Position numbers and translations under genes: made by a program. Source: Niveispirillum cyanobacteriorum (GTDB taxonomy: Bacteria; Pseudomonadota; Alphaproteobacteria; Azospirillales; Azospirillaceae). Taken from it: a stretch of DNA of 64,000 bases. Below are positions 1 to 64,000 of the stretch, piece after piece. Every line of letters begins with the position of its first letter. The first letter of the stretch is position 1. A model generated the notes under the pieces. The model had not been told where the DNA came from. It did no database searches and saw nothing but the letters and a program-made list of their open reading frames with translations. The stretch spans positions 2,598,501 through 2,662,500 of the forward strand of contig NZ_CP025611.1 of the NCBI RefSeq assembly GCF_002868735.1, written 5' to 3'.

Positions 1-18
1 CAACATAGATGGCGTCCC

Positions 19-945
19 ATGATCCGGCTGATCCCCGCCCTTCTGGCTTTCCTGCTGCTGCTGGCGCCAGCACGGGCAGAATTGCTGGACGCGACACCGC
101 GCACGGCGGTGATGTCGGCCTTCGCGCCAGAACTTGTCACCCTGCTGGCCAGTACCAAGGATAAGAAGGTGATCTCTGTGCATGGCGTGGATTTCACGCT
201 GGGCACATTGGCAGGACGCCCAGTGGTGCTGGTCCTGTCGGGCGTCAGCATGGTGAATGCCGCCATGACAACGCAGATGCTGCTTGACCGGTTCAAGGTC
301 GACGCCTTGCTGTTCAGCGGCATTGCCGGCGGTCTTGACCCGCATCTGCATATTGGTGACGTGGCCGTGCCCCGCCGCTGGGGCCAATATTTGGAAAGTC
401 ATTTCGTACGCGAAGGCGCGGACGGAACCCTGAAGCCCGTGCCCTGGGCCAGCCTGCCTTATCCCGCCTATGGCGTGATCCAGCCCTCCAACGCCTATGT
501 CCGCGTACCTGGAAAGGCCGAACCAATCCGTAAATTCTGGTTCGAGGCGGATGCCGGTCTGATGGCCTTGGCCGAAAAGGCGGTGGCCGGGGTGAAGTTG
601 GACAAGTGCGCTGCAAACAAGACCTGCCTTGAGACAAGTCCCAAGATTGTCATGGGTGGGGACGGGGTGTCGGGCCCCGCCTTCATGGACAATGCCGGCT
701 GGCGCGCCTATCTGAACGGCACCATCGGGGCCAAGGTGGTGGATATGGAAAGTGCCGCCGTGGCGCTGGTCGCTGAACAGAATGGCGTGCCCTACATCAT
801 CTTCCGGTCCGTGTCCGATCTGGCCGGCGCCGACCCGGATGAAAACCGCATCCCAACATTCATGGCTTTGGCCTCCAGCAACGCTGCCAAGCTGGTGACG
901 GCGATGCTGGCGGTTATGCCAATCACCGCGCCGCCTGCTCCATGA
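19..945 (+). CDS. Secreted purine-nucleoside phosphorylase/MTA-SAH nucleosidase-family protein
   Basis: 308 aa. The first ~20 residues are a hydrophobic signal peptide ending in ARA, so the enzyme is probably periplasmic, unlike the usual cytosolic MTA/SAH nucleosidases. The body has the PNP_UDP_1 fold hallmarks: a phosphate/glycine loop SGIAGGLDP near residue 99, a ribose-contacting VVDMESAA near 242, and a late catalytic-type Asp in SVSDLAG near 267. Known family members cleave the N-glycosidic bond of purine nucleosides such as methylthioadenosine. The substrate here is not determinable. An insert with a Cys pair ([10 protein letters not shown]) before the active-site strand may form a disulfide, which fits export. 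Its 3' end overlaps the convergent phhB by 23 bp. Confidence 0.8.
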
Positions 946-1234
946 AGGTTGCCATCTCAATGTCCAGGCGGCTGATACCCCCGACATCGTGGGTGTTCAG
1001 CGTGACGTCGACGCGGTTATAGACATTGAACCATTCGGGATGGTGGTCGATCTTGTCGGCCAGGATGGCGACGCGCGTCATGAAGCCGAACGCTTCGTTG
1101 AAGTCCTTGAAACGGAAGGTCTTCACGATGGCGGCCTGATCGGCACGCAGGGTCCAGCCGGGCAGGGACCCCAGAGACGCCGTCACGGCATCATTGTCCA
1201 GTTTCGGCGGGCGGCCGGTTTGGGCTTGCGTCAT
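923..1234 (-). CDS. phhB: 4a-hydroxytetrahydrobiopterin dehydratase (pterin carbinolamine dehydratase)
   Basis: 103 aa, typical length for the PCD/DCoH family, which dehydrates 4a-hydroxytetrahydrobiopterin to recycle the cofactor of aromatic amino acid hydroxylases. The family signature is visible: [15 protein letters not shown], then [17 protein letters not shown] (the HHP-W catalytic pattern) and a final LNTHDVGG. The ATG at 1234 is chosen over the upstream in-frame codon at 1309 because a perfect AGGAGG lies 7-12 nt before it and homology starts there. No phenylalanine hydroxylase is nearby, so the partner is elsewhere or the role is moonlighting. Confidence 0.93.
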
Positions 1235-1338
1235 CTCTTCCTCCTGATCAGGATTTGTTGGCCTGTAGGTGGACCGGGGCGGCGGCGGCGTCAAGCCGCC
1301 ATCGCCCACCCGACACCCTTTGTCCTAACCGGTATCTC

Positions 1339-1746
1339 ATGACGTCGCTTCGCCGCTTCACCACCGCCCCGACCCTGGCAGAGATGGAAATCATCGCCGC
1401 CCGCGCCGCCGACAGCATTCCCGATGCGCTGCGTACCCATGTGCGCAATGTCCTGATCCGGGTGGAGGATTTTCCGGACGAGGAGACGGAACGGGAAATG
1501 GGCCTGGAAAGCCCGTTCGACCTGCTGGGCCTTTACCGTGGTGTGGGCATGCCCTGGCAGAGCGTGACCCAGCCGCGCCTGGAGCCGGACCTGATCTTTC
1601 TCTATCGCCGGCCCATCCTGGATTACTGGTGCGAGACGGGGGAGGATCTGGACCATCTGGTCCGCCATGTCCTGATCCATGAGATCGGGCATCATTTCGG
1701 CTTCAGCGACGCCGATATGGAGGCACTGGAGGCGGAGACCGAGTAA
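1339..1746 (+). CDS. Small zincin-like metallopeptidase family protein
   Basis: 135 aa. It matches the Zincin_1 (DUF1025-type) family: HEIGHHFGFSD at residues 114-124 gives the HExxH zinc motif plus the downstream Asp ligand. The middle stretch GLYRGVGMPW is family-typical. These proteins are short cytosolic putative metalloproteases with no established substrate. Translation is taken from the ATG at 1339; the reading frame extends upstream to 1255 but without family similarity. It stands alone on the plus strand, about 100 bp from the divergently transcribed phhB. Confidence 0.85.
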   Translation: MTSLRRFTTAPTLAEMEIIAARAADSIPDALRTHVRNVLIRVEDFPDEETEREMGLESPFDLLGLYRGVGMPWQSVTQPRLEPDLIFLYRRPILDYWCETGEDLDHLVRHVLIHEIGHHFGFSDADMEALEAETE

Positions 1747-2093
1747 TCGGCGCCCGCGGCATGCCGTCCGCATTTCAATCGTGCAGACTGAATATTCATA
1801 AGGCGCGAGCCTGACTTCCTATAAACCGGGCCGGCAATGTTGGAATCCCGGAGCAACGCTTATGCCTGCTAGCCGGTGTTTGGCGGCCTCCAGAAATGAT
1901 CCATAAGCCACGCACCGGGAGAGATGCGCCCCTGGTCGGTCCCGCCTGTGGTCCGCCCGATGGGCCCCGACCAGTGCAACTTACCCAAGATTGATTTTGA
2001 TTGATCTGGTCATATGACGTGACATATAGGTTTATGTGTCTGCATATTGATTTATGCCGACATGTCCCGTTCATGTCCAGTGGGGAGGCACCC
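1747..2093. other. Intergenic region with dyads upstream of the RHH gene
   Basis: No convincing gene. Positions 1932-1939 and 1967-1974 form 8-bp inverted arms (CTGGTCGG/CCGACCAG). The last ~90 bp are much more AT-rich than the surroundings. They contain a perfect 10-bp palindrome GTCATATGAC at 2009-2018, followed by a related GTGACATATA, and an inverted repeat GCATA-N6-TATGC at 2042-2057. These sit directly before the ribbon-helix-helix gene and could be its promoter and autoregulatory operators (inference). Confidence 0.4.
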
Positions 2094-2459
2094 GTGCCGC
2101 CGCGTTCAAAGCGTTTCTCCGGTGAAGACCTGCCCGATGGCAGCAGCACCCTGGTCATCCGCAACGTCGTCGTTCTGGGCAAGCGCACCAGCCTGCGCAT
2201 GGAACCGGAAATGTGGGATGCACTGTCGGATGTCGCGGCGCGTGAAGGACATAACGTCCATGACATCTGCACCAGCATCGTGGAAAGGAAGCCCGCCGCC
2301 GCATCCCTGACGGCGGCGATCCGGGTTTTCCTAGTGAACTATTACCGCGTTGCCGCGACCGAGGAAGGCCATGCCAGGGCAGGGCACGGGCAGGGCAGTG
2401 CCGACATTATCGCTGCCGCCCTGTCCATGTATAACCCGCCGGCTGCCCCTGCAGAATGA
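2094..2459 (+). CDS. Ribbon-helix-helix domain protein
   Basis: 121 aa from a GTG start at 2094. This start is preferred to the in-frame ATG at 2073 because GGGGAGG ends 5 nt before it. Residues ~27-60 (KRTSLRMEPEMWDALSDVA and the following helix) resemble the RHH_4-type DNA-binding domain common in Rhodospirillales and rhizobia: a short beta strand with alternating polar residues followed by two helices. The remainder (FLVNYYRVAA and a Gly/Ala-rich tail) is unrecognised. Probably a small dimeric regulator; its targets are unknown, but dyads lie immediately upstream. Confidence 0.75.
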   Translation: MPPRSKRFSGEDLPDGSSTLVIRNVVVLGKRTSLRMEPEMWDALSDVAAREGHNVHDICTSIVERKPAAASLTAAIRVFLVNYYRVAATEEGHARAGHGQGSADIIAAALSMYNPPAAPAE

Positions 2460-2494
2460 CTACTAGAAGATGAATAAATAATAGTGTAAGCGGC

Positions 2495-3007
2495 CTATTT
2501 TCCGGCTTGGACGAAGCAGGTGCAGGTGCCGTGGGCATATAGCTTACCATCGTCACGGCCCACCACCCGGCCCTCCGCCAGCATCAGGGTGCGACCGGCA
2601 TTGATCACTTTGCCCTCCACCCGCACCATGCCGGCATCACGCAGGATGGGGCGCAGGAAGCTCACTTTCAGGTCTACGGTGCCGTATCCAGCCCCGGCGG
2701 GAAGTATGGTATGGACCGCACAGCCCATGGCACTGTCCAGCAGCGTGGCCGCGAAGCCACCATGGACGGTGCCCAACGGGTTCAGCACATGGTCGCCCGG
2801 TTCCCCTTCAAACACCACACGGCCTTCCTCCACCTCGCCCAATAGCAGGCCCATGCCCAGGGTCGCAGCCATGCTGGGTGCCGGCAGGTCGCCACGCGCA
2901 ATCATCCGGATAATCTCGATCCCTGGCAGGTGGGTCAGCAGGGCGGGGTCCAGCGGGCGAGCATCCCAGTCATAGGTGCGGCTGCGGCGGGTCATGTCGG
3001 CATCCAT
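2495..3007 (-). CDS. PaaI-family hotdog thioesterase
   Basis: 170 aa. The central NPLGTVHGGFAATLLDSA is the catalytic hotdog signature of the PaaI/YdiI/4HBT group, with the HGG loop followed by the long helix. Downstream VDLKVSFLRPI and AEGRVVGRDDGKLYAHGTCTC complete the fold. Family members hydrolyse acyl- or aryl-CoA thioesters in the cytosol; the exact substrate is unknown. Alternative in-frame ATGs lie at 3007 and 2995, neither with a strong ribosome-binding site. A TetR-operator-like dyad lies ~20 bp upstream, suggesting ligand-responsive control, but no tetR gene is adjacent. Confidence 0.85.
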   Translation of the reverse strand: MDADMTRRSRTYDWDARPLDPALLTHLPGIEIIRMIARGDLPAPSMAATLGMGLLLGEVEEGRVVFEGEPGDHVLNPLGTVHGGFAATLLDSAMGCAVHTILPAGAGYGTVDLKVSFLRPILRDAGMVRVEGKVINAGRTLMLAEGRVVGRDDGKLYAHGTCTCFVQAGK

Positions 3008-3027
3008 AGTGGTTATATGTAAAAAGA

Positions 3028-3039
3028 ACGAACGGTCGT
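3028..3039. promoter_or_regulatory. TetR-type operator-like dyad
   Basis: ACGA-ACGG-TCGT, within the context GAACGAACGGTCGTAT, is the core commonly seen in TetR-family operators upstream of acyl-CoA and efflux genes. It is 20 bp upstream of the thioesterase start, where bound repressor would block transcription. Only pattern-level support. Confidence 0.3.
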
Positions 3040-3170
3040 ATTATACGCGACGAATAGGTTGGGTCAACCATTCCCGGAACACATCGCTTCGCCGCATTGT
3101 GGAGCGGTATTCTCTAGCGTAGGGTGCAGATAACAAAATCACCAATGCCGGTTTCCGGGGCCAACGACCA

Positions 3171-4655
3171 ATGACCAACACGAGCACGCCCGCCCGCGAT
3201 GTGGAATTCCTTCGCAAGGAATTTCAGCTTCACCGTCAATGGCTTGACGGCAAGGGCGGTCGGCGTGCCGAACTGGCTTTCCAGGATCTGTCGGGCCTGA
3301 CGCTGAAGGGCGCGCGCCTGGCCGAGGCGAAGCTGGCAGGGGCTAACCTTTCAGGCTGCAACCTGGAAGGTGCAGATTTGGCCCGTGCCGACCTGTTCGG
3401 CGCCGATCTGGAAGGGGCGGAACTAACCAGTGCCAACCTGTCTGGCGCCGATCTGCGAGGTGCAAATCTGCATCGCGCCACCCTCAACGATGTCATTCTA
3501 CGTGGTGCGGATTTCCGGTCTGGCACGTTGTCAGACAGCAGCGGTGCCACCAAACGTGACGGTGCTGCCGTCCTGACGGAGGCGCGGCTGGAACGCGCCA
3601 TCCTGTGTTCGGCGAAATTGACGGGCTGCGACCTGACGGGTGCAGATCTTATGGATGCCGATCTGGCCGGGGCCGACCTGTCCAAGTGCGTCATGCTGGG
3701 TGTCGACCTGACGGGGGCTAATCTGTTGGGTGCGCAACTGGCTGGCACCATGATTGACAGCGAGATACTGTCGCGTGGCAAGCATCTGCCGGACGGGGTG
3801 ACGACTATGATCGCCTCGCCCAGCCGGCGGCGCATCCCGACGGCGGAACTGTCGGCCATGATTGATGCCCATGAACAATGGATCGAAACCGGCGGGGCCA
3901 AGGGCGCGCGGCTGGATCTGGACATGGCGGAACTTGACCCGCTGGTCCTGCACGGCCGCAATCTGGCTGGTGCCCGTCTGCGTCGCTGCCGTCTGACTGC
4001 TGCCGACTGGGCCGATAACCGGCTGGAAATGGCCGATCTGTCCTATAGCGACCTGACGGAGGCCGTGCTGGACGGGTCCGTCCTGTCGGGGGCCACCTTG
4101 CGCCGGGCCAACCTGTCGGGTGCGCATCTGGCCGGCGTGGACCTGACGGCCAAGACGCTTTCGGGCGGGCGCAGCTGGCCCGCCAATCTGGACGGGGCCA
4201 TCCTGCGGGGTGCCGACCTGACCAATGCCATCCTGTCCGGGGCCATCCTGCGCAAGGCCGATCTGGCGGGCGCCATCGTCACCGGCGTCAATATGCGCGG
4301 TGCAGATCTGGCCGGTGCCACCCGCGCCGGCGATGGCGATGCCAAGCAGCGCCGCCGCCTGCGCCGTTTCGTGCAGCCGCCCCTGGCCGTGGGCAGCCGC
4401 AAGGGAACGGCCCGCACCCGCAACTGGTCCTTCGGCGGGCTGGCCATCGATGCCGATCCCGCCCTTTATCAGGAAGGCGAACTGGTCACGCTGCTGGTGG
4501 CCGCACCGGGGGCGGGTGACCCGGTTCCGGTGCAGGCGCGGGTTATGGCGCTGGACGCCACTACCCGTTCCGTGTCAGTGAAATTCGAGCCGCTGACGCC
4601 CGAGTTGAAGACCTATCTCAACGGGCTGGTGGCACCGCGTTACCGCCTGGCCTGA
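3171..4655 (+). CDS. Pentapeptide-repeat protein with C-terminal PilZ-like domain
   Basis: 494 aa. Two right-handed quadrilateral helix blocks of A(D/N)LxG-type repeats (roughly residues 35-195 and 245-385) are separated by a linker near residue 200-240. Each block is preceded by a similar short motif (HRQWLDGKGG, HEQWIETGGA), suggesting internal duplication. The last ~100 residues look like PilZ: an RRLRR cluster (RxxxR type) followed by NWSFGG ([DN]xSxxG), the two motifs that bind cyclic-di-GMP in this family, then an AxVMALD strand. A c-di-GMP-responsive scaffold is inferred. Ten bp downstream starts the DUF599 membrane protein, probably co-transcribed. Confidence 0.8.
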   Translation: MTNTSTPARDVEFLRKEFQLHRQWLDGKGGRRAELAFQDLSGLTLKGARLAEAKLAGANLSGCNLEGADLARADLFGADLEGAELTSANLSGADLRGANLHRATLNDVILRGADFRSGTLSDSSGATKRDGAAVLTEARLERAILCSAKLTGCDLTGADLMDADLAGADLSKCVMLGVDLTGANLLGAQLAGTMIDSEILSRGKHLPDGVTTMIASPSRRRIPTAELSAMIDAHEQWIETGGAKGARLDLDMAELDPLVLHGRNLAGARLRRCRLTAADWADNRLEMADLSYSDLTEAVLDGSVLSGATLRRANLSGAHLAGVDLTAKTLSGGRSWPANLDGAILRGADLTNAILSGAILRKADLAGAIVTGVNMRGADLAGATRAGDGDAKQRRRLRRFVQPPLAVGSRKGTARTRNWSFGGLAIDADPALYQEGELVTLLVAAPGAGDPVPVQARVMALDATTRSVSVKFEPLTPELKTYLNGLVAPRYRLA

Positions 4656-4664
4656 GGGTTTGTC

Positions 4665-5405
4665 ATGCCGCCGCTGTTTTCGTCTCTGACGCTGCTTGAT
4701 GGCGCGGCCTTCGCGTGGTTCGTGCTGCTTTGGTGGGGCTATGGCTGGCTGACCGACCGCCGCCAGGGGGCACCCACCAGCCTGAACCAGCATATGCTGC
4801 GCATCCGCATCCGCTGGATGACCAACATGCTGTACCGGGACAACCGGGTGATGGACAGCATGCTGATGGGCCACCTGATCCACAGCGTCTCCTTTTTCGC
4901 CTCCACGACCGTGCTGGTGCTGGCTGGCTTGTTAGGTGTGTTGGCCTCGTCCGACAGTGCCTACAAGGTGGTGATGGAACTGGGTTTCACGAACCCGACC
5001 GACCGGACGGTGTTCGAGGCCAAGCTGCTGCTGCTGCTGGCCATCTTCGTCTATAGCTTCTTCTCGTTCACCTGGGCGGTGCGGCAGTTCAATTACACCA
5101 TCGCCCTGATCGGCGGCGCGCCGCTGGACCCGGGGGAAGAGGCGCTGACGACGGCCAAGGCGGCGGCCAAGATGATGACGCTGGCCATCACCAGCTTCAA
5201 CCGCGGCCTGCGCGGCTATTACTACGCTTTCGCCAGCCTGGGCTGGATGATCCATCCCTATGCCTTCATCGCGCTGGTGGCGCTGGTGACTTACGTCCTC
5301 TGGCGTCGGCAGTTCCGCTCTGCCGCCTTCGACGCCGTCGCCCGCTACTCCGCGCATGGCATGGGTGAGCGGCCTGTAGGGGGGAAAAGCCAGGGCGGGA
5401 TGTGA
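4665..5405 (+). CDS. DUF599 family membrane protein
   Basis: 246 aa with about four hydrophobic segments (near residues 9-25, 70-92, 118-140 and 190-212). The body (RIRWMTNMLYRDNRVMDSMLM and FSFTWAVRQFNYT) is characteristic of the DUF599 family of inner-membrane proteins with no assigned function. It begins 10 bp after the pentapeptide/PilZ gene, so the two are likely one operon. Its stop codon directly abuts that of the convergent Hsp70 gene. Confidence 0.85.
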   Translation: MPPLFSSLTLLDGAAFAWFVLLWWGYGWLTDRRQGAPTSLNQHMLRIRIRWMTNMLYRDNRVMDSMLMGHLIHSVSFFASTTVLVLAGLLGVLASSDSAYKVVMELGFTNPTDRTVFEAKLLLLLAIFVYSFFSFTWAVRQFNYTIALIGGAPLDPGEEALTTAKAAAKMMTLAITSFNRGLRGYYYAFASLGWMIHPYAFIALVALVTYVLWRRQFRSAAFDAVARYSAHGMGERPVGGKSQGGM

Positions 5406-6656
5406 TCACCCGTAGCGCCGGCCCGCCTCGATGGTCAGGCCCAGGCCGACGGCACCGAACTTGTCACCTTCAACGATGCGGGCCTCGGGCACGGCGCCGG
5501 TGATGGCACTGCGTACGGCGGGCAGCAGGGTGGAACCACCGGTCAGGAAGATGGCATCGACCTGATCCCCGCGCAGGCCCGCCTGACGCAGGCAGTCTTT
5601 GGTCATGGCCGCCAGCCTTTCCACCGGATCGGCTACCGCCGCGCCCAGGCGACCCCGCGTTGACGGGGCCTCCAGACCCTTCTCGACCAGCGACAGATCG
5701 ATATCATGGGTGCTGGCCCCCGATAGGGCGATCTTGGCCTCTTCCACCTTCATGGCCAGCGCGTGGCCCAGATGTTCCTCCAGCACGGTCACTAGCCGCC
5801 GGATTAACTGCGGATGCTTTGCCTCCTTCACCAGCCGTTCGACATCGCTCAGGACGGCGGGGTTGTAGAGGAAGTTGATTTTGGCCCAGGTCGCTAGGTC
5901 GACATAGAGATGGTTGGGTGTCAGCAGCCCCTGGCGCAGCAGGGGGGAGCGGTAGCCCAGATGCGGCATCACCGCCTCCAGGCTCAGCAGTCGGTCGAAG
6001 TCGGTGCCGCCGATGCGCAGACCGTCATTGGCCAGGATGTCATCGGCCCGTTCGGCCCGCTGTGCCCGGTCCGGCCCGATGCGCACGATGGAAAAGTCTG
6101 ACGTACCGCCGCCGATATCGGCGATCAAGGCAATCTGTTCGGCATTGATCTGCGCTTCATAAGCCAGTGCCGCCGCGATCGGTTCATATTGAAAGCTGAC
6201 ATCCTTGAACCCGCTGGCCCGCGCAATGTCGGCCAGCGCGTTTTCCGCCCGCTGGTCGGCGGCATCGTCACCATCGACAAAATGCACAGGGCGGCCATGG
6301 ACCACATGGGTCAGCTCCTGACCGCACCGCCGCTCACCCTCTTCCTTGATGTGGCGGATGACCAGGCCGATAACCTCACGGAAGCCCACGCGGCGGCGGC
6401 CCAGCAACGTCTCTTCATCGATCAGGCTGGTGCCCAGCACGGATTTGATGGACCGCATCAGCCGCCCGTCGCCACCCGCCACATAGGCATTGATGGCGGC
6501 ACGGCCAAAGGCGGGTCGGTGGGTCTCGAAATCGAAGAAAATGGCGCTGGGCAGCGTCTCATGGTCGCCTTCCAGTGCCAGCATGCGGTTGCCCGCCTCA
6601 TCCGCCACGCCGAGCGTGGAATTGGAGGTGCCGAAATCCAGCCCGCACGCCACCAT
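5406..6656 (-). CDS. Hsp70-family protein (YegD-like)
   Basis: 416 aa. The N-terminus has the actin/Hsp70 phosphate-1 motif GLDFGTSNST at ~5-14. ADIGGGTSDFSIV is phosphate-2 and FLTGGSTLLPAV the adenosine motif. Length matches the YegD-type truncated Hsp70s, which keep the ATPase domain but lack the canonical substrate-binding and lid domains of DnaK. The client is unknown. It is a monocistronic minus-strand gene, separate from the true dnaK at 17.8 kb. Confidence 0.88.
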   Translation of the reverse strand: MVACGLDFGTSNSTLGVADEAGNRMLALEGDHETLPSAIFFDFETHRPAFGRAAINAYVAGGDGRLMRSIKSVLGTSLIDEETLLGRRRVGFREVIGLVIRHIKEEGERRCGQELTHVVHGRPVHFVDGDDAADQRAENALADIARASGFKDVSFQYEPIAAALAYEAQINAEQIALIADIGGGTSDFSIVRIGPDRAQRAERADDILANDGLRIGGTDFDRLLSLEAVMPHLGYRSPLLRQGLLTPNHLYVDLATWAKINFLYNPAVLSDVERLVKEAKHPQLIRRLVTVLEEHLGHALAMKVEEAKIALSGASTHDIDLSLVEKGLEAPSTRGRLGAAVADPVERLAAMTKDCLRQAGLRGDQVDAIFLTGGSTLLPAVRSAITGAVPEARIVEGDKFGAVGLGLTIEAGRRYG

Positions 6657-6842
6657 GATCCTGAACCCTTCAACCCGGCAAAAGGGGCGAGGTTGTAAGA
6701 GGCGGGGCCGGTCGCGTCAAGCACCTATCGACTTGGAATAAGGAAAGACGCGAAAAAGGAAGCAGGAAAGCCGGGGCTTTGCGCCCACCTCTTCGACCTT
6801 TATGCTACGGCTCCCTGATCCCCGTCGTTCCGTCCGGTGCCC

Positions 6843-7217
6843 ATGACCCCGTTTGGTGAACGTGTCCGTCAGCTTCGCGCCGAAAAGAGCGTCAGCCTGA
6901 AACAGATGGCGGATGAGCTGGAAATCTCCTCGGCCTATCTGTCGGCCTTAGAACATGGGCACAAGGGTTTGCCCTCTCCCATGCTGCTGCGCCAGATATG
7001 CACCTATTTCGGGCTGATCTGGGACGCGGCGGAGGCGGTAGAGCGGCTCGCGGCCCTATCCGATCCGCGCGTAACAGTGGATACGGCTGGCCTGACACCT
7101 GACCATACGCTGGTCGCAAATCTACTGGCGCGCGATATTGCCCGGCTTACCCCGGCACAGCTATCGGCGCTGTTGCGGCTGTTGGGTCAGGAACAGCCGG
7201 CCTTGACGCAGGTATAA
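6843..7217 (+). CDS. XRE-family helix-turn-helix regulator
   Basis: 124 aa. Residues 1-60 form a Cro/C1-type HTH: FGERVRQLRAEKSVSLKQMA, then ISSAYLSALEHGHKG as the recognition helix region. The second half is helical with no known ligand domain (ARDIARLTPAQLSALLRLL). The ATG at 6843 is preferred to the GTG two codons upstream because related proteins begin MTPFGERV. Its gene lies 106 bp upstream of fur on the same strand. Confidence 0.85.
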   Translation: MTPFGERVRQLRAEKSVSLKQMADELEISSAYLSALEHGHKGLPSPMLLRQICTYFGLIWDAAEAVERLAALSDPRVTVDTAGLTPDHTLVANLLARDIARLTPAQLSALLRLLGQEQPALTQV

Positions 7218-7323
7218 GGCGGATTTATCGAATGAGTATGTCCATCCCCCTCGCCTTGGCGCGCGGGATGGTCCATATGTTGGCGGATCATTCGCCATGA
7301 GAACCGGATCGGAGACGACGGAC

Positions 7324-7782
7324 ATGCCATCCCGCCTCGAACAGCTTTGCGTCCAGAAGGGCCTGAAGATGACTGAACAGCGCCGCGTCATCAGCCGCGT
7401 GCTGTCGGACAGCCAAGACCACCCGGATGTGGAGCAGGTTTACCGGCGGGCCGTGGAGATTGATCCGCATATCTCCATCGCCACTGTCTATCGCACCATG
7501 CGCTTGTTCGAAGAAGCCAATGTCATCGAACGCCTGGATTTCGGCGATGGCCGCGCCCGTTATGAAGAGGCGCGCGAGGAACATCACCACCATCTGATCG
7601 ATGTGCAGACGGGCGACGTGGTGGAGTTTTCCAGCGAGGAGCTGGAGAAGATCAAGGAGAAGATCGCCGACGAGCTGGGTTACCGGCTGATCGGTCATCG
7701 CCTGGAACTGTATGGTGTGCGCAAGGACCGTCCCATCGTGGAACGGACCTATGTTCCCGGTGGCCACGGCTCCAAGGTCTGA
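7324..7782 (+). CDS. fur: Fur-family metalloregulator (alphaproteobacterial Fur/Mur type)
   Basis: 152 aa from the ATG at 7324, which follows a GGAG. Winged-helix DNA-binding domain at ~15-80 (MTEQRRVISRVL, then ISIATVYRTMRLFEEANV). Dimerisation domain contains HHHHLID near residue 85, the regulatory metal site. The two CxxC structural-zinc motifs of E. coli Fur are absent (the first is replaced by IDVQTG), as in rhizobial Fur/Mur proteins that respond mainly to manganese. Whether it senses Fe or Mn cannot be told from sequence. A small conserved gene follows after 4 bp. Confidence 0.88.
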   Translation: MPSRLEQLCVQKGLKMTEQRRVISRVLSDSQDHPDVEQVYRRAVEIDPHISIATVYRTMRLFEEANVIERLDFGDGRARYEEAREEHHHHLIDVQTGDVVEFSSEELEKIKEKIADELGYRLIGHRLELYGVRKDRPIVERTYVPGGHGSKV

Positions 7783-7786
7783 CCCG

Positions 7787-8032
7787 ATGGGCCGGGATAT
7801 TCCCAAGGAATTTCTGGGCCAGCCCTGTGCGGATCATCCGGCGGCGGGTAGTGGCGATTGCTGCCGTTCCGCCGTCACCCGCGCCTATCGCGAAATGCGG
7901 TCGCGTGGTGTGCCGGATACGCATTGCCTGGACGTCGCCATGGCGGTTTATCAGTGGCACCACCCGGAAGCGGAGGCCGTCTCAAGTGCGGCCATTGTCG
8001 GATCCTGGGTTCTGGGCCAGACCCGGCACTGA
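7787..8032 (+). CDS. Small hypothetical protein downstream of fur
   Basis: 81 aa, starting 4 bp after the fur stop, so very likely co-transcribed. It contains three Cys (CADHP, GDCC and HCLDVA) and an amphipathic C-terminal half (TRAYREMRSRGVPDTHCLDVAMAVYQW split over two helices). No family recognised. The Cys/His content beside a metalloregulator allows a metal-related role, but that is speculation. Confidence 0.65.
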   Translation: MGRDIPKEFLGQPCADHPAAGSGDCCRSAVTRAYREMRSRGVPDTHCLDVAMAVYQWHHPEAEAVSSAAIVGSWVLGQTRH

Positions 8033-8075
8033 GGCTGGGTCACACTTCAATGAATTCCGGATACTGAACCGCGTA

Positions 8076-8228
8076 TCAGAGCAGCGTATTCAGGAACATG
8101 GCGATGAAGGCGGCGACGGACAGGACCGTGGCGGCTTCGATCGCGCTGACACCGTCCTTCAGGAAGGCACCGAAACCGGACAGGACTTCATCAGCGTCAT
8201 GAGCGGCGGCGTTGATATAGGCGGACAT
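8076..8228 (-). CDS. 50-aa small membrane peptide, second of a paralogous pair
   Basis: 50 aa, starting MSAYINAAAHDADEVLSG and ending FIAMFLNTLL. AGGAG lies 7 nt before the ATG. The N-terminal half is acidic and soluble. Residues ~29-50 form one uninterrupted hydrophobic helix ending at the very C-terminus with no trailing charge, like a tail-anchored or bitopic micro-protein. It aligns without gaps to the other 50-aa product at 8277-8429, best over the last 21 residues (shared E, A, V, L, A, L, L positions). Both genes probably share the sigma-54 promoter at 8471-8487. Function unknown. Confidence 0.75.
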   Translation of the reverse strand: MSAYINAAAHDADEVLSGFGAFLKDGVSAIEAATVLSVAAFIAMFLNTLL

Positions 8229-8276
8229 GGGGTTTCTCCTTGATCTCGATAATGTCGGGGGGAAGGTATCGCCGGC

Positions 8277-8429
8277 TTACAGCATCACATGCAGGCTGAG
8301 CGTCATCAGGGCGCCGATGGCCAGAACAGCGACCGCTTCGACCATGTCGGCGGCGGTCGGCAGCGAGGCGAAGAAGCTTTCCACAATGTTGTCGTCGGCG
8401 GCTTCGATCTGGTTCGTCAGGCTGGTCAT
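8277..8429 (-). CDS. 50-aa small membrane peptide, first of a paralogous pair
   Basis: 50 aa, starting MTSLTNQIEAADDNIVES and ending LMTLSLHVML. The ATG at 8429 is chosen over that at 8435 because GGAG sits 6 nt before 8429 but abuts 8435. With that start, both paralogs are exactly 50 residues. Acidic N-terminal half, then a hydrophobic helix from ~30 to the last residue. The expected sigma-54 transcript would have a leader of about 30 nt. The second gene follows after a 48-nt gap. No similarity to a known toxin, holin or bacteriocin was recognised. Confidence 0.75.
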   Translation of the reverse strand: MTSLTNQIEAADDNIVESFFASLPTAADMVEAVAVLAIGALMTLSLHVML

Positions 8430-8470
8430 CTTCATCTCCGTGGGTTCGTGTCTTTCGATGACCCAGTATC

Positions 8471-8487
8471 AGCAAAGGGTGTGCCAA
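8471..8487 (-). promoter_or_regulatory. Sigma-54 (RpoN) promoter of the twin-peptide operon
   Basis: Read on the minus strand: TTGGCACACCCTTTGCT. It matches the -24/-12 consensus YTGGCAC-N5-TTGCW, with the invariant GG and GC exactly 10 nt apart. The predicted transcription start is near 8460, about 30 nt before the first peptide ATG. Sigma-54 promoters require an ATP-dependent enhancer-binding protein; candidate sites lie at 8602-8649. Confidence 0.75.
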
Positions 8488-8601
8488 CTGGCATTTTTGC
8501 ATATTCTGGAAAATATATAGGCACAACAAGAGTGAATTTGGCCATAAAGTGACGAATAAAGCCAAATGATGGCAGATCGACGACGACTACGTCGCGATGA
8601 T

Positions 8602-8649
8602 TGTCCGAAAATGAACAGATATGGGTGCCGAACTGTCCGCCAACGGACG
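8602..8649 (-). promoter_or_regulatory. Paired upstream activator dyads for the sigma-54 promoter
   Basis: On the minus strand the distal dyad (8649-8634) reads CGTCCG-TTGG-CGGACA and the proximal one (8617-8602) TGTTCA-TTTT-CGGACA. Their centres are 32 bp apart, about three helical turns. They lie 117-165 bp upstream of the -24 element, the usual range for enhancer-binding proteins. The same pair, in the same order, precedes the sigma-54 promoter at 59595-59611. Another dyad, CGACG-ACTA-CGTCG, is at 8581-8594. The remainder to 8779 shows no gene. Confidence 0.55.
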
Positions 8650-8779
8650 TTTGCCTCATTGTGCCGCCCGATCACTTGACCAGGTTGATGCAACCCTGTC
8701 ATGCATTGGGAGGGGCGTTAGGTCGCTGACTTTTGCCTCATCTCAGACAGCGCCACCGCTCATGGCAGCCTGACCCCAA

Positions 8780-8813
8780 GAAAAAAGCCCCCGCACTGCT
8801 GTCGTGCGGGGGC
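8780..8813 (-). terminator. Rho-independent terminator of purB
   Basis: Ten-bp perfect stem GCCCCCGCAC/GTGCGGGGGC (8787-8796 with 8804-8813) and a 7-nt loop. On the minus strand it is followed by six T residues (8786-8781). It lies 50 bp after the purB stop. Confidence 0.9.
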
Positions 8814-8863
8814 CTCAATCTTACAAAAGTGTCAGGCCGGCATGTCTGCCGCCAGCACTCCGC

Positions 8864-10159
8864 TTACTCGCCAAACACGCGGCGGAAAATCGTGTCCACA
8901 TGCTTGGTGTGGTAGCCCAGGTCGAAGGCGTCGTCGATGGCGGCCTCGGTCAGGTGCTTCATCACGTCCGCATCGGATTTCAGCATGGTGCGGAAATCCT
9001 TGCCTTCCAGCCAGACGGGCATGGCATTGCGCTGTACGGCGCGATAGGCGTCTTCGCGGCTCATCCCTGCCTGGGTCAGGGCCAGCAACATGCGCTGCGA
9101 ATTATGCAGGCCGCCCAGCATGTCCAGGTTCTTCTGGAGGTTTTCCGGGTACACGACCAGCTTTTCGATCAGGCCCGTGGCGCGAACCAGGGCGAAATCC
9201 AAGGTCACGGTGGCGTCGGGGCCAATCATGCGTTCGACCGACGAATGCGAGATATCGCGCTCATGCCACAGCGTGACATTCTCCAGCGCCGGGGTGACAT
9301 AGCCGCGCACGATACGGCTCAGGCCAGACAGGTTCTCCGACAGCACCGGATTGCGCTTGTGCGGCATGGCGCTGCTGCCCTTCTGGCCGGGCGAGAAATA
9401 TTCCTCCGCCTCGCGCACTTCACTGCGCTGCAGGTGGCGGACTTCGGTCGCCAGATTGTCAAGGCTGGCGGCAATCACGCCCAGGGTCGCGAAGAACATG
9501 GCGTGACGGTCACGCGGGATCACCTGGGTGGAATGCGGCTCCACCGTCAGGCCCAGCTTCTCCGCCACATACTCTTCCACGAACGGGTCGATATTGGCGA
9601 AGGTGCCGACGGCACCCGAAATGGCGCAGGTGGCGATCTCGGCCCGGGCGGCCAGCAGGCGCGTCTTGTTACGGGCAAAGGCGGCGTAATGGCCGGCCAG
9701 CTTCACGCCGAACGTCGTCGGTTCGGCATGGATGCCGTGGCTGCGGCCAATGGTGGCCGTATACTTATGTTCCAGCGCGCGGCGCTTCAGCGCGTCCAGC
9801 AGCTTGTCCAAATCGGCTAGCAGCAGGTCGGCAGCCTGGGTCATCTGCACCGCCAGACAAGTGTCCAGCACGTCGGAACTGGTCATGCCCTGGTGGACGA
9901 AGCGTGCCTCCGGCCCGACATGTTCTGCCAGATTGGTCAGGAAGGCGATGACGTCATGCTTGGTCTCGCGCTCGATCTCGTCGATGCGGTCGATCTCCCA
10001 GGCGCCGCGCTCCCATACGGCCTTGGCGGCGTCCGCCGGGATCACGCCCAGCTTGGCCTGCGCGTCGCAGGCGTGGGCCTCAATCTCGAACCAGATGCGG
10101 AACCGGTTCTCCGGGTCCCAGATGCGGGTCATTTCGGGGCGGGAGTAGCGGGGGATCAT
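8864..10159 (-). CDS. purB: Adenylosuccinate lyase
   Basis: 431 aa, normal length for the bacterial short form. Catalyses two steps of purine synthesis: cleavage of SAICAR to AICAR and of adenylosuccinate to AMP, releasing fumarate. The fumarase/aspartase-superfamily signature GSSAMPHKRNP is present. Conserved TSSDVLDT and GRSHGIHAEPTTFG segments carry the active-site Thr/Ser and His. The ATG at 10159 (MIPRYSRPEM) matches the conserved start; the frame continues upstream without similarity. Monocistronic with its own terminator. Confidence 0.97.
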   Translation of the reverse strand: MIPRYSRPEMTRIWDPENRFRIWFEIEAHACDAQAKLGVIPADAAKAVWERGAWEIDRIDEIERETKHDVIAFLTNLAEHVGPEARFVHQGMTSSDVLDTCLAVQMTQAADLLLADLDKLLDALKRRALEHKYTATIGRSHGIHAEPTTFGVKLAGHYAAFARNKTRLLAARAEIATCAISGAVGTFANIDPFVEEYVAEKLGLTVEPHSTQVIPRDRHAMFFATLGVIAASLDNLATEVRHLQRSEVREAEEYFSPGQKGSSAMPHKRNPVLSENLSGLSRIVRGYVTPALENVTLWHERDISHSSVERMIGPDATVTLDFALVRATGLIEKLVVYPENLQKNLDMLGGLHNSQRMLLALTQAGMSREDAYRAVQRNAMPVWLEGKDFRTMLKSDADVMKHLTEAAIDDAFDLGYHTKHVDTIFRRVFGE

Positions 10160-10574
10160 GTCGGTCGGCCCTGGCGCTTGGAAAGGTGGCGGGAAAGGCG
10201 GGGCGGACCATAAGGGCAAGTGGCGGCCCTGACCAGTGCCGCGCCTGACAGGGTGCCATGCCCGCCATCTGTGGCAGCCGCGCCACGCTGCATCAGGATC
10301 ACCACCCCCACCCAAAGGTCGGGGTTACAGTTTTGTGACAAACCCCGCCACTCTGTGCCTGTATTGATGTGCTGGCTAATATTGATCGGGTCGATCCCAT
10401 CATCGGCCCAAATCATTTGCAGGGCACATCATCGATGACCTTGCCGTGTACCTGCCCGCATTGGTGAAGTACCCGACATCTTTGCCCGTGCCGGGAGCAT
10501 CCCGTCATGATTTCGTCATCCCAATGCAATGAACGAGTGCCCCGCCACGGGGCCGCCCATGGGAGGATTTGCTG
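10160..10574. other. Divergent purB-porin intergenic region
   Basis: 415 bp with no supported gene. It must hold the promoters of purB (minus) and of the porin (plus). A hairpin-capable GGGGTT...AACCCC lies near 10319-10344. No confident -35/-10 pair or known operator could be assigned. GGGAGG at 10561-10566 is the porin ribosome-binding site. Confidence 0.4.
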
Positions 10575-11840
10575 ATGAGAGTGTCACCCCGGATATCCGC
10601 CGCCCTTCTGGCCGGTGCCGCCCTGTTCGCCGTTTCCGCTTCCTCCGCCATGGCCCAACAGGCCCCGGCGCAGGCCAGCGAGGTCGAGGCACTGCGCGCA
10701 CAGGTTCAGGCCTTGATGGCCCGCATCGACAAGCTTGAAAAGGCGCCCAGCACGCCCGCCGGTCCGCCCGCCAGCAAGGATGCGCCGCTGGTGTCCGCCG
10801 ATGCCTTTAAGGCGCCGCAGGTGACGCAGTCGGGCAATGCCAAGGTGAAGCTGATGCTGTCCGGCCAGATCGGCCGGGCCGTCGAATTCGCCGATGATGG
10901 CTTCGACAGCGATCTGATGCATGTCGACAATGCCCAGTCCTCCTCGCGCATCCGCGCCTCCGGTACGGCCAAGCTGGATGACAGCTGGACCGCCGGTACG
11001 GATATCGAGTTCGAGACCCAGTCCGGTTCCTCCCGCGCCACCGGTTTCGGCACCGACAGCGGCGCCTTCACCATCAATGAACGCAAGGTGGAGTTCTGGG
11101 TTCAGCACAAGGATTTCGGTCGCATCTGGGTTGGCCAGGGCGATACGGCAACCAACGTGACCTCTGAGGTTGACCTGTCCGGCACTTCCACCCTGATCAG
11201 CCATACGGATGTCGGTTCGCTGTTCGGTGGCGTACTGTTCCGCAACAAGGCCACACGCGCCGCCGGTCCCAACATCAATGCGGCCTTCAACAATTTCGAC
11301 GGTATGCACCGTGAAGACCGCATCCGTTATGATACGCCCACTTTCGGTGGTGGCTTCATGCTGTCCACCAGTTTCATCGAAGGCGGCGCCACCGACTTTG
11401 CGGCCCGTTACACGGGCAAGATCGGCGACACGGAAGTGTCCGGCGCCATTGGCTATGCCGACAATGACAGCCGGACCGGCTTTGATACGCAGACCAATGG
11501 TTCCATCTCGGTCAAGCTGGCCAGCGGCTTCAATGTGACGCTGGCCGCGGGTACCCGCGACCTGGGCCCGCGCGACAGCGATTTCTGGTACGGCAAGCTG
11601 GGCTACATCTCCAAGCTGACCAGCCTGGGCAACAGCGCCTTCGTCATCGATTACTATACGCAGGAGGATTACTCCTCCCTTGGTGCAGACGCCAAGGCCT
11701 GGTCAGTAGGCTATGTGCAGACTGTCGACGCCTTCGCCACCGACTTCTACATCAGCTACCGCAATCACCAGTACGATACGCCCACGGCCAATTTCAAGGA
11801 CGTGAACGGCGTGATCTCTGGCGCGCGCGTCCGTTTCTGA
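10575..11840 (+). CDS. Outer-membrane porin
   Basis: 421 aa. Signal peptide of ~27 residues with cleavage after SSAMA. A short coiled-coil segment follows at ~34-57 (EVEALRAQVQALMARIDKLE), as in trimeric porins that contact peptidoglycan or an N-terminal stalk. Then comes a long stretch of alternating amphipathic strands ending in the outer-membrane-targeting Phe (GARVRF). Pattern and length suit a general diffusion porin for small solutes. A strong GGGAGG sits 8 nt before the ATG. The gene is monocistronic, between a long promoter region and a terminator. Confidence 0.85.
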   Translation: MRVSPRISAALLAGAALFAVSASSAMAQQAPAQASEVEALRAQVQALMARIDKLEKAPSTPAGPPASKDAPLVSADAFKAPQVTQSGNAKVKLMLSGQIGRAVEFADDGFDSDLMHVDNAQSSSRIRASGTAKLDDSWTAGTDIEFETQSGSSRATGFGTDSGAFTINERKVEFWVQHKDFGRIWVGQGDTATNVTSEVDLSGTSTLISHTDVGSLFGGVLFRNKATRAAGPNINAAFNNFDGMHREDRIRYDTPTFGGGFMLSTSFIEGGATDFAARYTGKIGDTEVSGAIGYADNDSRTGFDTQTNGSISVKLASGFNVTLAAGTRDLGPRDSDFWYGKLGYISKLTSLGNSAFVIDYYTQEDYSSLGADAKAWSVGYVQTVDAFATDFYISYRNHQYDTPTANFKDVNGVISGARVRF

Positions 11841-11882
11841 TCCCTTCTGTTGATGTCACCGCAGCCCGGTCGGTCGCGGTTT

Positions 11883-11924
11883 GGCCCGGCTTCCGCATGA
11901 TCCGTGCGGGGGTCGGGCCTTTCT
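11883..11924 (+). terminator. Terminator downstream of porin gene
   Basis: Nested stem GGCCCG/CGGGCC (11883-11888 with 11914-11919) enclosing CCGCA/TGCGG, followed by TTTCTTT. It is 42 bp after the porin stop. Confidence 0.6.
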
Positions 11925-11998
11925 TTGGCCCGATCCGTTGTTGACCCCTGTTCCAATCATGCTATGTCCCCTGTCTCTGTCTGTTGAAAGTTGGATCG

Positions 11999-12286
11999 AT
12001 GGAAGCGGGTGAGGCGGGATTGGGGGGCTGGCAACTGGCCTTGGTGGTGCATGCAGTCCTGACCCTGGCTGCACTCTGGCCGGCCCGACGCCTGATGCAG
12101 CGGGCGGGTTTGCCAATGGCCTGGATCGTCTGGCTGGCGCTGCCTTTGTTCGGCTGGGCCGTGTTCGCCAGCCTTCTTGCATTCAAAACCTGGCCCAACC
12201 TGCCACCGCGCCCGGAAAAACTGCATCCGCGGGAAAGACTGAAGCGGCAAAGGGCCAAGGAACAGGCCGCGACGGGGGAGGGCTGA
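11999..12286 (+). CDS. Small two-TM membrane protein, hypothetical
   Basis: 95 aa from the ATG at 11999; an in-frame TTG lies 15 nt upstream. Two hydrophobic segments (about 12-32 and 44-66) and a strongly basic C-terminal tail (HPRERLKRQRAKEQ). No family recognised. It is first in a tight three-gene set: the next ATG is 3 bp after its stop and the third gene overlaps the second. A possible promoter TTGACC-N16-TATGTC is at 11941-11968. Confidence 0.65.
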   Translation: MEAGEAGLGGWQLALVVHAVLTLAALWPARRLMQRAGLPMAWIVWLALPLFGWAVFASLLAFKTWPNLPPRPEKLHPRERLKRQRAKEQAATGEG

Positions 12287-12289
12287 GCC

Positions 12290-12523
12290 ATGCCGCGCTA
12301 TGGCGATCTGGTGGATATGCTGTTCTTCCTGCCGGGCTGGGCTTCCATCCTCGTGGTGGTGCTGACCATCACCTGGACCGTTTGCATGGCCGGCATCGCC
12401 CTGGGCAAAACGGGGCGCAACCCGCTCTGGGCCATGGCGGTCTTCCTGTTTTTCCCGCTTCTGACCGTAGGGCTGTGGATTGTGGCGCTGTCGCGCTGGC
12501 CCCGTCTTGATCAGAAGCCATGA
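12290..12523 (+). CDS. Small two-TM membrane protein, hypothetical
   Basis: 77 aa, two predicted membrane helices (about 8-36 and 45-68) joined by a short basic loop (GKTGRNP). Its stop overlaps the start of the GDPD gene by 4 bp (ATGA), indicating translational coupling. Function unknown; possibly a membrane partner of the neighbouring 95-aa protein. Confidence 0.65.
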   Translation: MPRYGDLVDMLFFLPGWASILVVVLTITWTVCMAGIALGKTGRNPLWAMAVFLFFPLLTVGLWIVALSRWPRLDQKP

Positions 12524-13287
12524 GGGCGAGGTCCCTTCATCCCTATCTGGATCATCCTGGTCCTATCCCCTTCGCCCATCGCGGTGGTGGCCTTGAAGCG
12601 CCGGAAAACAGTCTGGCCGCCTTCAACCGCGCCATCGACCTTGGTTATCGCTATATCGAAACCGATGTGCAGGTAACGGCGGACGGGCATCTCGTCGTCT
12701 TCCATGATCCTATGCTGGAACGCCTGACCGATGGTCAGGGCCGCATCGACGATCTGCCCTGGTCCGCCATATCACAAGCGCGGGTGGCGGGTCGGGAACC
12801 GATCCCGTTGCTGGACCAGGTGCTGGAGACCTGGCCAGACCTGCGCCTCAATATCGATCCCAAATCGGATGCGGCAGCGCGTGTCCTGGTCACGGCATTG
12901 CGTCGGCATAACGCGTTGGACCGCGTCTGCGTCGGGTCCTTCTCCGGCTCCCGGCTTGCACGGCTGCGGTCGGACCTTGGGGGCGATCTTTGTTCTTCTG
13001 CCGGTCCGTGGGAAGTGGCGCGGGTCTGGGCCGCTGGCCATGGCCTGCCGCTACCGGCCCCAGCGGACCCGCACTGCCTGCAGGTGCCCGTACGGCACAA
13101 GGGGCTGACCGTGGTCACCCCTGGCCTGATCCGCGCGGCCCATGCGCGCGCCCTTTGCGTGCATGTCTGGACAGTGGACGAGGCGGCGGAGATGGAACGC
13201 CTTCTGGATATGGGTGTGGACGGCATCATCACCGACCGCCCGACGCTGCTGCGTGACGTGATGATCCGCAGGGGGCAGTGGTCTTAA
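12520..13287 (+). CDS. Glycerophosphodiester phosphodiesterase family protein
   Basis: 255 aa, the usual size for cytosolic UgpQ-type enzymes, which release sn-glycerol-3-phosphate from glycerophosphodiesters. The catalytic set is visible: AHRGG with His20, ETDV with Glu47 and Asp49 as metal ligands, and FHDP with His62. The late VWTVDEAAEMERLLDMGVDG is the conserved C-terminal TIM-barrel strand and helix. No signal peptide. Translationally coupled to the two small membrane genes upstream. The kinase gene converges, with stops 4 bp apart. Confidence 0.9.
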   Translation: MRARSLHPYLDHPGPIPFAHRGGGLEAPENSLAAFNRAIDLGYRYIETDVQVTADGHLVVFHDPMLERLTDGQGRIDDLPWSAISQARVAGREPIPLLDQVLETWPDLRLNIDPKSDAAARVLVTALRRHNALDRVCVGSFSGSRLARLRSDLGGDLCSSAGPWEVARVWAAGHGLPLPAPADPHCLQVPVRHKGLTVVTPGLIRAAHARALCVHVWTVDEAAEMERLLDMGVDGIITDRPTLLRDVMIRRGQWS

Positions 13288-13291
13288 GACC

Positions 13292-14302
13292 CTAAACGCT
13301 GAACAGCAGCCGGGCCTCGGCACCGGTGCCGGTGTCCGTCATCCGGAAATCACCGCCCAGCTGCTGTGTCAGCAGCCGTACCAGCCGCAGCCCCAGGCTG
13401 TGCACCGTGGCCGCGTCGAAACCAGGGGGCAGACCTCGGCCATTATCGGTGACTGACAGTTCAACCCGGTTACCTTCCGCCAGCCGGGCCGCGACACGGA
13501 TCAATCCTTGCTGACGGTCCACGAAGGCATGTTCCAGACTGTTGCTGACCAGCTCGGCCACCACCAGGGCTGCAGGAATGATCTTTTCCGACGGCAGGGG
13601 CAGGGGGGTGGCCTCCACCGCCACTTCAATGCCGGCCGGTGCGCCCGCACGCGCCACATCTTCCACCAGTTCAGATAGAAAGGAGGCGAAATTGCCGTGG
13701 CTGTTTTCCGGGTCGTGCAGACGGCGCTGGATCTTGCCGATAGTGGCCAGCCGTGTGGCGGCATCGGTCAATGCGCGGCGCGCCTTCTCATCCGTGACAT
13801 CGGCCTTTTGCAGGGCCAGCAGGGCTGAGACGATCTGGATATTGTTGGAAACGCGGTGCTGAAGCTCTGCGAAAAGCACAGCGCGGTGGGCGGCCAGTTC
13901 GCTGGCCTCCTGCTCCGCCTTCTTGGCGCGGGCCCGCTCCTGCCGCACCCTGGCCAGCGCGATATTCATCACATGGATGATGGCGATATCGATGGCGACG
14001 ATGAGGACGAAGAAGCCCAGGGCCAGGGCACCGGGCCCGTCTAGCCCGAACCCGTCCGGCGGAATAAAGAAATACCAGGCGGCCAGCGCCGACAGAACCG
14101 CCACCAGAATGCCGGGCCATAGACCCGCGAAAAAGGTTGTCAGGATGACGGCGGGAAAGAAGGTCAGGAACGGAAAACCCGGCGGCAGGGCCGCCTCCGC
14201 CGTCCAGCGCACCACCAGGGCAAGGCCGAAGGCCAGCAACGCGAAACCGTAGGCGAACAGTGGGGAGCGTCTGCCGGTTTCAATCGCGAGAAGGAGAGCC
14301 AT
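13292..14302 (-). CDS. Membrane sensor histidine kinase (DUF4118/HisKA_2)
   Basis: 336 aa from the ATG at 14302; an alternative in-frame ATG is at 14353. The N-terminal ~115 residues are a DUF4118 (KdpD-like) membrane module with four helices and the conserved LTFFPAVILTTFFAGLWPG. A short coiled coil follows, then FAELQHRVSNNIQIVSALL with phospho-acceptor His149, the HisKA_2 dimerisation type. The HATPase_c domain has SNSLEHAF (N box) and DNGRGLP (G1). These kinases often act in light or general-stress circuits in alphaproteobacteria. No response regulator is adjacent, so it is an orphan here. Confidence 0.87.
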   Translation of the reverse strand: MALLLAIETGRRSPLFAYGFALLAFGLALVVRWTAEAALPPGFPFLTFFPAVILTTFFAGLWPGILVAVLSALAAWYFFIPPDGFGLDGPGALALGFFVLIVAIDIAIIHVMNIALARVRQERARAKKAEQEASELAAHRAVLFAELQHRVSNNIQIVSALLALQKADVTDEKARRALTDAATRLATIGKIQRRLHDPENSHGNFASFLSELVEDVARAGAPAGIEVAVEATPLPLPSEKIIPAALVVAELVSNSLEHAFVDRQQGLIRVAARLAEGNRVELSVTDNGRGLPPGFDAATVHSLGLRLVRLLTQQLGGDFRMTDTGTGAEARLLFSV

Positions 14303-14414
14303 CAGGACCGGCCTTGGCCAAGCAGTGATTTTCTGGCGGGACCATAGCAACATTCTGGGGTGCCGTCGTGGGGGTAATCATAACGGCAAGACCCTGATAC
14401 CAGCTGAAGCGGTA

Positions 14415-14693
14415 TCAAAGTTGCCCGCCATCAGGCGGCATACGCTCCGTCACCTCCCTATGCACCGCCTCATCATGACCGCTACGGCTGGAGAAGAAGA
14501 CCAGCGCCATCAGCCCGCCACCCACAATCAGCGAACCCAGAATCCCCAGGCCCAGCGCGATAAATCCATGCAGGCTTATCCCCTGTTCCGGTCCGCCGCC
14601 GCCCATCGCGTTCCACGCCATGACGCCGCCGACCGCCGCCGCCAGCAGCATGGCCAGCAGGCAGACGATCATCAAAAGGCCCCCACGGCTCAT
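14415..14693 (-). CDS. Small two-TM membrane protein, hypothetical
   Basis: 92 aa with two hydrophobic helices (about 5-27 and 42-66), glycine-rich in the second, and a charged C-terminal tail ([16 protein letters not shown]). GAGGGTGAAAG precedes the ATG, supporting the start. No family recognised. It lies 113 bp upstream of the DUF4118 kinase on the same strand, so it could share a transcript. Confidence 0.6.
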
Positions 14694-14857
14694 CTTTCAC
14701 CCTCTTCATTTGTCACAGGCGCATCCATCCGATATGGGGCTTGCCGCTGTTGCCGGCCAGCCCCCATGCGGATGCGGGCCTCATGGTCTGGACAGGTGCC
14801 GTCACCCCCGATAACTTCCGTGCCCGGTTCAACCTGTTACCGCAACGGATATTACCC

Positions 14858-16075
14858 ATGAAGAGCGGCGTGAAGAAAGTCGTGCTGGCCTATTCGGGCG
14901 GCCTCGACACCTCGGTTATCCTGAAATGGCTGCAGGAGACCTATGCTTGCGAGGTCGTGACCTTCACCGCCGATCTCGGCCAGGGTGAAGAGCTGGAGCC
15001 CGCCCGCAAGAAGGCCGAGCTGCTGGGCGTGAAGCCTGAAAACATCTTCATCGACGATCTGCGTGAAGAATTCGTGCGCGACTTCGTGTTCCCGATGTTC
15101 CGCGCCAATACGCTGTATGAAGGCACGTATCTGCTGGGCACATCCATCGCCCGTCCGTTGATCGCCAAGCGTCAGATCGAAATCGCCCGTCAGGTCGGTG
15201 CCGATGCCGTGGCCCATGGTGCCACCGGTAAGGGCAATGATCAGGTCCGGTTTGAGCTGGGCTATTACGCGCTGAAGCCCGACGTGACGGTGATCGCGCC
15301 GTGGCGGGAATGGGACCTGAACAGCCGCACCCAGCTTCTGGAATTTGCCGAAAAGCACCAGATCCCCATCGCCAAGGACAAGCGTGGCGAGGCCCCGTAC
15401 AGCACGGATGCCAACCTTCTGCACATCTCCTACGAAGGCAAGGCCCTGGAAGATCCCTGGGTGGAAGCCGACGAGGACATGTACACCCGCTCCGTCGCCC
15501 CGGAAAAGGCGCCGGACGAGGCTGAATATGTCGAGATCGAGTATGAGAAGGGCGATGCCGTCGCCGTGAACGGCGTGCGCCTGACGCCCGCCGCCTTGCT
15601 GACCGAACTGAACCGTCTGGCCGGCAAGCATGGCATTGGCCGTCTGGATCTCGTGGAAAACCGCTATGTCGGCATGAAGAGCCGTGGCGTCTATGAGACG
15701 CCGGGCGGCACGCTGCTGTCGGTCGCCCATCGCGGCATTGAGAGCATCACGCTGGACCGTGAGGCGCTGCACCTCAAGGATGAGCTGATGCCGCGCTACG
15801 CCAAGCTGATCTATAACGGCTTCTGGTTCTCGCCCGAGCGTGAGGCGCTGCAGGCCCTGATCGACAGCACCCAGCAGCGGGTGAATGGTGTCGTCCGCCT
15901 GAAACTGTTCAAGGGATCGGCCCGCGTTGTCGGCCGCAAGAGCCCGAACAGCCTGTACCGTCTGGATTATGTGACCTTCGAGGCTGACAGCGTTTATAAC
16001 CAGAAGGACGCCGAAGGCTTTATCAAGCTGAACGCGCTCCGCCTGCGCCTGAACAGCATCGCCAAGGGTCTGTAA
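14858..16075 (+). CDS. argG: Argininosuccinate synthase
   Basis: 405 aa, standard length. Joins citrulline and aspartate with ATP in arginine biosynthesis. The N-terminal ATP pyrophosphatase motif AYSGGLDTS is at 11-19. [16 protein letters not shown] is the conserved citrulline/aspartate site, and the C-terminal tetramerisation tail ends LNSIAKGL. The frame continues upstream to 14741 but homology begins at [15 protein letters not shown], hence the ATG at 14858. Monocistronic with a strong bidirectional terminator. Confidence 0.97.
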
Positions 16076-16100
16076 GACACTCCTGGTTTGATGAAGGTGA

Positions 16101-16140
16101 AAAACCGCCCGCATCCCCTCCGGATGCGGGCGGTTTTGTT
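16101..16140. terminator. Bidirectional terminator between argG and the NAT gene
   Basis: Sixteen-bp perfect stem AAAACCGCCCGCATCC (16101-16116) with its complement at 16122-16137, 5-nt loop. It gives a U-tract on both strands and lies between convergent genes. Confidence 0.92.
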
Positions 16141-16958
16141 TATGGTGCGATGCCTTCAATGGGCTTCAGCACCGCACCCTCTGGCAAGTCGATCATGAAA
16201 CGCTCGACCAGGATGTGACGGAACGTCGCCTCGTCTGTGATCTGCATTTCCTCCACCAATTCACCCCGCAGCCGTCGGCGGTAGAGGCCGTTCAACAATG
16301 TATGCCGCTCTGTCAGGGTGGTGCGGGCGGCCACCCGGTTCTGTACGAACCGGGAGGCGGGGTGGGTGGATGTGTAATGGTTGCCGAAGATCAGGTCGTA
16401 TTCGACGACTTCTTCCTGCCCGAACCAGTAAAGCCCAAACCAGCAACCATCGCGCCAGACCTCCAGTTCCCAACCCGGTGACCAGTCGGAAGTACGCAGG
16501 CGCCAGCGATCACCGGCGCTGTCATACTCACCCGCAATCAGGGGCAGGGGTTCGGCCAGACACGACCCGCCGAACCCGACATCGCAGACATAGGCCTGCC
16601 CGGCGATGGTAACCAGCAGCATCAGATGGCTGCGCCCGCCGGGATCACCACCCATCCGCACCCGCGCCACACGTCGCGTGACATCGAACCCGATGGCCGT
16701 CAACGCCATGGACAGCAGGCTGTTCTGTTCAAAACAGTAACCGCCCCGCCGCCGCCGCACCAGCTTGGCCAGGATGGCATCGGGTTCCAGCCGGATGGGC
16801 AAGCCCATCTGGATATCCAGGTTTTCGAACGGAATCGTGCCGACATGGCCGATATGGATGGCGCGCAACGTTGCTAGATCGGCAACAGCCGGGCCGTCAT
16901 GGCCGACACGGGCCAGATAGGCTTCAAGGTCGAACGGATCGGAATGATTGTCGGGCAT
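16140..16958 (-). CDS. Arylamine N-acetyltransferase
   Basis: 272 aa from the ATG at 16958 (MPDNHSDPF); upstream in-frame codons to 16991 lack family similarity. The complete NAT triad is present: Cys75 in RGGYCFEQN, His111 in GRSHLML, and Asp126 in VCDVGFGG. The family transfers acetyl from acetyl-CoA to arylamines and hydrazines in the cytosol. ENLDIQMG near 45 is the family's N-terminal signature. Its 3' end touches the argG terminator. Confidence 0.92.
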   Translation of the reverse strand: MPDNHSDPFDLEAYLARVGHDGPAVADLATLRAIHIGHVGTIPFENLDIQMGLPIRLEPDAILAKLVRRRRGGYCFEQNSLLSMALTAIGFDVTRRVARVRMGGDPGGRSHLMLLVTIAGQAYVCDVGFGGSCLAEPLPLIAGEYDSAGDRWRLRTSDWSPGWELEVWRDGCWFGLYWFGQEEVVEYDLIFGNHYTSTHPASRFVQNRVAARTTLTERHTLLNGLYRRRLRGELVEEMQITDEATFRHILVERFMIDLPEGAVLKPIEGIAP

Positions 16959-17060
16959 GGTGGCCGGCATCCTGGCAAAGCGGGAAAGCATCCATCCCTT
17001 AAGCCAGGGCGGGTCGACCCCACCAGCCCGAAAGCGTCCTCATGACATGAAGCAGCATGC

Positions 17061-17303
17061 TCAGCAGGAACCCGCAACGCGGCGGTTGGCCAAATCATTC
17101 GGTGCTGCTGCGGCGGCCTTGCGCCGGGCCTTGGCGGCGTCGTCGGCGGCCAGGGCAGCCAGGGCCAGGAATTCGGCCAGATCGTCCATCTGGCTGCGGC
17201 GGGCATCGCGCACCAGGCTTTCCAGGCAGCGCTTGATGGCCATCGCCACTTCCGGCGCCGGTTCGTCCCCAACCAAATCCTGATTGTTCATTGAACAGTC
17301 CAT
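17061..17303 (-). CDS. Small helical hypothetical protein
   Basis: 80 aa from the ATG at 17303, preceded by a G-rich AGGGGGGCGG; an alternative ATG at 17291 would give 76 aa. The middle (VAMAIKRCLESLVRDARRSQ) and the Ala-rich following segment are predicted helices with a basic end. No family recognised. The upstream flank (17380-17460) is strikingly AT-rich. It precedes the NAT gene by about 100 bp on the same strand. Confidence 0.5.
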   Translation of the reverse strand: MDCSMNNQDLVGDEPAPEVAMAIKRCLESLVRDARRSQMDDLAEFLALAALAADDAAKARRKAAAAAPNDLANRRVAGSC

Positions 17304-17793
17304 CGGTTCCGCCCCCCTGTCGACGGCTTCAGGCCCTGTTGCAGAGCCATCCTTATCCAATGGAGTCGATGCTAAAGCGTTTCCATAAAGAAATATAGAT
17401 ATAAACGTATTAATTTTTAGCGGTAATAAGTATAACTTAGAAAGTTGCTTGGCCGCCCAAGCAAAAATGGTTGCCACATGTCGGGTGCAACCATAGAGAT
17501 GTATGCGTTACTTAAACGTCATATGAACATGTTTACTCCCAAGGGAAGGTTGGCGATGTCTGCACACGCATTGCTCTGGACCCTCCCGTGACACCGCTGG
17601 CACCGCGCGGTTCCGGCATCGCTGCCTTGACGAAATTGTCAATGCCGTTACGAAGGCAGGACAGTTGCGGACTTCGGCGCTCCTGCCTATATCTGCTGTG
17701 CGCCAGGACGGTGGCCCGTCCCGGAGATCAACAATGGGGACCATATCGCGGTGCTTAGGGCTGCGGGCGGTCTGCCGAACAAGAGAGGTCGTC
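17304..17793. promoter_or_regulatory. dnaK upstream region with heat-shock promoter candidate
   Basis: No gene supported. 17380-17460 is an AT-rich patch, probably the promoter of the minus-strand 80-aa gene. For dnaK, TTGCGG (17665-17670) and CTATAT (17687-17692) with a 16-bp spacer fit the alphaproteobacterial RpoH pattern (C/TTTG, then CYTATnT). A perfect inverted repeat TTGAC-N6-GTCAA lies at 17627-17642 just upstream; it is too short and different in sequence to be CIRCE. Confidence 0.4.
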
Positions 17794-19722
<1,929 letters not shown>

Positions 19723-19775
19723 CGCCGCTTGACCCCCAATTTCGGGGGCGGGACAGCCGTTCCAAGTCTGGCGCT

Positions 19776-19802
19776 GGCCCGCCCGGTTTACCCGGGCGGG
19801 CC
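19776..19802 (+). other. Strong hairpin between dnaK and dnaJ
   Basis: Eleven-bp perfect stem GGCCCGCCCGG/CCGGGCGGGCC with a 5-nt loop, not followed by a T-run. A smaller CCCCC-N5-GGGGG hairpin precedes it near 19734. Likely an attenuator or processing/stability element that lowers dnaJ relative to dnaK (inference). Confidence 0.6.
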
Positions 19803-19898
19803 TGTTGCTTGACAGGAATGTTGATGAATTGGCTTCCAATCCGGGTTCGGCGCCACTGACAGGCCGGCCGGACCGGATGCGAAGGGACAGAGGCCACC

Positions 19899-21044
19899 AT
19901 GTCGAAGCGCGATTATTACGAAGTTCTCGGCGCCCCGAAAAACGCCAGCGCCGACGACCTGAAAAAGGCCTATCGCAAGCTGGCCATGCAGTATCACCCC
20001 GACCGCAATCAGGGTGACAAGACGGCCGAGCAGAAGTTCAAGGAAATCAACGAAGCCTATGATTGTCTGAAGGACGAGCAGAAGCGCGCCGCCTATGACC
20101 GGTTCGGCCATGCCGCCTTTGAAGGCGGCGGTGGGCGTCCCGGTGCGGGCGGTGGTGCCGGTGGCTTCGATTTCGGCGGCGGCTTCGCCGACATCTTTGA
20201 CGAGATGTTCGGGGAATTCATGGGCCGGGGCGGGCGCGGCGGCCAGACCAATAATCGCGGCAATGATCTGCGCTACAATCTGGAAATCAGCCTGGAGGAT
20301 GCCTTCAAGGGCTCCGCCACCCAGGTGCGCGTACCGACCAGCGTGATGTGCGATCCCTGCGGCGGGTCGGGCGCTGAAGCGGGCAGCAGCCCCACCACCT
20401 GCGGTACCTGTAACGGCGCCGGTAAGGTGCGGGCCCAGCAGGGCTTCTTCACGATCGAACGTTCCTGCCCCACCTGTAACGGGGCGGGCCGCGTCATCAA
20501 GGACCCGTGCCGCCATTGCGGCGGTCAGGGTCGCGTGCGCAAGGAAAAGACCCTGCAGGTCTCCATCCCGGCGGGCGTGGAGGATGGCACCCGTATCCGT
20601 TTGGCCGGCGAGGGCGAGGCGGGATTGCGCGGCGGCACGCCGGGCGATCTCTATATCTTCCTGTCGATCGCGGCCCACCGCTTCTTCCAGCGTGACGGGG
20701 CCAATCTGCATTGCCGGGTGCCCATCCCCATGACCACGGCGGCGCTGGGCGGGACGATCGAAGTCCCGACCATCGACGGCAGCCGCGCCAAGGTGAATGT
20801 CCCCGCCGGCACCCAGACGGGCCACCAGTTCCGTCTGAAGGGCAAGGGCATGAGCGTGCTGCGCAGCCCGCAGCGCGGCGACATGTACATCAATGTCATG
20901 GTCGAAACGCCCGTGAACCTGACGAAGCGCCAGCAGGAACTGTTGCGCGAATTCGAAAAGGACGCGTCGGAGAACGGCCAGAATCCCGAGTCGGAGGGCT
21001 TTTTTGCCAAGGTGAAAGAGTTCTTTGCCGATTTGAAGGATTGA
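19899..21044 (+). CDS. dnaJ: Co-chaperone DnaJ (Hsp40)
   Basis: 381 aa. J domain at 1-70 with the HPD tripeptide in YHPDRNQGD, which stimulates DnaK ATPase. A Gly/Phe-rich linker follows at ~75-120. Then come four zinc-finger repeats [24 protein letters not shown] and CRHCGGQG, and the C-terminal peptide-binding domains. All hallmarks of a type I DnaJ are intact. Downstream partner of dnaK; its stop codon lies inside a hairpin. Confidence 0.98.
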
Positions 21045-21069
21045 CGACAGGGTAGTTTGCCCTGTCGTC
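21043..21069 (+). terminator. Hairpin at the end of dnaJ
   Basis: Ten-bp perfect stem GACGACAGGG/CCCTGTCGTC with a 7-nt loop. It begins on the last two bases of the dnaJ stop codon and shares its last three bases with the adjacent repeat element. No T-tract follows, so termination or 3'-end protection is inferred. Confidence 0.45.
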
Positions 21070-21174
21070 ATCCCCGCGCAGGCGGGGATCCAGCATGAGC
21101 GGCGTCTGCCGCAATATGAGTCATATCGGCGCTGACCGCGCCTCATGCTGGGTCCCCGCTTTCGCGGGGATGAC
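21067..21174. repeat. REP/BIME-like palindromic intergenic element
   Basis: 108 bp delimited by terminal inverted repeats: GTCATCCCCGC at the left and GCGGGGATGAC at the right. Both extend inward through a small hairpin and then CCAGCATGAG/CTCATGCTGG. The arms (about 32 bp each) match the widely occurring proteobacterial type that reads GTCATCCCCGCGNNNGCGGGGA(T/C)CCAGC. Only this copy was noticed in the window. Non-coding; it lies between dnaJ and murJ. Confidence 0.85.
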
Positions 21175-21216
21175 AAATGGGGGTAGCGTCAAGGCCCCAC
21201 CAGCCCGGACCCCTTC

Positions 21217-22782
21217 ATGAGCTTTGCCCGCGCTATCGCCACCGTCGGCGGCATCACCATGGTCAGCCGCGTGCTGGGCTTTGTGCGCGACATGCTGCAG
21301 GCCCGGTTCCTGGGTGCGGGCATGGAGGCGGATGCCTTCTTCGTGGCCTTCCGCCTGCCCAACCTGTTCCGCTCCCTGTTTGCCGAAGGTGCCTTCACGG
21401 CGGCCTTCCTGCCGCTCTTTGCCGGGGCGATGGAGAAGGAAGGCAAAGATGCGGCCAAGGGGCTGGCCGAAGAGGCTTTGTCTGTCATGGTCGCCATCTT
21501 GATGATTTTCTCAATCATCATGGCGCTTGCCATGCCCTGGGTGGTGGCGGTCCTGGCTACGGGATTCCATGATGATCCCGCACAGTTCAAGCTGGCAGTG
21601 ACACTTTCCCACATCACCTTTCCCTATCTGGCACTGATTTCCATCACGGCCTTGTTTGGGTCTATCCTCAATGCCGTGGGCCGGTTCGGGCCGTTCGCGG
21701 CGGCGCCGGTGCTGCTGAATATCGTGCAGATCACGGGTTTGCTGCTGTCGGGACCGCTGGGCATCGGGGCGCATTGGATGCTGGCCTATGGCGTGCCCGT
21801 GGCGGGGCTGGCGCAGATGCTCTGGATGATCCTGGCGGCACGCCGGGCCGGCATGGGCCTGTCCCTGCGCCGTCCGCGCCTGACGCCGCGCGTCAAGAAG
21901 CTGTTTGCGCTTCTGGCGCCCGGCATCCTGGGGGCGGGCGTCTATCAGTTCAATTTGCTGGTCGGCACCAACCTTGCCTCCTGGCTGCCTACGGGGGCGG
22001 TGTCGCATCTGCAATATGCCGACCGCCTGAACCAGCTGCCCATGTCGGTGATCGGGGTGGCCGTGGGCACGGCCCTGCTGCCGCTGCTGTCACGGCAGAT
22101 GGTGGCCGGCGACCAAGACGGGGTGAAGGCCAGCCTGTGCCGGGGCCTGGAGTTTGCGGCCCTGTTCGGCCTGCCGGCGACGGTGGCACTGCTGACCATT
22201 CCGGCCCCGCTGGTGCATGTGCTGTTCAAGGGCGGCGCCTTCACAGCCGCCGATGCGACCGCCACGGCGGCGGCCCTGCAGGCCTTTGCAATCGGCATTC
22301 CCGCTTTCATCGTGGCCAAGATCCTGTCCTCGGCCTATTTCGCCAAACAGGACACGAAGGGGCCGGTGCGCATCGCCATTGTGGTGCTGATCGGCAATGT
22401 CTTGGTCTCTCTGGCCCTGATCGAACCGCTGGGCCATGTCGGGCTGGCCCTGGCGCCCGGCTTGACCGCTTGGTTGAATGTGGTGCTGCTGGCCATCGGG
22501 TTGCGTCGCCGGGGTCTGCTGATTCTGGATGGAAGGCTGAAAAGCCGCCTGTGGCGCATGGCGCTGGCGGCCCTCGGCTTGGCGCTGGCCGGCATCGGGC
22601 TGACCGAACTGCTGGCGAAATCGCTGTTCGTGGGTGCGGCCCTGGAACGGATTAGCGCCCTGGTGGCTGTCATCGCCGGTGCCTCTGTGACCTATTTCGC
22701 ACTGTGTTTCCTGTTGGGGGCCACGCGCCTTGCCGAGATCAAGGGGCTGCTGCGTCGCGGCGGCGGCACGCCCGCCGCTTGA
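21217..22782 (+). CDS. murJ: Lipid II flippase MurJ
   Basis: 521 aa, about 14 membrane helices. N-terminal signature GGITMVSRVLGFVRDMLQARFLGAG, with the conserved Arg residues of MurJ/MviN. ADAFFVAFRLPNLFRSLFAEGAFTAAFLPLF is the most conserved family segment. Moves lipid II across the inner membrane for peptidoglycan synthesis. It precedes trpS by 76 bp on the same strand and faces glnD, a neighbourhood (glnD/murJ/trpS) shared by many alphaproteobacteria. Confidence 0.95.
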   Translation: MSFARAIATVGGITMVSRVLGFVRDMLQARFLGAGMEADAFFVAFRLPNLFRSLFAEGAFTAAFLPLFAGAMEKEGKDAAKGLAEEALSVMVAILMIFSIIMALAMPWVVAVLATGFHDDPAQFKLAVTLSHITFPYLALISITALFGSILNAVGRFGPFAAAPVLLNIVQITGLLLSGPLGIGAHWMLAYGVPVAGLAQMLWMILAARRAGMGLSLRRPRLTPRVKKLFALLAPGILGAGVYQFNLLVGTNLASWLPTGAVSHLQYADRLNQLPMSVIGVAVGTALLPLLSRQMVAGDQDGVKASLCRGLEFAALFGLPATVALLTIPAPLVHVLFKGGAFTAADATATAAALQAFAIGIPAFIVAKILSSAYFAKQDTKGPVRIAIVVLIGNVLVSLALIEPLGHVGLALAPGLTAWLNVVLLAIGLRRRGLLILDGRLKSRLWRMALAALGLALAGIGLTELLAKSLFVGAALERISALVAVIAGASVTYFALCFLLGATRLAEIKGLLRRGGGTPAA

Positions 22783-22858
22783 CCCGGCAGGTATGCCCGC
22801 GCGATACAGACGGCCCGGCATTTCGCCTTCCACAAGCGACCGATAGAGACCTCAAGCG

Positions 22859-23860
22859 ATGAGCCTTATCTTTTCCGGCATGCAGCCGACCCGCCAGCTC
22901 CACCTCGGCAATTATCTCGGCGCGCTGAAGAACTGGGTGAAGCTGCAGAACGACATGGACGCCATCTTCTGCGTCGTCGATCTGCACGCCATGACCATCG
23001 ATCACGACCCCGAAACCCTGCGGAACAATATCCGTGAGGTTGCCGCCGCCTACATCGCGGCCGGCATCGACCCGGACAAGAACATCCTGTTCAACCAGTC
23101 GTCGGTCAGCGGCCATGCCGAATTGAACTGGATTCTGACCTGCCACACGCCGTTGGGCTGGTTGAACCGCATGACCCAGTTCAAGGAAAAGGCCGGCAAG
23201 CAGAAGGACAATGCCGTTCTGGGTCTCTATGCCTATCCGGTCCTGATGGCCGCCGACATCCTGCTGTACAAGGCCACGCATGTGCCGGTGGGCGAGGATC
23301 AGAAGCAGCATCTGGAACTGGCCCGCGACATTGCCGGCGCCTTCAACCGTTATTACAAGGCTGACGGCTTCTTTCCTCTGCCCGAACCGCAGATCCTGGG
23401 CGAGGCAACGCGGGTGATGAGCCTGCGCGACGGCACCAAGAAAATGTCGAAGTCGGATGAAAGCGAGTATAGCCGCATCAACCTGACAGACGATGCCGAC
23501 ACCATCGCGCTGAAGATCCGTAAGGCCAAGACCGACCCGGAACCCCTGCCCGAGACGGTGGAGGACCTGGAAAAGCGGCCCGAGGCCAATAATCTGGTCA
23601 CCATCTATGCCGCGCTGTCCGACACGACTCGCGCGGCGGTCCTGGCAGAGTTCGGCGGGCAGCAGTTCAGCGCCTTCAAGGGTGCTCTGGCCGACCTGTC
23701 GGTCGCCAAGCTGGCCCCCATCGCCGGCGAGATGAACCGCCTGCTGGGCGATAAGGCCGAGTTGGACCGGCTGCTGAAGAAGGGTGCCGACCGCGCGGGC
23801 GAGATTGCGGCCCGCACGGTGAATGAGGTGAAGGATCTGGTGGGTCTGGTGCGGTTCTGA
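22859..23860 (+). CDS. trpS: Tryptophanyl-tRNA synthetase
   Basis: 333 aa, the normal bacterial length. Class I aaRS signatures: the HIGH variant near [20 protein letters not shown], and KMSKS in [14 protein letters not shown]. The pocket segment for Trp is seen in [26 protein letters not shown]. Charges tRNA-Trp in the cytosol. Follows murJ and ends at a bidirectional terminator. Confidence 0.97.
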
Positions 23861-23882
23861 TCTTCAAAACCCATGGGTGTTG

Positions 23883-23919
23883 AAAGGGGGATGGACGGGT
23901 GATCGTCCATCCCCCTTTT
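23883..23919. terminator. Bidirectional terminator between trpS and glnD
   Basis: Perfect 15-bp stem AAAGGGGGATGGACG with its complement (23883-23897 with 23904-23918), 6-nt loop. U-tracts on both strands. It separates convergent genes. Confidence 0.9.
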
Positions 23920-23920
23920 G

Positions 23921-26872
23921 TTACGCCGCCTTCTTCTTCACCTTCGCCGCCTTGGCCGGTTCCGGCTCTCCCTCCGGTTCGGTCAGGGCGTTCAGCAGCG
24001 CATGGCGGATTTCGGCCAGCTTGCGTTCGTGCGTGACCTTCAGGCCGAAGACGTCCTTCACATAGAACACGTCGATGGCGACGTTGCCATAGGTCGAGAT
24101 CTTGGCCGACGCGATCTGCAAATTCGCCTGTGTCAGGGTGCGGGTCAGCAGGTAGAGCAGGCCAGGACGGTCGCGGCCATTCACCTCGATCACGGTGTGA
24201 TTACCCGTAACGGTATTATCCACCAGCACGCGCGGCGGCACCTTGAAGGCGCGGGAGCGGGCCGTCTGCGGCGGGCGGCGACGGTCCAACTCGTCGGCCA
24301 GCCGCAACTCCCCGGCCAGAACCTTGTCCACCATCACCGACAGCCGGGCCAGCTTGTCCCCGCTGTCGAACGAGCCGCCACCGGCGGCCTGTACTGTGAA
24401 CACGTCCAGCGCCATGCCATTGGTCATGGTGAAGATGCGTGCATCCATGATGTCGGCCCCTGCGAGCGCCAGGGCGCCCGCAAGGCGGGAGAACAGGCCT
24501 GGATGGTCGGCGGTATAGACGGTCACCTCCGTCACCACGCGCCCCCGGTCGATACGCGTATCCAGGGTCAGCGGAGCCTTTGTGCGCTCTGCCTCCCGGA
24601 TCAGGCGGGCATGGTGGGCCAGCGTCGGTGTGTTCAGCGACAGCCAATAGCCGGGATATGCCCGCGCCATATGGGCATCGATATCAGCGGCGGGCCAGTC
24701 GGCCAGCTGGGCCCGCAGGGCCGCCTGCGCCGCCGCCACCCGGCTGTCGCGGCCTTCGGTGCCGACGGCACCGTTCATCCGCTCTTCACAGCGGCGGTAC
24801 AGCTGACGCAGCAGCGTGGCCTTCCAGCCATTCCAGCGGCCCGGCCCCACGGCCCGGATATCGGCAACGGTCAGGCAGAGCAGCAGCTTCAACCGTTCCG
24901 GCGACTTCACCAGATCGACAAATTTGGTGATGGTGTTCTCATCATCCAGGTCGCGCTTGAAGGCGGTGTCGGACATGGCCAGGTGCCAGCGCACAAGCCA
25001 GACCACCGTTTCCGTCTCTTCTTCCGTCATGCCCAGGCGGGGGCAAAGCTTCTCGGCGACCTTGGCACCGAGGATGGAATGGTCACCCCCGCGCCCTTTG
25101 GCGATGTCATGCACAAGCATGGCGACATAGAGCGCGCGGCGCGACGAGACGGTATGGATGACCTCCGACGCCAGCGGCACCTCTTCGGTCAGGGCGCCTT
25201 TCTCCACCTGATGCAGGATGCCGACCGCGAACAGCGTATGCTCGTCCACCGTGAAATGGTGGTACATGTCGAACTGCATCATGCCCACGATGCGCCCGAA
25301 ATCCGGCACGAACCGGCCCAGCACGCCCGCCTCGTTCATGCGGCGCAGCGCGACCTCCGGGTCCTTCTTCGATGACAGGATTTCCAGGAACAGGCGGTTG
25401 GCCTCGTCATCCTCCCGCAGCTTCACCCCGATGCTGGACAGGGCGCGGGTAATGGCGCGCAGGGCGTTCGGATGGATATCCAGATCATTTTCCTGCGCCA
25501 CATGGAACAGGCGGATCATGTCGATGGGCTGATCCTTGAAATGCCGTTCGGACTTCACGTTCAAACGACCGGCATCCAGGGTAAAGCCGTTGAAATCCGC
25601 CCCGCGCTGGAAACGCTTGCGCAGGAAGGCAAAGCGCGGGGCGCGCTTGCTTTCCTGTTCCAGCGTGGCGCAGAAGATGCGGGTCAGGTCGCCCACATCC
25701 TTGGCGATCATGAAGTAATGCTTCATGAAACGCTCAACCGCGTTCTTGCCGGCATGTTCGGTATAGCCCAAACGCCGCGACATCTCCGTCTGCAGGTCGA
25801 AGGTCAGACGGTCTTCCTGGCGGCCTGTCAGGTAATGCAGCTGGCAGCGGGCGGCCCACAGGAAGCTTTCGGCCTTGGCGAAGCGCTGTGCTTCCTCCGG
25901 CGTCAGTACGTCCTTGGCAACCAGCCCCTCTACCTCATCGACCTGATAGGCGTATTTGGCAATCCAGAACAGGGTCTGCAGGTCGCGAAGCCCGCCCTTG
26001 CCCTCCTTGATGTTGGGTTCCAGCATGTAGCGGCTGTCGCCGACCTTGCGGTGGCGCTCGTTCCGCTCGCCCATCTTGGCTTCGATAAAGGCGGTGACGC
26101 TGCCGCTGGCAGCCACGACATCCTTGGCGAAGCGCCGGCGCAATTCATCGAACAGGGTCTTTTCGCCCCACAGGAAGCGGGCTTCCAGCAGGCTGGTGCG
26201 GATGGTCATGTCATCCAGCGACAGGCGGATGCATTCATCCACCGACCGCACCGCATGCCCCACCTTCCAGCCCAGATCCCAGAGCAGGTAGAGCATGTAT
26301 TCCACCACCTGCTCCACGCGCGGCGTGCGCTTATAGGGCAGCAGGAACAGCAGATCGACGTCGGAGAAGGGTGCCATCTCGGCGCGGCCATAGCCGCCGA
26401 TGGCGACGATGGCCAGCCGCTCGCCCTTGGTCAGTTCCGCCGTCGGGTAGACATGGTCCAGCGTGAAATCGGCCAGCGCCTGCACGATGCTGTCGGTCAG
26501 CTTCGCAGTCTGGTGGACGCAGTCATCGCCACGGTGCGATGCCTCGAAACGGCTGCGGATGGCGGTACGGCCTTCGGCCAATATCTCTTTCAGCAGGGAC
26601 AGCAACGGCCCCCGCAGCCTGTCGATGCTGCCGTCATGCGCCTCGGCCAGCGCATTCAGCCGTTTGGCAATGCTGGTCCGGCCAGGGATGGGGGGCTGTC
26701 GCGTGCCATCGGACCGGCGGGAGGCGCCTTCGGTCTGGGCGGCGTTGCTGCTGCGGGGTGCTGCGGGGGGAATGGTATCTGGCATCACACGGGTTCCGGG
26801 ACTGTCCCTGCGTGATAGTATGGCACGAAACATCCGTCCAGGCTTGGGCCTTCCGTATACGAACAGCCCCAT
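23921..26872 (-). CDS. glnD: [Protein-PII] uridylyltransferase/uridylyl-removing enzyme
   Basis: 983 aa. Nucleotidyltransferase core with GGYGR at 159-163 and SDVD at 170-173. The HD phosphohydrolase domain has MLVHDIAKGRGGDHS for de-uridylylation. Two C-terminal ACT domains (TVYTADHPGLFSRLAGALA and EVNGRDRPGLLYLLTRTL) sense glutamine. It modifies PII proteins to signal nitrogen status. The ATG at 26872 is chosen because GGGAGGGGG lies just upstream; in-frame ATGs at 26833 and 26785 have no such site, although conserved sequence starts only around residue 60. The Lys/Ala-rich tail ends AKVKKKAA. Confidence 0.95.
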   Translation of the reverse strand: MGLFVYGRPKPGRMFRAILSRRDSPGTRVMPDTIPPAAPRSSNAAQTEGASRRSDGTRQPPIPGRTSIAKRLNALAEAHDGSIDRLRGPLLSLLKEILAEGRTAIRSRFEASHRGDDCVHQTAKLTDSIVQALADFTLDHVYPTAELTKGERLAIVAIGGYGRAEMAPFSDVDLLFLLPYKRTPRVEQVVEYMLYLLWDLGWKVGHAVRSVDECIRLSLDDMTIRTSLLEARFLWGEKTLFDELRRRFAKDVVAASGSVTAFIEAKMGERNERHRKVGDSRYMLEPNIKEGKGGLRDLQTLFWIAKYAYQVDEVEGLVAKDVLTPEEAQRFAKAESFLWAARCQLHYLTGRQEDRLTFDLQTEMSRRLGYTEHAGKNAVERFMKHYFMIAKDVGDLTRIFCATLEQESKRAPRFAFLRKRFQRGADFNGFTLDAGRLNVKSERHFKDQPIDMIRLFHVAQENDLDIHPNALRAITRALSSIGVKLREDDEANRLFLEILSSKKDPEVALRRMNEAGVLGRFVPDFGRIVGMMQFDMYHHFTVDEHTLFAVGILHQVEKGALTEEVPLASEVIHTVSSRRALYVAMLVHDIAKGRGGDHSILGAKVAEKLCPRLGMTEEETETVVWLVRWHLAMSDTAFKRDLDDENTITKFVDLVKSPERLKLLLCLTVADIRAVGPGRWNGWKATLLRQLYRRCEERMNGAVGTEGRDSRVAAAQAALRAQLADWPAADIDAHMARAYPGYWLSLNTPTLAHHARLIREAERTKAPLTLDTRIDRGRVVTEVTVYTADHPGLFSRLAGALALAGADIMDARIFTMTNGMALDVFTVQAAGGGSFDSGDKLARLSVMVDKVLAGELRLADELDRRRPPQTARSRAFKVPPRVLVDNTVTGNHTVIEVNGRDRPGLLYLLTRTLTQANLQIASAKISTYGNVAIDVFYVKDVFGLKVTHERKLAEIRHALLNALTEPEGEPEPAKAAKVKKKAA

Positions 26873-26913
26873 AACCCCCTCCCTGCGATGATTTTCTACC
26901 TTGTCTCACGCAA

Positions 26914-27432
26914 TCAGCCCTCTCCGGCGGCACTCAGCAGCCGCTTGGCATTCTCATTGGTGGCGCGGTGATAGGGGGCCAGGCCGCGTCCGCCCAAGCG
27001 CGAGGCTTCCAGCGCCATGCGACCACAGGCGATTTCCGCAGCACTCAGGCTGGTCTCGACATAATCGCTGGCCGCACCGCCATAGCGTATGGGGTCGGGT
27101 GGGGCCGCCATCTCCAGCCCGGCCTGGGCCGTGGCCGTCACCTGCTGCGCCAGCCATTCCATCCAGACATCGGACAGGGCCAGCAGGCCGGTCGCCAGGG
27201 CACGCTGTGCCTCCAACGCGGCATCCAGCTTTTCCCAGACCATGGTGGTGAATTCGGGGTCCTGAAGACGGGCCGGATCGAACCCCGCAGCGGCCAGTCG
27301 GACGGCGCGCAGACCGATGGTTTGCTGCGCTGCCCACAAGGTCTCACCCAGGACCATGGCCGTCGCCGTCAGTTCGGCCGCGACCTCCGCCCCACGGGCG
27401 GCCAAGGGTGTTGGGGTTTCCCGTATCATCAT
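26914..27432 (-). CDS. Phasin-like helical protein
   Basis: 172 aa, almost wholly alpha-helical and Ala-rich, no signal peptide. The C-terminus GLAPYHRATNENAKRL and the amphipathic helices resemble phasin-family proteins that coat polyhydroxyalkanoate granules, but similarity is only at pattern level. It begins MMIRET, so the start may be 27432 or 27429; AAGGGGA lies upstream. 41 bp upstream of glnD on the same strand. Alternative: uncharacterised helical protein. Confidence 0.55.
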   Translation of the reverse strand: MMIRETPTPLAARGAEVAAELTATAMVLGETLWAAQQTIGLRAVRLAAAGFDPARLQDPEFTTMVWEKLDAALEAQRALATGLLALSDVWMEWLAQQVTATAQAGLEMAAPPDPIRYGGAASDYVETSLSAAEIACGRMALEASRLGGRGLAPYHRATNENAKRLLSAAGEG

Positions 27433-27541
27433 CCGTCCCCTTCTTCAGGCAGGGGAGGTACCCCCGCCAGGACAGGGTACAGAGTGCCATGCTGCAATGC
27501 AACATACCCTGCGGCGGGTGGTCGCGCTGCGGGGGCCTGAC

Positions 27542-27829
27542 CTACACTTGACTTGCCGCTTCCTCCGGCGTCAGGGCCTGGATCGACAAGGCATGCACCC
27601 GTTCGGCCAGTTCCGCCGACACGGCGCCATACACCAGACGCTGGCGTGCCACGCGCCCCAGCCCCTCGAACCGGTTCGAGACGATGACCACATCGAAATG
27701 GGTTTCCCCGCCCGGCTGGTCGGCGCCCGCATGGCCGGCATGATGGTGCGAGACGTCCTTGATGGTCAGGCTTTGCGGGTTTAGAGCCTCTGTCAGCTTG
27801 TCCCGCATGCGGGTCGCATAGATTGCCAT
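27542..27829 (-). CDS. BolA-family protein
   Basis: 95 aa from the ATG at 27829 (GGAA 7-8 nt before); an ATG two codons upstream (27835) is possible. It has the BolA/IbaG fold markers: DKLTEALNPQSLTIKDVS, His-rich loop HHHAGHAG, GETHFDVVIVS, then RVARQRLVYGAVSAEL with the Fe-S/heme-relevant region. These proteins partner monothiol glutaredoxins in iron-sulfur trafficking. The run bolA, J-domain gene, cobS, cobT is a familiar alphaproteobacterial neighbourhood, here interrupted by a divergent transporter gene. Confidence 0.9.
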   Translation of the reverse strand: MAIYATRMRDKLTEALNPQSLTIKDVSHHHAGHAGADQPGGETHFDVVIVSNRFEGLGRVARQRLVYGAVSAELAERVHALSIQALTPEEAASQV

Positions 27830-27895
27830 GGTCATTTCCGGGGCCGGTTCGGCCCTTGCCAGGAGTGGGACATGGCCAACAGGTAGTGGATCATC

Positions 27896-28828
27896 ATGCC
27901 GGATACCAGCCCGCCGACACCGGTGGCGACGAAGAAAGCCCATCTGGTGACGCGACCCATGGCCGTCACCCTGCTGGTGCTGGTCATCCTGCTCTGGGGG
28001 GTCAACTGGCCCGTGATGAAGCAGGTGGTGGGCCATATGCCGCCCATCAGCTTCGTCGCATCGCGCCTGCTGCTGGGCGCTGTCTCGCTGCTGATCTTCA
28101 CAGCCGCCCGGCGGCAGCTACGGCTGCCGTCCAGGGCCGATCTGCCCGTGATCTTGTCGGTGGGCGGGCTGCAGATGGGGGTGTTCACCCTGCTGGTGAC
28201 CATCGCGGTCCAATATGTGCCGGCGGGTCGTGCCGGCATCCTGGCCTACACAACTCCGCTGTGGGTGGTGCCGCTGGCCCTGATCTTCCTCAAGGAAAAG
28301 GTGGGCTGGGCCAAGGCAGGCGGGCTGCTGGTCGGCCTGTCCGGGGTGGCGGTGCTGTTCAATCCGGCGGCGTTCGACTGGACACAGCGGCCCGTGCTGC
28401 TGGGTAATGGGCTGCTGATGCTGGCGGCGCTGATCTGGGCTTGCAACATCGTGCATGTACGCCGTCACCGCTGGGTCGGCACGCCGCTGCAATTGGCGCC
28501 CTGGCAGATGATGTTGGCCGCATCCATGGCCACCATCGCCGCCTTGGCGATGGAGGATCAGTTGCAGATCGACTGGTCGGGACAACTGGTGGTGCTGCTG
28601 ATCTATAACGGCCCTATCGCCACCGCCTTCTGTTTCTGGGCCATGGTCACGGTCAACCGGGCGCTGCCGGCCATCACCACCTCGCTGTCGGTCCTGGGTG
28701 TGCCGGTGGTGGGGCTGCTATCCTCGGCTCTGTGGCTGCGGGAGCCCCTGACCATGACCAATCTGGCGGGCTTGGGCCTGATCGGGGGCGGGCTGATGCT
28801 GGTGGCCCTGTCGGAACGGCGGACATAG
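27896..28828 (+). CDS. EamA/DMT-superfamily transporter
   Basis: 310 aa with ten predicted membrane helices in two EamA halves. WGVNWPVMKQVVGHMPPISF is the typical first-helix motif, and the second repeat starts near NGLLMLAALIWACNIVHV. Members export amino acids or metabolites; the substrate is unknown. Divergent from the BolA gene, with 66 bp between starts. Confidence 0.88.
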   Translation: MPDTSPPTPVATKKAHLVTRPMAVTLLVLVILLWGVNWPVMKQVVGHMPPISFVASRLLLGAVSLLIFTAARRQLRLPSRADLPVILSVGGLQMGVFTLLVTIAVQYVPAGRAGILAYTTPLWVVPLALIFLKEKVGWAKAGGLLVGLSGVAVLFNPAAFDWTQRPVLLGNGLLMLAALIWACNIVHVRRHRWVGTPLQLAPWQMMLAASMATIAALAMEDQLQIDWSGQLVVLLIYNGPIATAFCFWAMVTVNRALPAITTSLSVLGVPVVGLLSSALWLREPLTMTNLAGLGLIGGGLMLVALSERRT

Positions 28829-28942
28829 GCTTTTCGCCTCGTCAAGCCCGGTGCGACTGCATGGCAGGCAGACGCGCAACCGTGCACGCGCATTATCGGC
28901 GTCCTTGTCAGCGTCAAGCTTGCCACCCATACTCTGCGGGTT

Positions 28943-29539
28943 ATGCAGAAGAACCGGCCCAACCTCTCCTTCGATTTCCGGGAAGCACCGCGCGCTCACC
29001 TGCGCGCGTGCGACAATCCCGGTTGCCGGGAGGCCGGGGAGCATCGGGCACCCAAGGGCCGGGACAAGCTGAACGAATATTACTGGTTCTGCCTGGACCA
29101 TGTCCGTGACTACAACAAGTCGTGGGACTTCTATGCCGGTATGTCCCAGGACGAGATCGAGCGTCATGTGCGCCAGGATACGACCTGGCAGCGCCCTTCC
29201 TGGCCCATGGGCGACTGGCGCACGCATGAGCGGCGCACCCGCAACAAGGTGTTCAATGGCGGCTTCGCCTTTGGCGCCGACTGGTCGGGGGAGGAGGGTG
29301 AAACCCGCCGCAGCGCCCCGCGCCCGAAGGCCCGCACGGCAGAGGAAGAGGCGCTGATGGCGCTGGATCTTCCGCCCGATGCGGATTTCGCCACCATCAA
29401 AGCCCGCTACCGCCAGCTTGCCAAACAATATCACCCCGACGCCAATGGCGGGGCGAAGGAGGCAGAGGAGCGGTTGAAATCCATCAACCAGGCCTACACA
29501 ACCCTGAAAGCCGCCTTTGGCGGACAACAGTCCGACTAG
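28943..29539 (+). CDS. J-domain protein with N-terminal Cys/His motif
   Basis: 198 aa. The C-terminal ~65 residues are a J domain (LPPDADFATIKARYRQL, HPD in KQYHPDANGG, ending INQAYTTLKAAF). The N-terminus carries Cys23, Cys28, Cys50 and His53 (ACDNPGC and WFCLDH), plausibly a zinc site, plus a conserved aromatic segment RDYNKSWDFYAGMS. It lacks the G/F and zinc-finger regions of DnaJ. It lies 42 bp upstream of cobS, the order commonly seen in alphaproteobacteria. A chaperone role for CobS/CobT is an inference from context. Confidence 0.87.
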   Translation: MQKNRPNLSFDFREAPRAHLRACDNPGCREAGEHRAPKGRDKLNEYYWFCLDHVRDYNKSWDFYAGMSQDEIERHVRQDTTWQRPSWPMGDWRTHERRTRNKVFNGGFAFGADWSGEEGETRRSAPRPKARTAEEEALMALDLPPDADFATIKARYRQLAKQYHPDANGGAKEAEERLKSINQAYTTLKAAFGGQQSD

Positions 29540-29581
29540 GCCTGACAGACCCCGGCATCAGAGATCAGAAGCAGCGCAAGA

Positions 29582-30586
29582 ATGGCACCCGACATGGTTT
29601 CCAACAGCACGGCCACCCATCCCGAACTGCCCGACATCACCGTGTCCGTGCGCGAGGTTTTCGGCATCGACAGTGACATGCGTGTCCCGGCCTTTTCCGT
29701 CGCCACGGAACATGTGCCGGAGCGGGACAAGGCCTATCGCTTCGACCGCGAGACGACGATGGCCATCCTGGCCGGCTTCGCCTACAACCGCCGCGTCATG
29801 ATCCAGGGCTATCACGGCACCGGCAAGTCGACCCATATCGAACAGGTCGCGGCCCGTCTGAACTGGCCCTGCATCCGCGTCAACCTGGACAGCCATATCA
29901 GCCGTATCGACCTGATCGGCAAGGACGCCATCGTCCTGCGTGATGGCAAGCAGGTGACGGAATATCGCGAAGGCATCCTGCCCTGGGCGCTTCAGCACGC
30001 CTGTGCCGTTGTTTTCGACGAATATGATGCCGGTCGCCCCGACGTGATGTTCGTGATCCAGCGCGTGCTGGAGCTGGAAGGCAAGCTGACCCTGCTGGAC
30101 CAGAACAAGGTCATCCGCCCGCATCCGGCCTTCCGCCTGTTCGCGACGGCCAACACGGTCGGCCTGGGCGATACGACGGGCCTTTATCATGGTACCCAGC
30201 AGATCAACCAGGGCCAGATGGACCGCTGGAACATCGTGGCAACCCTGAATTACCTGCCGCATGCCGACGAGGTGCGGATCATCCTGGCCAAGGTGTCGGA
30301 TTACGACACGGACGAGAAGCGCGGCACCGTGGCGGCCATGGTCCGGCTGGCCGAAATGACCCGCAGCGGCTTCATCGCTGGTGACATTTCCACGGTGATG
30401 AGCCCGCGTACCGTTATCACCTGGGCCCAGAACGCGGCGATTTTCGGCGGCGATGTTGGTTTTGCCTTCCGTGTTTCCTTCCTGAACAAGTGTGACGAGG
30501 TCGAGCGCGCCACCGTTGCGGAATATTATCAGCGCTGCTTCGGCCAGGAATTGCCGACAGGTGCATTCAAAGGCACGCTCGTCTAA
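29582..30586 (+). CDS. cobS: Cobaltochelatase subunit CobS
   Basis: 334 aa MoxR-type AAA+ ATPase. Walker [10 protein letters not shown] at 76-84, Walker B AVVFDEYD, sensor [11 protein letters not shown]. Works with CobT and CobN to insert cobalt into hydrogenobyrinic acid a,c-diamide in aerobic cobalamin synthesis. Usually cobS and cobT are nearly contiguous; here two small secreted-protein genes and a terminator lie between them. Confidence 0.96.
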
Positions 30587-30608
30587 GCATAAACCTCTGA
30601 AGATTTAC

Positions 30609-30642
30609 AAGGCGGCTGCATCAACGATGTGGCCGCCTTTTT
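30609..30642 (+). terminator. Rho-independent terminator of cobS
   Basis: AAGGCGGC (30609-30616) pairs with GCCGCCTT (30632-30639). Inner TGCA/TGTG partly extends it, and a T-run TTTTT follows. It lies 22 bp after the cobS stop, so the downstream genes need their own promoter. Confidence 0.85.
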
Positions 30643-30824
30643 CATTCAGCTATTTATTTGCAAAACTGCAATGAATTAACATGTTTAACATTCAATCTAT
30701 CTAGCATGCCTTTCGACTCTGCCTTTCGTATTATCAATTGGTTGCGGCGCGGCAATTGCCCACGCATCAAATATCCGTTATTGTATGTCTTGGGGCATGT
30801 ATTGTTACTTTGGAGAATGCGACG

Positions 30825-31121
30825 ATGAAGAAGTTTGGATTGGGGGTGGCCGCACTGATGTTGGCCGCTCAGCCGTTCGTGGCCGGTCTTGCCATGGCAC
30901 AGGCTGCACCGGCGGGTGATGCCCCGGCTGCTGCTGGCGCTGTTGCTGCTGATGATGCCAACAAGGAAATCTGCAAGGGCGAAAAGCCGACGGGCACCCG
31001 TCTGGCCAAGAAGAAGGTCTGCCGCACCAAGGCGGAGTGGGACGAGTTCTACCGTCTGCAGCGCGCCGAGACGGAGCAGATGCAGCGTAACGATATGGCG
31101 ATTAAGACGCCCAAGGGCTGA
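30825..31121 (+). CDS. Small secreted protein with CRTKAEW motif, copy 1
   Basis: 98 aa from the ATG at 30825 (GGAG upstream). Signal peptide ~1-25 ending LAMA. An Ala-rich linker leads to a ~50-residue conserved domain: ICKGEKPTGTRL, KKVCRTKAEWDEFYRL, then AETEQMQRND. Two Cys about 18 apart could form one disulfide in the periplasm. It is a tandem paralog of the next gene. Proteins with this motif occur in sphingomonads and relatives, but no function is known to me. The ~180-bp AT-rich region upstream probably contains its promoter. Confidence 0.8.
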   Translation: MKKFGLGVAALMLAAQPFVAGLAMAQAAPAGDAPAAAGAVAADDANKEICKGEKPTGTRLAKKKVCRTKAEWDEFYRLQRAETEQMQRNDMAIKTPKG

Positions 31122-31255
31122 TCACATGTTGCGCGATGGCGGGCCGCGATGGGGCGGCCCGTATCAACGGCAGGGGCGGCACGCCTCCCCCGTCGTTGTC
31201 CATCGGGCATGACATGACCGGGCCTGGGCAAATCCATCAACAGGGGAGGAAGCAC

Positions 31256-31531
31256 ATGCGCGGTTCTGTATCTTTTGTAATGGCTCTGGCCCTTACGGTC
31301 GCACCGGCTTTTGCCGTCCAGGCCCAGTCGGGCAGCGGGCAGGCCCCTGCGGCAACGACCGCATCGGAAGCCGACAAGCAGATCTGCAAGAAGGAAAAGG
31401 AGACGGGAAGCCGTCTCGCCGCCAAGAAGGTGTGCCGCACCAAGGCGGAATGGGATGAGTTCTACCGCCTGCAGCGGGCGGAGACCGAGCAGATGCAGCG
31501 CAACGACGCCGCTTCCAAGACACCCAAGTAA
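31256..31531 (+). CDS. Small secreted protein with CRTKAEW motif, copy 2
   Basis: 91 aa with GGGGAGGA 6 nt before the ATG. Signal peptide ~1-23 (cleavage after VQA). The mature domain repeats copy 1 nearly exactly (ICKKEKETGSRL, KKVCRTKAEW, EQMQRND), with identical Cys spacing. Signal peptides and linkers have diverged, so this is an older tandem duplication with selection on the C-terminal domain. It is followed by cobT after 128 bp. Confidence 0.8.
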   Translation: MRGSVSFVMALALTVAPAFAVQAQSGSGQAPAATTASEADKQICKKEKETGSRLAAKKVCRTKAEWDEFYRLQRAETEQMQRNDAASKTPK

Positions 31532-31659
31532 GCTCTCTTCCTGCCCGGCATGAGCGGGACGGATAGGCGACCTTGGCAAAATGGTTGGGTATGATCACAC
31601 CCATCCGTTATTGTTGCTGTGCGCCCTGTCGATGCGGGCGGATGGAACAGTGACGGATC

Positions 31660-33549
31660 ATGACCCAGGAAAGCCCCCTTGAGACCTTCAAGCGCGCCAC
31701 CACCGCCACCGTGCGGGCCCTGGCGGACCGCAAGGATCTGGTGGTGGGCTTCTCCTCTGAACCGGCCGGCGTGGCGGGCACCCGCGTGCGGGTACCACTG
31801 CCACCCCGCGATCTGAACCCCCGCGAACTGGCGCATGTGCGAGGGTCGGCGGATGCCGCGGCCCTGCGCCTGCGTCACCACAACGCCGCCATCCATGCCA
31901 ACCGCATGCCGGTCAGTGAGCAGGCCCGCTTGTCGTATGAGGCGCTGGAACAGGCGCGGGTGGAGGCAATCGGCGCCACCCAGATGCGGGGCGTGGCCGG
32001 CAATCTGGCCGCCAACCTGGAGGAGAAGTACCGCAAGGCGGGCTTCGACCGGCTGAACGATCCTGAACAGGTGCCGGTGCCCGACGTGCTGCGCCTGCTG
32101 GCGCGCGAAGCCATGACCGGCGCCCCGCCGCCCGAAAGCGCGCGAGCCGCCGTGGATCTGTGGCGGCAGAAGGTGGCCGACAAGCTGGGCGCCGGCCTGG
32201 ACAAGCTGTCGGACGTCATGGAGGACCAGGACGCCTATGCCAAGGCTGTTCGCCGCCTGCTGTCCGACATGGATATGGAAGTGGGGGCCGAGCCGGAAAG
32301 CGAAGAGGGCGAGCAGGACAATGCACCTGAAAGCCCCGATGCTGGCGACAGCGATAAGGAGATGGACAGCCAGGGCGGCCAGCAGCAGTCCGGCGAAGAC
32401 CAGTCGCAGGAAATGCAGGAGCAGCAGCAACAGCAGCGCCGGTCCGAGGACGCCGCCGAGGGCGAGGATGGCGAGAAGGCCGAGGGTGAGCTGAGCGAGG
32501 GCGAAGGGTCCGAAGAGCCGGGCAATCCTGGACAGCAGCCGCGCCCCGAACGCGCCCGAAATGAACCTGACGCCGGCACCTACAAGCCCTATACCACCGC
32601 CTTTGACGAGGTGGTGGATGCCGCCGACCTGTGTGATCCCGATGAACTGACCCGCCTACGCCTGATGCTGGACCAGCAGTTGCAGCATCTGCAGGGCGTG
32701 ATTTCAAAGCTGGCCAACCGCCTGCAGCGCCGCCTGCTGGCCAAGCAGACGCGGTCGTGGGAGTTTGACCTGGAAGAAGGCATGCTGGACGCGGCGCGTC
32801 TGGCCCGCGTCGTCATCAACCCGACCGTTCCCCTCTCCTTCAAGCGGGAGAATGAGACGGATTTCCGCGATACCGTCGTCACCCTGCTGATCGACAATTC
32901 CGGGTCGATGCGTGGGCGCCCCATCTCCATCGCGGCGATGAGTGCTGACATTCTATCGCGCACCCTGGAACGCTGTGGCGTGAAGGTAGAGATACTGGGC
33001 TTCACGACGCGCGCCTGGAAAGGCGGGCAGTCACGTGAACGCTGGATCGCGGCTGGAAAGCTGCCGCAGCCGGGCCGCCTGAACGATCTGCGTCATATCA
33101 TCTATAAGGGGGCGGATGCCCCCTGGCGCCGCGTGCGCCGCAATCTGGGCCTGATGCTGCGCGAAGGCATCCTGAAGGAAAATATCGACGGTGAGGCGTT
33201 GATGTGGGCGCATCAGCGCCTGCTAGGCCGCCCTGAACAGCGCCGCATCCTGATGGTGATCAGCGATGGCGCACCCGTGGATGACAGCACCCTGTCAGTC
33301 AATAACGGCTCCTACCTGGAAAAGCACCTGCGCGCCGTCATCGATTGGATCGAAACCAAAAGCCCGGTGGAACTGGTTGCCATCGGTATCGGCCATGACG
33401 TCACGCGCTATTACCGGCGCGCCGTTACCATCATCGATGCCGAACAGCTGGGCGGCACCATGATGGAAAAGCTGGCGGAGCTGTTCGACGAGGACAGCCG
33501 CCGTGGTTGGGGCGCTGCCCCTCGCCGCGCGGCGGGCGGACGGCGCTGA
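31660..33549 (+). CDS. cobT: Cobaltochelatase subunit CobT
   Basis: 629 aa. An N-terminal helical region, a long acidic Glu/Gln/Ser-rich linker (~205-295), then a von Willebrand A domain with MIDAS motif [10 protein letters not shown]. Late segments [15 protein letters not shown] and [15 protein letters not shown] are typical of CobT. Partner of CobS in the ATP-driven cobaltochelatase. It is separated from cobS by ~1.07 kb. The tRNA-Arg gene follows convergently after 17 bp. Confidence 0.96.
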
Positions 33550-33566
33550 TTTCAGGCGGGGAAATG

Positions 33567-33643
33567 TGGCGCGCCCGGCAGGACTCGAACCTGCTGCCTC
33601 CAGTTTAGGAAACCGGCGCTCTATCCTGATGAGCTACGGACGC
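33567..33643 (-). tRNA. tRNA-Arg (anticodon CCT)
   Basis: Cloverleaf on the minus strand. Acceptor GCGTCCG pairs with CGGGCGC (one G-U), D stem GCTC/GAGC, anticodon stem CCGGT/ACTGG around the loop TTCCTAA, T arm GCAGG-TTCGAGT-CCTGC, discriminator G and an encoded CCA (33569-33567). It reads AGG codons. 77 nt including CCA. Confidence 0.96.
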
Positions 33644-33676
33644 CAACCACGCCCCCCATATAGCGGCAATCGCGCC

Positions 33677-33722
33677 GCCGGGAAAGCCCCCATGGACCGG
33701 TTCCAGGGGGGGCTTTCCCGGC
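33677..33722 (-). terminator. Terminator-like hairpin downstream of the chemoreceptor gene
   Basis: Perfect 15-bp stem GCCGGGAAAGCCCCC (33677-33691) with its complement at 33708-33722 and a 16-nt loop. It starts 4 bp after the receptor stop. No T-run, so it may act as a 3'-end stabiliser. It also separates the receptor from the tRNA. Confidence 0.55.
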
Positions 33723-33726
33723 GGGG

Positions 33727-36672
33727 TCACTTCTTGTAGGCGAGGCGCAGGTTGCCCCAGCGGCGGCCGGCGACGATGATGGGGGCATCAACCTCCTTCA
33801 TGCGCACCACCTGTCCGCCGCCCATGTTGCGCATGTAGGCCTGCATCAGGAAGGGGCGGCTGTTGCGGCTGGCGGCCATGCCGGCCCGGTCGTCAAAGAT
33901 GCGGCGGTTGCGGCAATGGCCGATATTCCAGTCACGGTCACCGGGTCGCGGTGCCTCGCTGAATTTGGCGTTATGGGTGGGCAGATAGCCGATGCCTGTC
34001 ACCGCAGCACAGAACTGCACCGACGGGTCGAGCTTCAGCACCGGCTCCTGGATGGGGGGGAACAGTTGGTCCGTAAGGGCAGTGAAGGGCGCAATGAACT
34101 GCTCGGGGTCGGAGCCTGGTACAAGATGCAGTTCGGTGGAGAACAGATCATCCTCGCTGATCCGTCCTGCGGCCAAAGCCTCCGACAGGGCAACCCCCAG
34201 CTTTGCAGCTGTGTCCTGTGCAGCGGTCACGAACAGCGACTCGGCGTTCACCAGTTGCTGGACAAAGCCGTTCAGCGCCTCCTGTTCCTGCGTGCGCGGT
34301 TCGAAATTCACATGCAGACCCAACTCGCTGGAACCCACCAGCCGCGTGGACAAGGTCCCCAAATTGGCCAAAGTCAGCTGTGCCCGTGCGCCGGGATCGA
34401 CCTTCAGCCCCGCCGGTAGGGTCAGCAGCGCACCATCCACCGACAGGTCAAGCACCCGGACATCCCAGTTGCCACCGCCGGACACCAGACGGGCGGGCAG
34501 GTCGGTGGGGATGCGGTCATTGCCGCGCCGGTCGCCGGCCACCGATTGCCGCAGGGTAGTCAGCAGCCGTGTGCGCAGGGCGGAGACCGACCGCTGGGTA
34601 TCGCCGACCCGCGCCTGGACCTCCCCCGTCACCTGACTGGCTTCGTCCACATCGCCGCTGATCCTTGCCACGCTCTGGCTGACCTGGGCGGCACCGCTGG
34701 CCGATTCCTCGGCGTTGCGACCGATCTCGGCACTGGCGGCGGACTGTTCCTCCACGGCGGCGGCGGTGGCCGTGGCCGTGTGGTTGATCTCTTCCACCAC
34801 GCGGATCACTGCATTGATGCCATCGACGCTGCCTTCTACCGCGGCATGCACGGCCTCAATCCGCTTGGCGATATCCTCGGTCGCATTTCGGGTCTGGTTG
34901 GACAGGCTTTTCACCTCCGATGCGACCACCGCAAAGCCCTTGCCGGCATCACCGGCGCGCGCGGCCTCAATCGTGGCATTCAGGGCCAGAAGGTTTGTCT
35001 GCTCCGCGATTTCGGCGATCAGGCCGACGACGGCGCGGATCTCGCCCGTCGCTTCCGACATGCGGGAAACCGCACCTTGCGCGTCGCGGGCGCTGGCGAC
35101 CGCACGGGCCACGACCTGATTGGACAGGCTGGCTTGCCGTGCGATCTCGGTTCCCGAAACCCCCAACTCCTCCGTCGCGGCGGCCACGTTCTGGGCATTG
35201 GCGGAGGTCTGTTCGGCAATCGAGGACAGCAGCACGGCGTTTTCCCGTACCGATCCGATGGCATGGCTTAGTTGATCCATGCCACCCACCACGCGCTGAC
35301 AGCTCTGTTCCACACCCTGCCATGTCGCAATCAGGTCGGTTTCGATGGCGTCGCAGGTTTCCAGCAGACGCTGGCGCGTCTCGGCCCTCGACTTGGCCTC
35401 TGCCACCTGCCGTTCCTCCCGCGCGAAGGCCAGCTTGGCCCGGGTGGCGCGCAGCTGTCCGAACACGCCCTTGAACTCTCGCGCGTCGGGCATGTCGATG
35501 GGTTGATCCATGCGTCCGGCGGCAATGGCGTCGAAGGCGTTGCGCATGGCGGCCATGGGTCGGCGGATGGTCAGCAGCAGCCAGAAGCCGGCGGCTGCCG
35601 TCACCGCGAGACCGATGATGCCGATGACCGACTGGATCAGAAGCAGTCTGTTATGCTCCGCTTCGCTCTCGTCCAGCGCCTCCGGTCCATGCGCCAACTG
35701 GATTTCGGCCAGTTGGCTGATGATGTCGGAAACAGGGTCGATGGTCTGGTACAACCTATCCTTCACCAGCATGTCAAGCGTACTGCGATCTTGCGCTTTC
35801 ATGGCGGCGCGCAGGGCATCGACTGTGGCGTCTGCGGCGCCCAGCAGCGGAGAAACCTTCGCAATTAAGGTGCGTTCATCATCATCCATGTCGGAACTGG
35901 TGAAATCGCCCCATTCCTTTTTGATGTCGGCATGCGCCTTATCGATCGACTTAATGCCTTCTTCCCATGTGAAGTTGCCGTTACGGACTTTGTGCGAGGC
36001 ATCGACGATGAACACGGCATAGGCATCGGACACGATCTTGAGCCGACGCATGTGCACGACGGCTTCCTCGTTCAGATGCGACATGCGGGCATGGCCATCA
36101 TCAATGCCCTTCATCCCAATGCCGCCGATCACCAATTGCAGGATCAGCATCATGGAGAAGGCCAGGATCAGACGCCCGCGCACGGAATTGAACCAATGGG
36201 TGGCGGTGGCCAGCAGACCTGTACCCTGTACGCTGCCCCCCCGGACCTGACGGTTTCCGGCGTTGCCGCTCCGCATGGCCCCATAAAGACTTTCCGCTGC
36301 TGCCACATCGGCCCTCGACGGCTTAGACCGGATGGAGATGTAACCCGTGACCTGCCCATCCTCCAGCGTCGGGGTGACATTGGCCCGAACCCAGTAATGG
36401 TCCCCGTTCTTACACCGGTTCTTGACCAGCCCTTCCCAGGGCCGGCCTGCCTTCACTGTGGCCCAAAGATCGGCAAAGGCCTCTTTCGGCATGTCGGGAT
36501 GGCGAATGACATTGTGCGGCGCGCCCAGCAATTCCTGTTCGGAAAAGCCGCTGATGGCGATGAAGGCATCATTGACGAAGGTGATGCGACCGGCCGGGTC
36601 GGTCTTCGACACCAACAGGTCGCCATCCGTCATCTCCACTTCCCGGTTCGTGACGGGACCATTGCTGCGCAT
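33727..36672 (-). CDS. PAS-HAMP methyl-accepting chemotaxis protein with PilZ and extra C-terminal domain
   Basis: 981 aa from the ATG at 36672 (GGAG 5 nt upstream). Order: Aer-like PAS at ~15-118 ([18 protein letters not shown]), TM1 ~166-186, four-helix-bundle periplasmic region, TM2 ~343-369, HAMP. Then the MCP signalling domain with hairpin tip [19 protein letters not shown] near 560, and PilZ at ~715-805 with RGNDR (RxxxR) and DLSVDG (DxSxxG). A final ~170-residue domain ends in [16 protein letters not shown] and [16 protein letters not shown], seen in other Azospirillum-type receptors. It likely couples energy or ligand sensing and c-di-GMP to CheA. No che genes nearby. Confidence 0.9.
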
Positions 36673-36947
36673 GCCGGCTCCATGGGGTAAATTTCCGGAT
36701 GGCGACAACTTTGTTCCAAGTGGATACGAAGAAAAATGGTTCGGATACAAAATCAAACCGCTTCAGCTTCGATATCATTAAATCAAAGGACCGCATCTCG
36801 GGGTATGATTTTTGACATCAGGTCACACGCCAGCCATCATGGTTTCCACAATAAGCGTCGGTGACATGCGTATGCTGAAATTTACGGCATTTTATTAAAC
36901 AGGCTATGGAATCACTCCTATCCAATTGGATAGTTCATAAGGACTAA

Positions 36948-38114
36948 TCACCCCAGCAACCGGGCCAGTACGGCGTTCAACCGCTCCCGCCCATCGATTG
37001 TGGCGGCCAGGACGGCTCCACGCCGTTCCAGCATGCCGTGACGGATCAGGCCCTCCAGACGGGATGGGTCGATCCAGTCCGTCAGCGGCTTGCCCGTTTC
37101 CGCGGCGAGCCGGTCCAGCGACACGCCCTCTGACAGGCGCAGACCCATCATCAGCATCTCTGTTAAGCGGTCGGCATCCGCGACGGCTTCGAATGGTTTG
37201 GCGCCGGTACCATTGGCCAGTGTCCGGTCCAGCCAGACCTCCGGCGCGCGGTGGGTGCGGGTGGCGACCTTGCCTTGGCCGGGCAGGGTCAGGCGGCCAT
37301 GTGCGCCCGGCCCGATGCCGACATAATCGCCATATCGCCAGTAGGTCAGGTTGTGACGGCTTTCCTCGCCCGGTCGCGCATGGTTCGACACTTCATAGGC
37401 GGGCAGGCCGGCGGCGTTCAGCACCTCCTGCGTGGCCGCATAAAGCTCTCCCTGCACCTCCTCCTCCGGCAGGACCAGCTCGCCACGGGCGTGCAGGGTG
37501 TGGAACTGCGTGCCCTCCTCAATGGTCAGCTGATAGAGCGACAGATGCCCGACGGCATGGTCCAGGGCGCGGGACAGTTCCTCCTGCCAGGCCGCTACCG
37601 TCTGGTTGGGCCGTGCGTAGATCAGGTCGAAGCTGTATCGGGGGAAGATGGCGCGGGCCAACCCGATGGCGGTCAGTGCTTCATCCGCTGAATGTCGGCG
37701 GCCCAGGGCCTTCAGGTCCGCCTCGTTCAGGGCCTGGATGCCCAGGCTGACGCGGTTGACCCCGGCGGCGCGGAAGGCGCGGAACTTGTCGGCCTCTACG
37801 CTGGTCGGGTTCGCCTCCAGCGTCACTTCCGTCCCGGCGGGCAGGCCCCAGCGCTCATCCGCCCGCCTCAGAATGGCTTCCACGGTGGAGGGGGGCATCA
37901 GCGACGGGGTACCCCCGCCGAAGAAGACGGAAGTCAGGGTACGGCCCGGTGTCAGGTCGGCGAAATGATCCAGTTCCCGCAGCATGGCCTCGGCCCAGCG
38001 CGGTTGATCCACCTTTTCCCGGACATGGGAATTGAAGTCGCAATAAGGGCATTTGGACGCGCAGAACGGCCAATGCACATACAGCGCGAAACCCGGATCG
38101 GGCGGGGTACGCAT
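36948..38114 (-). CDS. hemW: Radical SAM heme chaperone HemW
   Basis: 388 aa from the ATG at 38114. The radical-SAM cluster CASKCPYC (Cys18, 22, 25) follows YVHWPF. FFGGGTPSLMP is the SAM-binding glycine motif. The HemW-type HNLTYWRYGDYVGIGPGAHG is present; the HNxxYW motif separates HemW from coproporphyrinogen III dehydrogenase HemN. Inserts heme into respiratory proteins. An upstream in-frame ATG at 38156 precedes family homology and is not preferred. It lies 11 bp downstream of nth, so the two are an operon. Confidence 0.92.
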   Translation of the reverse strand: MRTPPDPGFALYVHWPFCASKCPYCDFNSHVREKVDQPRWAEAMLRELDHFADLTPGRTLTSVFFGGGTPSLMPPSTVEAILRRADERWGLPAGTEVTLEANPTSVEADKFRAFRAAGVNRVSLGIQALNEADLKALGRRHSADEALTAIGLARAIFPRYSFDLIYARPNQTVAAWQEELSRALDHAVGHLSLYQLTIEEGTQFHTLHARGELVLPEEEVQGELYAATQEVLNAAGLPAYEVSNHARPGEESRHNLTYWRYGDYVGIGPGAHGRLTLPGQGKVATRTHRAPEVWLDRTLANGTGAKPFEAVADADRLTEMLMMGLRLSEGVSLDRLAAETGKPLTDWIDPSRLEGLIRHGMLERRGAVLAATIDGRERLNAVLARLLG

Positions 38115-38125
38115 CAAAAAACTTC

Positions 38126-38770
38126 CTATTCCAGCACCTTGGCTTCGAACCCGCAAAGATCACGGACGACACAGGCGGGGCAATCCGGCTTGCGCGCCTT
38201 GCAGACATAACGCCCGTGCAGGATCAGCCAATGGTGCGCGTTCAGACGCCAGGTCTTGGGCACCCGCTTCAGCAGGGACTGTTCCACCGCATCGACATCC
38301 TTGCCGGGCGCCAGACCGGTGCGGTTGGAAACGCGGAAGATATGGGTATCGACAGCGATGGTCGGCTCCCCAAAGGCAGTATTCAACACGACATTGGCCG
38401 TCTTGCGCCCCACACCGGGCAGTTCCTCCAGGCTTTCGCGGTCGCGCGGCACTTCACCGCCATGTTTGGCCAGCAGGATCTCTGACAGCTTGATGGTGTT
38501 GGCGGCCTTGTTCTTATAAAGGCCGATGGTCTTGATATGGTCACGCACCACCGCCTCGCCCAGGGCCACCATGGCGGCCGGGTTGTCGGCTTTTTCGAAC
38601 AGCGCGCGGGTCGCCTTGTTCACGCCGACATCGGTGGCCTGGGCCGACAGGACGACGGCCACCAGCAGCGTATAGGGGTTGGAATATTCCAGCTCCGTCT
38701 TCGGTTCCGGATTGGCTTCCGACAGGCGGCGGAAGAATTCGTCGATGGCGGCGCGCTTCAAGGGGGGCAT
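38126..38770 (-). CDS. nth: Endonuclease III
   Basis: 214 aa. Helix-hairpin-helix LPGVGRKTANVVL with the catalytic Lys, then AVDTHIFRVSNR with the catalytic Asp. The [4Fe-4S] loop Cys190-x6-Cys197-x2-Cys200-x5-Cys206 is complete. It removes oxidised pyrimidines and cleaves the AP site. First gene of the nth-hemW pair. Confidence 0.96.
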   Translation of the reverse strand: MPPLKRAAIDEFFRRLSEANPEPKTELEYSNPYTLLVAVVLSAQATDVGVNKATRALFEKADNPAAMVALGEAVVRDHIKTIGLYKNKAANTIKLSEILLAKHGGEVPRDRESLEELPGVGRKTANVVLNTAFGEPTIAVDTHIFRVSNRTGLAPGKDVDAVEQSLLKRVPKTWRLNAHHWLILHGRYVCKARKPDCPACVVRDLCGFEAKVLE

Positions 38771-38869
38771 CCGGGCGGGGGAGGGGGGACGCTTAACATA
38801 GTTGGCGGGACAGCCTGTCGCAATCGCCCCACCTTGCCGGGCTGCTGTCTGCGTCCTATCGTCTGTGTC

Positions 38870-39364
38870 ATGAATGATGCGGTCGCTCCATCAACCGATG
38901 GCACGGTCCTGTTCCGGGCCGTGATCCATCCCCATCGCAGCCTGAGCCCGGCGGGGTTCCGGCGCCTGATGTGGTGCGTCGGCGGGTTGAGCCTGGGGGC
39001 TGGTGTTGCCTTCTACCTGTCAGGGGCCTGGCCCATCATCGGCTTCATGGGGGTGGATGTTGCCATCCTTTATTGGGCGTTCAAAGCCAGTTACCGCAGC
39101 GGTCATGCGTATGAGACGGTGGAGCTGACCGACCGGGCGCTGACGGTTGAACGTATCGACCCGTCGAACCGGCGGCAGGTCTGGACCCTGGCGCCGGGCT
39201 GGCTGCGCGTGCATCTGGATGAACCGCTGCGGCCCGGCAGCCAGATCACCCTGGCCAGCCATGGGCGGCATCTCGTGGTGGGGAGTTACCTGTCACCGGA
39301 CGAACGCCGCGACTTCGCCGATGCCCTGCGTAACGCGCTTGAGCGCTGGCGCGGCGTCAGGTGA
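38870..39364 (+). CDS. DUF2244 family membrane protein
   Basis: 164 aa from the ATG at 38870. Two closely spaced TM helices (~31-50 and 52-70; LMWCVGGLSLGAG, MGVDVAILYWAFKASY). A cytosolic beta-rich part follows with ELTDRALTVERIDP and SYLSPDERRDFADALRNAL, the pattern of the DUF2244 family, which is often near cytochrome oxidase and nth genes. Function unknown. Divergent from nth; its end overlaps the Usp gene by 8 bp. Confidence 0.85.
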   Translation: MNDAVAPSTDGTVLFRAVIHPHRSLSPAGFRRLMWCVGGLSLGAGVAFYLSGAWPIIGFMGVDVAILYWAFKASYRSGHAYETVELTDRALTVERIDPSNRRQVWTLAPGWLRVHLDEPLRPGSQITLASHGRHLVVGSYLSPDERRDFADALRNALERWRGVR

Positions 39365-39827
39365 TGGCGTCCAGTTGCTCGTCCGACAGATAGCCGGGCA
39401 CGACAGTGACGGGGATGCGCAGGCTGCCCGCCATCTGTCCCACCACGAAGCTGATCAGCGGGCCCGGCCCGCCGCGCCCCGTACCGGCGGCCAGCACCAG
39501 GATAGAGATGCTGGGTTCTTCCTGGATCAGCTTCATCAACTGTTCGCTGGCCTGACCGTCGCGGATATAGAGCATGGGCATGGAGCCGGCGATATCCACC
39601 ACCTCCTTGGCCAGCCGCTGCATCAGTTGCTCGGCCTCTTCCCGCTGCTCCTGCTTCATCAGTTCTTCGATGGCGCCCCAGTGCTGCAGCTCCGACGGCG
39701 GGATGACATGCAGCAGAGCAACCTTGCCCCCCGTGGTGCGGGCGCGGCGGGCGGCATAATGCAGGGCGACGGTCATTTCTTCCGTCTCGTCCACGACGAC
39801 CAGGAAGATGCGGGTCTTGTCAGTCAT
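39357..39827 (-). CDS. Universal stress protein (UspA family)
   Basis: 156 aa single Usp domain. Starts with FLVVVDETEEMTVALHYAARRA (nucleotide-binding beta strand with Asp). The C-terminal G-2x-G-9x-G(S/T) element is GTGRGGPGPLISFVVGQM, a somewhat altered ATP-binding motif. A cytosolic stress-associated protein. It is the last gene of a minus-strand set with the TIGR02186 and TauE-like genes. Confidence 0.88.
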   Translation of the reverse strand: MTDKTRIFLVVVDETEEMTVALHYAARRARTTGGKVALLHVIPPSELQHWGAIEELMKQEQREEAEQLMQRLAKEVVDIAGSMPMLYIRDGQASEQLMKLIQEEPSISILVLAAGTGRGGPGPLISFVVGQMAGSLRIPVTVVPGYLSDEQLDAIT

Positions 39828-39849
39828 GGTTGCCTCCCCCCGAAGGCCG

Positions 39850-40617
39850 TTATGATTTGCGGAAAACGATCCCGGCCAGCCAGCCCGATGTCACGGCCAG
39901 CATGATGCCCAGGATGGCGTAGAAGACGGAATTGCGCTGCGCGAATTCAAAGACATTGGCGGAAAAGCCGATCTTGGAGACCAACAGCGGCGTGGTCTGT
40001 GCGCTGACCACATCGCCGTCGCGGATCAGAAAGACCGACGCGGTATAGGTGCCCGTGGCCACATTGGCCGGGAAGAAGATGCGGGTGCGGAACAGGCGCT
40101 GACCCAGGAAGGAGACCTCGCCTACCTCTGTCGTATAAAGCCCCGCCCGCTGCTTGTTGCGGATCAGGGCGGCGCGGAATTCGGCCAGCTTTTCTGGCGA
40201 CAGCTTGGCCTTCTCCGGCAGCAGCCGGACATAATCCAACCCGATCTCATGCCGTTGCAGCACGGTCGGGGGTACCACGCCGTCCAGCGGGGCCGTCACC
40301 GCGACATTGTAATAGGCGGGCACCCGTGCGAAGGCCACATCCTCCACATTCATCCAGATGCCGGCCACGCGGTCCTTGCGCCGCACCGTTACCTCGCCCT
40401 CCGGTCCCTGTACCACGACCGCGACATCGCCATCCCCGTCCACGGCGCCGAACAGCACCACATCGGTGCCGGTGAAGCCGGTCGTGATGGCGATCAGGTG
40501 GCTGGACAGGTCGGCGACCAGCGACTGCGCCCAGGCGGGCCTTGATGCCTGCCACAGGCAGAACCCGGCCAGCAGTGCGATGGGCAGGGCCAGAAGGCGG
40601 CGGTGGCGGCGCGTCAT
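39850..40617 (-). CDS. TIGR02186-type transmembrane protein
   Basis: 255 aa. Signal peptide ~1-30 ending AWA, a periplasmic beta-rich body (VVQGPEGEVTVRRKDRVAGIWMN) and a C-terminal TM helix ~230-252. Matches the conserved alphaproteobacterial transmembrane family TIGR02186, regularly found next to a TauE/SafE permease. Its start overlaps the permease stop by 4 bp, so the two are translationally coupled. Role unknown, possibly a periplasmic partner of the exporter. Confidence 0.8.
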   Translation of the reverse strand: MTRRHRRLLALPIALLAGFCLWQASRPAWAQSLVADLSSHLIAITTGFTGTDVVLFGAVDGDGDVAVVVQGPEGEVTVRRKDRVAGIWMNVEDVAFARVPAYYNVAVTAPLDGVVPPTVLQRHEIGLDYVRLLPEKAKLSPEKLAEFRAALIRNKQRAGLYTTEVGEVSFLGQRLFRTRIFFPANVATGTYTASVFLIRDGDVVSAQTTPLLVSKIGFSANVFEFAQRNSVFYAILGIMLAVTSGWLAGIVFRKS

Positions 40618-41531
40618 GTCATCACCGGCAGGGTGATGGAGAACAGATCCTCCGGTCGCACGATCAGGTCCACGGCCAGCTTCACCGCCACCGCCAGCAC
40701 CATCAGGGCCAGCAGGGCGCGCGCCTGCTCACCGCGCAGCTTGGCCCCGGCGCGGGTCCCGAACTGTGCCCCGATCACCCCGCCCACCAGCAGCAGCAGG
40801 GCCAGCACGATATCGACCGTCTGGTTGCCCACCGCCTGCAGGAAGGCGGCCAAACCCGTGGTGAAGATGATCTGGAACAACGAGGTTCCGGCCACCAGGG
40901 CGGTGGGCATGCCCAGGATATAGATCATGGCCGGGACCAGCAGGAACCCGCCGCCGATGCCCATGATTGCCACCAGGACCCCGCCGACAAAGCCGATAAA
41001 GGCCGGCAGCAAGGCAGAGATATAGAGGCGCGAGCGGGGAAACCGCATTTTGAAGGGCAGGCCGTGCAGCCAGGTATGGTGGTGCAGTTTGGACCGCACC
41101 GGCACGCCGCGCCCCTTCACAATGGCCCGCACGCTTTCCGTCAGCATCAGGGAACTGACGGTGCCTAAGAACAGCACGTAAGAGAGCGAGATGACGAGGT
41201 CGATATGACCCAGCTTCTGCAACAGGCCGAACAGCCAGACGCCAAGCCCCGTGCCGATGGCCCCGCCGATGAGCATGACACCGCCCAGCTTCACATCGAC
41301 ATTGTTGCGGCGCCAATGGGCCAGAACACCGGAGACCGAGGCGCCCACCAGCTGATTGGCCTGGGTGCCCACGGCGACGGCGGGTGGCACGCCGATGAAG
41401 ATCAGCAAGGGCGTCATCAGAAAGCCGCCACCGACCCCGAACAGACCCGACAGGAAGCCCACACCCCCGCCCAGCATCAAGATCAACAGGGCGTTGACCG
41501 AGAGTTCGGCAATGGGAAGATAAATCTGCAT
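40614..41531 (-). CDS. TauE/SafE-family anion permease
   Basis: 305 aa with about eight TM helices. Repeated TauE/SafE signature: GGGVGFLSGLFGVGGGFLMTP at the start and MGIGGGFLLVPAMIYILGMP in the second half. The family exports sulfite, sulfoacetate or related organosulfur anions. First gene of the operon with the TIGR02186 and Usp genes. 208 bp of non-coding DNA upstream; a sigma-54-like element there has two mismatches. Confidence 0.9.
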   Translation of the reverse strand: MQIYLPIAELSVNALLILMLGGGVGFLSGLFGVGGGFLMTPLLIFIGVPPAVAVGTQANQLVGASVSGVLAHWRRNNVDVKLGGVMLIGGAIGTGLGVWLFGLLQKLGHIDLVISLSYVLFLGTVSSLMLTESVRAIVKGRGVPVRSKLHHHTWLHGLPFKMRFPRSRLYISALLPAFIGFVGGVLVAIMGIGGGFLLVPAMIYILGMPTALVAGTSLFQIIFTTGLAAFLQAVGNQTVDIVLALLLLVGGVIGAQFGTRAGAKLRGEQARALLALMVLAVAVKLAVDLIVRPEDLFSITLPVMT

Positions 41532-41739
41532 GATCCCGGAAAATCCCTTGGCGGGGGCGGGTGACGATGGTCAGCGCATGCTACCGGCTTTCACCGGCAG
41601 GGGGAAGTAACTGCGTTTCCCGCCAAGGCCATTCGGAGCAGCGATCCGTCGGACTCCGGGCGTTGTGCAACATCATGAAACAGAAAATCAGGGGGTGTTG
41701 CATGGCATGAGCCAGATCATGACAAGGAAATAAAACCTA

Positions 41740-42345
41740 TCACGATTGCGCCACCCGTGCCAGAATGATGCGAGCAGCCTGTTCCAGCCGTTCCGATTCC
41801 ATACCGGTCCGGTGCCCCCGGTCCTCGGGCTTCAGACCGTCGGGAAAGGGCGGGACATGGATGAAGCCGGCGGGCAGGCCGGGCTGCCAATGCCGCATCC
41901 CGAAGAACAGATGATTGCAGATATAGCCGCCGGCATCGCGACTGGTTTTCACGGGAAAGCCACCCGCTTCCAGATCATCGATGATGGCATCCAGCGGCAA
42001 GGACGACCAATAGCCCATGGGGCCTGTCGGATCGATGGGCCGGTTGCGGCGGACGACACCGTCATTATCGGGGGCGGTCGCATCATCCAGGTTCAGGGCC
42101 AGCCGTTCCGGGCGGATCAGGTCGGTCTCATAGGCAAGGCCGAACATCACCACGGCGTCAGGCCGGTGTTCGGCGACGGCGTCCTTCAATGCCGGGACCG
42201 CACCGGAAAAGGTGACGGGCAGGCGCACGCCCGTTACATCCGCACCGGCGACGTTGGCCCCGTTCAGCCGTTCCGCCAGCCAGGCCGTGGGGTTCACGGC
42301 GTGGCCCAGGAAGGGCGCGAAGCCCGTGACCAGGATGCGCGGCAT
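41740..42345 (-). CDS. pcp: Pyroglutamyl-peptidase I (C15)
   Basis: 201 aa. Catalytic residues in register with the family: Glu80 in IRPERLALN, Cys143 in GGYICNHLF, His163 in GFIHVP. N-terminal RILVTGFAPFLGHAVNPT matches. Removes N-terminal pyroglutamate from peptides. Six bp downstream of the coiled-coil gene; likely the last gene of that operon. Confidence 0.92.
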   Translation of the reverse strand: MPRILVTGFAPFLGHAVNPTAWLAERLNGANVAGADVTGVRLPVTFSGAVPALKDAVAEHRPDAVVMFGLAYETDLIRPERLALNLDDATAPDNDGVVRRNRPIDPTGPMGYWSSLPLDAIIDDLEAGGFPVKTSRDAGGYICNHLFFGMRHWQPGLPAGFIHVPPFPDGLKPEDRGHRTGMESERLEQAARIILARVAQS

Positions 42346-42351
42346 ACCGGA

Positions 42352-43755
42352 TCAAAGACCCAGTTCGGTCAATGCCGACAGCAGGTCGCGCGGCTGCGCG
42401 AAGCCGGTATGGCCCGACTGGTCCGGCGCGCCGATGACCAGCAGCCGTTCCGCCGCCGCCGACACGCCCAGCTTGCCGGCATGGGCGTTCATGTCGTCGC
42501 GCGTCGGCAGCTTGTCGATGCTGCCATGGCCATAGACCAGCAGCGGCAGCACCTTGGTGCCCGGCTGCTGCTGTTCCACCAGGGCCGATGCGGCCAGCAG
42601 GGCACGCCAGCAGGGCGTGCGTGCCGCCGCCGGCTTGTCCCCGTCGGCGGGGGCGGCCATGTCGGCGGCATCAGCACCCAGCGTCCAGGTGCGGCCACAC
42701 AGATCCTCGGTCGCCAGCAGGGCGGTGATCGGGGTCCCCGCGCGGGTGGCGGTGGCGACCGCCACAATGCCCGAACCCTTGGCGACCTGCGGCGACCGCA
42801 CCGTCTGATCGAAGGTGCGCGACAGGGTGGACAGCACCGCCTCCACCGTCTGTGACAGGGCCTTGTCACCGGCGGGCAGTGACAGGCGGTGCCAGGCACC
42901 GAATACCAGGGCAGCCACGTCCGCCTGCGCCGGGGCGGCGGCCACGGGTGCCGGGGGAACGGCGGGGGCGGCAGGGGCCGGCGCCTCGGCGGCGGGCTGA
43001 TCCTCCAGCGCCTTCAGGCGGCGCTCCAGGTCGGCCAGGGCCTGACCGCTGGCTGGCGTCGGGCGGTTTTCCAGTGCGGCCAGACGGCGCGACAGTTCGG
43101 CCAGGGCCGGGCCATGATCAGGGGTGGCGGGTGCCGCTGCCACCGGTGCCGCGGCAGCGGCGACATCGCCTTGTGCACCCTTGCGGATATCGCTGCGGAT
43201 ATCGCGGACATCCAGTTGCAGGTCGCGCACAGCACCCACGACGCGCAGGATACTGTCATGGACCTGGCTGATGATGGCTTCGAACTGATCATGGCCGACA
43301 AAGCCGCCGGTGGGCATGGGCAGGTTCGGGCCTTCGCCGCCTTGCGCCATGGTCTGGCGTGCTGCCGCGATCCAGCTTTCCAGGCCGGCAACGCGGTTCA
43401 GCAACTCCGACGCCGACTTGGCAACGCGGTCCAGTTCCTCCGGATAGCGGGTCACCTGCTGGCTGACCACACCGGTCAGATGGGCCAGACGTTCGCGCAG
43501 CTCCTGGATACTCTGCCCCAGGGCGTTGATCTTCATCGTTTCCGGCAGCTGCACCACGGCGGAATGCATGGCGGCCAGATCGGAGCGGAAATCGCGCAGG
43601 CGTGAGCCAACATGGTGGGCCAGATCGCGGACGATGGTTTCCGCATAGTCGAACGGATCGACGCTGTCCTGCACTTCCCCGGTCAGGGGTGCGCCTGTGG
43701 CCCCCGTCTCCACCGGCTTGCGCGCGTCGGTGGTGTCGCTGGACGGCATGCTCAT
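42352..43755 (-). CDS. Coiled-coil protein, hypothetical
   Basis: 467 aa, no signal peptide or TM. The N-terminal half is helical (AETIVRDLAHHVGSRLRDF; QSIQELRERLAHLTGVVSQQ). The middle has two near-identical heptad-rich segments (LAELSRRLAALENRP and LADLERRLKALEDQP) plus Ala/Pro linkers. The C-terminal ~190 residues look globular (VFGAWHRLSLPAG to LVIGAPDQSGHTGFAQP) but match nothing I recognise. Its first 4 bp overlap the end of the proline-rich gene, so it is translationally coupled to that gene. Confidence 0.7.
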   Translation of the reverse strand: MSMPSSDTTDARKPVETGATGAPLTGEVQDSVDPFDYAETIVRDLAHHVGSRLRDFRSDLAAMHSAVVQLPETMKINALGQSIQELRERLAHLTGVVSQQVTRYPEELDRVAKSASELLNRVAGLESWIAAARQTMAQGGEGPNLPMPTGGFVGHDQFEAIISQVHDSILRVVGAVRDLQLDVRDIRSDIRKGAQGDVAAAAAPVAAAPATPDHGPALAELSRRLAALENRPTPASGQALADLERRLKALEDQPAAEAPAPAAPAVPPAPVAAAPAQADVAALVFGAWHRLSLPAGDKALSQTVEAVLSTLSRTFDQTVRSPQVAKGSGIVAVATATRAGTPITALLATEDLCGRTWTLGADAADMAAPADGDKPAAARTPCWRALLAASALVEQQQPGTKVLPLLVYGHGSIDKLPTRDDMNAHAGKLGVSAAAERLLVIGAPDQSGHTGFAQPRDLLSALTELGL

Positions 43756-44930
43756 GGGGCGGCCTCGCTGGAGGAGAGAGTGTCGTTCAAGGATGCCAAC
43801 AGGCGGGCACGGCGGGCCTCCGCATCCTGACGTCCCAGACGGGGCAGGGCGGGTTCAGGCGGAGGAGATGCTGGTGCCTGGACGGGACGCGGCTGTTCGG
43901 CCTGTACCTTGGCGGGTTCAGGGCGGGGTGGTTCCACCGGTGCCATTGCCACCGTCGCTGCCGGGGTTGGTGCTGGCGGCAGCGTCTTCGGTTTGCTGGC
44001 CACTGGCTCCGGCACCTTTACAGTCGGAGCGGGCGCAGGCTCCACCAGCTTCGGCTCCACAGGCGTCGGCTCTGTGGGCTTGATGTCCGGAAGCTTGAAC
44101 GCAGCGGGTTTGGGTTCCGCCAGTTTGGGTTCCGGGGCCTTCGCCTCTGGCACCTTTACATCCAACGGCTTGGTTTCCGCCGGTTTCGGTTCCGGGGCCT
44201 TCGCATCCACCAGGGCGGGTGGGGAAACGACCGGTCCCTTGGGCGGCACGGGCGTAGGCACCAGCGGCTTGGCCGGGGCCGGGGGGATGGGTTTGGACAC
44301 CAGCGGCGGTGCGGTTGTCAGGCTGGGCGCGCCGGGACCGGGCGGGGCCGGGTTGGCGGAGCCCAGGCTGGGCACCAACGGTACCGGTCCCTCACCAGTG
44401 CGCGGCTGAAGCGAGGTCAGGGGCGGCAGGATCGGGGCGTTGGGTGGCACCAGCGGTGCACCCCGGCTGGCCGGTTCCGGAATGGCACCACCCGCCAGAT
44501 CGGTCAGCAGCTTGCGCAGGGCAGCGGCCTTGGCCCCCTTCAATATCTCACTGCGGGCCTGGGCCCGCTGGATCAGGCCGGGTTCGGCGGACAGTTGCAG
44601 GAAATTCACCTGATCTGCCGTCAGGCTTTCCAGCCGCCAGGTCAGATCATCCAGCACATCCTGACCGGTCACGAATCGGTTCAGCGACTCGATGGTTCCG
44701 GTCACCACGGTCGCATCACGAACAGCGCGGGAGGAGAAGACGGGACTTTTCCCCGGCCCGCCAGGAAGGGCATGGGCCTCCAGGCTGGACATCTGCAAAT
44801 CCGGCTCCGCCGGCTGCTCCGCGGATGGGGCCGCATCGGCCTGCGTTTCCGAAACCGCCGGTGGGATCGGGGTGGGGCGGGGCGCTTCAGCACGCTGCCC
44901 GGTCAGACGACGAAGAAGGGAGCCTAGCAT
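43752..44930 (-). CDS. Proline-rich protein with helical core, hypothetical
   Basis: 392 aa from the ATG at 44930, chosen for the GGAG 7 nt upstream; an in-frame ATG is at 44945. Residues ~50-150 form a helical region (GTIESLNRFVTGQDVLDDL, SEILKGAKAAALRKLLTDL). Residues ~160-370 are low-complexity Pro/Lys/Glu with irregular KxPEPK-type repeats. The C-terminus is DAEARRARLLASLNDTLSSS. No TM or signal. Probably forms a complex with the coupled coiled-coil protein; function unknown. Confidence 0.65.
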   Translation of the reverse strand: MLGSLLRRLTGQRAEAPRPTPIPPAVSETQADAAPSAEQPAEPDLQMSSLEAHALPGGPGKSPVFSSRAVRDATVVTGTIESLNRFVTGQDVLDDLTWRLESLTADQVNFLQLSAEPGLIQRAQARSEILKGAKAAALRKLLTDLAGGAIPEPASRGAPLVPPNAPILPPLTSLQPRTGEGPVPLVPSLGSANPAPPGPGAPSLTTAPPLVSKPIPPAPAKPLVPTPVPPKGPVVSPPALVDAKAPEPKPAETKPLDVKVPEAKAPEPKLAEPKPAAFKLPDIKPTEPTPVEPKLVEPAPAPTVKVPEPVASKPKTLPPAPTPAATVAMAPVEPPRPEPAKVQAEQPRPVQAPASPPPEPALPRLGRQDAEARRARLLASLNDTLSSSEAAP

Positions 44931-45386
44931 CGCGCACTCCGCCATCCCCGGTCAGGGGACGGACCCATAGCACCGGCCACCGGCGACGCGCCCGGCGCAT
45001 CCGGCAAAGTGGCTGGCACAAAGCATTCGATCCACATGGTCCGGGCAAACTCCGAGCCTGAACATTCTTTTGCCATTATCGTTATCACGTCCCAGGCGCC
45101 CGACGCAATTTCGCTGCGGATCAATAAGCTAGGTCCTTTGTCGCTTTTGATCAACGCCGGTGCAAACGGGGTACCTCCAGGCTGGAATTCCGATGTTGCC
45201 AATTCGGATACGTCCACGGCATGCTGTTTCCTGTCGTTGCCTTTTGACTCAGCGCAATTACCGGTCCACCTCAACGCAATATTAACCTGTGCGCACTTAT
45301 GTGATCGCTCTCACCGACGAGTGCTAGGTCATCTGCTTTTCTCGTTTTCTGATTTTCCCTTTCCCTGAACACTGGTCCTGATCCTG
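44931..45386. promoter_or_regulatory. Divergent promoter region with CRP-like site
   Basis: 456 bp between divergent operons, lower in GC than its flanks, with no credible gene; reading frames here lack a ribosome-binding site or family similarity. TGTGA-TCGCTC-TCACC at 45301-45316 matches the CRP/FNR-type TGTGA-N6-TCACA in nine of ten arm positions and lies 70 bp before the EAL gene start. That position suits activation or repression. Confidence 0.35.
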
Positions 45387-48107
45387 ATGCTGGTCCCTCC
45401 CGTCCATGGATGGCACGCCCCCCAGTCGCTGATCGCGGCGGGTGGCGACGCATCCGGGGAACGTCTGGATCTGGTGCAGCCACATGGCTGGCTGATGGTG
45501 CTGGACACCGGCGGCCGCCGGCTTTTGCAGGCGGGGGCCAATCTGCCGGCCCTTCTGGGCATATCGGTGGAACAGGCACTGGGCCGCACGGTGACGGATC
45601 TGCTGGGTCCCATTGCCGCGCGGGCGCTGGACCGTGCCATCGCCCAGGCCGGTGCCGATGCCATCGGGCCGGTGCCGCTACGCGTGGATCGCGGTGGGCA
45701 GAAACTGCGCCTGATCGCCCATGGCCATTGGGATGCGGGCGGTCTGGTCCTGGAAATGGAGCCGGCAACCCCGTTGGGCGATGCTGGCATGATCAATGCC
45801 GGCTTCGGTGCGGCCATCCGCCGGTACCGTCATATCGGGGATATCGGTGATCTGGCCCAATCCGTGGTCCAGGATCTGCGCCGCCTGACCGGTTATGACC
45901 GGGCGCTGTTCGTGCGTATGGTGGATCAGGGGCCGGTGCAGGTGCTGGCCACCGCCACGGCAGCAGGGGCCGATGCGGGCGCCGATATCGGCTTCGTGCC
46001 GCTGCGGCCCCTGGAGACCTCTCTACTGGAACTGAACCGGGCCCGTGTCGTGTTTGACATGCAGGCAGAGCCGGTGCCGCTGGTGCCGGCGGTCAACCCG
46101 CAGACCGGTGTGCCCGTCGATCTCAGTCGCGCCAGCCTGCGCCACCCTACCCGCCTGTTCCAGGGCCATGCCATGCGCCGCGATGTGCGCGGTGTGCTGG
46201 CCGTCACCTTACTGGTCGGTGGCCGGCTGTGGGGCTATCTCTGGTGCGAAAGCAACGATGCCTATGCGGTCAGCCCCTCGATCCGCGCCCTGTGTGAGGC
46301 GCTGGGCGAGATCGTGGCGGCACAGGTCGCCGCCCTGGATGAACGGGCCGCCGTGGCCGCGCGCACGGTGGCCGCACGCGGGTTGACCCGGCTGGGCCGG
46401 CTGCTGCGCCAGGGCGTACAGCTGACCGATGGCCTGATCGCCGCCTATTCCGTGATTAAGGAGGTGCTGCCCCATAACGCTGCCCTCGCCGGGATCGAGG
46501 GCAGCCATTGGGCCAGCCATGATCTAGAGCCTTTGTCCCACTGGCAGGAACAGCTGGGCCTGGAAGGGGCCTCGCGGCGCGAAGGCATCGTCTGGCGCGG
46601 TCCCGTCCTGGGCATTGATGTGCCAGACGGGATTGTCGTGCTGCTGCGCACCGCCGGCCAGGGGTGGAGCCATGGCGAGCTGGAGGTGGCGCAGGAGCTG
46701 CACCACCTGCTGGCCGAACGGCAGGCGGAGATTTATCGCCGGCGGACCGAGCAGCAACTGCATGTCATGGCCAATTTCGATCGGGTGACGGGCCTGCCCA
46801 ATCGCACGCATCTGCTGCATGCATTGCAACAGGCGCTGGGGGTGGAGACGGACATCGCCGTCACCGTCATCGGCCTGGACCGGTTCCGTGCCCTGAAGGC
46901 AACGCTGGGCGAGGCGGATGCTCATGCCCTGCTGGCTGCTGTGGGGCGCCGGCTGCGGGACTGCGTGCCTGCCGACGATCTTTTGGGCCGCATCGACACC
47001 GGCGAATTCGCCGTCCTGTCCTTCGACCCCGAGGCAGGGCGTGTCGATGATCTGGCCCATGCCGTGCGTGACGCCCTTCGCGCACCCTTGTCGGTGTCCG
47101 GGCGGGAGATGTTTGTGACGGCCAGCCTGGGTGTGGTGCCCAGCGCCGAGGGCGGGGGTGACGCCGCCGCCCTGCTGCGCGATGCGGAGATTGCCAGTGC
47201 GGAGGCCGAGGCGGCGGGCGGAGGCGGTCGGCGCGTATTCGATGCGGCCATGCGCGCCCGCCTGACCGAACGCCATGTCATCTATGACAAGCTGCGTCAG
47301 GCCATTTATTTCAGTAATGGCGTGCGGCCCGTCTTTCAGCCCATCGTGCGGCTGGCCGATGGTGAACTGGCAGGGTTTGAGGCGCTGGCCCGCTGGACCG
47401 ATGCTGAACATGGTCCCATCCCGCCCACCACTTTTGTGGCGGTGGCGGAGGAAACCGGCCTGATCGTGCCGCTGGGCAACCACATACTGGTTCAGTCCTG
47501 CCGCCAGATCGCGAAATGGAACAGGGGCCGGGCCGATAACCCGCTCTATGTCTCCGTCAACCTGTCGCCCTATCAGCTCGACCCGTCCCGACTGGATATT
47601 GTGCGCTGGGTGACGGGGGTGCTGGAGATGACGGAATGCCGGCCGGAATGGCTGCGTCTGGAAATCACCGAAAGCGGGCTGATCGGGCAGGGGGGAGAGG
47701 CCATCGCCATCCTGAAGGGACTGCGCGATCTGGGCATTGGGCTGGCCATCGATGATTTCGGCACGGGCTATTCCTCGCTGGCCTATCTTCAGAACCTGCC
47801 GGTGGATACGATCAAGATCGACCGCAGCTTCGTGACTGCCATGTCCCGCGACGACAAGGGCAAGGCCCTGGTCAGCGCCATCCTGCATATTGCCGGCATC
47901 ATGGAATTCGGCGTCGTGGCCGAAGGGGTGGAGACGGAGGGGCAGGAGGCGCTGCTGCGCCAGATGGGCTGTGATCGGGCGCAGGGATATCTGTTCGCCA
48001 AGCCGCTGGAGGCCGACATGGCCACGGCCCTGGTTCACCACGCCATCGCCATGCCGGGCAATGCCGTGGCTGATCTGCGCACATTGCGGGCCGGACGTTG
48101 GGGTTGA
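45387..48107 (+). CDS. Phytochrome-like PAS-GAF-PHY protein with degenerate GGDEF and intact EAL
   Basis: 906 aa. Residues ~28-125 resemble the phytochrome PAS_2 domain (QPHGWLMVLD). ~140-310 is a phytochrome GAF (NPQTGVPVDLSRASLR, LLVGGRLWGYLWC), ~325-450 a PHY-like helix region. GGDEF (~460-620) has IDTGEF instead of GGDEF, so no cyclase activity is expected. EAL (~640-885) retains FEALARW (Glu665), VNLSPYQ, EITESG, DDFGTGYSSL, IDRSF, AEGVET and QGYLF, consistent with c-di-GMP phosphodiesterase activity. Chromophore features are eroded: no N-terminal Cys before PAS, the SPxHxxYLxNMG region replaced near 253-266, and the PASDIP segment lost near 202. Confidence 0.88.
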   Translation: MLVPPVHGWHAPQSLIAAGGDASGERLDLVQPHGWLMVLDTGGRRLLQAGANLPALLGISVEQALGRTVTDLLGPIAARALDRAIAQAGADAIGPVPLRVDRGGQKLRLIAHGHWDAGGLVLEMEPATPLGDAGMINAGFGAAIRRYRHIGDIGDLAQSVVQDLRRLTGYDRALFVRMVDQGPVQVLATATAAGADAGADIGFVPLRPLETSLLELNRARVVFDMQAEPVPLVPAVNPQTGVPVDLSRASLRHPTRLFQGHAMRRDVRGVLAVTLLVGGRLWGYLWCESNDAYAVSPSIRALCEALGEIVAAQVAALDERAAVAARTVAARGLTRLGRLLRQGVQLTDGLIAAYSVIKEVLPHNAALAGIEGSHWASHDLEPLSHWQEQLGLEGASRREGIVWRGPVLGIDVPDGIVVLLRTAGQGWSHGELEVAQELHHLLAERQAEIYRRRTEQQLHVMANFDRVTGLPNRTHLLHALQQALGVETDIAVTVIGLDRFRALKATLGEADAHALLAAVGRRLRDCVPADDLLGRIDTGEFAVLSFDPEAGRVDDLAHAVRDALRAPLSVSGREMFVTASLGVVPSAEGGGDAAALLRDAEIASAEAEAAGGGGRRVFDAAMRARLTERHVIYDKLRQAIYFSNGVRPVFQPIVRLADGELAGFEALARWTDAEHGPIPPTTFVAVAEETGLIVPLGNHILVQSCRQIAKWNRGRADNPLYVSVNLSPYQLDPSRLDIVRWVTGVLEMTECRPEWLRLEITESGLIGQGGEAIAILKGLRDLGIGLAIDDFGTGYSSLAYLQNLPVDTIKIDRSFVTAMSRDDKGKALVSAILHIAGIMEFGVVAEGVETEGQEALLRQMGCDRAQGYLFAKPLEADMATALVHHAIAMPGNAVADLRTLRAGRWG

Positions 48108-48190
48108 TGGTTCTGCGCTGGATCAAATCAGCGCAGGAACCGTTGGCAGCGGTGTGAAAACCGCAGGTCCCATGCTACATAGGGACCATC

Positions 48191-48913
48191 ATGCATCGTT
48201 TCGCCAATCCCGCCCGTTTCCTGCGCCTGGCTACCCTGATCCTGCCCTGGGTCTCGGTCCTGTCCGCCATCCTGTTTACCGCCGGATTGTATCTGGCGCT
48301 GTTCGTCAGTCCGGAGGACTACCAGCAGGGCGACACCGTGCGCATCATGTATGTGCATGTGCCTGCCGCCTGGATGGCCATGTTCACGTACAGTTCCATG
48401 GCGGTCGCGGCGGCCTGCGCGCTGGTCTGGCGCCATCCGCTGGCAGAGGTTTATTCAAAGGCTGCGGCCCCGCTCGGTGCGGGCTTCACCCTGCTGTGTC
48501 TGGTTACCGGCAGCCTGTGGGGGGAACCCATGTGGGGCACCTGGTGGGTGTGGGACGCGCGCCTGACCTCTGTCCTGATCCTGTTCTTCCTGTATCTGGG
48601 CTATATGGCGCTGGTCGATGCCTTTGATGATCCGCAGCGCGGGCACCGGGCGGGGGCGATCCTGCTGCTGGTCGGCGCCATCAATGTGCCCATCATCAAA
48701 TTCTCCGTCGACTGGTGGAACACGCTGCATCAGCCGGCATCGGTGCTGCGCATGGATGGGCCTGCCATCCATGGCGACATGCTGTGGCCGCTGTTGATCC
48801 TGGCGCTGGCCTTCAAGACCTATTTCGCAGCGACCGTCATTCTGCGGATGCGGGCCGAACTGGCGGAACGCAAGATCCAGACCCTGCGTCTGACCCAGGC
48901 CGGGGGGGTGTGA
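48191..48913 (+). CDS. ccmC: Heme exporter/lyase subunit CcmC
   Basis: 240 aa, six TM helices. Tryptophan-rich WGTWWVWDARLTS is the heme-handling WWD motif, with flanking conserved His in MYVHVPAAWMAMF and NTLHQPAS. It loads heme onto CcmE. First of seven consecutive system I genes. The ccmA and ccmB ABC genes that usually precede it are not in this window. Confidence 0.95.
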   Translation: MHRFANPARFLRLATLILPWVSVLSAILFTAGLYLALFVSPEDYQQGDTVRIMYVHVPAAWMAMFTYSSMAVAAACALVWRHPLAEVYSKAAAPLGAGFTLLCLVTGSLWGEPMWGTWWVWDARLTSVLILFFLYLGYMALVDAFDDPQRGHRAGAILLLVGAINVPIIKFSVDWWNTLHQPASVLRMDGPAIHGDMLWPLLILALAFKTYFAATVILRMRAELAERKIQTLRLTQAGGV

Positions 48914-48917
48914 CAGG

Positions 48918-49124
48918 ATGGCCGACTTTTTCCACATGGGCGGATACGCCATCTATGTCTGGTCCAGCTATGGCCTGGCGCTGCTGGTCCTGGTGGGCCT
49001 GCTGCTGGCCAGCCTGGGCACCCTGCGCCGCAAGGAACGCCTGCTGCGCAGCCTGGAACAGACATTGCCGCGCCGTCGCCGCCGGGCCGGCGCCGGTGAC
49101 GCGGGTGGGGAGGAAACGCCATGA
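48918..49124 (+). CDS. ccmD: Heme exporter protein CcmD
   Basis: 68 aa, one TM helix (~12-34; YVWSSYGLALLVLVGLLLA) preceded by the CcmD-typical FFHMGGYAIYVW and followed by a basic cytosolic tail. Stabilises the CcmC-CcmE complex. Four bp after ccmC and overlapping ccmE by 4 bp. Confidence 0.92.
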   Translation: MADFFHMGGYAIYVWSSYGLALLVLVGLLLASLGTLRRKERLLRSLEQTLPRRRRRAGAGDAGGEETP

Positions 49125-49591
49125 TGACGCGCAAGAAGCGCCGTCTGTATATGTTGTTGCTGGCACTCGCCGGCCTGGGCACCGCCACGGCCCTGACCCT
49201 GACCGCGTTCGAGGAGAATGTGGCCTTCTTCTTCTCCCCTACCGATCTGGTGACCAAGCCGCCGGGTGACAAGCGGCTGCGGGTTGGCGGGCTGGTCGAA
49301 GGCGGGTCGGTGGTGAAGGTCGATGACGGTGTCTCCACCCGCTTCACCATCACCGATACCGCCCATTCCGTGACCATCACCACCGACCGCCCCCTGCCGG
49401 ACCTGTTCCGCGAGGGCCAAGGCGTACTGGTCGAAGGGCGGCTGGGCAGCGACGGCGTCTTCGTGGCGTCTGAAGTGCTGGCCAAGCACGATGAGAAATA
49501 CATGCCCAAGGAAGTGGCCGACGCCCTGAAGGCATCGGGCCAGTTCAAGCCGGAATTGCCAGGCAAGCCGGTTTATGAAGCGGGGAAGTAA
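49121..49591 (+). CDS. ccmE: Cytochrome c-type biogenesis heme chaperone CcmE
   Basis: 156 aa. N-terminal signal anchor (~10-30), then an OB-fold periplasmic domain. LAKHDEKYMPKE contains the covalent heme ligand His123 and Tyr127 (HxxxY form). KRLRVGGLVEGGSV and FTITD strands are conserved. Carries heme from CcmC to CcmF/H. Start overlaps ccmD (ATGA). Confidence 0.95.
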   Translation: MMTRKKRRLYMLLLALAGLGTATALTLTAFEENVAFFFSPTDLVTKPPGDKRLRVGGLVEGGSVVKVDDGVSTRFTITDTAHSVTITTDRPLPDLFREGQGVLVEGRLGSDGVFVASEVLAKHDEKYMPKEVADALKASGQFKPELPGKPVYEAGK

Positions 49592-49635
49592 CTGACCTTT
49601 GGTCAGATTTTTTGCGGTCAAGCAGCGAGACGGAC

Positions 49636-51624
49636 ATGATCCCCGAGATCGGACATTACGCCCTGGTTCTGGCCCTGCTGCTGGCGGTGGCGCAGTCGGT
49701 GATGCCCTTGGTCGGGGCGGCCCGGCGGGATGTGGCCTGGATGGAGACAGGGCGGATGGCGGCGTTCGCGCAGCTGGCCGCCATCACCATCTCGTTCGCG
49801 GCCCTGATGCAGGCGCATGTCGTTTCCGACTTCTCCGTCCTGAATGTGGTGAATAACAGCCACAGCCTGAAGCCCATGCTGTACAAGGTGGCGGGCGTCT
49901 GGGGGAACCATGAGGGTTCCATGCTGCTCTGGGTCTTCATGCTGGCTTTGTTCGGTGCGGCGGTAGCCGGGTTCGGGCGCAATATCCCACCGACGCTGAA
50001 GGCCCGTGTGCTGGGCGTACAGGGCTTGATCGGGGTCGGGTTCCTGCTGTTCATCCTGGTCACCAGCAATCCGTTTGCCCGCGTCTACCCGGCGCCGTTC
50101 GACGGCAATGACCTTAACCCGCTGTTGCAGGACCCGGGCCTGGCCTTCCATCCGCCCTTCCTCTATCTGGGCTATGTCGGTTTCTCGGTCGCCTTCAGTT
50201 TCGCCGTTGGCGCCTTGATTGAGGGGCGGGTTGATCCCGCCTGGGGGCGCTGGGTGCGGCCCTGGACGTTGGTGGCCTGGACCTCGCTGACCATGGGCAT
50301 CGCCATGGGGTCCTGGTGGGCCTATTACGAGCTGGGTTGGGGCGGCTGGTGGATGTGGGACCCGGTGGAAAACGCGTCCCTGATGCCCTGGCTGGCCGGG
50401 ACCGCCCTGCTGCATTCCGCCATCGTGGTGGAAAAGCGCGACGCGTTGAAGACCTGGACCATCCTGTTGGCCATCCTCACCTTCTCCCTGTCGCTGTTGG
50501 GCACCTTCCTGGTGCGCTCTGGCGTGCTGACGTCGGTTCATGCCTTTGCCGTTGATCCGCAGCGCGGGGTGGCGGTGCTGGGTCTGCTGATCCTGGCGAC
50601 GGGCGGCGGGCTGCTGCTGTTCGCGCTGCGGGCGCACGCGCTGAAGATCGGCGGGCTGTTCGCGCCGCTGAGCCGGGAAGGCGCGTTGGTGCTGAACAAT
50701 CTGCTGCTGTCGGTATCGGCGGCGGTGGTGTTGATCGGGACCCTGATGCCGCTGCTGCTGGATGCGTTCGGGCACAAGATCTCGGTGGGCGCGCCGTACT
50801 ATAATTTCATTACGCCGTTTCTGACCATCCCGCTGATCCTGGTGATGGCGCTGGGCCCGTTCATGCCGTGGAAGCGGGCGGATCTGCCGGGTGTGCTGTC
50901 GCGGATGTGGGTGGTGGCGCTACTGACCCTGGCGTCGGTGATGCTGGCCTTGTGGCTGGCAGGCGTGAAGCCGGTGATGGCGCTGGTTGGCATCGCCATG
51001 GCGGCCTGGGCCGGGTTCGGTGCCATCTGGGAAGTGGCGGAGCGCGTGAAGCTGTTCCGGGTGCCGCTGGCCGACAGCCTGTCCCGCGCCAGGGGCCTGC
51101 CGCTGGGTGCCTGGGGCACGGCGGTGGCCCATGCCGGCATGGGCATCGCCATTGCCGGCATGGTGGGCACCACCTTCTGGCTGGCCGAGGATGTGCGGGT
51201 GATGAAGCTCGGCGACAAGGCCAGCATCGCTGGCTACGAGCTGGTGCTGGACAAGGTCGAGGACCTGAATATCGCCAATTACCGCACGGAAATGGGCCAT
51301 TTCAGCGTCAGCCGCGACGGTCGCCAGATTGCCAACCTGACGGCGGAGCGCCGCTGGTATCCGGTGGCCAAGATGCAGACCACGGAAGCGGCCATCCATA
51401 CCACCTTCTATTCTGATCTTTATGTGGTGTTGGGGGAGGAGAATCCCGGCGGCGGCGGCTGGGTAGTCCGGCTGTACCACCATCCGCTGGTGCCCTGGAT
51501 CTGGATCGGGTCGCTGGTCATGGTGCTGGGCGGCTGTCTCAGCCTGTCTGACCGGCGGTTGCGGGTGGGGGTTCCGTCCCGCCGCGCGGCCCCTGTCACT
51601 CCCGCCCTGCAACCCGCCGAATAA
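49636..51624 (+). CDS. ccmF: Cytochrome c heme lyase subunit CcmF
   Basis: 662 aa from the ATG at 49636; the frame is open back to 49612. About 14 to 15 TM helices. The WWD domain is WGGWWMWDPVENASLMPW. Conserved heme-related His in GNHEGSMLLWV, AFHPPFLYLGYV, TSVHAFA and near the C-terminus (AIHTTFYSDLY, LYHHPLVPWIW). Catalyses heme ligation to apocytochrome with CcmH and CcmI. Confidence 0.96.
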   Translation: MIPEIGHYALVLALLLAVAQSVMPLVGAARRDVAWMETGRMAAFAQLAAITISFAALMQAHVVSDFSVLNVVNNSHSLKPMLYKVAGVWGNHEGSMLLWVFMLALFGAAVAGFGRNIPPTLKARVLGVQGLIGVGFLLFILVTSNPFARVYPAPFDGNDLNPLLQDPGLAFHPPFLYLGYVGFSVAFSFAVGALIEGRVDPAWGRWVRPWTLVAWTSLTMGIAMGSWWAYYELGWGGWWMWDPVENASLMPWLAGTALLHSAIVVEKRDALKTWTILLAILTFSLSLLGTFLVRSGVLTSVHAFAVDPQRGVAVLGLLILATGGGLLLFALRAHALKIGGLFAPLSREGALVLNNLLLSVSAAVVLIGTLMPLLLDAFGHKISVGAPYYNFITPFLTIPLILVMALGPFMPWKRADLPGVLSRMWVVALLTLASVMLALWLAGVKPVMALVGIAMAAWAGFGAIWEVAERVKLFRVPLADSLSRARGLPLGAWGTAVAHAGMGIAIAGMVGTTFWLAEDVRVMKLGDKASIAGYELVLDKVEDLNIANYRTEMGHFSVSRDGRQIANLTAERRWYPVAKMQTTEAAIHTTFYSDLYVVLGEENPGGGGWVVRLYHHPLVPWIWIGSLVMVLGGCLSLSDRRLRVGVPSRRAAPVTPALQPAE

Positions 51625-51634
51625 GAGCATCAGC

Positions 51635-52180
51635 ATGAGCGCCGTTACCCGTCACCGCCTGCTGCTGCTGCTGCCGCTGGCTGTCTTTCTGATCCTGGGC
51701 GGTTATTTCGCACTGGGCCTGACCCGCGACCCGTCGATCCTGCCCTCCATGCTGATCGACAAGCCGGCGCCGGTCTTCGCCTTGCCGGGCCTGTCGGAGG
51801 GGGAGAAGGGCCTGTCCAAGGCCGACCTGACGGGCAAGGTGCAATTGATCAATGTCTTTGCCAGCTGGTGCGCGCCCTGCCGCGTGGAACACCCGCTGCT
51901 GATGCGGCTGGCCAATGAGCAGGGCGTGACCATCCACGCCATCAATTACAAGGACAAGCCGGACGCCGCGAAGGCCTTCCTGGCGCAGATGGGCAACCCG
52001 TACACCTCTATCGGTGCCGACAAGGATGGCCGGGTGGCCATCGATTTCGGCGTCTATGGCGTGCCGGAAACCTATGTCATCGACCGCCAGGGCCGGGTGC
52101 GTTACCGCCATGTCGGGCCGCTGATGCCGTTCGACGTGGACGAAAAGATTCTGCCGATGATCCGGGAGCTGTCGAAATGA
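51635..52180 (+). CDS. ccmG: Thiol:disulfide interchange protein CcmG (DsbE)
   Basis: 181 aa. N-terminal membrane anchor (~8-28) and a periplasmic thioredoxin fold with active site WCAPC (Cys79, Cys82) in [30 protein letters not shown] carries the cis-Pro loop. Keeps the apocytochrome CXXCH cysteines reduced. Overlaps ccmH by 4 bp. Confidence 0.95.
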
Positions 52181-52776
52181 GGGATTATATGCGTTCCCTC
52201 AGGCGCCGGGCGGGCGCATTCGCGCCCTTGGCTTACGGCGCACGGGCGCCGGGCCGGCAGTCGCCGGCCTATGCCGTTGGCCGTTTTTGGCCGTCGGCAT
52301 GGATCGCGTCCACGCTCCTCGCTGCCACCCTCGTCCTTCCCGCCCTGGCGGTCATGCCGGATGAGAAACTGGCCGATCCCGTGATGGAGGCCCGCGCGCG
52401 GGAGATTTCCAAGGAACTGCGCTGTCTGGTCTGTCAGAACCAGTCCATTGATGACAGCAATGCCGATCTGGCCCGCGACCTGCGCGTGCTGGTGCGCGAA
52501 CGGCTGGTGGCCGGGGACAGCAACGAACAGGTCCTGGCCTATGTCCATGACCGCTATGGTGATTTCGTGCTGCTGCGCCCGCCGGTGACGGGTTACACGG
52601 CGCTGCTGTGGGGGGGGCCGTTCGCCCTGCTGCTGCTGGCCGGGTTCGGCACCGCCCTTTACATGCGTCAGCGCCGTCGGGATGTGGAAACCACGCCGGC
52701 CCCTGCCCTGACGGCGGAGGAAGAGGCGCGGCTGGCCGCTTTATTGAATGATGACAAGCCGGGGGTTGGGCGATGA
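52177..52776 (+). CDS. ccmH: Cytochrome c-type biogenesis protein CcmH, N-terminus extended by a repeat element
   Basis: 199 aa. The conserved part begins near residue 61: [29 protein letters not shown] with redox pair Cys83/Cys86 ([10 protein letters not shown]), then [12 protein letters not shown] and a C-terminal TM (~144-164). The signal sequence proper is about residues 42-58 ([17 protein letters not shown]). Residues ~7-42 are encoded by a hairpin repeat (52196-52300) read in frame, giving an unusual Arg/Gly/Ala-rich n-region of about 40 residues. The ATG at 52177 overlaps the ccmG stop (ATGA), and no better downstream start in frame was found. Orthologs I know start directly with a short signal peptide. 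Confidence 0.9.
52196..52300 (+). repeat. Multi-hairpin repeat family, copy A (inside ccmH)
   Basis: Begins CCCTCAGGCGCCGGGC. Three successive hairpins follow: GGGCGC-ATTC-GCGCCC, the linker TTGGCTTA, CGGCGC-ACGG-GCGCCG, then GGCCGGC-AGTC-GCCGGCC. A fourth, less perfect stem runs from ATGCCG to CGGCAT. It has the same architecture, linker and loops as copies B-D, but different complementary stem sequences. It is open in the ccmH frame and translated as part of the signal-peptide n-region. Confidence 0.85.
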
Positions 52777-54188
52777 TCGGTTTCTGGCTGGTCGCGGCCG
52801 CCCTGACGGCGCTGGCCCTGCTGCCCCTGCTGCGCACCCTGCTGCGCCCCCCGCCGCCGCTGGAAGGGGCGGCGGAGTTTGCGCGCGGCGTTTATGCTGC
52901 ACAGGTGGCGGAGATTGAGCGCGACCTGAAACGGGGCATCTTGTCGGACGATCAGGCCCGCGCCGCCCGGGCCGAGGTGGGGCGTCGCCTGCTGTCCGTC
53001 GCGGATGAGGCGTCGGCGGCCACCAAGGCGAGCGGCAGCGCCAAGCCCGCGCAGCGTACGGCCCTGGTGGTGACCTTGCTGCTGCCGCTGGCGGCGCTTG
53101 GCGTCTATCTGCCACTGGGTCAGCCCAACCTGCCAGCCGTGCCCTTCGCGACCCGCCCGCCAGAGGCCCCGGTGCCGCCGCAGGTGATGGAGGCGGTGGC
53201 CAAGCTGGAAGCGGGGTTGAAGGAAAATCCCGACGATGTCGGTGCCTGGGGCCTGCTGGCCCAGACCTATGGCGCCATGAGCCGGCCCATCGATGCTGTT
53301 AATGCATGGCGTCAGGTCCTGCGCCTGTCGCCCGGTAATGGCAGTGTGCAAGGTGCCCTGGCCGAGGCCCTGACCGTCGCCGCCGATGGTGTGGTGGGGG
53401 AAGAGGCGGTGCGCCTTTTCACCGAGGCGGTGGCCGCCGATCCCATGGATGCGCGCGCCCGTTACTATCTGGGTATGGCGCGTATCCAGGCGGGTGACAT
53501 TCGCGGTGCGTTGGACCGCTGGACCGCCCTGGTCGCCGACAGCCCCGCTGATGCGCCCTGGCTGCCCACGGTCCGTGGGCGCATCCATGATGCAGCGACC
53601 CAGGTTGGCCTGGACCCCATCGCGATCACCCCGTCGCCCAAGCCCGCCAGTGCCCCGCCGCCGCCCGCCATGGGTCAGGCAGGTGGCCAAGGTGGTGCCG
53701 CACCCGCTCTGTCGCCCGAACAGATGCAGGCCATGGCGGGGATGAGCCAGCAGGACCAGCAGGCCACCATCAACAGCATGGTGGATGGGCTGCAGGCCAA
53801 GCTGAAAGACAATCCCGGCGATGCCGATGGCTGGATGCGGCTGGCACGCGCGCGGGAGGTGCAGGGCAATCTGGATGCCGCGCGAGACGCGCTGCGCGGG
53901 GCGGTGAAGGCCGATCCCAAGCGGTTGCAGGCTTGGCTGGACCTGTCGCGCCTGACGGCCCCCGACGATGCGCAGACCCAGGGCAGTGTGGAATTCCTGG
54001 ACGCCATGGCCAAGGTGCTGGACCTGGCCCCCGACAACCCGCAGGCACTCTATTACCTGGGTCAGCAGGCGGCGAATGAAAGCAAGAATGACCGGGCGCG
54101 CGAGCTGTGGACACGGCTGCTGAAACAGCTTCCCGCCGACGCGCCGCAGCGGCCGGAACTGCAACGGCGCATGGATAGCCTTAAATAA
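52773..54188 (+). CDS. ccmI: Cytochrome c-type biogenesis protein CcmI (TPR)
   Basis: 471 aa. Two N-terminal TM segments (about 3-20 and 90-108) flank a cytosolic loop with [21 protein letters not shown], the CcmI signature. The periplasmic remainder contains TPR-like units ([59 protein letters not shown]). Presents apocytochrome C-termini to CcmF/H. Overlaps ccmH by 4 bp; last gene of the operon. Confidence 0.92.
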
Positions 54189-54250
54189 GGTCTGTTCCCC
54201 TATTGTTCTTGAGGTGCATCTGGAGCATCCTGCGGTGTCGTTTTCCAGTT

Positions 54251-54351
54251 CCTCAAGCGCCGGCGCCGCATCCGCGGCTTGGCTTGACGCGGCATGTGCC
54301 GCGCGGCGGCAGTCGCCGCCGGAGCGGTTTCCGGTCAACGGAAAACCGCTC
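54251..54351 (+). repeat. Multi-hairpin repeat family, copy B
   Basis: Starts CCTCAAGCGCCGG. Hairpins: GCCGC-ATCC-GCGGC, linker TTGGCTTGA, CGCGGC-ATGT-GCCGCG, CGGCGGC-AGTC-GCCGCCG. A long terminal stem pairs GAGCGGTTTCCG with CGGAAAACCGCTC. It lies between ccmI and the winged-helix gene. Stems differ from the other copies but remain complementary. Confidence 0.85.
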
Positions 54352-54374
54352 TATCGATCCGACCCGCAGGACCC

Positions 54375-55517
54375 ATGATGACCGCGATTACACTGCCGCA
54401 GGCGCTTTCCTTCCGGTTGGACCGTCAGCACCTGACCAACCCAGCGGCAGACGCTCTGGTCGCGGCGCGCACCCTGATCGGGGCACAGGCTCAGGTTCAT
54501 TCCGCCGCCATCCTGCAATTGCGGGCGCGCAGCGCGGCGGGGGCGGCGGATGGCGATATCGACCGTGCGCTGTATCACGATCGCAGCCTGGTGAAGCTCT
54601 GGGCACAGCGATCGACCCTGCACCTGATGCCAAGCGACGATCTGCCCATGATCCTGGGCCTGCGCCGGGAATATGTCGCGGGTTACCATAATTGGTACGC
54701 CAAGGAAGGGTTGAGCCTGGATCAGGTCGATACACTGGTCGCGGCGGTGGTGCAGGCGCTGGAACAGGGTGCCCATAGCCGCATGGACCTGTCGCGCCGT
54801 CTAGTGCCGGAATTGGGCGAATGGGCGCGACCCATGCTGGAACATAGCTGGGGTGGGATTATCAAGCTGGCCTGTGCGCTGGGCCATGTCTGCCATGGGC
54901 CGGCGGAGAAGGCGGATGGTGAAGGCGCCCGCGAGGCCCTGTTCGTGCACCTGGCGCAATGGTTGGGCCGTGTCCTCGTGGTGCCGGACGCACGCACGGC
55001 CATGGCTGATCTGGCCCGCCGCTACCTCGCCGTCTATGGCCCCGCCACGCCGGCGGATTTCAAGAAATTCGTGGGTTTCTATGCGGGACCGGCGCAGCAG
55101 GCCTTTGCCGATCTGGGCGGCGAGATCGTGCCGGTAACGCTGGGCGCCAAGAAGGCCTATGTGCTGGAACGTGATCTGGCGGACCTGATGGCGGCGGAAC
55201 CGGTGGAGCGCCAGATCAGTGTGCTGGGCCTGTTCGATCCTTACCTCCTGGCCCATGTCGATACGGGCCAGTATCTGGAGGACCGGTTCCGGCCCGCCGT
55301 CTACCGCGTTGCCGGCTGGATCAGCCCCGTGATCCTGCGCCAGGGCCGGGTGGTGGCCACCTGGACGCACAAAACCGTGGCAGGACCAAAGGGCAAGGGC
55401 GCATGGGCGGTGCAGGTCACACCGCTGGAACGGGTTTATAAGAAGGAACTTCCCGCCATCACGCGGGGGCTGAAGCGGCTATCGGGTGGGGTGCCGGTGG
55501 AAGTGACGGGGGTTTGA
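54375..55517 (+). CDS. Winged-helix HTH_42 (AlkZ/YcaQ-like) protein
   Basis: 380 aa from the first of two ATGs (54375 or 54378). Full-length match to the HTH_42 superfamily of winged-helix DNA glycosylases. Residues 38-40 are Gln-Ala-Gln in TLIGAQAQVHSA, corresponding to the catalytic QxQ of AlkZ, as opposed to QxD in YcaQ. Later KLWAQRSTLHLM and GLFDPYLLAHVDTGQYL are family-conserved. A role in repair of bulky or crosslinked adducts is inferred. Alone on the plus strand, after repeat copy B. Confidence 0.82.
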   Translation: MMTAITLPQALSFRLDRQHLTNPAADALVAARTLIGAQAQVHSAAILQLRARSAAGAADGDIDRALYHDRSLVKLWAQRSTLHLMPSDDLPMILGLRREYVAGYHNWYAKEGLSLDQVDTLVAAVVQALEQGAHSRMDLSRRLVPELGEWARPMLEHSWGGIIKLACALGHVCHGPAEKADGEGAREALFVHLAQWLGRVLVVPDARTAMADLARRYLAVYGPATPADFKKFVGFYAGPAQQAFADLGGEIVPVTLGAKKAYVLERDLADLMAAEPVERQISVLGLFDPYLLAHVDTGQYLEDRFRPAVYRVAGWISPVILRQGRVVATWTHKTVAGPKGKGAWAVQVTPLERVYKKELPAITRGLKRLSGGVPVEVTGV

Positions 55518-55535
55518 TGGGCCGACGCCAAGCCA

Positions 55536-55569
55536 CAAAAAAGGCCGGAGGACGGTGCCCCCGGCCTTG
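55536..55569 (-). terminator. Rho-independent terminator of pckA
   Basis: Stem AAGGCCGG/CCGGCCTT (55542-55549 with 55562-55569). On the minus strand it is followed by TTTTTTGTGG. It is 42 bp after the pckA stop and also overlaps the end region of the convergent gene. Confidence 0.85.
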
Positions 55570-55611
55570 ATCGCCCCGCCCCGGTCATCGGCGGGAGGAT
55601 GGACGGTCTGT

Positions 55612-57252
55612 TTACGCGGCGGTACGGATACCGGCGCGCACGACCTTTTCGTCCACCTGGTCGGCGAACTGGGTGAAGTTGGCCTCAAACCGGCGGGCCA
55701 CTTCGTTGGCTGTGGCATCAAACGCCGACTTGTCGGCCCAGGCGTTGCGCGGCAGCAGCACATCCGCCGGCACGCCCTCACACCCTTCCGGCACGGCCAG
55801 ACCGAAATTCGGTTCCGGCTTGTGGCTAACCGTGGCCAGCTTGCCCGACAGGGCGGCATTCACCAGGGCGCGGGTGTGGCCGATCTTCATGCGGCTGCCA
55901 GTGCCATAGGCGCCACCCGTCCAGCCGGTATTGACCAGCCAGCAATTGGCGCCATGGGTCTTGATCTTTTCGCCCAGCAGCTTGGCATAGACGGTGGGAT
56001 GGCGCGGCATGAAGGGGGCGCCGAAGCAGGTGCTGAACGTCGCCTGCGGCTCCGTCACGCCCTTTTCCGTGCCGGCCACGCGGGCCGTGTAACCGGACAG
56101 GAAATGGTACATGGCCTGTTCGGAGGACAGTTTGGAAATGGGCGGCAGCACGCCGAACGCATCCGCCGTCAGCATGATGATGTTCAGCGGCTGACCACCC
56201 AGGCCGGTGTCCGATGCGTTGGGAATGAAGTCGATGGGGTAGGAGGCGCGGGTGTTTTCCGTCAGGCTGGCATCATCCAGGTCCAGTTCCCGGCTCTGCG
56301 GGTCCATGACAACATTTTCCAGGACCGTGCCGAAACGGCGGGTGGTCTCGAAAATCTCCGGCTCGGCCTCTGCCGACAGGCGGATGACCTTGGCATAGCA
56401 GCCGCCTTCGAAATTGAAGACGCCACGGTCCGACCAGCCATGCTCGTCATCGCCGATCAGGGTGCGGGAGCTGTCAGCCGACAGGGTGGTCTTGCCGGTA
56501 CCCGACAGGCCGAAGAAGATGGCCGTATCTCCCGCAGCCCCGATATTGGCCGAGCAATGCATAGGCAGCACGCCCTGGGCCGGCAGCAGGAAATTCAGGA
56601 TGGAGAAGATCGACTTCTTGATTTCGCCGGCATAGGAGGTGCCGCCGATCAGGACCAGCCGGCGCTTGAAATTGATCACCACGAACACGTCGGAGCGTGT
56701 GCCGTCCCGTTCCGGCACGGCCCGGAAATCGGGCGCCTGGAGGACGGTGAAGGCCGGTTCAAACGCCATACGGTCCTTCAGGGCCGGGCGGATGAACATG
56801 TTCTGGGCGAACAGATTGTGCCAGGCATGCTGGGTCACGATGCGCACGGGCAGGCGGTAGGCAGCATCGGCCCCGGCATAGAGATCCTGTACGAAGACTT
56901 CGCGGTCCTGGAGGAAGGCCGTGACGCGGGCATGCAGCCGGTCGAACGCCTCTTCGGTGAAGGGCTTGTTGGGACCCCACCAGATATCGTCGGCGGTGGT
57001 CTCTTCCTTCACTGTGAACTTGTCGTTGGGCGACCGGCCCGTGTGCTGGCCCGTGATGGCGACCAGGGCGCCGTCCTTGGACAGCTTGGCCTCGCCACGG
57101 CGCAGGGCCTGTTCGTACAGCGCACCGACGCTCAGGTTCCAGTGGGCGGCCTTCAGATTGGTCAGGCCCAGATAATCCAGACCGTAACTGCTGATAACGG
57201 GACCGGTATGTTCCACGTTAGGTTTCTCCCTCTCCAGTATCGACTTGGGCAT
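55612..57252 (-). CDS. pckA: Phosphoenolpyruvate carboxykinase (ATP)
   Basis: 546 aa, the usual size. The P-loop [13 protein letters not shown] is the kinase-1a motif. [16 protein letters not shown] and the Ca/Mn-binding region [21 protein letters not shown] are present. [12 protein letters not shown] is the substrate-binding Arg loop. Converts oxaloacetate to PEP in gluconeogenesis. AAGGGGA lies 7 nt before the ATG at 57252. In rhizobia pckA adjoins chvI divergently; here it is about 5 kb away with four genes between. Confidence 0.97.
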
Positions 57253-57413
57253 GCCGTCCCCTTTTGGCGGGGATCGCCCTCGGTAGTGCCGGAAAGGTCG
57301 CTACGGGGCATTTTATGTAACGGCGCCGATAGCATTACCGTTCCTGACCCCCATGCGCAAGCCCAAGGCCCCCGCGACAGACATGCACGCGGGGCAGGAC
57401 GCAGAGGGTGGGC

Positions 57414-58403
57414 TCAGCGCAGACGGGGGTGCTCAACCCCCAAGGCGGGGCAGGCGCGGGCGAGCTTACCCGTTGATTGTGCGGACATTATCGCCTCTGC
57501 CAGGGCGGCAGAGCTGCGCCGGATGGTGGCGCCACGGGACGGGTCCGCGCGGTCGATGGCCTTGGCCGCTTCATCCTGGAAATCCGGTAGTGCCTCTAAT
57601 GGCGTTTCACCGGCATTCACCCGATCCAGCAGCCGCGCGATGCTGCCGGCATAAAGATCATTGACCGTGTCCGGGCCCATCGGGTCCCCGGCCAGGGCGG
57701 CCAGTTCCTCGCGCGCGGCGGCGGCATCGCTGATGTAATTGTCGCGGAACCGGTCGCATGCCTCCACCAGCCGGTCCTTCTCCAACCGCAGATGGATGGT
57801 GGTAGAGGGGGAGCAGGCATTGCACAGCGGGGGATAGGCCTCAAACCGGGTCAGGAACCCGGTCAGGACGATGTCGGGCGACGACCCCGTCACCTCCCGC
57901 AGCGCAATATCCGGGTCGGGCGGGGTCAGCATCACCAGCTTGCCGCCCGTCAGCAGCAGGGGCACCAGCATTTCGCACCCCATGCAGGATCCGCCCGTCG
58001 CCGCCTCGATCAGCAGCAGCGGGCCCCATTGTGTAGCTACGACAGCATCTTCAGACGGGCTGACGAAACGCTGAACGGGCGGCAGGTCCAGGCTGGTGAC
58101 AGGTTTGGGGGCGGCCTTGCCCGTGCGGTGATAAAGGCTGATACGTGTAGAAACCCCGCCCTCCGGCTCCGCCGCCGGGTCCAGGCAGGGCCGCCAGCCC
58201 ACCACCACCCACTCTCCCCCTTTGGCCGCCGCCGACCGCCCCACCCCGGTCAGGGCCAGGGTGGGCTCGGCAATCCCCTCTGCCGCCAGGGCCGCCGCCA
58301 TCTCCGTCACCTCCGCCGACTGGCATTCCGCCCCAGGGCGGGCAAAGGCGGCGGGGCAGAGGAGGCTGAAGGTCAGGACGGCGAGCAGGAGGGGGAGGCG
58401 CAT
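57414..58403 (-). CDS. Secreted hypothetical protein
   Basis: 329 aa. Signal peptide ~1-22 (LLLAVLTFSLLCPAAFA). The mature protein has Cys-containing segments GGSCMGCEMLV and PLCNACSP that could form disulfides or bind metal, a beta-rich N-terminal half and a helical C-terminal third (ISDAAAAREELAALAG). No family recognised. It is 70 bp downstream of the S41 peptidase gene on the same strand and may be in its sigma-54 operon. Confidence 0.7.
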   Translation of the reverse strand: MRLPLLLAVLTFSLLCPAAFARPGAECQSAEVTEMAAALAAEGIAEPTLALTGVGRSAAAKGGEWVVVGWRPCLDPAAEPEGGVSTRISLYHRTGKAAPKPVTSLDLPPVQRFVSPSEDAVVATQWGPLLLIEAATGGSCMGCEMLVPLLLTGGKLVMLTPPDPDIALREVTGSSPDIVLTGFLTRFEAYPPLCNACSPSTTIHLRLEKDRLVEACDRFRDNYISDAAAAREELAALAGDPMGPDTVNDLYAGSIARLLDRVNAGETPLEALPDFQDEAAKAIDRADPSRGATIRRSSAALAEAIMSAQSTGKLARACPALGVEHPRLR

Positions 58404-58473
58404 GATGCGGCGGGTCCGGTTGTGGAGCTTCTCCCTTGTGCACCATCACGCCCCACTTTGCGAGGGGGGGGCC

Positions 58474-59550
58474 TCAGGCGGGATGGGCCCCCGCCTTGCC
58501 CGCCAGCTCCAGCGCCTTGGCCAGTGCATCATCGGCAGGCGTTTCCACATCCGGGGCCACGCCCTGGCCCTCCCAGCCCCAGTCATTATCGGGGTTGTAG
58601 GTGCGGCCCACGGGGATGAAGGCGCCGAAACGCTCACCCACCGGTTCGACCCCGCCATAATGGCCTGCACCCGCCGTCTTTTCCCCTACCAGGGTGGCGC
58701 GCTTGGTACGCTTGAATGCCAGGGCCAGATGTTCGGCGGCGGATGCGCTGCGCCGGGAGGTCAGGTAGTAGACGGGCACGGATTGCAGGCGCATTTCCGA
58801 CAGGTCGGGGGTGACCGTGTGGTCCTGCCGCACAATGCCGTCGGGGGCGACGCGGTTGACCAGAGAGGCGAAGGGCGGCATGCCGCGCGCAAAGGCCGAG
58901 GCGCGGGTATCCATGCGGACCAGAGTGGTTGGCTGCGCATAGAGCAGGGGCAGGATGGCATCCATCTCCGCCAACCCACCACCCCGGTGTGGGCGGGCAT
59001 CGATGATCACGGCCTTGGCCTTGCCGGCATTGTCCAGCAGGAAGCCTCGCGCCCGGGCGATCATCCCCTCGTCCCCCATAAAGGCGTTGAAACGCAGATA
59101 GGCGACATCGCCGATCATCTTTGTCTCTTCCAGACCTGGCGGGCCGCTTGCCTTCGTGCTGGCCGGCGCGTCGGGGGCCGGTCTGCGCGGGGCGCGGCTG
59201 GCGAAAACCTCCTGCGGGGCCAGACGCAGATGGCCATCCTTGGCCACAGCCTGCAGGTCGGCGGTGACCCTTTCCCCAAAGGCGACAGGGTCGGTCAGGT
59301 CGGCATAGGCATCGGCTTCTGCCTTCTGACGCAGCAGTGTGGCGTAACGGCTGCCGATATCGGGAAAGACGAAGTTGTTCTCCAGACTGTCGGCCAGATC
59401 GCGCAGCACGGCCTGACGTTCCGTCCTGTCCATGGCCTTCACCGGTGCCGTCGCCTGTGCGCTGTCCGGTGCCGTCTGGGCCAGGGCGGGCAGGGTCAGG
59501 GCGCTGGTGGCGGCCAGGGCGAGGGCGAGGAAATGGCGGCGCTGCATCAT
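58474..59550 (-). CDS. S41-family (C-terminal processing-like) peptidase
   Basis: 358 aa from the ATG at 59550 (GGAG 8 nt upstream); the next codon is also ATG. Twin-Arg-bearing signal peptide ~1-25 (MMQRRHFLALALAATSA), so periplasmic or lipoprotein-free secreted. S41 core: GDVAYLRFNAFMGDEG, AVIIDARPHRGGGLAEMDAIL, then TSRRSASAAEHLALAF with the nucleophile region, and ATLVGEKTAGAGHYG. No PDZ domain is evident, so it resembles the shorter tail-specific protease relatives. Controlled by a sigma-54 promoter at 59595-59611. Confidence 0.85.
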   Translation of the reverse strand: MMQRRHFLALALAATSALTLPALAQTAPDSAQATAPVKAMDRTERQAVLRDLADSLENNFVFPDIGSRYATLLRQKAEADAYADLTDPVAFGERVTADLQAVAKDGHLRLAPQEVFASRAPRRPAPDAPASTKASGPPGLEETKMIGDVAYLRFNAFMGDEGMIARARGFLLDNAGKAKAVIIDARPHRGGGLAEMDAILPLLYAQPTTLVRMDTRASAFARGMPPFASLVNRVAPDGIVRQDHTVTPDLSEMRLQSVPVYYLTSRRSASAAEHLALAFKRTKRATLVGEKTAGAGHYGGVEPVGERFGAFIPVGRTYNPDNDWGWEGQGVAPDVETPADDALAKALELAGKAGAHPA

Positions 59551-59594
59551 GGGGCTTTCTCCGGTCCGGTGCCTTGTGGCATGGGACGGGTCAA

Positions 59595-59611
59595 AGCATC
59601 CGGCGTGCCAG
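59595..59611 (-). promoter_or_regulatory. Sigma-54 (RpoN) promoter of the S41 peptidase gene
   Basis: Minus-strand CTGGCACGCCGGATGCT matches YTGGCACG-N4-TTGCW except for one T-to-A change. The key GG and GC are exactly 10 nt apart. The transcription start is expected near 59583, about 33 nt before the ATG at 59550. Leader length and layout mirror the twin-peptide promoter. Confidence 0.7.
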
Positions 59612-59649
59612 GGCATAAGCATCTGTAATCGCGCACTTTTCATGATAGC

Positions 59650-59700
59650 AGGCACTGTCCGTTTCTGAACGTATGTCCGAAATCGGACAGTGCCTGTCCG
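59650..59700 (-). promoter_or_regulatory. Paired upstream activator dyads for the sigma-54 promoter
   Basis: On the minus strand: a distal symmetric dyad TGTCCG-ATTT-CGGACA (59689-59674), then after 2 nt a proximal CGTTCA-GAAA-CGGACA (59671-59656). A further CGGACA half-site is at 59700-59695. The proximal dyad ends 47 bp upstream of the -24 element. The whole cluster is also bracketed by 12-bp inverted arms AGGCACTGTCCG/CGGACAGTGCCT (59650-59661, 59684-59695). Same site order as at 8602-8649. Confidence 0.55.
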
Positions 59701-59701
59701 G

Positions 59702-61099
59702 TCAGGGCAGCAGCGGCGTGCTGTCGCTGGCCGGGCGCATCAGGTCGACCTGACCTGCGGCATTCAGGCTGAACAGCCAGACCATGGACTGGTGCTGGAA
59801 CTGCACCCGATAGCGGCGACGGTCGCCACCGTCGGGCGTGGTGGCCTTTTCCATCAGGCGGATGGATCGGACGGGGCCGGCAGCGGTCAACAGGGCGCTG
59901 CCAAAATCATTGAAGAAGCCTTGCATGCCATTGCCCGCCTCTTCGGTGAAGCCGGTCTTGTCCATGGTGCCCCTGGCGGCACTGTCCAGGGCATGGCGCA
60001 GCCGTTCGGCCATTTCCGGCCGGTCATCGGGCAGCATCCGGGCGCGGTCGGGCATATAGCGGGCGGCCACCCCATCGGCCAGCATCGGATAGAGCCAGCG
60101 CTGATTGGTCATAACCATGATGGTCAGCCGGTCGTCGGGAAGGCGCAGGATATCGGCCAGGGCCGGCCCGCCGCTGTGCCCCACGGCCACATGGCCCAGC
60201 AGGTCACGTTTGGTCCAGCCGATGGCGAAATCACCCGGCTTGCCAATGCTGAAGGGGGGCACCATCCACAGGCGCTGCCACGTGGCGGCGGGCAGGGCGT
60301 CGCCCTTGTCGATGGCCTGGGCAAAGCGGACCAGATCATTCAGGCTGGTCAGCAGGCCGCCGGCGGCATAACCGGCGGGCGTATAGCCGAAATCATCGCG
60401 GGCCTGCCGACCGTCCCGGAAGACATGGATGCCCGCGGCCCGGTCTGTCCAGGTCCCGTTCGTCTCCGTGGAAAAGCCGCTTTCCACCATGCCCAGCGGG
60501 GTTAGCGCCCAGGTGCGCAGGGCAGCCGGGAACGGTTCGCCCGACAGTTTTTCGATCAGAGCCTGCAGAACCACGAAATCGGTGAAGCCATAGCGTGACC
60601 GGCTGCCCGGTTCATAGGCCAGCGGGGTCTTCATGGCCGCCGCCACGATATCGGCGGTGGTGGCGTCGGGCCCCAGGCCCAACCGATCCTCCAGCCCCGA
60701 AGAGTGGGTGGCCAGCTGCCGGATGGTGATACGCGACCAGCTGTCGGGTGCGTCGGGGAAATGGCGGCGCAGATCGTCATCCAGTGACAGCTTGCCCGCC
60801 TGTTCCAGCCGGCCCAACGCCACACCGGTCAGCATTTTTGTAGCCGATGCGATCTGGAACGTGTGGCTGGGTTCCAGGTTGGTGCGGGCAAAGGCGTCGG
60901 CGACGCCATAGGTCGCCATTTTTTCGACCTTGCCGTCCCGCACCACGGCCAGCGCAACGCCCGGTGTGTGGGTACGCTGCATAAAGCCCAGAATGTAATC
61001 ATCCACCCCATCGGCCAGGGCGGCGGGAACGATCAGGCTGGCGGCGGTGGCCAGCAGCAGGGCAAGGCGGCGGAAGGGGCGGCGGGCGGGCAAGGACAT
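59702..61099 (-). CDS. Secreted beta-lactamase-fold serine hydrolase
   Basis: 465 aa. Signal peptide ~1-29 (LALLLATAASLIVPAALA). Class C beta-lactamase/D-Ala-D-Ala carboxypeptidase-like domain: catalytic Ser-x-x-Lys in FQIASATKMLTGVALG, the Tyr region in SRYGFTDFVVLQ (YxN motif not canonical), and HSGG late in the domain replacing KTG (HVAVGHSGGPA). The C-terminal ~100 residues are beta-rich, as in many serine hydrolases of this group. Likely esterase or peptidase rather than antibiotic resistance. Its stop is 2 bp from the sigma-54 regulatory cluster of the next gene. Confidence 0.85.
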   Translation of the reverse strand: MSLPARRPFRRLALLLATAASLIVPAALADGVDDYILGFMQRTHTPGVALAVVRDGKVEKMATYGVADAFARTNLEPSHTFQIASATKMLTGVALGRLEQAGKLSLDDDLRRHFPDAPDSWSRITIRQLATHSSGLEDRLGLGPDATTADIVAAAMKTPLAYEPGSRSRYGFTDFVVLQALIEKLSGEPFPAALRTWALTPLGMVESGFSTETNGTWTDRAAGIHVFRDGRQARDDFGYTPAGYAAGGLLTSLNDLVRFAQAIDKGDALPAATWQRLWMVPPFSIGKPGDFAIGWTKRDLLGHVAVGHSGGPALADILRLPDDRLTIMVMTNQRWLYPMLADGVAARYMPDRARMLPDDRPEMAERLRHALDSAARGTMDKTGFTEEAGNGMQGFFNDFGSALLTAAGPVRSIRLMEKATTPDGGDRRRYRVQFQHQSMVWLFSLNAAGQVDLMRPASDSTPLLP

Positions 61100-61220
61100 G
61101 GGTCACGACGGGGAACAGGTTGCGCTGTTCCCAGCATGCGGAATGATGCGCCTGTGTGAAAGCTTCCAGGCAGGGCTGACGGGACCAATCCGGTGGCGCG
61201 ATGCGGAACCTGCCGTGATG

Positions 61221-61988
61221 TCAGCCGATATTCCGCGCCCGTGCCACCAGCCGCACCAGTTCCGCCCGTGCCATGTCGGCGTCCCGGATGCGGGTGGCAA
61301 AGGGCAGGCGGGTGGTCAGGGGGCCGGTGGACAGGTCGCAGCCATCGGGATCGATCCCAGTCAAGCGCCAATCGCCCGCCGGCTGGTCCAGAAGCCGGGT
61401 GGCATAAAGGGCCAATGCGTCGGCATGGTCCTGGTTCATATGGGCCACGATATCGTCGTGATGGGGTGCCAGATCCCGCCAATCGGCGGGCGGCAGACGC
61501 AACAGGTCGGGTTCCAGGCTGTGGATGCGTCCGAAGCCGGCCACCATATGGCCCCGCTTCGCTGTCACCCGCCACAGGGCGAAATCGCGAAATCCGGCAT
61601 AGGCGCTTGCCGACGGGTGGCGGGCGATGAACCGTTCCAGCAGCATGGGGTCGGCCGCCCGTTCGGCCACGCCCTGCACCGACAGGCGCGGCCCGGTCAG
61701 GCGGTCGGCGTGGCCCACCGTGGCGTCGAACAGCAGACCGCAGCGGCCATCCGCCTCCAGATTGCGGGTATGTTCGGCCAGACGGGAGATCAGCAGCAGG
61801 GGGCTGGCATCCAGGTCGAACGCCACCAGCACCAGGGATGGGCTGGGCCAACCCTCCATCCCGCCTTCCATGCCGGGCCGCGACAAGGTGGCCAGCGTCG
61901 CCAATGTGGCCCCGCGCATCAGGCTGCGGGCGGCGAAGCCGATGTCATCAGGCCTATCCAGTGGCTCTTTGTCTTCACCAACCGCCAT
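61221..61988 (-). CDS. HugZ/PNPOx-like protein with DUF2470 domain
   Basis: 255 aa. N-terminal pyridoxamine-5'-phosphate-oxidase-type split barrel (ATLATLATLSRPGMEG; SPLLLISRLAEHTRNLEADGRCGLLF). The C-terminal DUF2470 domain contains HHDDIVAHMNQDHADALALYA, as in HugZ heme oxygenases, where a His in this region contacts heme. Heme degradation or heme-responsive function is plausible. Repeat copy C lies just upstream and chvI diverges from it. Confidence 0.85.
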   Translation of the reverse strand: MAVGEDKEPLDRPDDIGFAARSLMRGATLATLATLSRPGMEGGMEGWPSPSLVLVAFDLDASPLLLISRLAEHTRNLEADGRCGLLFDATVGHADRLTGPRLSVQGVAERAADPMLLERFIARHPSASAYAGFRDFALWRVTAKRGHMVAGFGRIHSLEPDLLRLPPADWRDLAPHHDDIVAHMNQDHADALALYATRLLDQPAGDWRLTGIDPDGCDLSTGPLTTRLPFATRIRDADMARAELVRLVARARNIG

Positions 61989-62012
61989 AAGACAACCCTT
62001 TCTATTCTTATT

Positions 62013-62115
62013 CCCTCAGCGCCGGGCGCCGCCGTCCGGCGGCTTGGCTGCACGCGACCATGGGGTCGCGGGTCGGCAGTCGCCGACCTGCCAATGGTCA
62101 GACACGCTCACCATT
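62013..62115 (+). repeat. Multi-hairpin repeat family, copy C
   Basis: Starts CCCTCAGCGCCGGGC. Hairpins: GCCGCC-GTCC-GGCGGC, linker TTGGCTGCA, CGCGACC-ATGG-GGTCGCG, GGTCGGC-AGTC-GCCGACC. The terminal stem is AATGGT...ACCATT. It lies in the divergent promoter region between the HugZ-like gene and chvI. Confidence 0.85.
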
Positions 62116-62252
62116 CGTCCTAAGGCCGTTCTATGTCGTCACGACACTTCCCCGCGCCGCATTGATGACATATTGAAAGGGCAGTTGGATTTGGCAAAGC
62201 CGGTCCTTCGGAAGTAATACCGAAGAGAGCGCCTGCAGGTTGGAGAAGAAGC

Positions 62253-62951
62253 GTGTCCCAAGTGATCGCCCTGGTCGATGACGACCGCAACATCCTGACG
62301 TCCGTGTCCATCGCGCTGGAAGCCGAGGGCTATGAGGTTCGCACCTATGGCGACGGTGATGAGGCGCTGCGCGGCATCACCTCCCGACCTGTCGACATGG
62401 CCGTGCTGGACATCAAGATGCCGCGCATGGACGGGATGGAACTTTTGCAGCGCCTGCGCCAGACCACGCAGATGCCCATCATCTTCCTGACCTCCAAGGA
62501 TGATGAGACGGACGAGCTGCAGGGCCTGCGCATGGGGGCCGACGACTACATCAAGAAGCCGTTCAGCCAGCGCCTGCTGATCGAGCGCATCAAGACCCTG
62601 CTGCGCCGCACTGAGCTGGCGCAGGGCAAGGGCACGGCCCCCGATCCGGGCCAGACCCTGGTGCGCGGCGAACTGGTACTGGACGGTGCCCGCCATCTCT
62701 GCACCTGGAAGGGTAAGGAGATCGACCTGACGGTCACCGAATTCCTGCTGGTCAAGGCGCTGGCCATCCGTCCCGGCCATGTGAAGAACCGCGATCAACT
62801 GATGGATGCCGCCTATGGCGAGCATATCTATGTCGATGACCGCACCATCGACAGCCACATCAAGCGTCTGCGTAAGAAGTTCAAGGTCGTGGACGACGAT
62901 TTCCAGCAGATCGAGACGCTATACGGCGTCGGTTACAAGTATAAAGAGTAG
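62253..62951 (+). CDS. chvI: Response regulator ChvI (OmpR family)
   Basis: 232 aa from a GTG start at 62253, supported by GGAG 8 nt before it. Receiver domain: acidic pair Asp10/Asp11 in [20 protein letters not shown], phospho-acceptor Asp53 in [15 protein letters not shown], Lys in IKKPFS. The C-terminal winged helix is [16 protein letters not shown], with recognition helix in [15 protein letters not shown]. Near-identical in style to rhizobial ChvI, which with ChvG controls acid, envelope and symbiosis genes. The partner chvG follows after repeat copy D. Confidence 0.95.
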
Positions 62952-62955
62952 AGCG

Positions 62956-63055
62956 CCCTCAGGCGCCGGGCGCCGCCATTCGGCGGCTTGGCTTACGCGC
63001 CACGTGGCGCGGGCCGCCGGTCGGCGGCCTCCAGCGGTCAGGAAGTGACCGCTGG
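62956..63055 (+). repeat. Multi-hairpin repeat family, copy D (between chvI and chvG)
   Basis: Starts 4 bp after the chvI stop with CCCTCAGGCGCCGGGC. Hairpins: GCCGCC-ATTC-GGCGGC, linker TTGGCTTA, CGCGCC-ACGT-GGCGCG, GGCCGCC-GGTC-GGCGGCC. The terminal 10-bp stem is CCAGCGGTCA-GGAAG-TGACCGCTGG. It ends 17 bp before the chvG ATG, so the whole operon spacer consists of this element. Confidence 0.88.
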
Positions 63056-63072
63056 TTATGGAGCGAGGTTAC

Positions 63073-64000
63073 ATGTTGGAACGCCCGTTCGGCGACAGGG
63101 CCGGCGGCGGGAAGGCAGCGGCGGAAACGCCCGCCCGCCGGCGGGTGCGGCATTTCTCGCCCCTGACGCTGCGTATCCTGGCCGTCAATATGCTGGCGCT
63201 GGCCATCCTGCTGGGGGGCCTGCTCTACCTGTCCACCTATCAGCAATGGCTGATCGACAAGGAACTGTCGGCCCTGTCGACGGAGGCGAAGATATTCGCC
63301 GGTGCCTTGGGCGAAGGCGCTATGCAGCCCGCGACGGACGAGTTCAACGAACCCACCAACCAGCTTTCCTATGAGCTGGCGCGGCAGATGGTGCGGCGTC
63401 TGGTGGAAACCACCGACACCCGTACCCGCCTGTTTGCGCCCAATGGCGAACTGATCGCCGACAGCCGCGTGCTGGGCGGGCCGAAGGGGACGGTACAGAT
63501 CGAAGAGCTGCCACCGCTGCGCGACGGCAACCGTCTGACCGAGATCGGCATCGCTATCTACGATTACATCGTCAATGCCGTGCCGGAGCGGGAGCATCTG
63601 CCCGCATATCCCAACGAGAAGGACCTGACGGCGGAGAATTACCCCGACGTCATGAAGGCGCTGTCAGGCGAGGTGGGCAGCAATATCTGGCGCATCGGCC
63701 GTGCCGACGGGCGCTCGGACATGGTGCTGACCGTGGCCGTGCCGGTTCAGCGCTATAAGAAGGTGCTGGGGGCCGTCTATATCTCGCGCGGGGGCGCGGC
63801 GGTGGACGTGGCCGTGCGGGAATTCCGCATGGATATCCTGCGCCTGTTTGCCATTACCCTGGGCGTGACGGTGCTGCTGTCCTTCTATCTGGCGGGTACC
63901 ATCGCCCGACCCATCCGCCGTCTGGCCCAGGCCGCCGACGAGGTGCGCCATGGCCATGGCCGCCAGGTCACCATCCCCGATTTTTCCCGCCGCCGGGACG
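63073..64000 (+). CDS. chvG: Sensor histidine kinase ChvG, N-terminal part (cut by window end)
   Basis: 309 codons visible; the gene runs off the end. GCGAGG lies 5 nt before the ATG at 63073; an in-frame ATG at 63058 has no such site. A basic N-terminus (ARRRVRHFSPLTLRIL) precedes TM1 (~33-53), a periplasmic stimulus-sensing domain (~55-250; STYQQWLIDKELSALSTEAK, TRLFAPNGELIADSRVL), TM2 (~255-278) and the start of HAMP (IARPIRRLAQAADEVRHG). The kinase domain lies beyond the window. Partner of ChvI. Confidence 0.92.
   Translation, partial: MLERPFGDRAGGGKAAAETPARRRVRHFSPLTLRILAVNMLALAILLGGLLYLSTYQQWLIDKELSALSTEAKIFAGALGEGAMQPATDEFNEPTNQLSYELARQMVRRLVETTDTRTRLFAPNGELIADSRVLGGPKGTVQIEELPPLRDGNRLTEIGIAIYDYIVNAVPEREHLPAYPNEKDLTAENYPDVMKALSGEVGSNIWRIGRADGRSDMVLTVAVPVQRYKKVLGAVYISRGGAAVDVAVREFRMDILRLFAITLGVTVLLSFYLAGTIARPIRRLAQAADEVRHGHGRQVTIPDFSRRRD

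Follow-up and report, generated by a model that had tools for sequence, protein, structure and literature searches.

Two palindromic dyads and a sigma-54-type promoter stand upstream of an S41-family (IRBP-like) gene, which raises the question of what activator would recognize them and what else it would control. The gene (58474..59550, minus strand) encodes a probably periplasmic protein of 358 aa and lies in the window, meaning the whole 64-kb stretch of DNA analysed (C1:2598501-2662500), of a genome of 6,048,780 bases in five contigs. On the same minus strand, the promoter was located at 59595..59611 (CTGGCACGCCGGATGCT), the proximal dyad at 59656..59671 (CGTTCAGAAACGGACA) and the distal dyad at 59674..59689 (TGTCCGATTTCGGACA), the dyads being 44 bp and 62 bp from the promoter, respectively, and both inside a conserved block. 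A second set is found 51 kb away, where a perfect sigma-54 promoter (8471..8487, minus strand, TTGGCACACCCTTTGCT) is accompanied by a proximal dyad at 8602..8617 (minus strand, TGTTCATTTTCGGACA, 114 bp to the promoter) and a distal dyad at 8634..8649 (minus strand, CGTCCGTTGGCGGACA, 146 bp). This promoter precedes minus-strand genes for transmembrane peptides of 52 aa (MKMTSLTNQ..., 8277..8435, one of three strong copies in the genome) and 50 aa (MSAYINAA..., 8076..8228, one of four strong copies). All of these dyads and promoters were found where the initial annotation had read them.

Taken by itself, the promoter of the S41 gene is weak in its -12 element (ATGCT versus TTGCW, one mismatch), and a pattern of this type with at most one mismatch matched 4 times in the 64-kb window versus 2.9 expected. 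At this chance level, the putative promoter draws its support from conservation across genomes. The dyads gave 5 match rows at 4 distinct places in the window versus 0.04 expected. Two dyads together with TGGCAY-N5-RTGCT are retained upstream of the S41 gene in all five genomes having the gene, with an inter-dyad gap of two bases in three genomes and three bases in two, and amid three different upstream contexts as judged by eye. Alignment of the five upstream regions revealed invariant blocks including CTGTCC/CGGACA, CGGACA, TGGCA and TGCT; the dyads of the other genomes read TGTCCGGTTTCGGACA/CGTTCGGAAACGGACA or TGTCCATTACCGGACA/TGTCCGCCGGCGGACA. This five-genome conservation is the strongest evidence pointing to a functional S41 site. 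The RpoN promoter initially proposed at 59595-59611 thus holds as to its position and its conservation (5/5), but its -12 element is mismatched and carries no weight alone. The S41 gene was present in 5 of the 20 genomes examined, own genome included, with the other four copies at 71-94% identity, and is most likely a recruit, in part of the genus, to the regulon proposed below. A beta-lactamase-family gene at 59702-61099 was rejected as a member of the unit, since it precedes the S41 gene in only 2/5 genomes (by eye).

Genome-wide, the strict dyad (YGTYCRNNNNCGGACA) matched in 13 rows versus 15 in the reversed control and the relaxed dyad (TGTYCRNNNNYGRACR) in 65 versus 34; with strict rows no commoner than the control and relaxed rows weakly enriched, single dyads are hardly informative. 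In 6.05 Mb there are 47 distinct relaxed sites (TGTYCR-N4-YGRACA), and these form exactly five pairs within 100 bp, namely C1:521406/521423, 542491/542523, 543517/543549, 2607102/2607134 and 2658156/2658174, as compared with a mean of 0.035 pairs and a maximum of 2 in 2000 trials of random placement of 47 sites. The signal lies in the tandem pairs. A version of the genome scan for dyad pairs near RpoN promoters that had been suggested as a check thus gave these five pairs, with a sigma-54-type promoter downstream of every one. Single dyads at C1:1173936, C1:1345503 and C3:553992 lie inside long reading frames and were treated as chance occurrences. Perfect YTGGCAC-N5-TTGCW sites number 15 in the genome versus 1 in the control; dyads with at most one mismatch lie within 200 bp of three of them, the peptide promoters, and of none of the remaining 12. 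The exporter promoter and the S41 promoter are absent from these 15 because they end in TTGCC and ATGCT, respectively. Start-to-start spacing of the dyads differs, being 18 bp at the S41 gene, 17 bp at the exporter operon and 32 bp at the peptide operons. The shared order and asymmetry that had been noticed in the two pairs of the window proved not to be general: both exporter dyads are symmetric, and the S41 dyads of other genomes differ.

Three of the pairs (C1:542491, C1:543517 and position 8602 of the window) each stand before an operon of two or three ~50-aa peptides. A single C-terminal hydrophobic span was detected in the 15 peptides scanned and no leader was seen on the small peptides; among three scanned, there was neither a Pfam family at the cut-off nor a PEP-CTERM match in Pfam. 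When 82 family genomes were searched, strong matches to two peptide families were confined to the own genus, and any match was found in 11/82 genomes for family A3 and 13/82 for A2. Peptide operons with dyads and a sigma-54-type promoter occur in G000 (the own genome), G069, G070, G072, G073 and G074, and further in G068, G066, G067, G064 and G054, a count that has no denominator, as the survey of relatives took in dyad-bearing promoters only. In nearly all of these operons, 114-127 bp separate the proximal dyad from the promoter TGG. The loci scanned around the weak peptide matches of G071 and G075 showed no small frame behind a sigma-54-type element. At C1:457967 (G000, L018), a perfect sigma-54 promoter without dyads is followed by a similar transmembrane peptide (MSTMTFFAKRAARTNKV...LNILL) and, after it, a PspA-like protein (by eye); from this the peptide type seems common to a PSP-like operon.

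The remaining pair, C1:521406/521423, stands before an exporter operon encoding a 47-aa peptide, an HlyD/MacA-type adaptor, a LolD/MacB-type ABC ATPase and a MacB_PCD/FtsX permease. The 47-aa peptide has no Pfam family at the cut-off and no NCBIfam match. In NCBIfam, the adaptor best matches DarC (218 of 450 bits) and the ATPase DarD (277 of 375 bits) of the darobactin DarBCD system, and the permease best matches ADOP, with DarB second (148 of 700 bits); equivalog identity with DarBCD was rejected, all three proteins being under the curated cut-offs. Some five permease-like frames in tandem seem to extend the operon (~C1:523887-536374; L012, L046); the ones read to their ends are 813-829 aa with a similar N-terminal pattern, Pfam having been run on the first alone.

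An initial pattern search found the dyad-promoter arrangement of the exporter in 7/82 family genomes, all of the own genus, and an adapted pattern found it in 18/20 genomes versus 0/20 for the reversed control. In all 18, the two dyads are 17 bp apart, start to start, and 44-46 bp from the TGG of a TGGCAY promoter, the proximal dyad having one mismatch in 10/18. The promoter is followed in 18/18 by a frame of 44-71 aa with NPD[LFV]WL, which reads HPDLWL in G070 and G072. Absence of the sites from close relatives would have spoken against the initial proposal; the S41, exporter and peptide promoters all turned out to be conserved.

A candidate activator was found outside the window at C1:831953-833371, an NtrC-type response regulator (RR) whose gene overlaps a sensor kinase gene and whose domains are PF00072 (REC), PF00158 (sigma-54 AAA+) and PF02954 (Fis HTH). 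RR orthologs of at least 75% identity are present in 17/82 family genomes, the next being at most 46% identical among the matches listed; the own RR is 97% identical to that of the unclassified strain AAP38 and 93% identical to that of Niveispirillum lacus, which makes Niveispirillum or a near relative the probable host. Counts among the 20 related genomes are 17 for the RR ortholog, 18 for the exporter promoter and 17 for the adaptor; all three are absent from the congeners G071 and G075. The exceptions are G072, with promoter and adaptor and no RR ortholog detected in an assembly 93% complete in ~860 contigs, and G063, with RR and promoter and no adaptor match. In seven further genera (one genome each), the adaptor was not found. 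The RR lies ~310 kb from the exporter in the own genome, so the link between them rests on relatives; in G066 and G055, the RR gene and the dyad-exporter-promoter unit are neighbours and point away from each other.

The initial annotation had recommended looking for a bEBP gene with its own copy of the motif, and the RR gene answers to this description: a close variant, TGTACGTTTCCGGACA, lies at C1:833395-833410, 24-39 bp ahead of the RR start codon. A dyad of the form TGTNCR-N4-YGNACA is located within ~110 bp upstream of the receiver-domain start in 16/17 RR orthologs. The RR-side dyad (L054-L070) is mostly TGTACG-N4-CGGACA, whose TGTACG half differs from the target promoters, and this site may serve autoregulation or be weaker. 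Among the RR-family rows inspected, the C-terminal recognition helix is similar (LGLTRAALYRRMEKHGL-like). Crude hydropathy was used to scan 16 kinases, namely a copy 99% identical to the own kinase together with 15 relatives: two close N-terminal spans were detected in 13/16 and one span above threshold in those of L120, L124 and L129, so that the kinase may have two spans joined by a very short loop.

The association of RR and site extends across phyla. The receiver domain was used to scan genome contigs, the best 80 of at least 350 relatives were taken, and these were split at a similarity gap into a family of 67 loci (L108-L174) and a control of 13 (L175-L187, at most 39% identity). The loci come from Alpha- and Gammaproteobacteria, Bacteroidota, Myxococcales, KSB1 and others; since about 19 of the 67 belong to Chryseobacterium and its kin, the cross-phylum counts are not independent. 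Strict dyads occur within ~560 bp upstream of the RR in 27/67 family loci versus 0/13 control loci, and 32/40 strict sites in the family loci fall in this RR-upstream region, which makes up 3% of their bases. A relaxed form, TGTNCR-N4-YGNACA, chosen after the results of the cross-phylum sigma-54-element scan, is found just upstream of the RR in 49/67 loci (two or more copies in 34) versus 0/13, with a background elsewhere in the loci of 0.008 per 560 bp; 28 of the 37 close pairs are spaced 21 bp. No dyad lies within 560 bp of the RR in 18/67 loci, six of which have a strict dyad farther upstream. A relative of the adaptor is encoded in 57/67 loci, in 56 cases on the opposite strand and upstream of the RR, versus 1/13 control loci, at 22% identity. 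A TGGYAY-N5-TTGC element near the dyads was matched in only 16/67 loci, none of them of the Chryseobacterium type, so that sigma-54 control is no more than a candidate mechanism across phyla. In many of the 23 promoter regions inspected, dyads, ~40 bp, a sigma-54-type element and the adaptor follow in that order.

From the observed pairs, their promoters, their conservation, their co-occurrence with the RR and the cross-phylum adjacency of RR and site, we consider it very probable that the NtrC-type RR uses the dyads at 59656-59689 as its upstream activating sequences, and that it would govern a sigma-54 regulon of five promoters, likely an envelope module. The phosphorylated RR would bind the tandem TGTYCR-N4-YGRACA pair and, once bound, drive sigma-54 RNA polymerase at the exporter operon, the three operons of ~50-aa single-span membrane peptides and the gene of the S41 (IRBP-like) protein. 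Sequence comparison, through the five pairs, their conservation and a bEBP gene with the motif, thereby supports the initial idea that one enhancer-binding protein would serve the S41 gene along with the small membrane peptides. That the dyads are mere chance palindromes is scarcely credible: strict single dyads are indeed as common as in the control (13 versus 15 rows), but the pairing, spacing and conservation of the sites argue against it. It is also improbable that they bind another of the nine further bEBPs, e.g. an NtrC- or NtrX-like one. The genome has 13 Sigma54_activat matches, ten of them strong bEBPs, and cross-genome profiling covered the RR alone of these ten, which leaves this reading some room; against it, the distribution of the RR largely matches that of the sites in 20 genomes, and the RR gene has dyads beside it, also across phyla, with a similar C-terminal helix.

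What the RR regulon would do is a separate matter, on which the S41 protein bears. It matches Pfam PF03572 at 2.5e-24 and PF11918 at 7.3e-7, and among proteins of solved structure retinol-binding protein 3 (IRBP) is closest to it in sequence. S41 proteases have a catalytic Lys 25 residues after the Ser; in this protein Ser270 is present and residue 295, where the Lys would be expected, is Ala, so that the Ser and Lys +25 arrangement of C-terminal processing proteases was not found. Because of this Ala and the nearness to retinol-binding protein 3, the protease label given in the initial annotation is doubtful. Two readings of the targets, both compatible with the regulon, were weighed. In one, the peptides would be envelope-stress effectors, either PSP-like stabilisers of the inner membrane or small pump subunits with a tuning role, and the S41 protein would bind hydrophobic ligands instead of acting as a protease. 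This proposed role is favoured by the relationship to retinol-binding protein 3 and by the finding of a single C-terminal span in each of the 15 scanned peptides; it may be objected that strong matches to the two peptide families occur in the own genus only. The membrane-stress reading is rated highest because a similar peptide precedes the PspA-like protein at C1:457967, and it is held as a tentative, quite conceivable account.

In the other reading, MacB/FtsX would export the peptides, the S41 protein would trim or bind them and the kinase would sense them, forming a signalling loop that would be a Gram-negative counterpart of peptide quorum sensing. Peptides and exporter have a common site type, a peptide frame opens the exporter operon in 18/18 genomes, the best named NCBIfam relatives of adaptor and ATPase, below cut-off, belong to darobactin export, and the peptides are diverse and multicopy. 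We nevertheless consider such a loop, as well as its likeness to quorum sensing, unlikely: the peptides have a C-terminal hydrophobic span and no leader was seen, a similar peptide stands before a PspA-like protein at a dyad-less sigma-54 promoter, the kinase seems to be almost without a periplasmic loop, and the catalytic Lys of the S41 protein appears to be missing. Taken whole, a cross-phylum system of peptide communication or peptide immunity is likewise rather doubtful. In such a system, membrane-inserted peptides would be extracted and exported by the MacB/FtsX pump, a kinase sensing inside the membrane would read the pump load, and TGTYCR-N4-YGRACA sites would provide positive feedback together with sigma-54. 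Bacteria of the Niveispirillum type would then have expanded the system by several peptide operons and by an IRBP-like protein that binds peptides or lipids.

Returning to the five-promoter regulon, its organization resembles that of NtrC-type sigma-54/bEBP regulons in the -24/-12 promoter, conserved in the own family and weak at the S41 gene, in the tandem dyads ~44-150 bp upstream and in the REC-AAA-Fis regulator. It differs in that the RR has GAFTDA in place of GAFTGA in the sigma-54 contact loop (read at L045:7951-9372). Among the 67 family loci (L108-L174), this loop reads GAFTDA in 44, GAYTDA in 2 and GAFTGA in 16, with 5 unmatched. The RR falls below the cut-off for each of its 25 best NCBIfam families. 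The best match is the model of PrsR (TIGR02915) from the PrsK/PrsR system of PEP-CTERM at 362 bits, and identity as PrsR was rejected against a cut-off of 502.6; the kinase scores 74 of 300 bits on the PrsK model.

Bce-type systems (BceRS-BceAB) combine an FtsX-like permease with a two-span kinase of very short loop and an OmpR-type RR that controls the transporter. Here, too, an FtsX-like permease is encoded with two-component genes in relatives, ~310 kb apart in the own genome; the kinase may be two-span and short-looped, judging by crude hydropathy. Unlike the Bce type, the RR is of the NtrC/sigma-54 type and not OmpR, an adaptor protein belongs to the module, and the module occurs in Gram-negatives. 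By analogy, the envelope module would most likely use through-membrane sensing to respond to membrane-active compounds, peptides for example, and export or clear these, working like a Bce-type sensor-transporter but under sigma-54 control.

A literature search found no published description of the dyad. An in-silico survey (PMC12316311) reported sigma-54 enrichment at COG0577 FtsX-like permeases in Gammaproteobacteria, Opitutia and Bacteroidia, and terms the association a first link; in the portion of that paper available to us, no activator, enhancer site, peptide or S41 partner is named for these permeases. Neither this portion nor the literature search yielded a described regulator for a sigma-54-linked FtsX-like exporter. 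As far as that portion indicates, the sigma-54 link of the exporter module had been a statistical trend (PMC12316311), and the present analysis gives this widespread module a concrete candidate regulator and DNA site, with small membrane peptides and an S41-type protein as candidate co-regulated partners. With regulator, site and partners as candidates, the question of the exporter substrate becomes directly testable with few promoters and one deletion.

A further observation concerns the sphingomonad loci L158, L160, L171 and L172, in which an extra sigma-54-type element ends in CATGCT or CATGCA. It has a weak -12, like the S41 promoter, and precedes the stretch leading to the adaptor promoter, and a short reading frame comes after it in L158 and L160.
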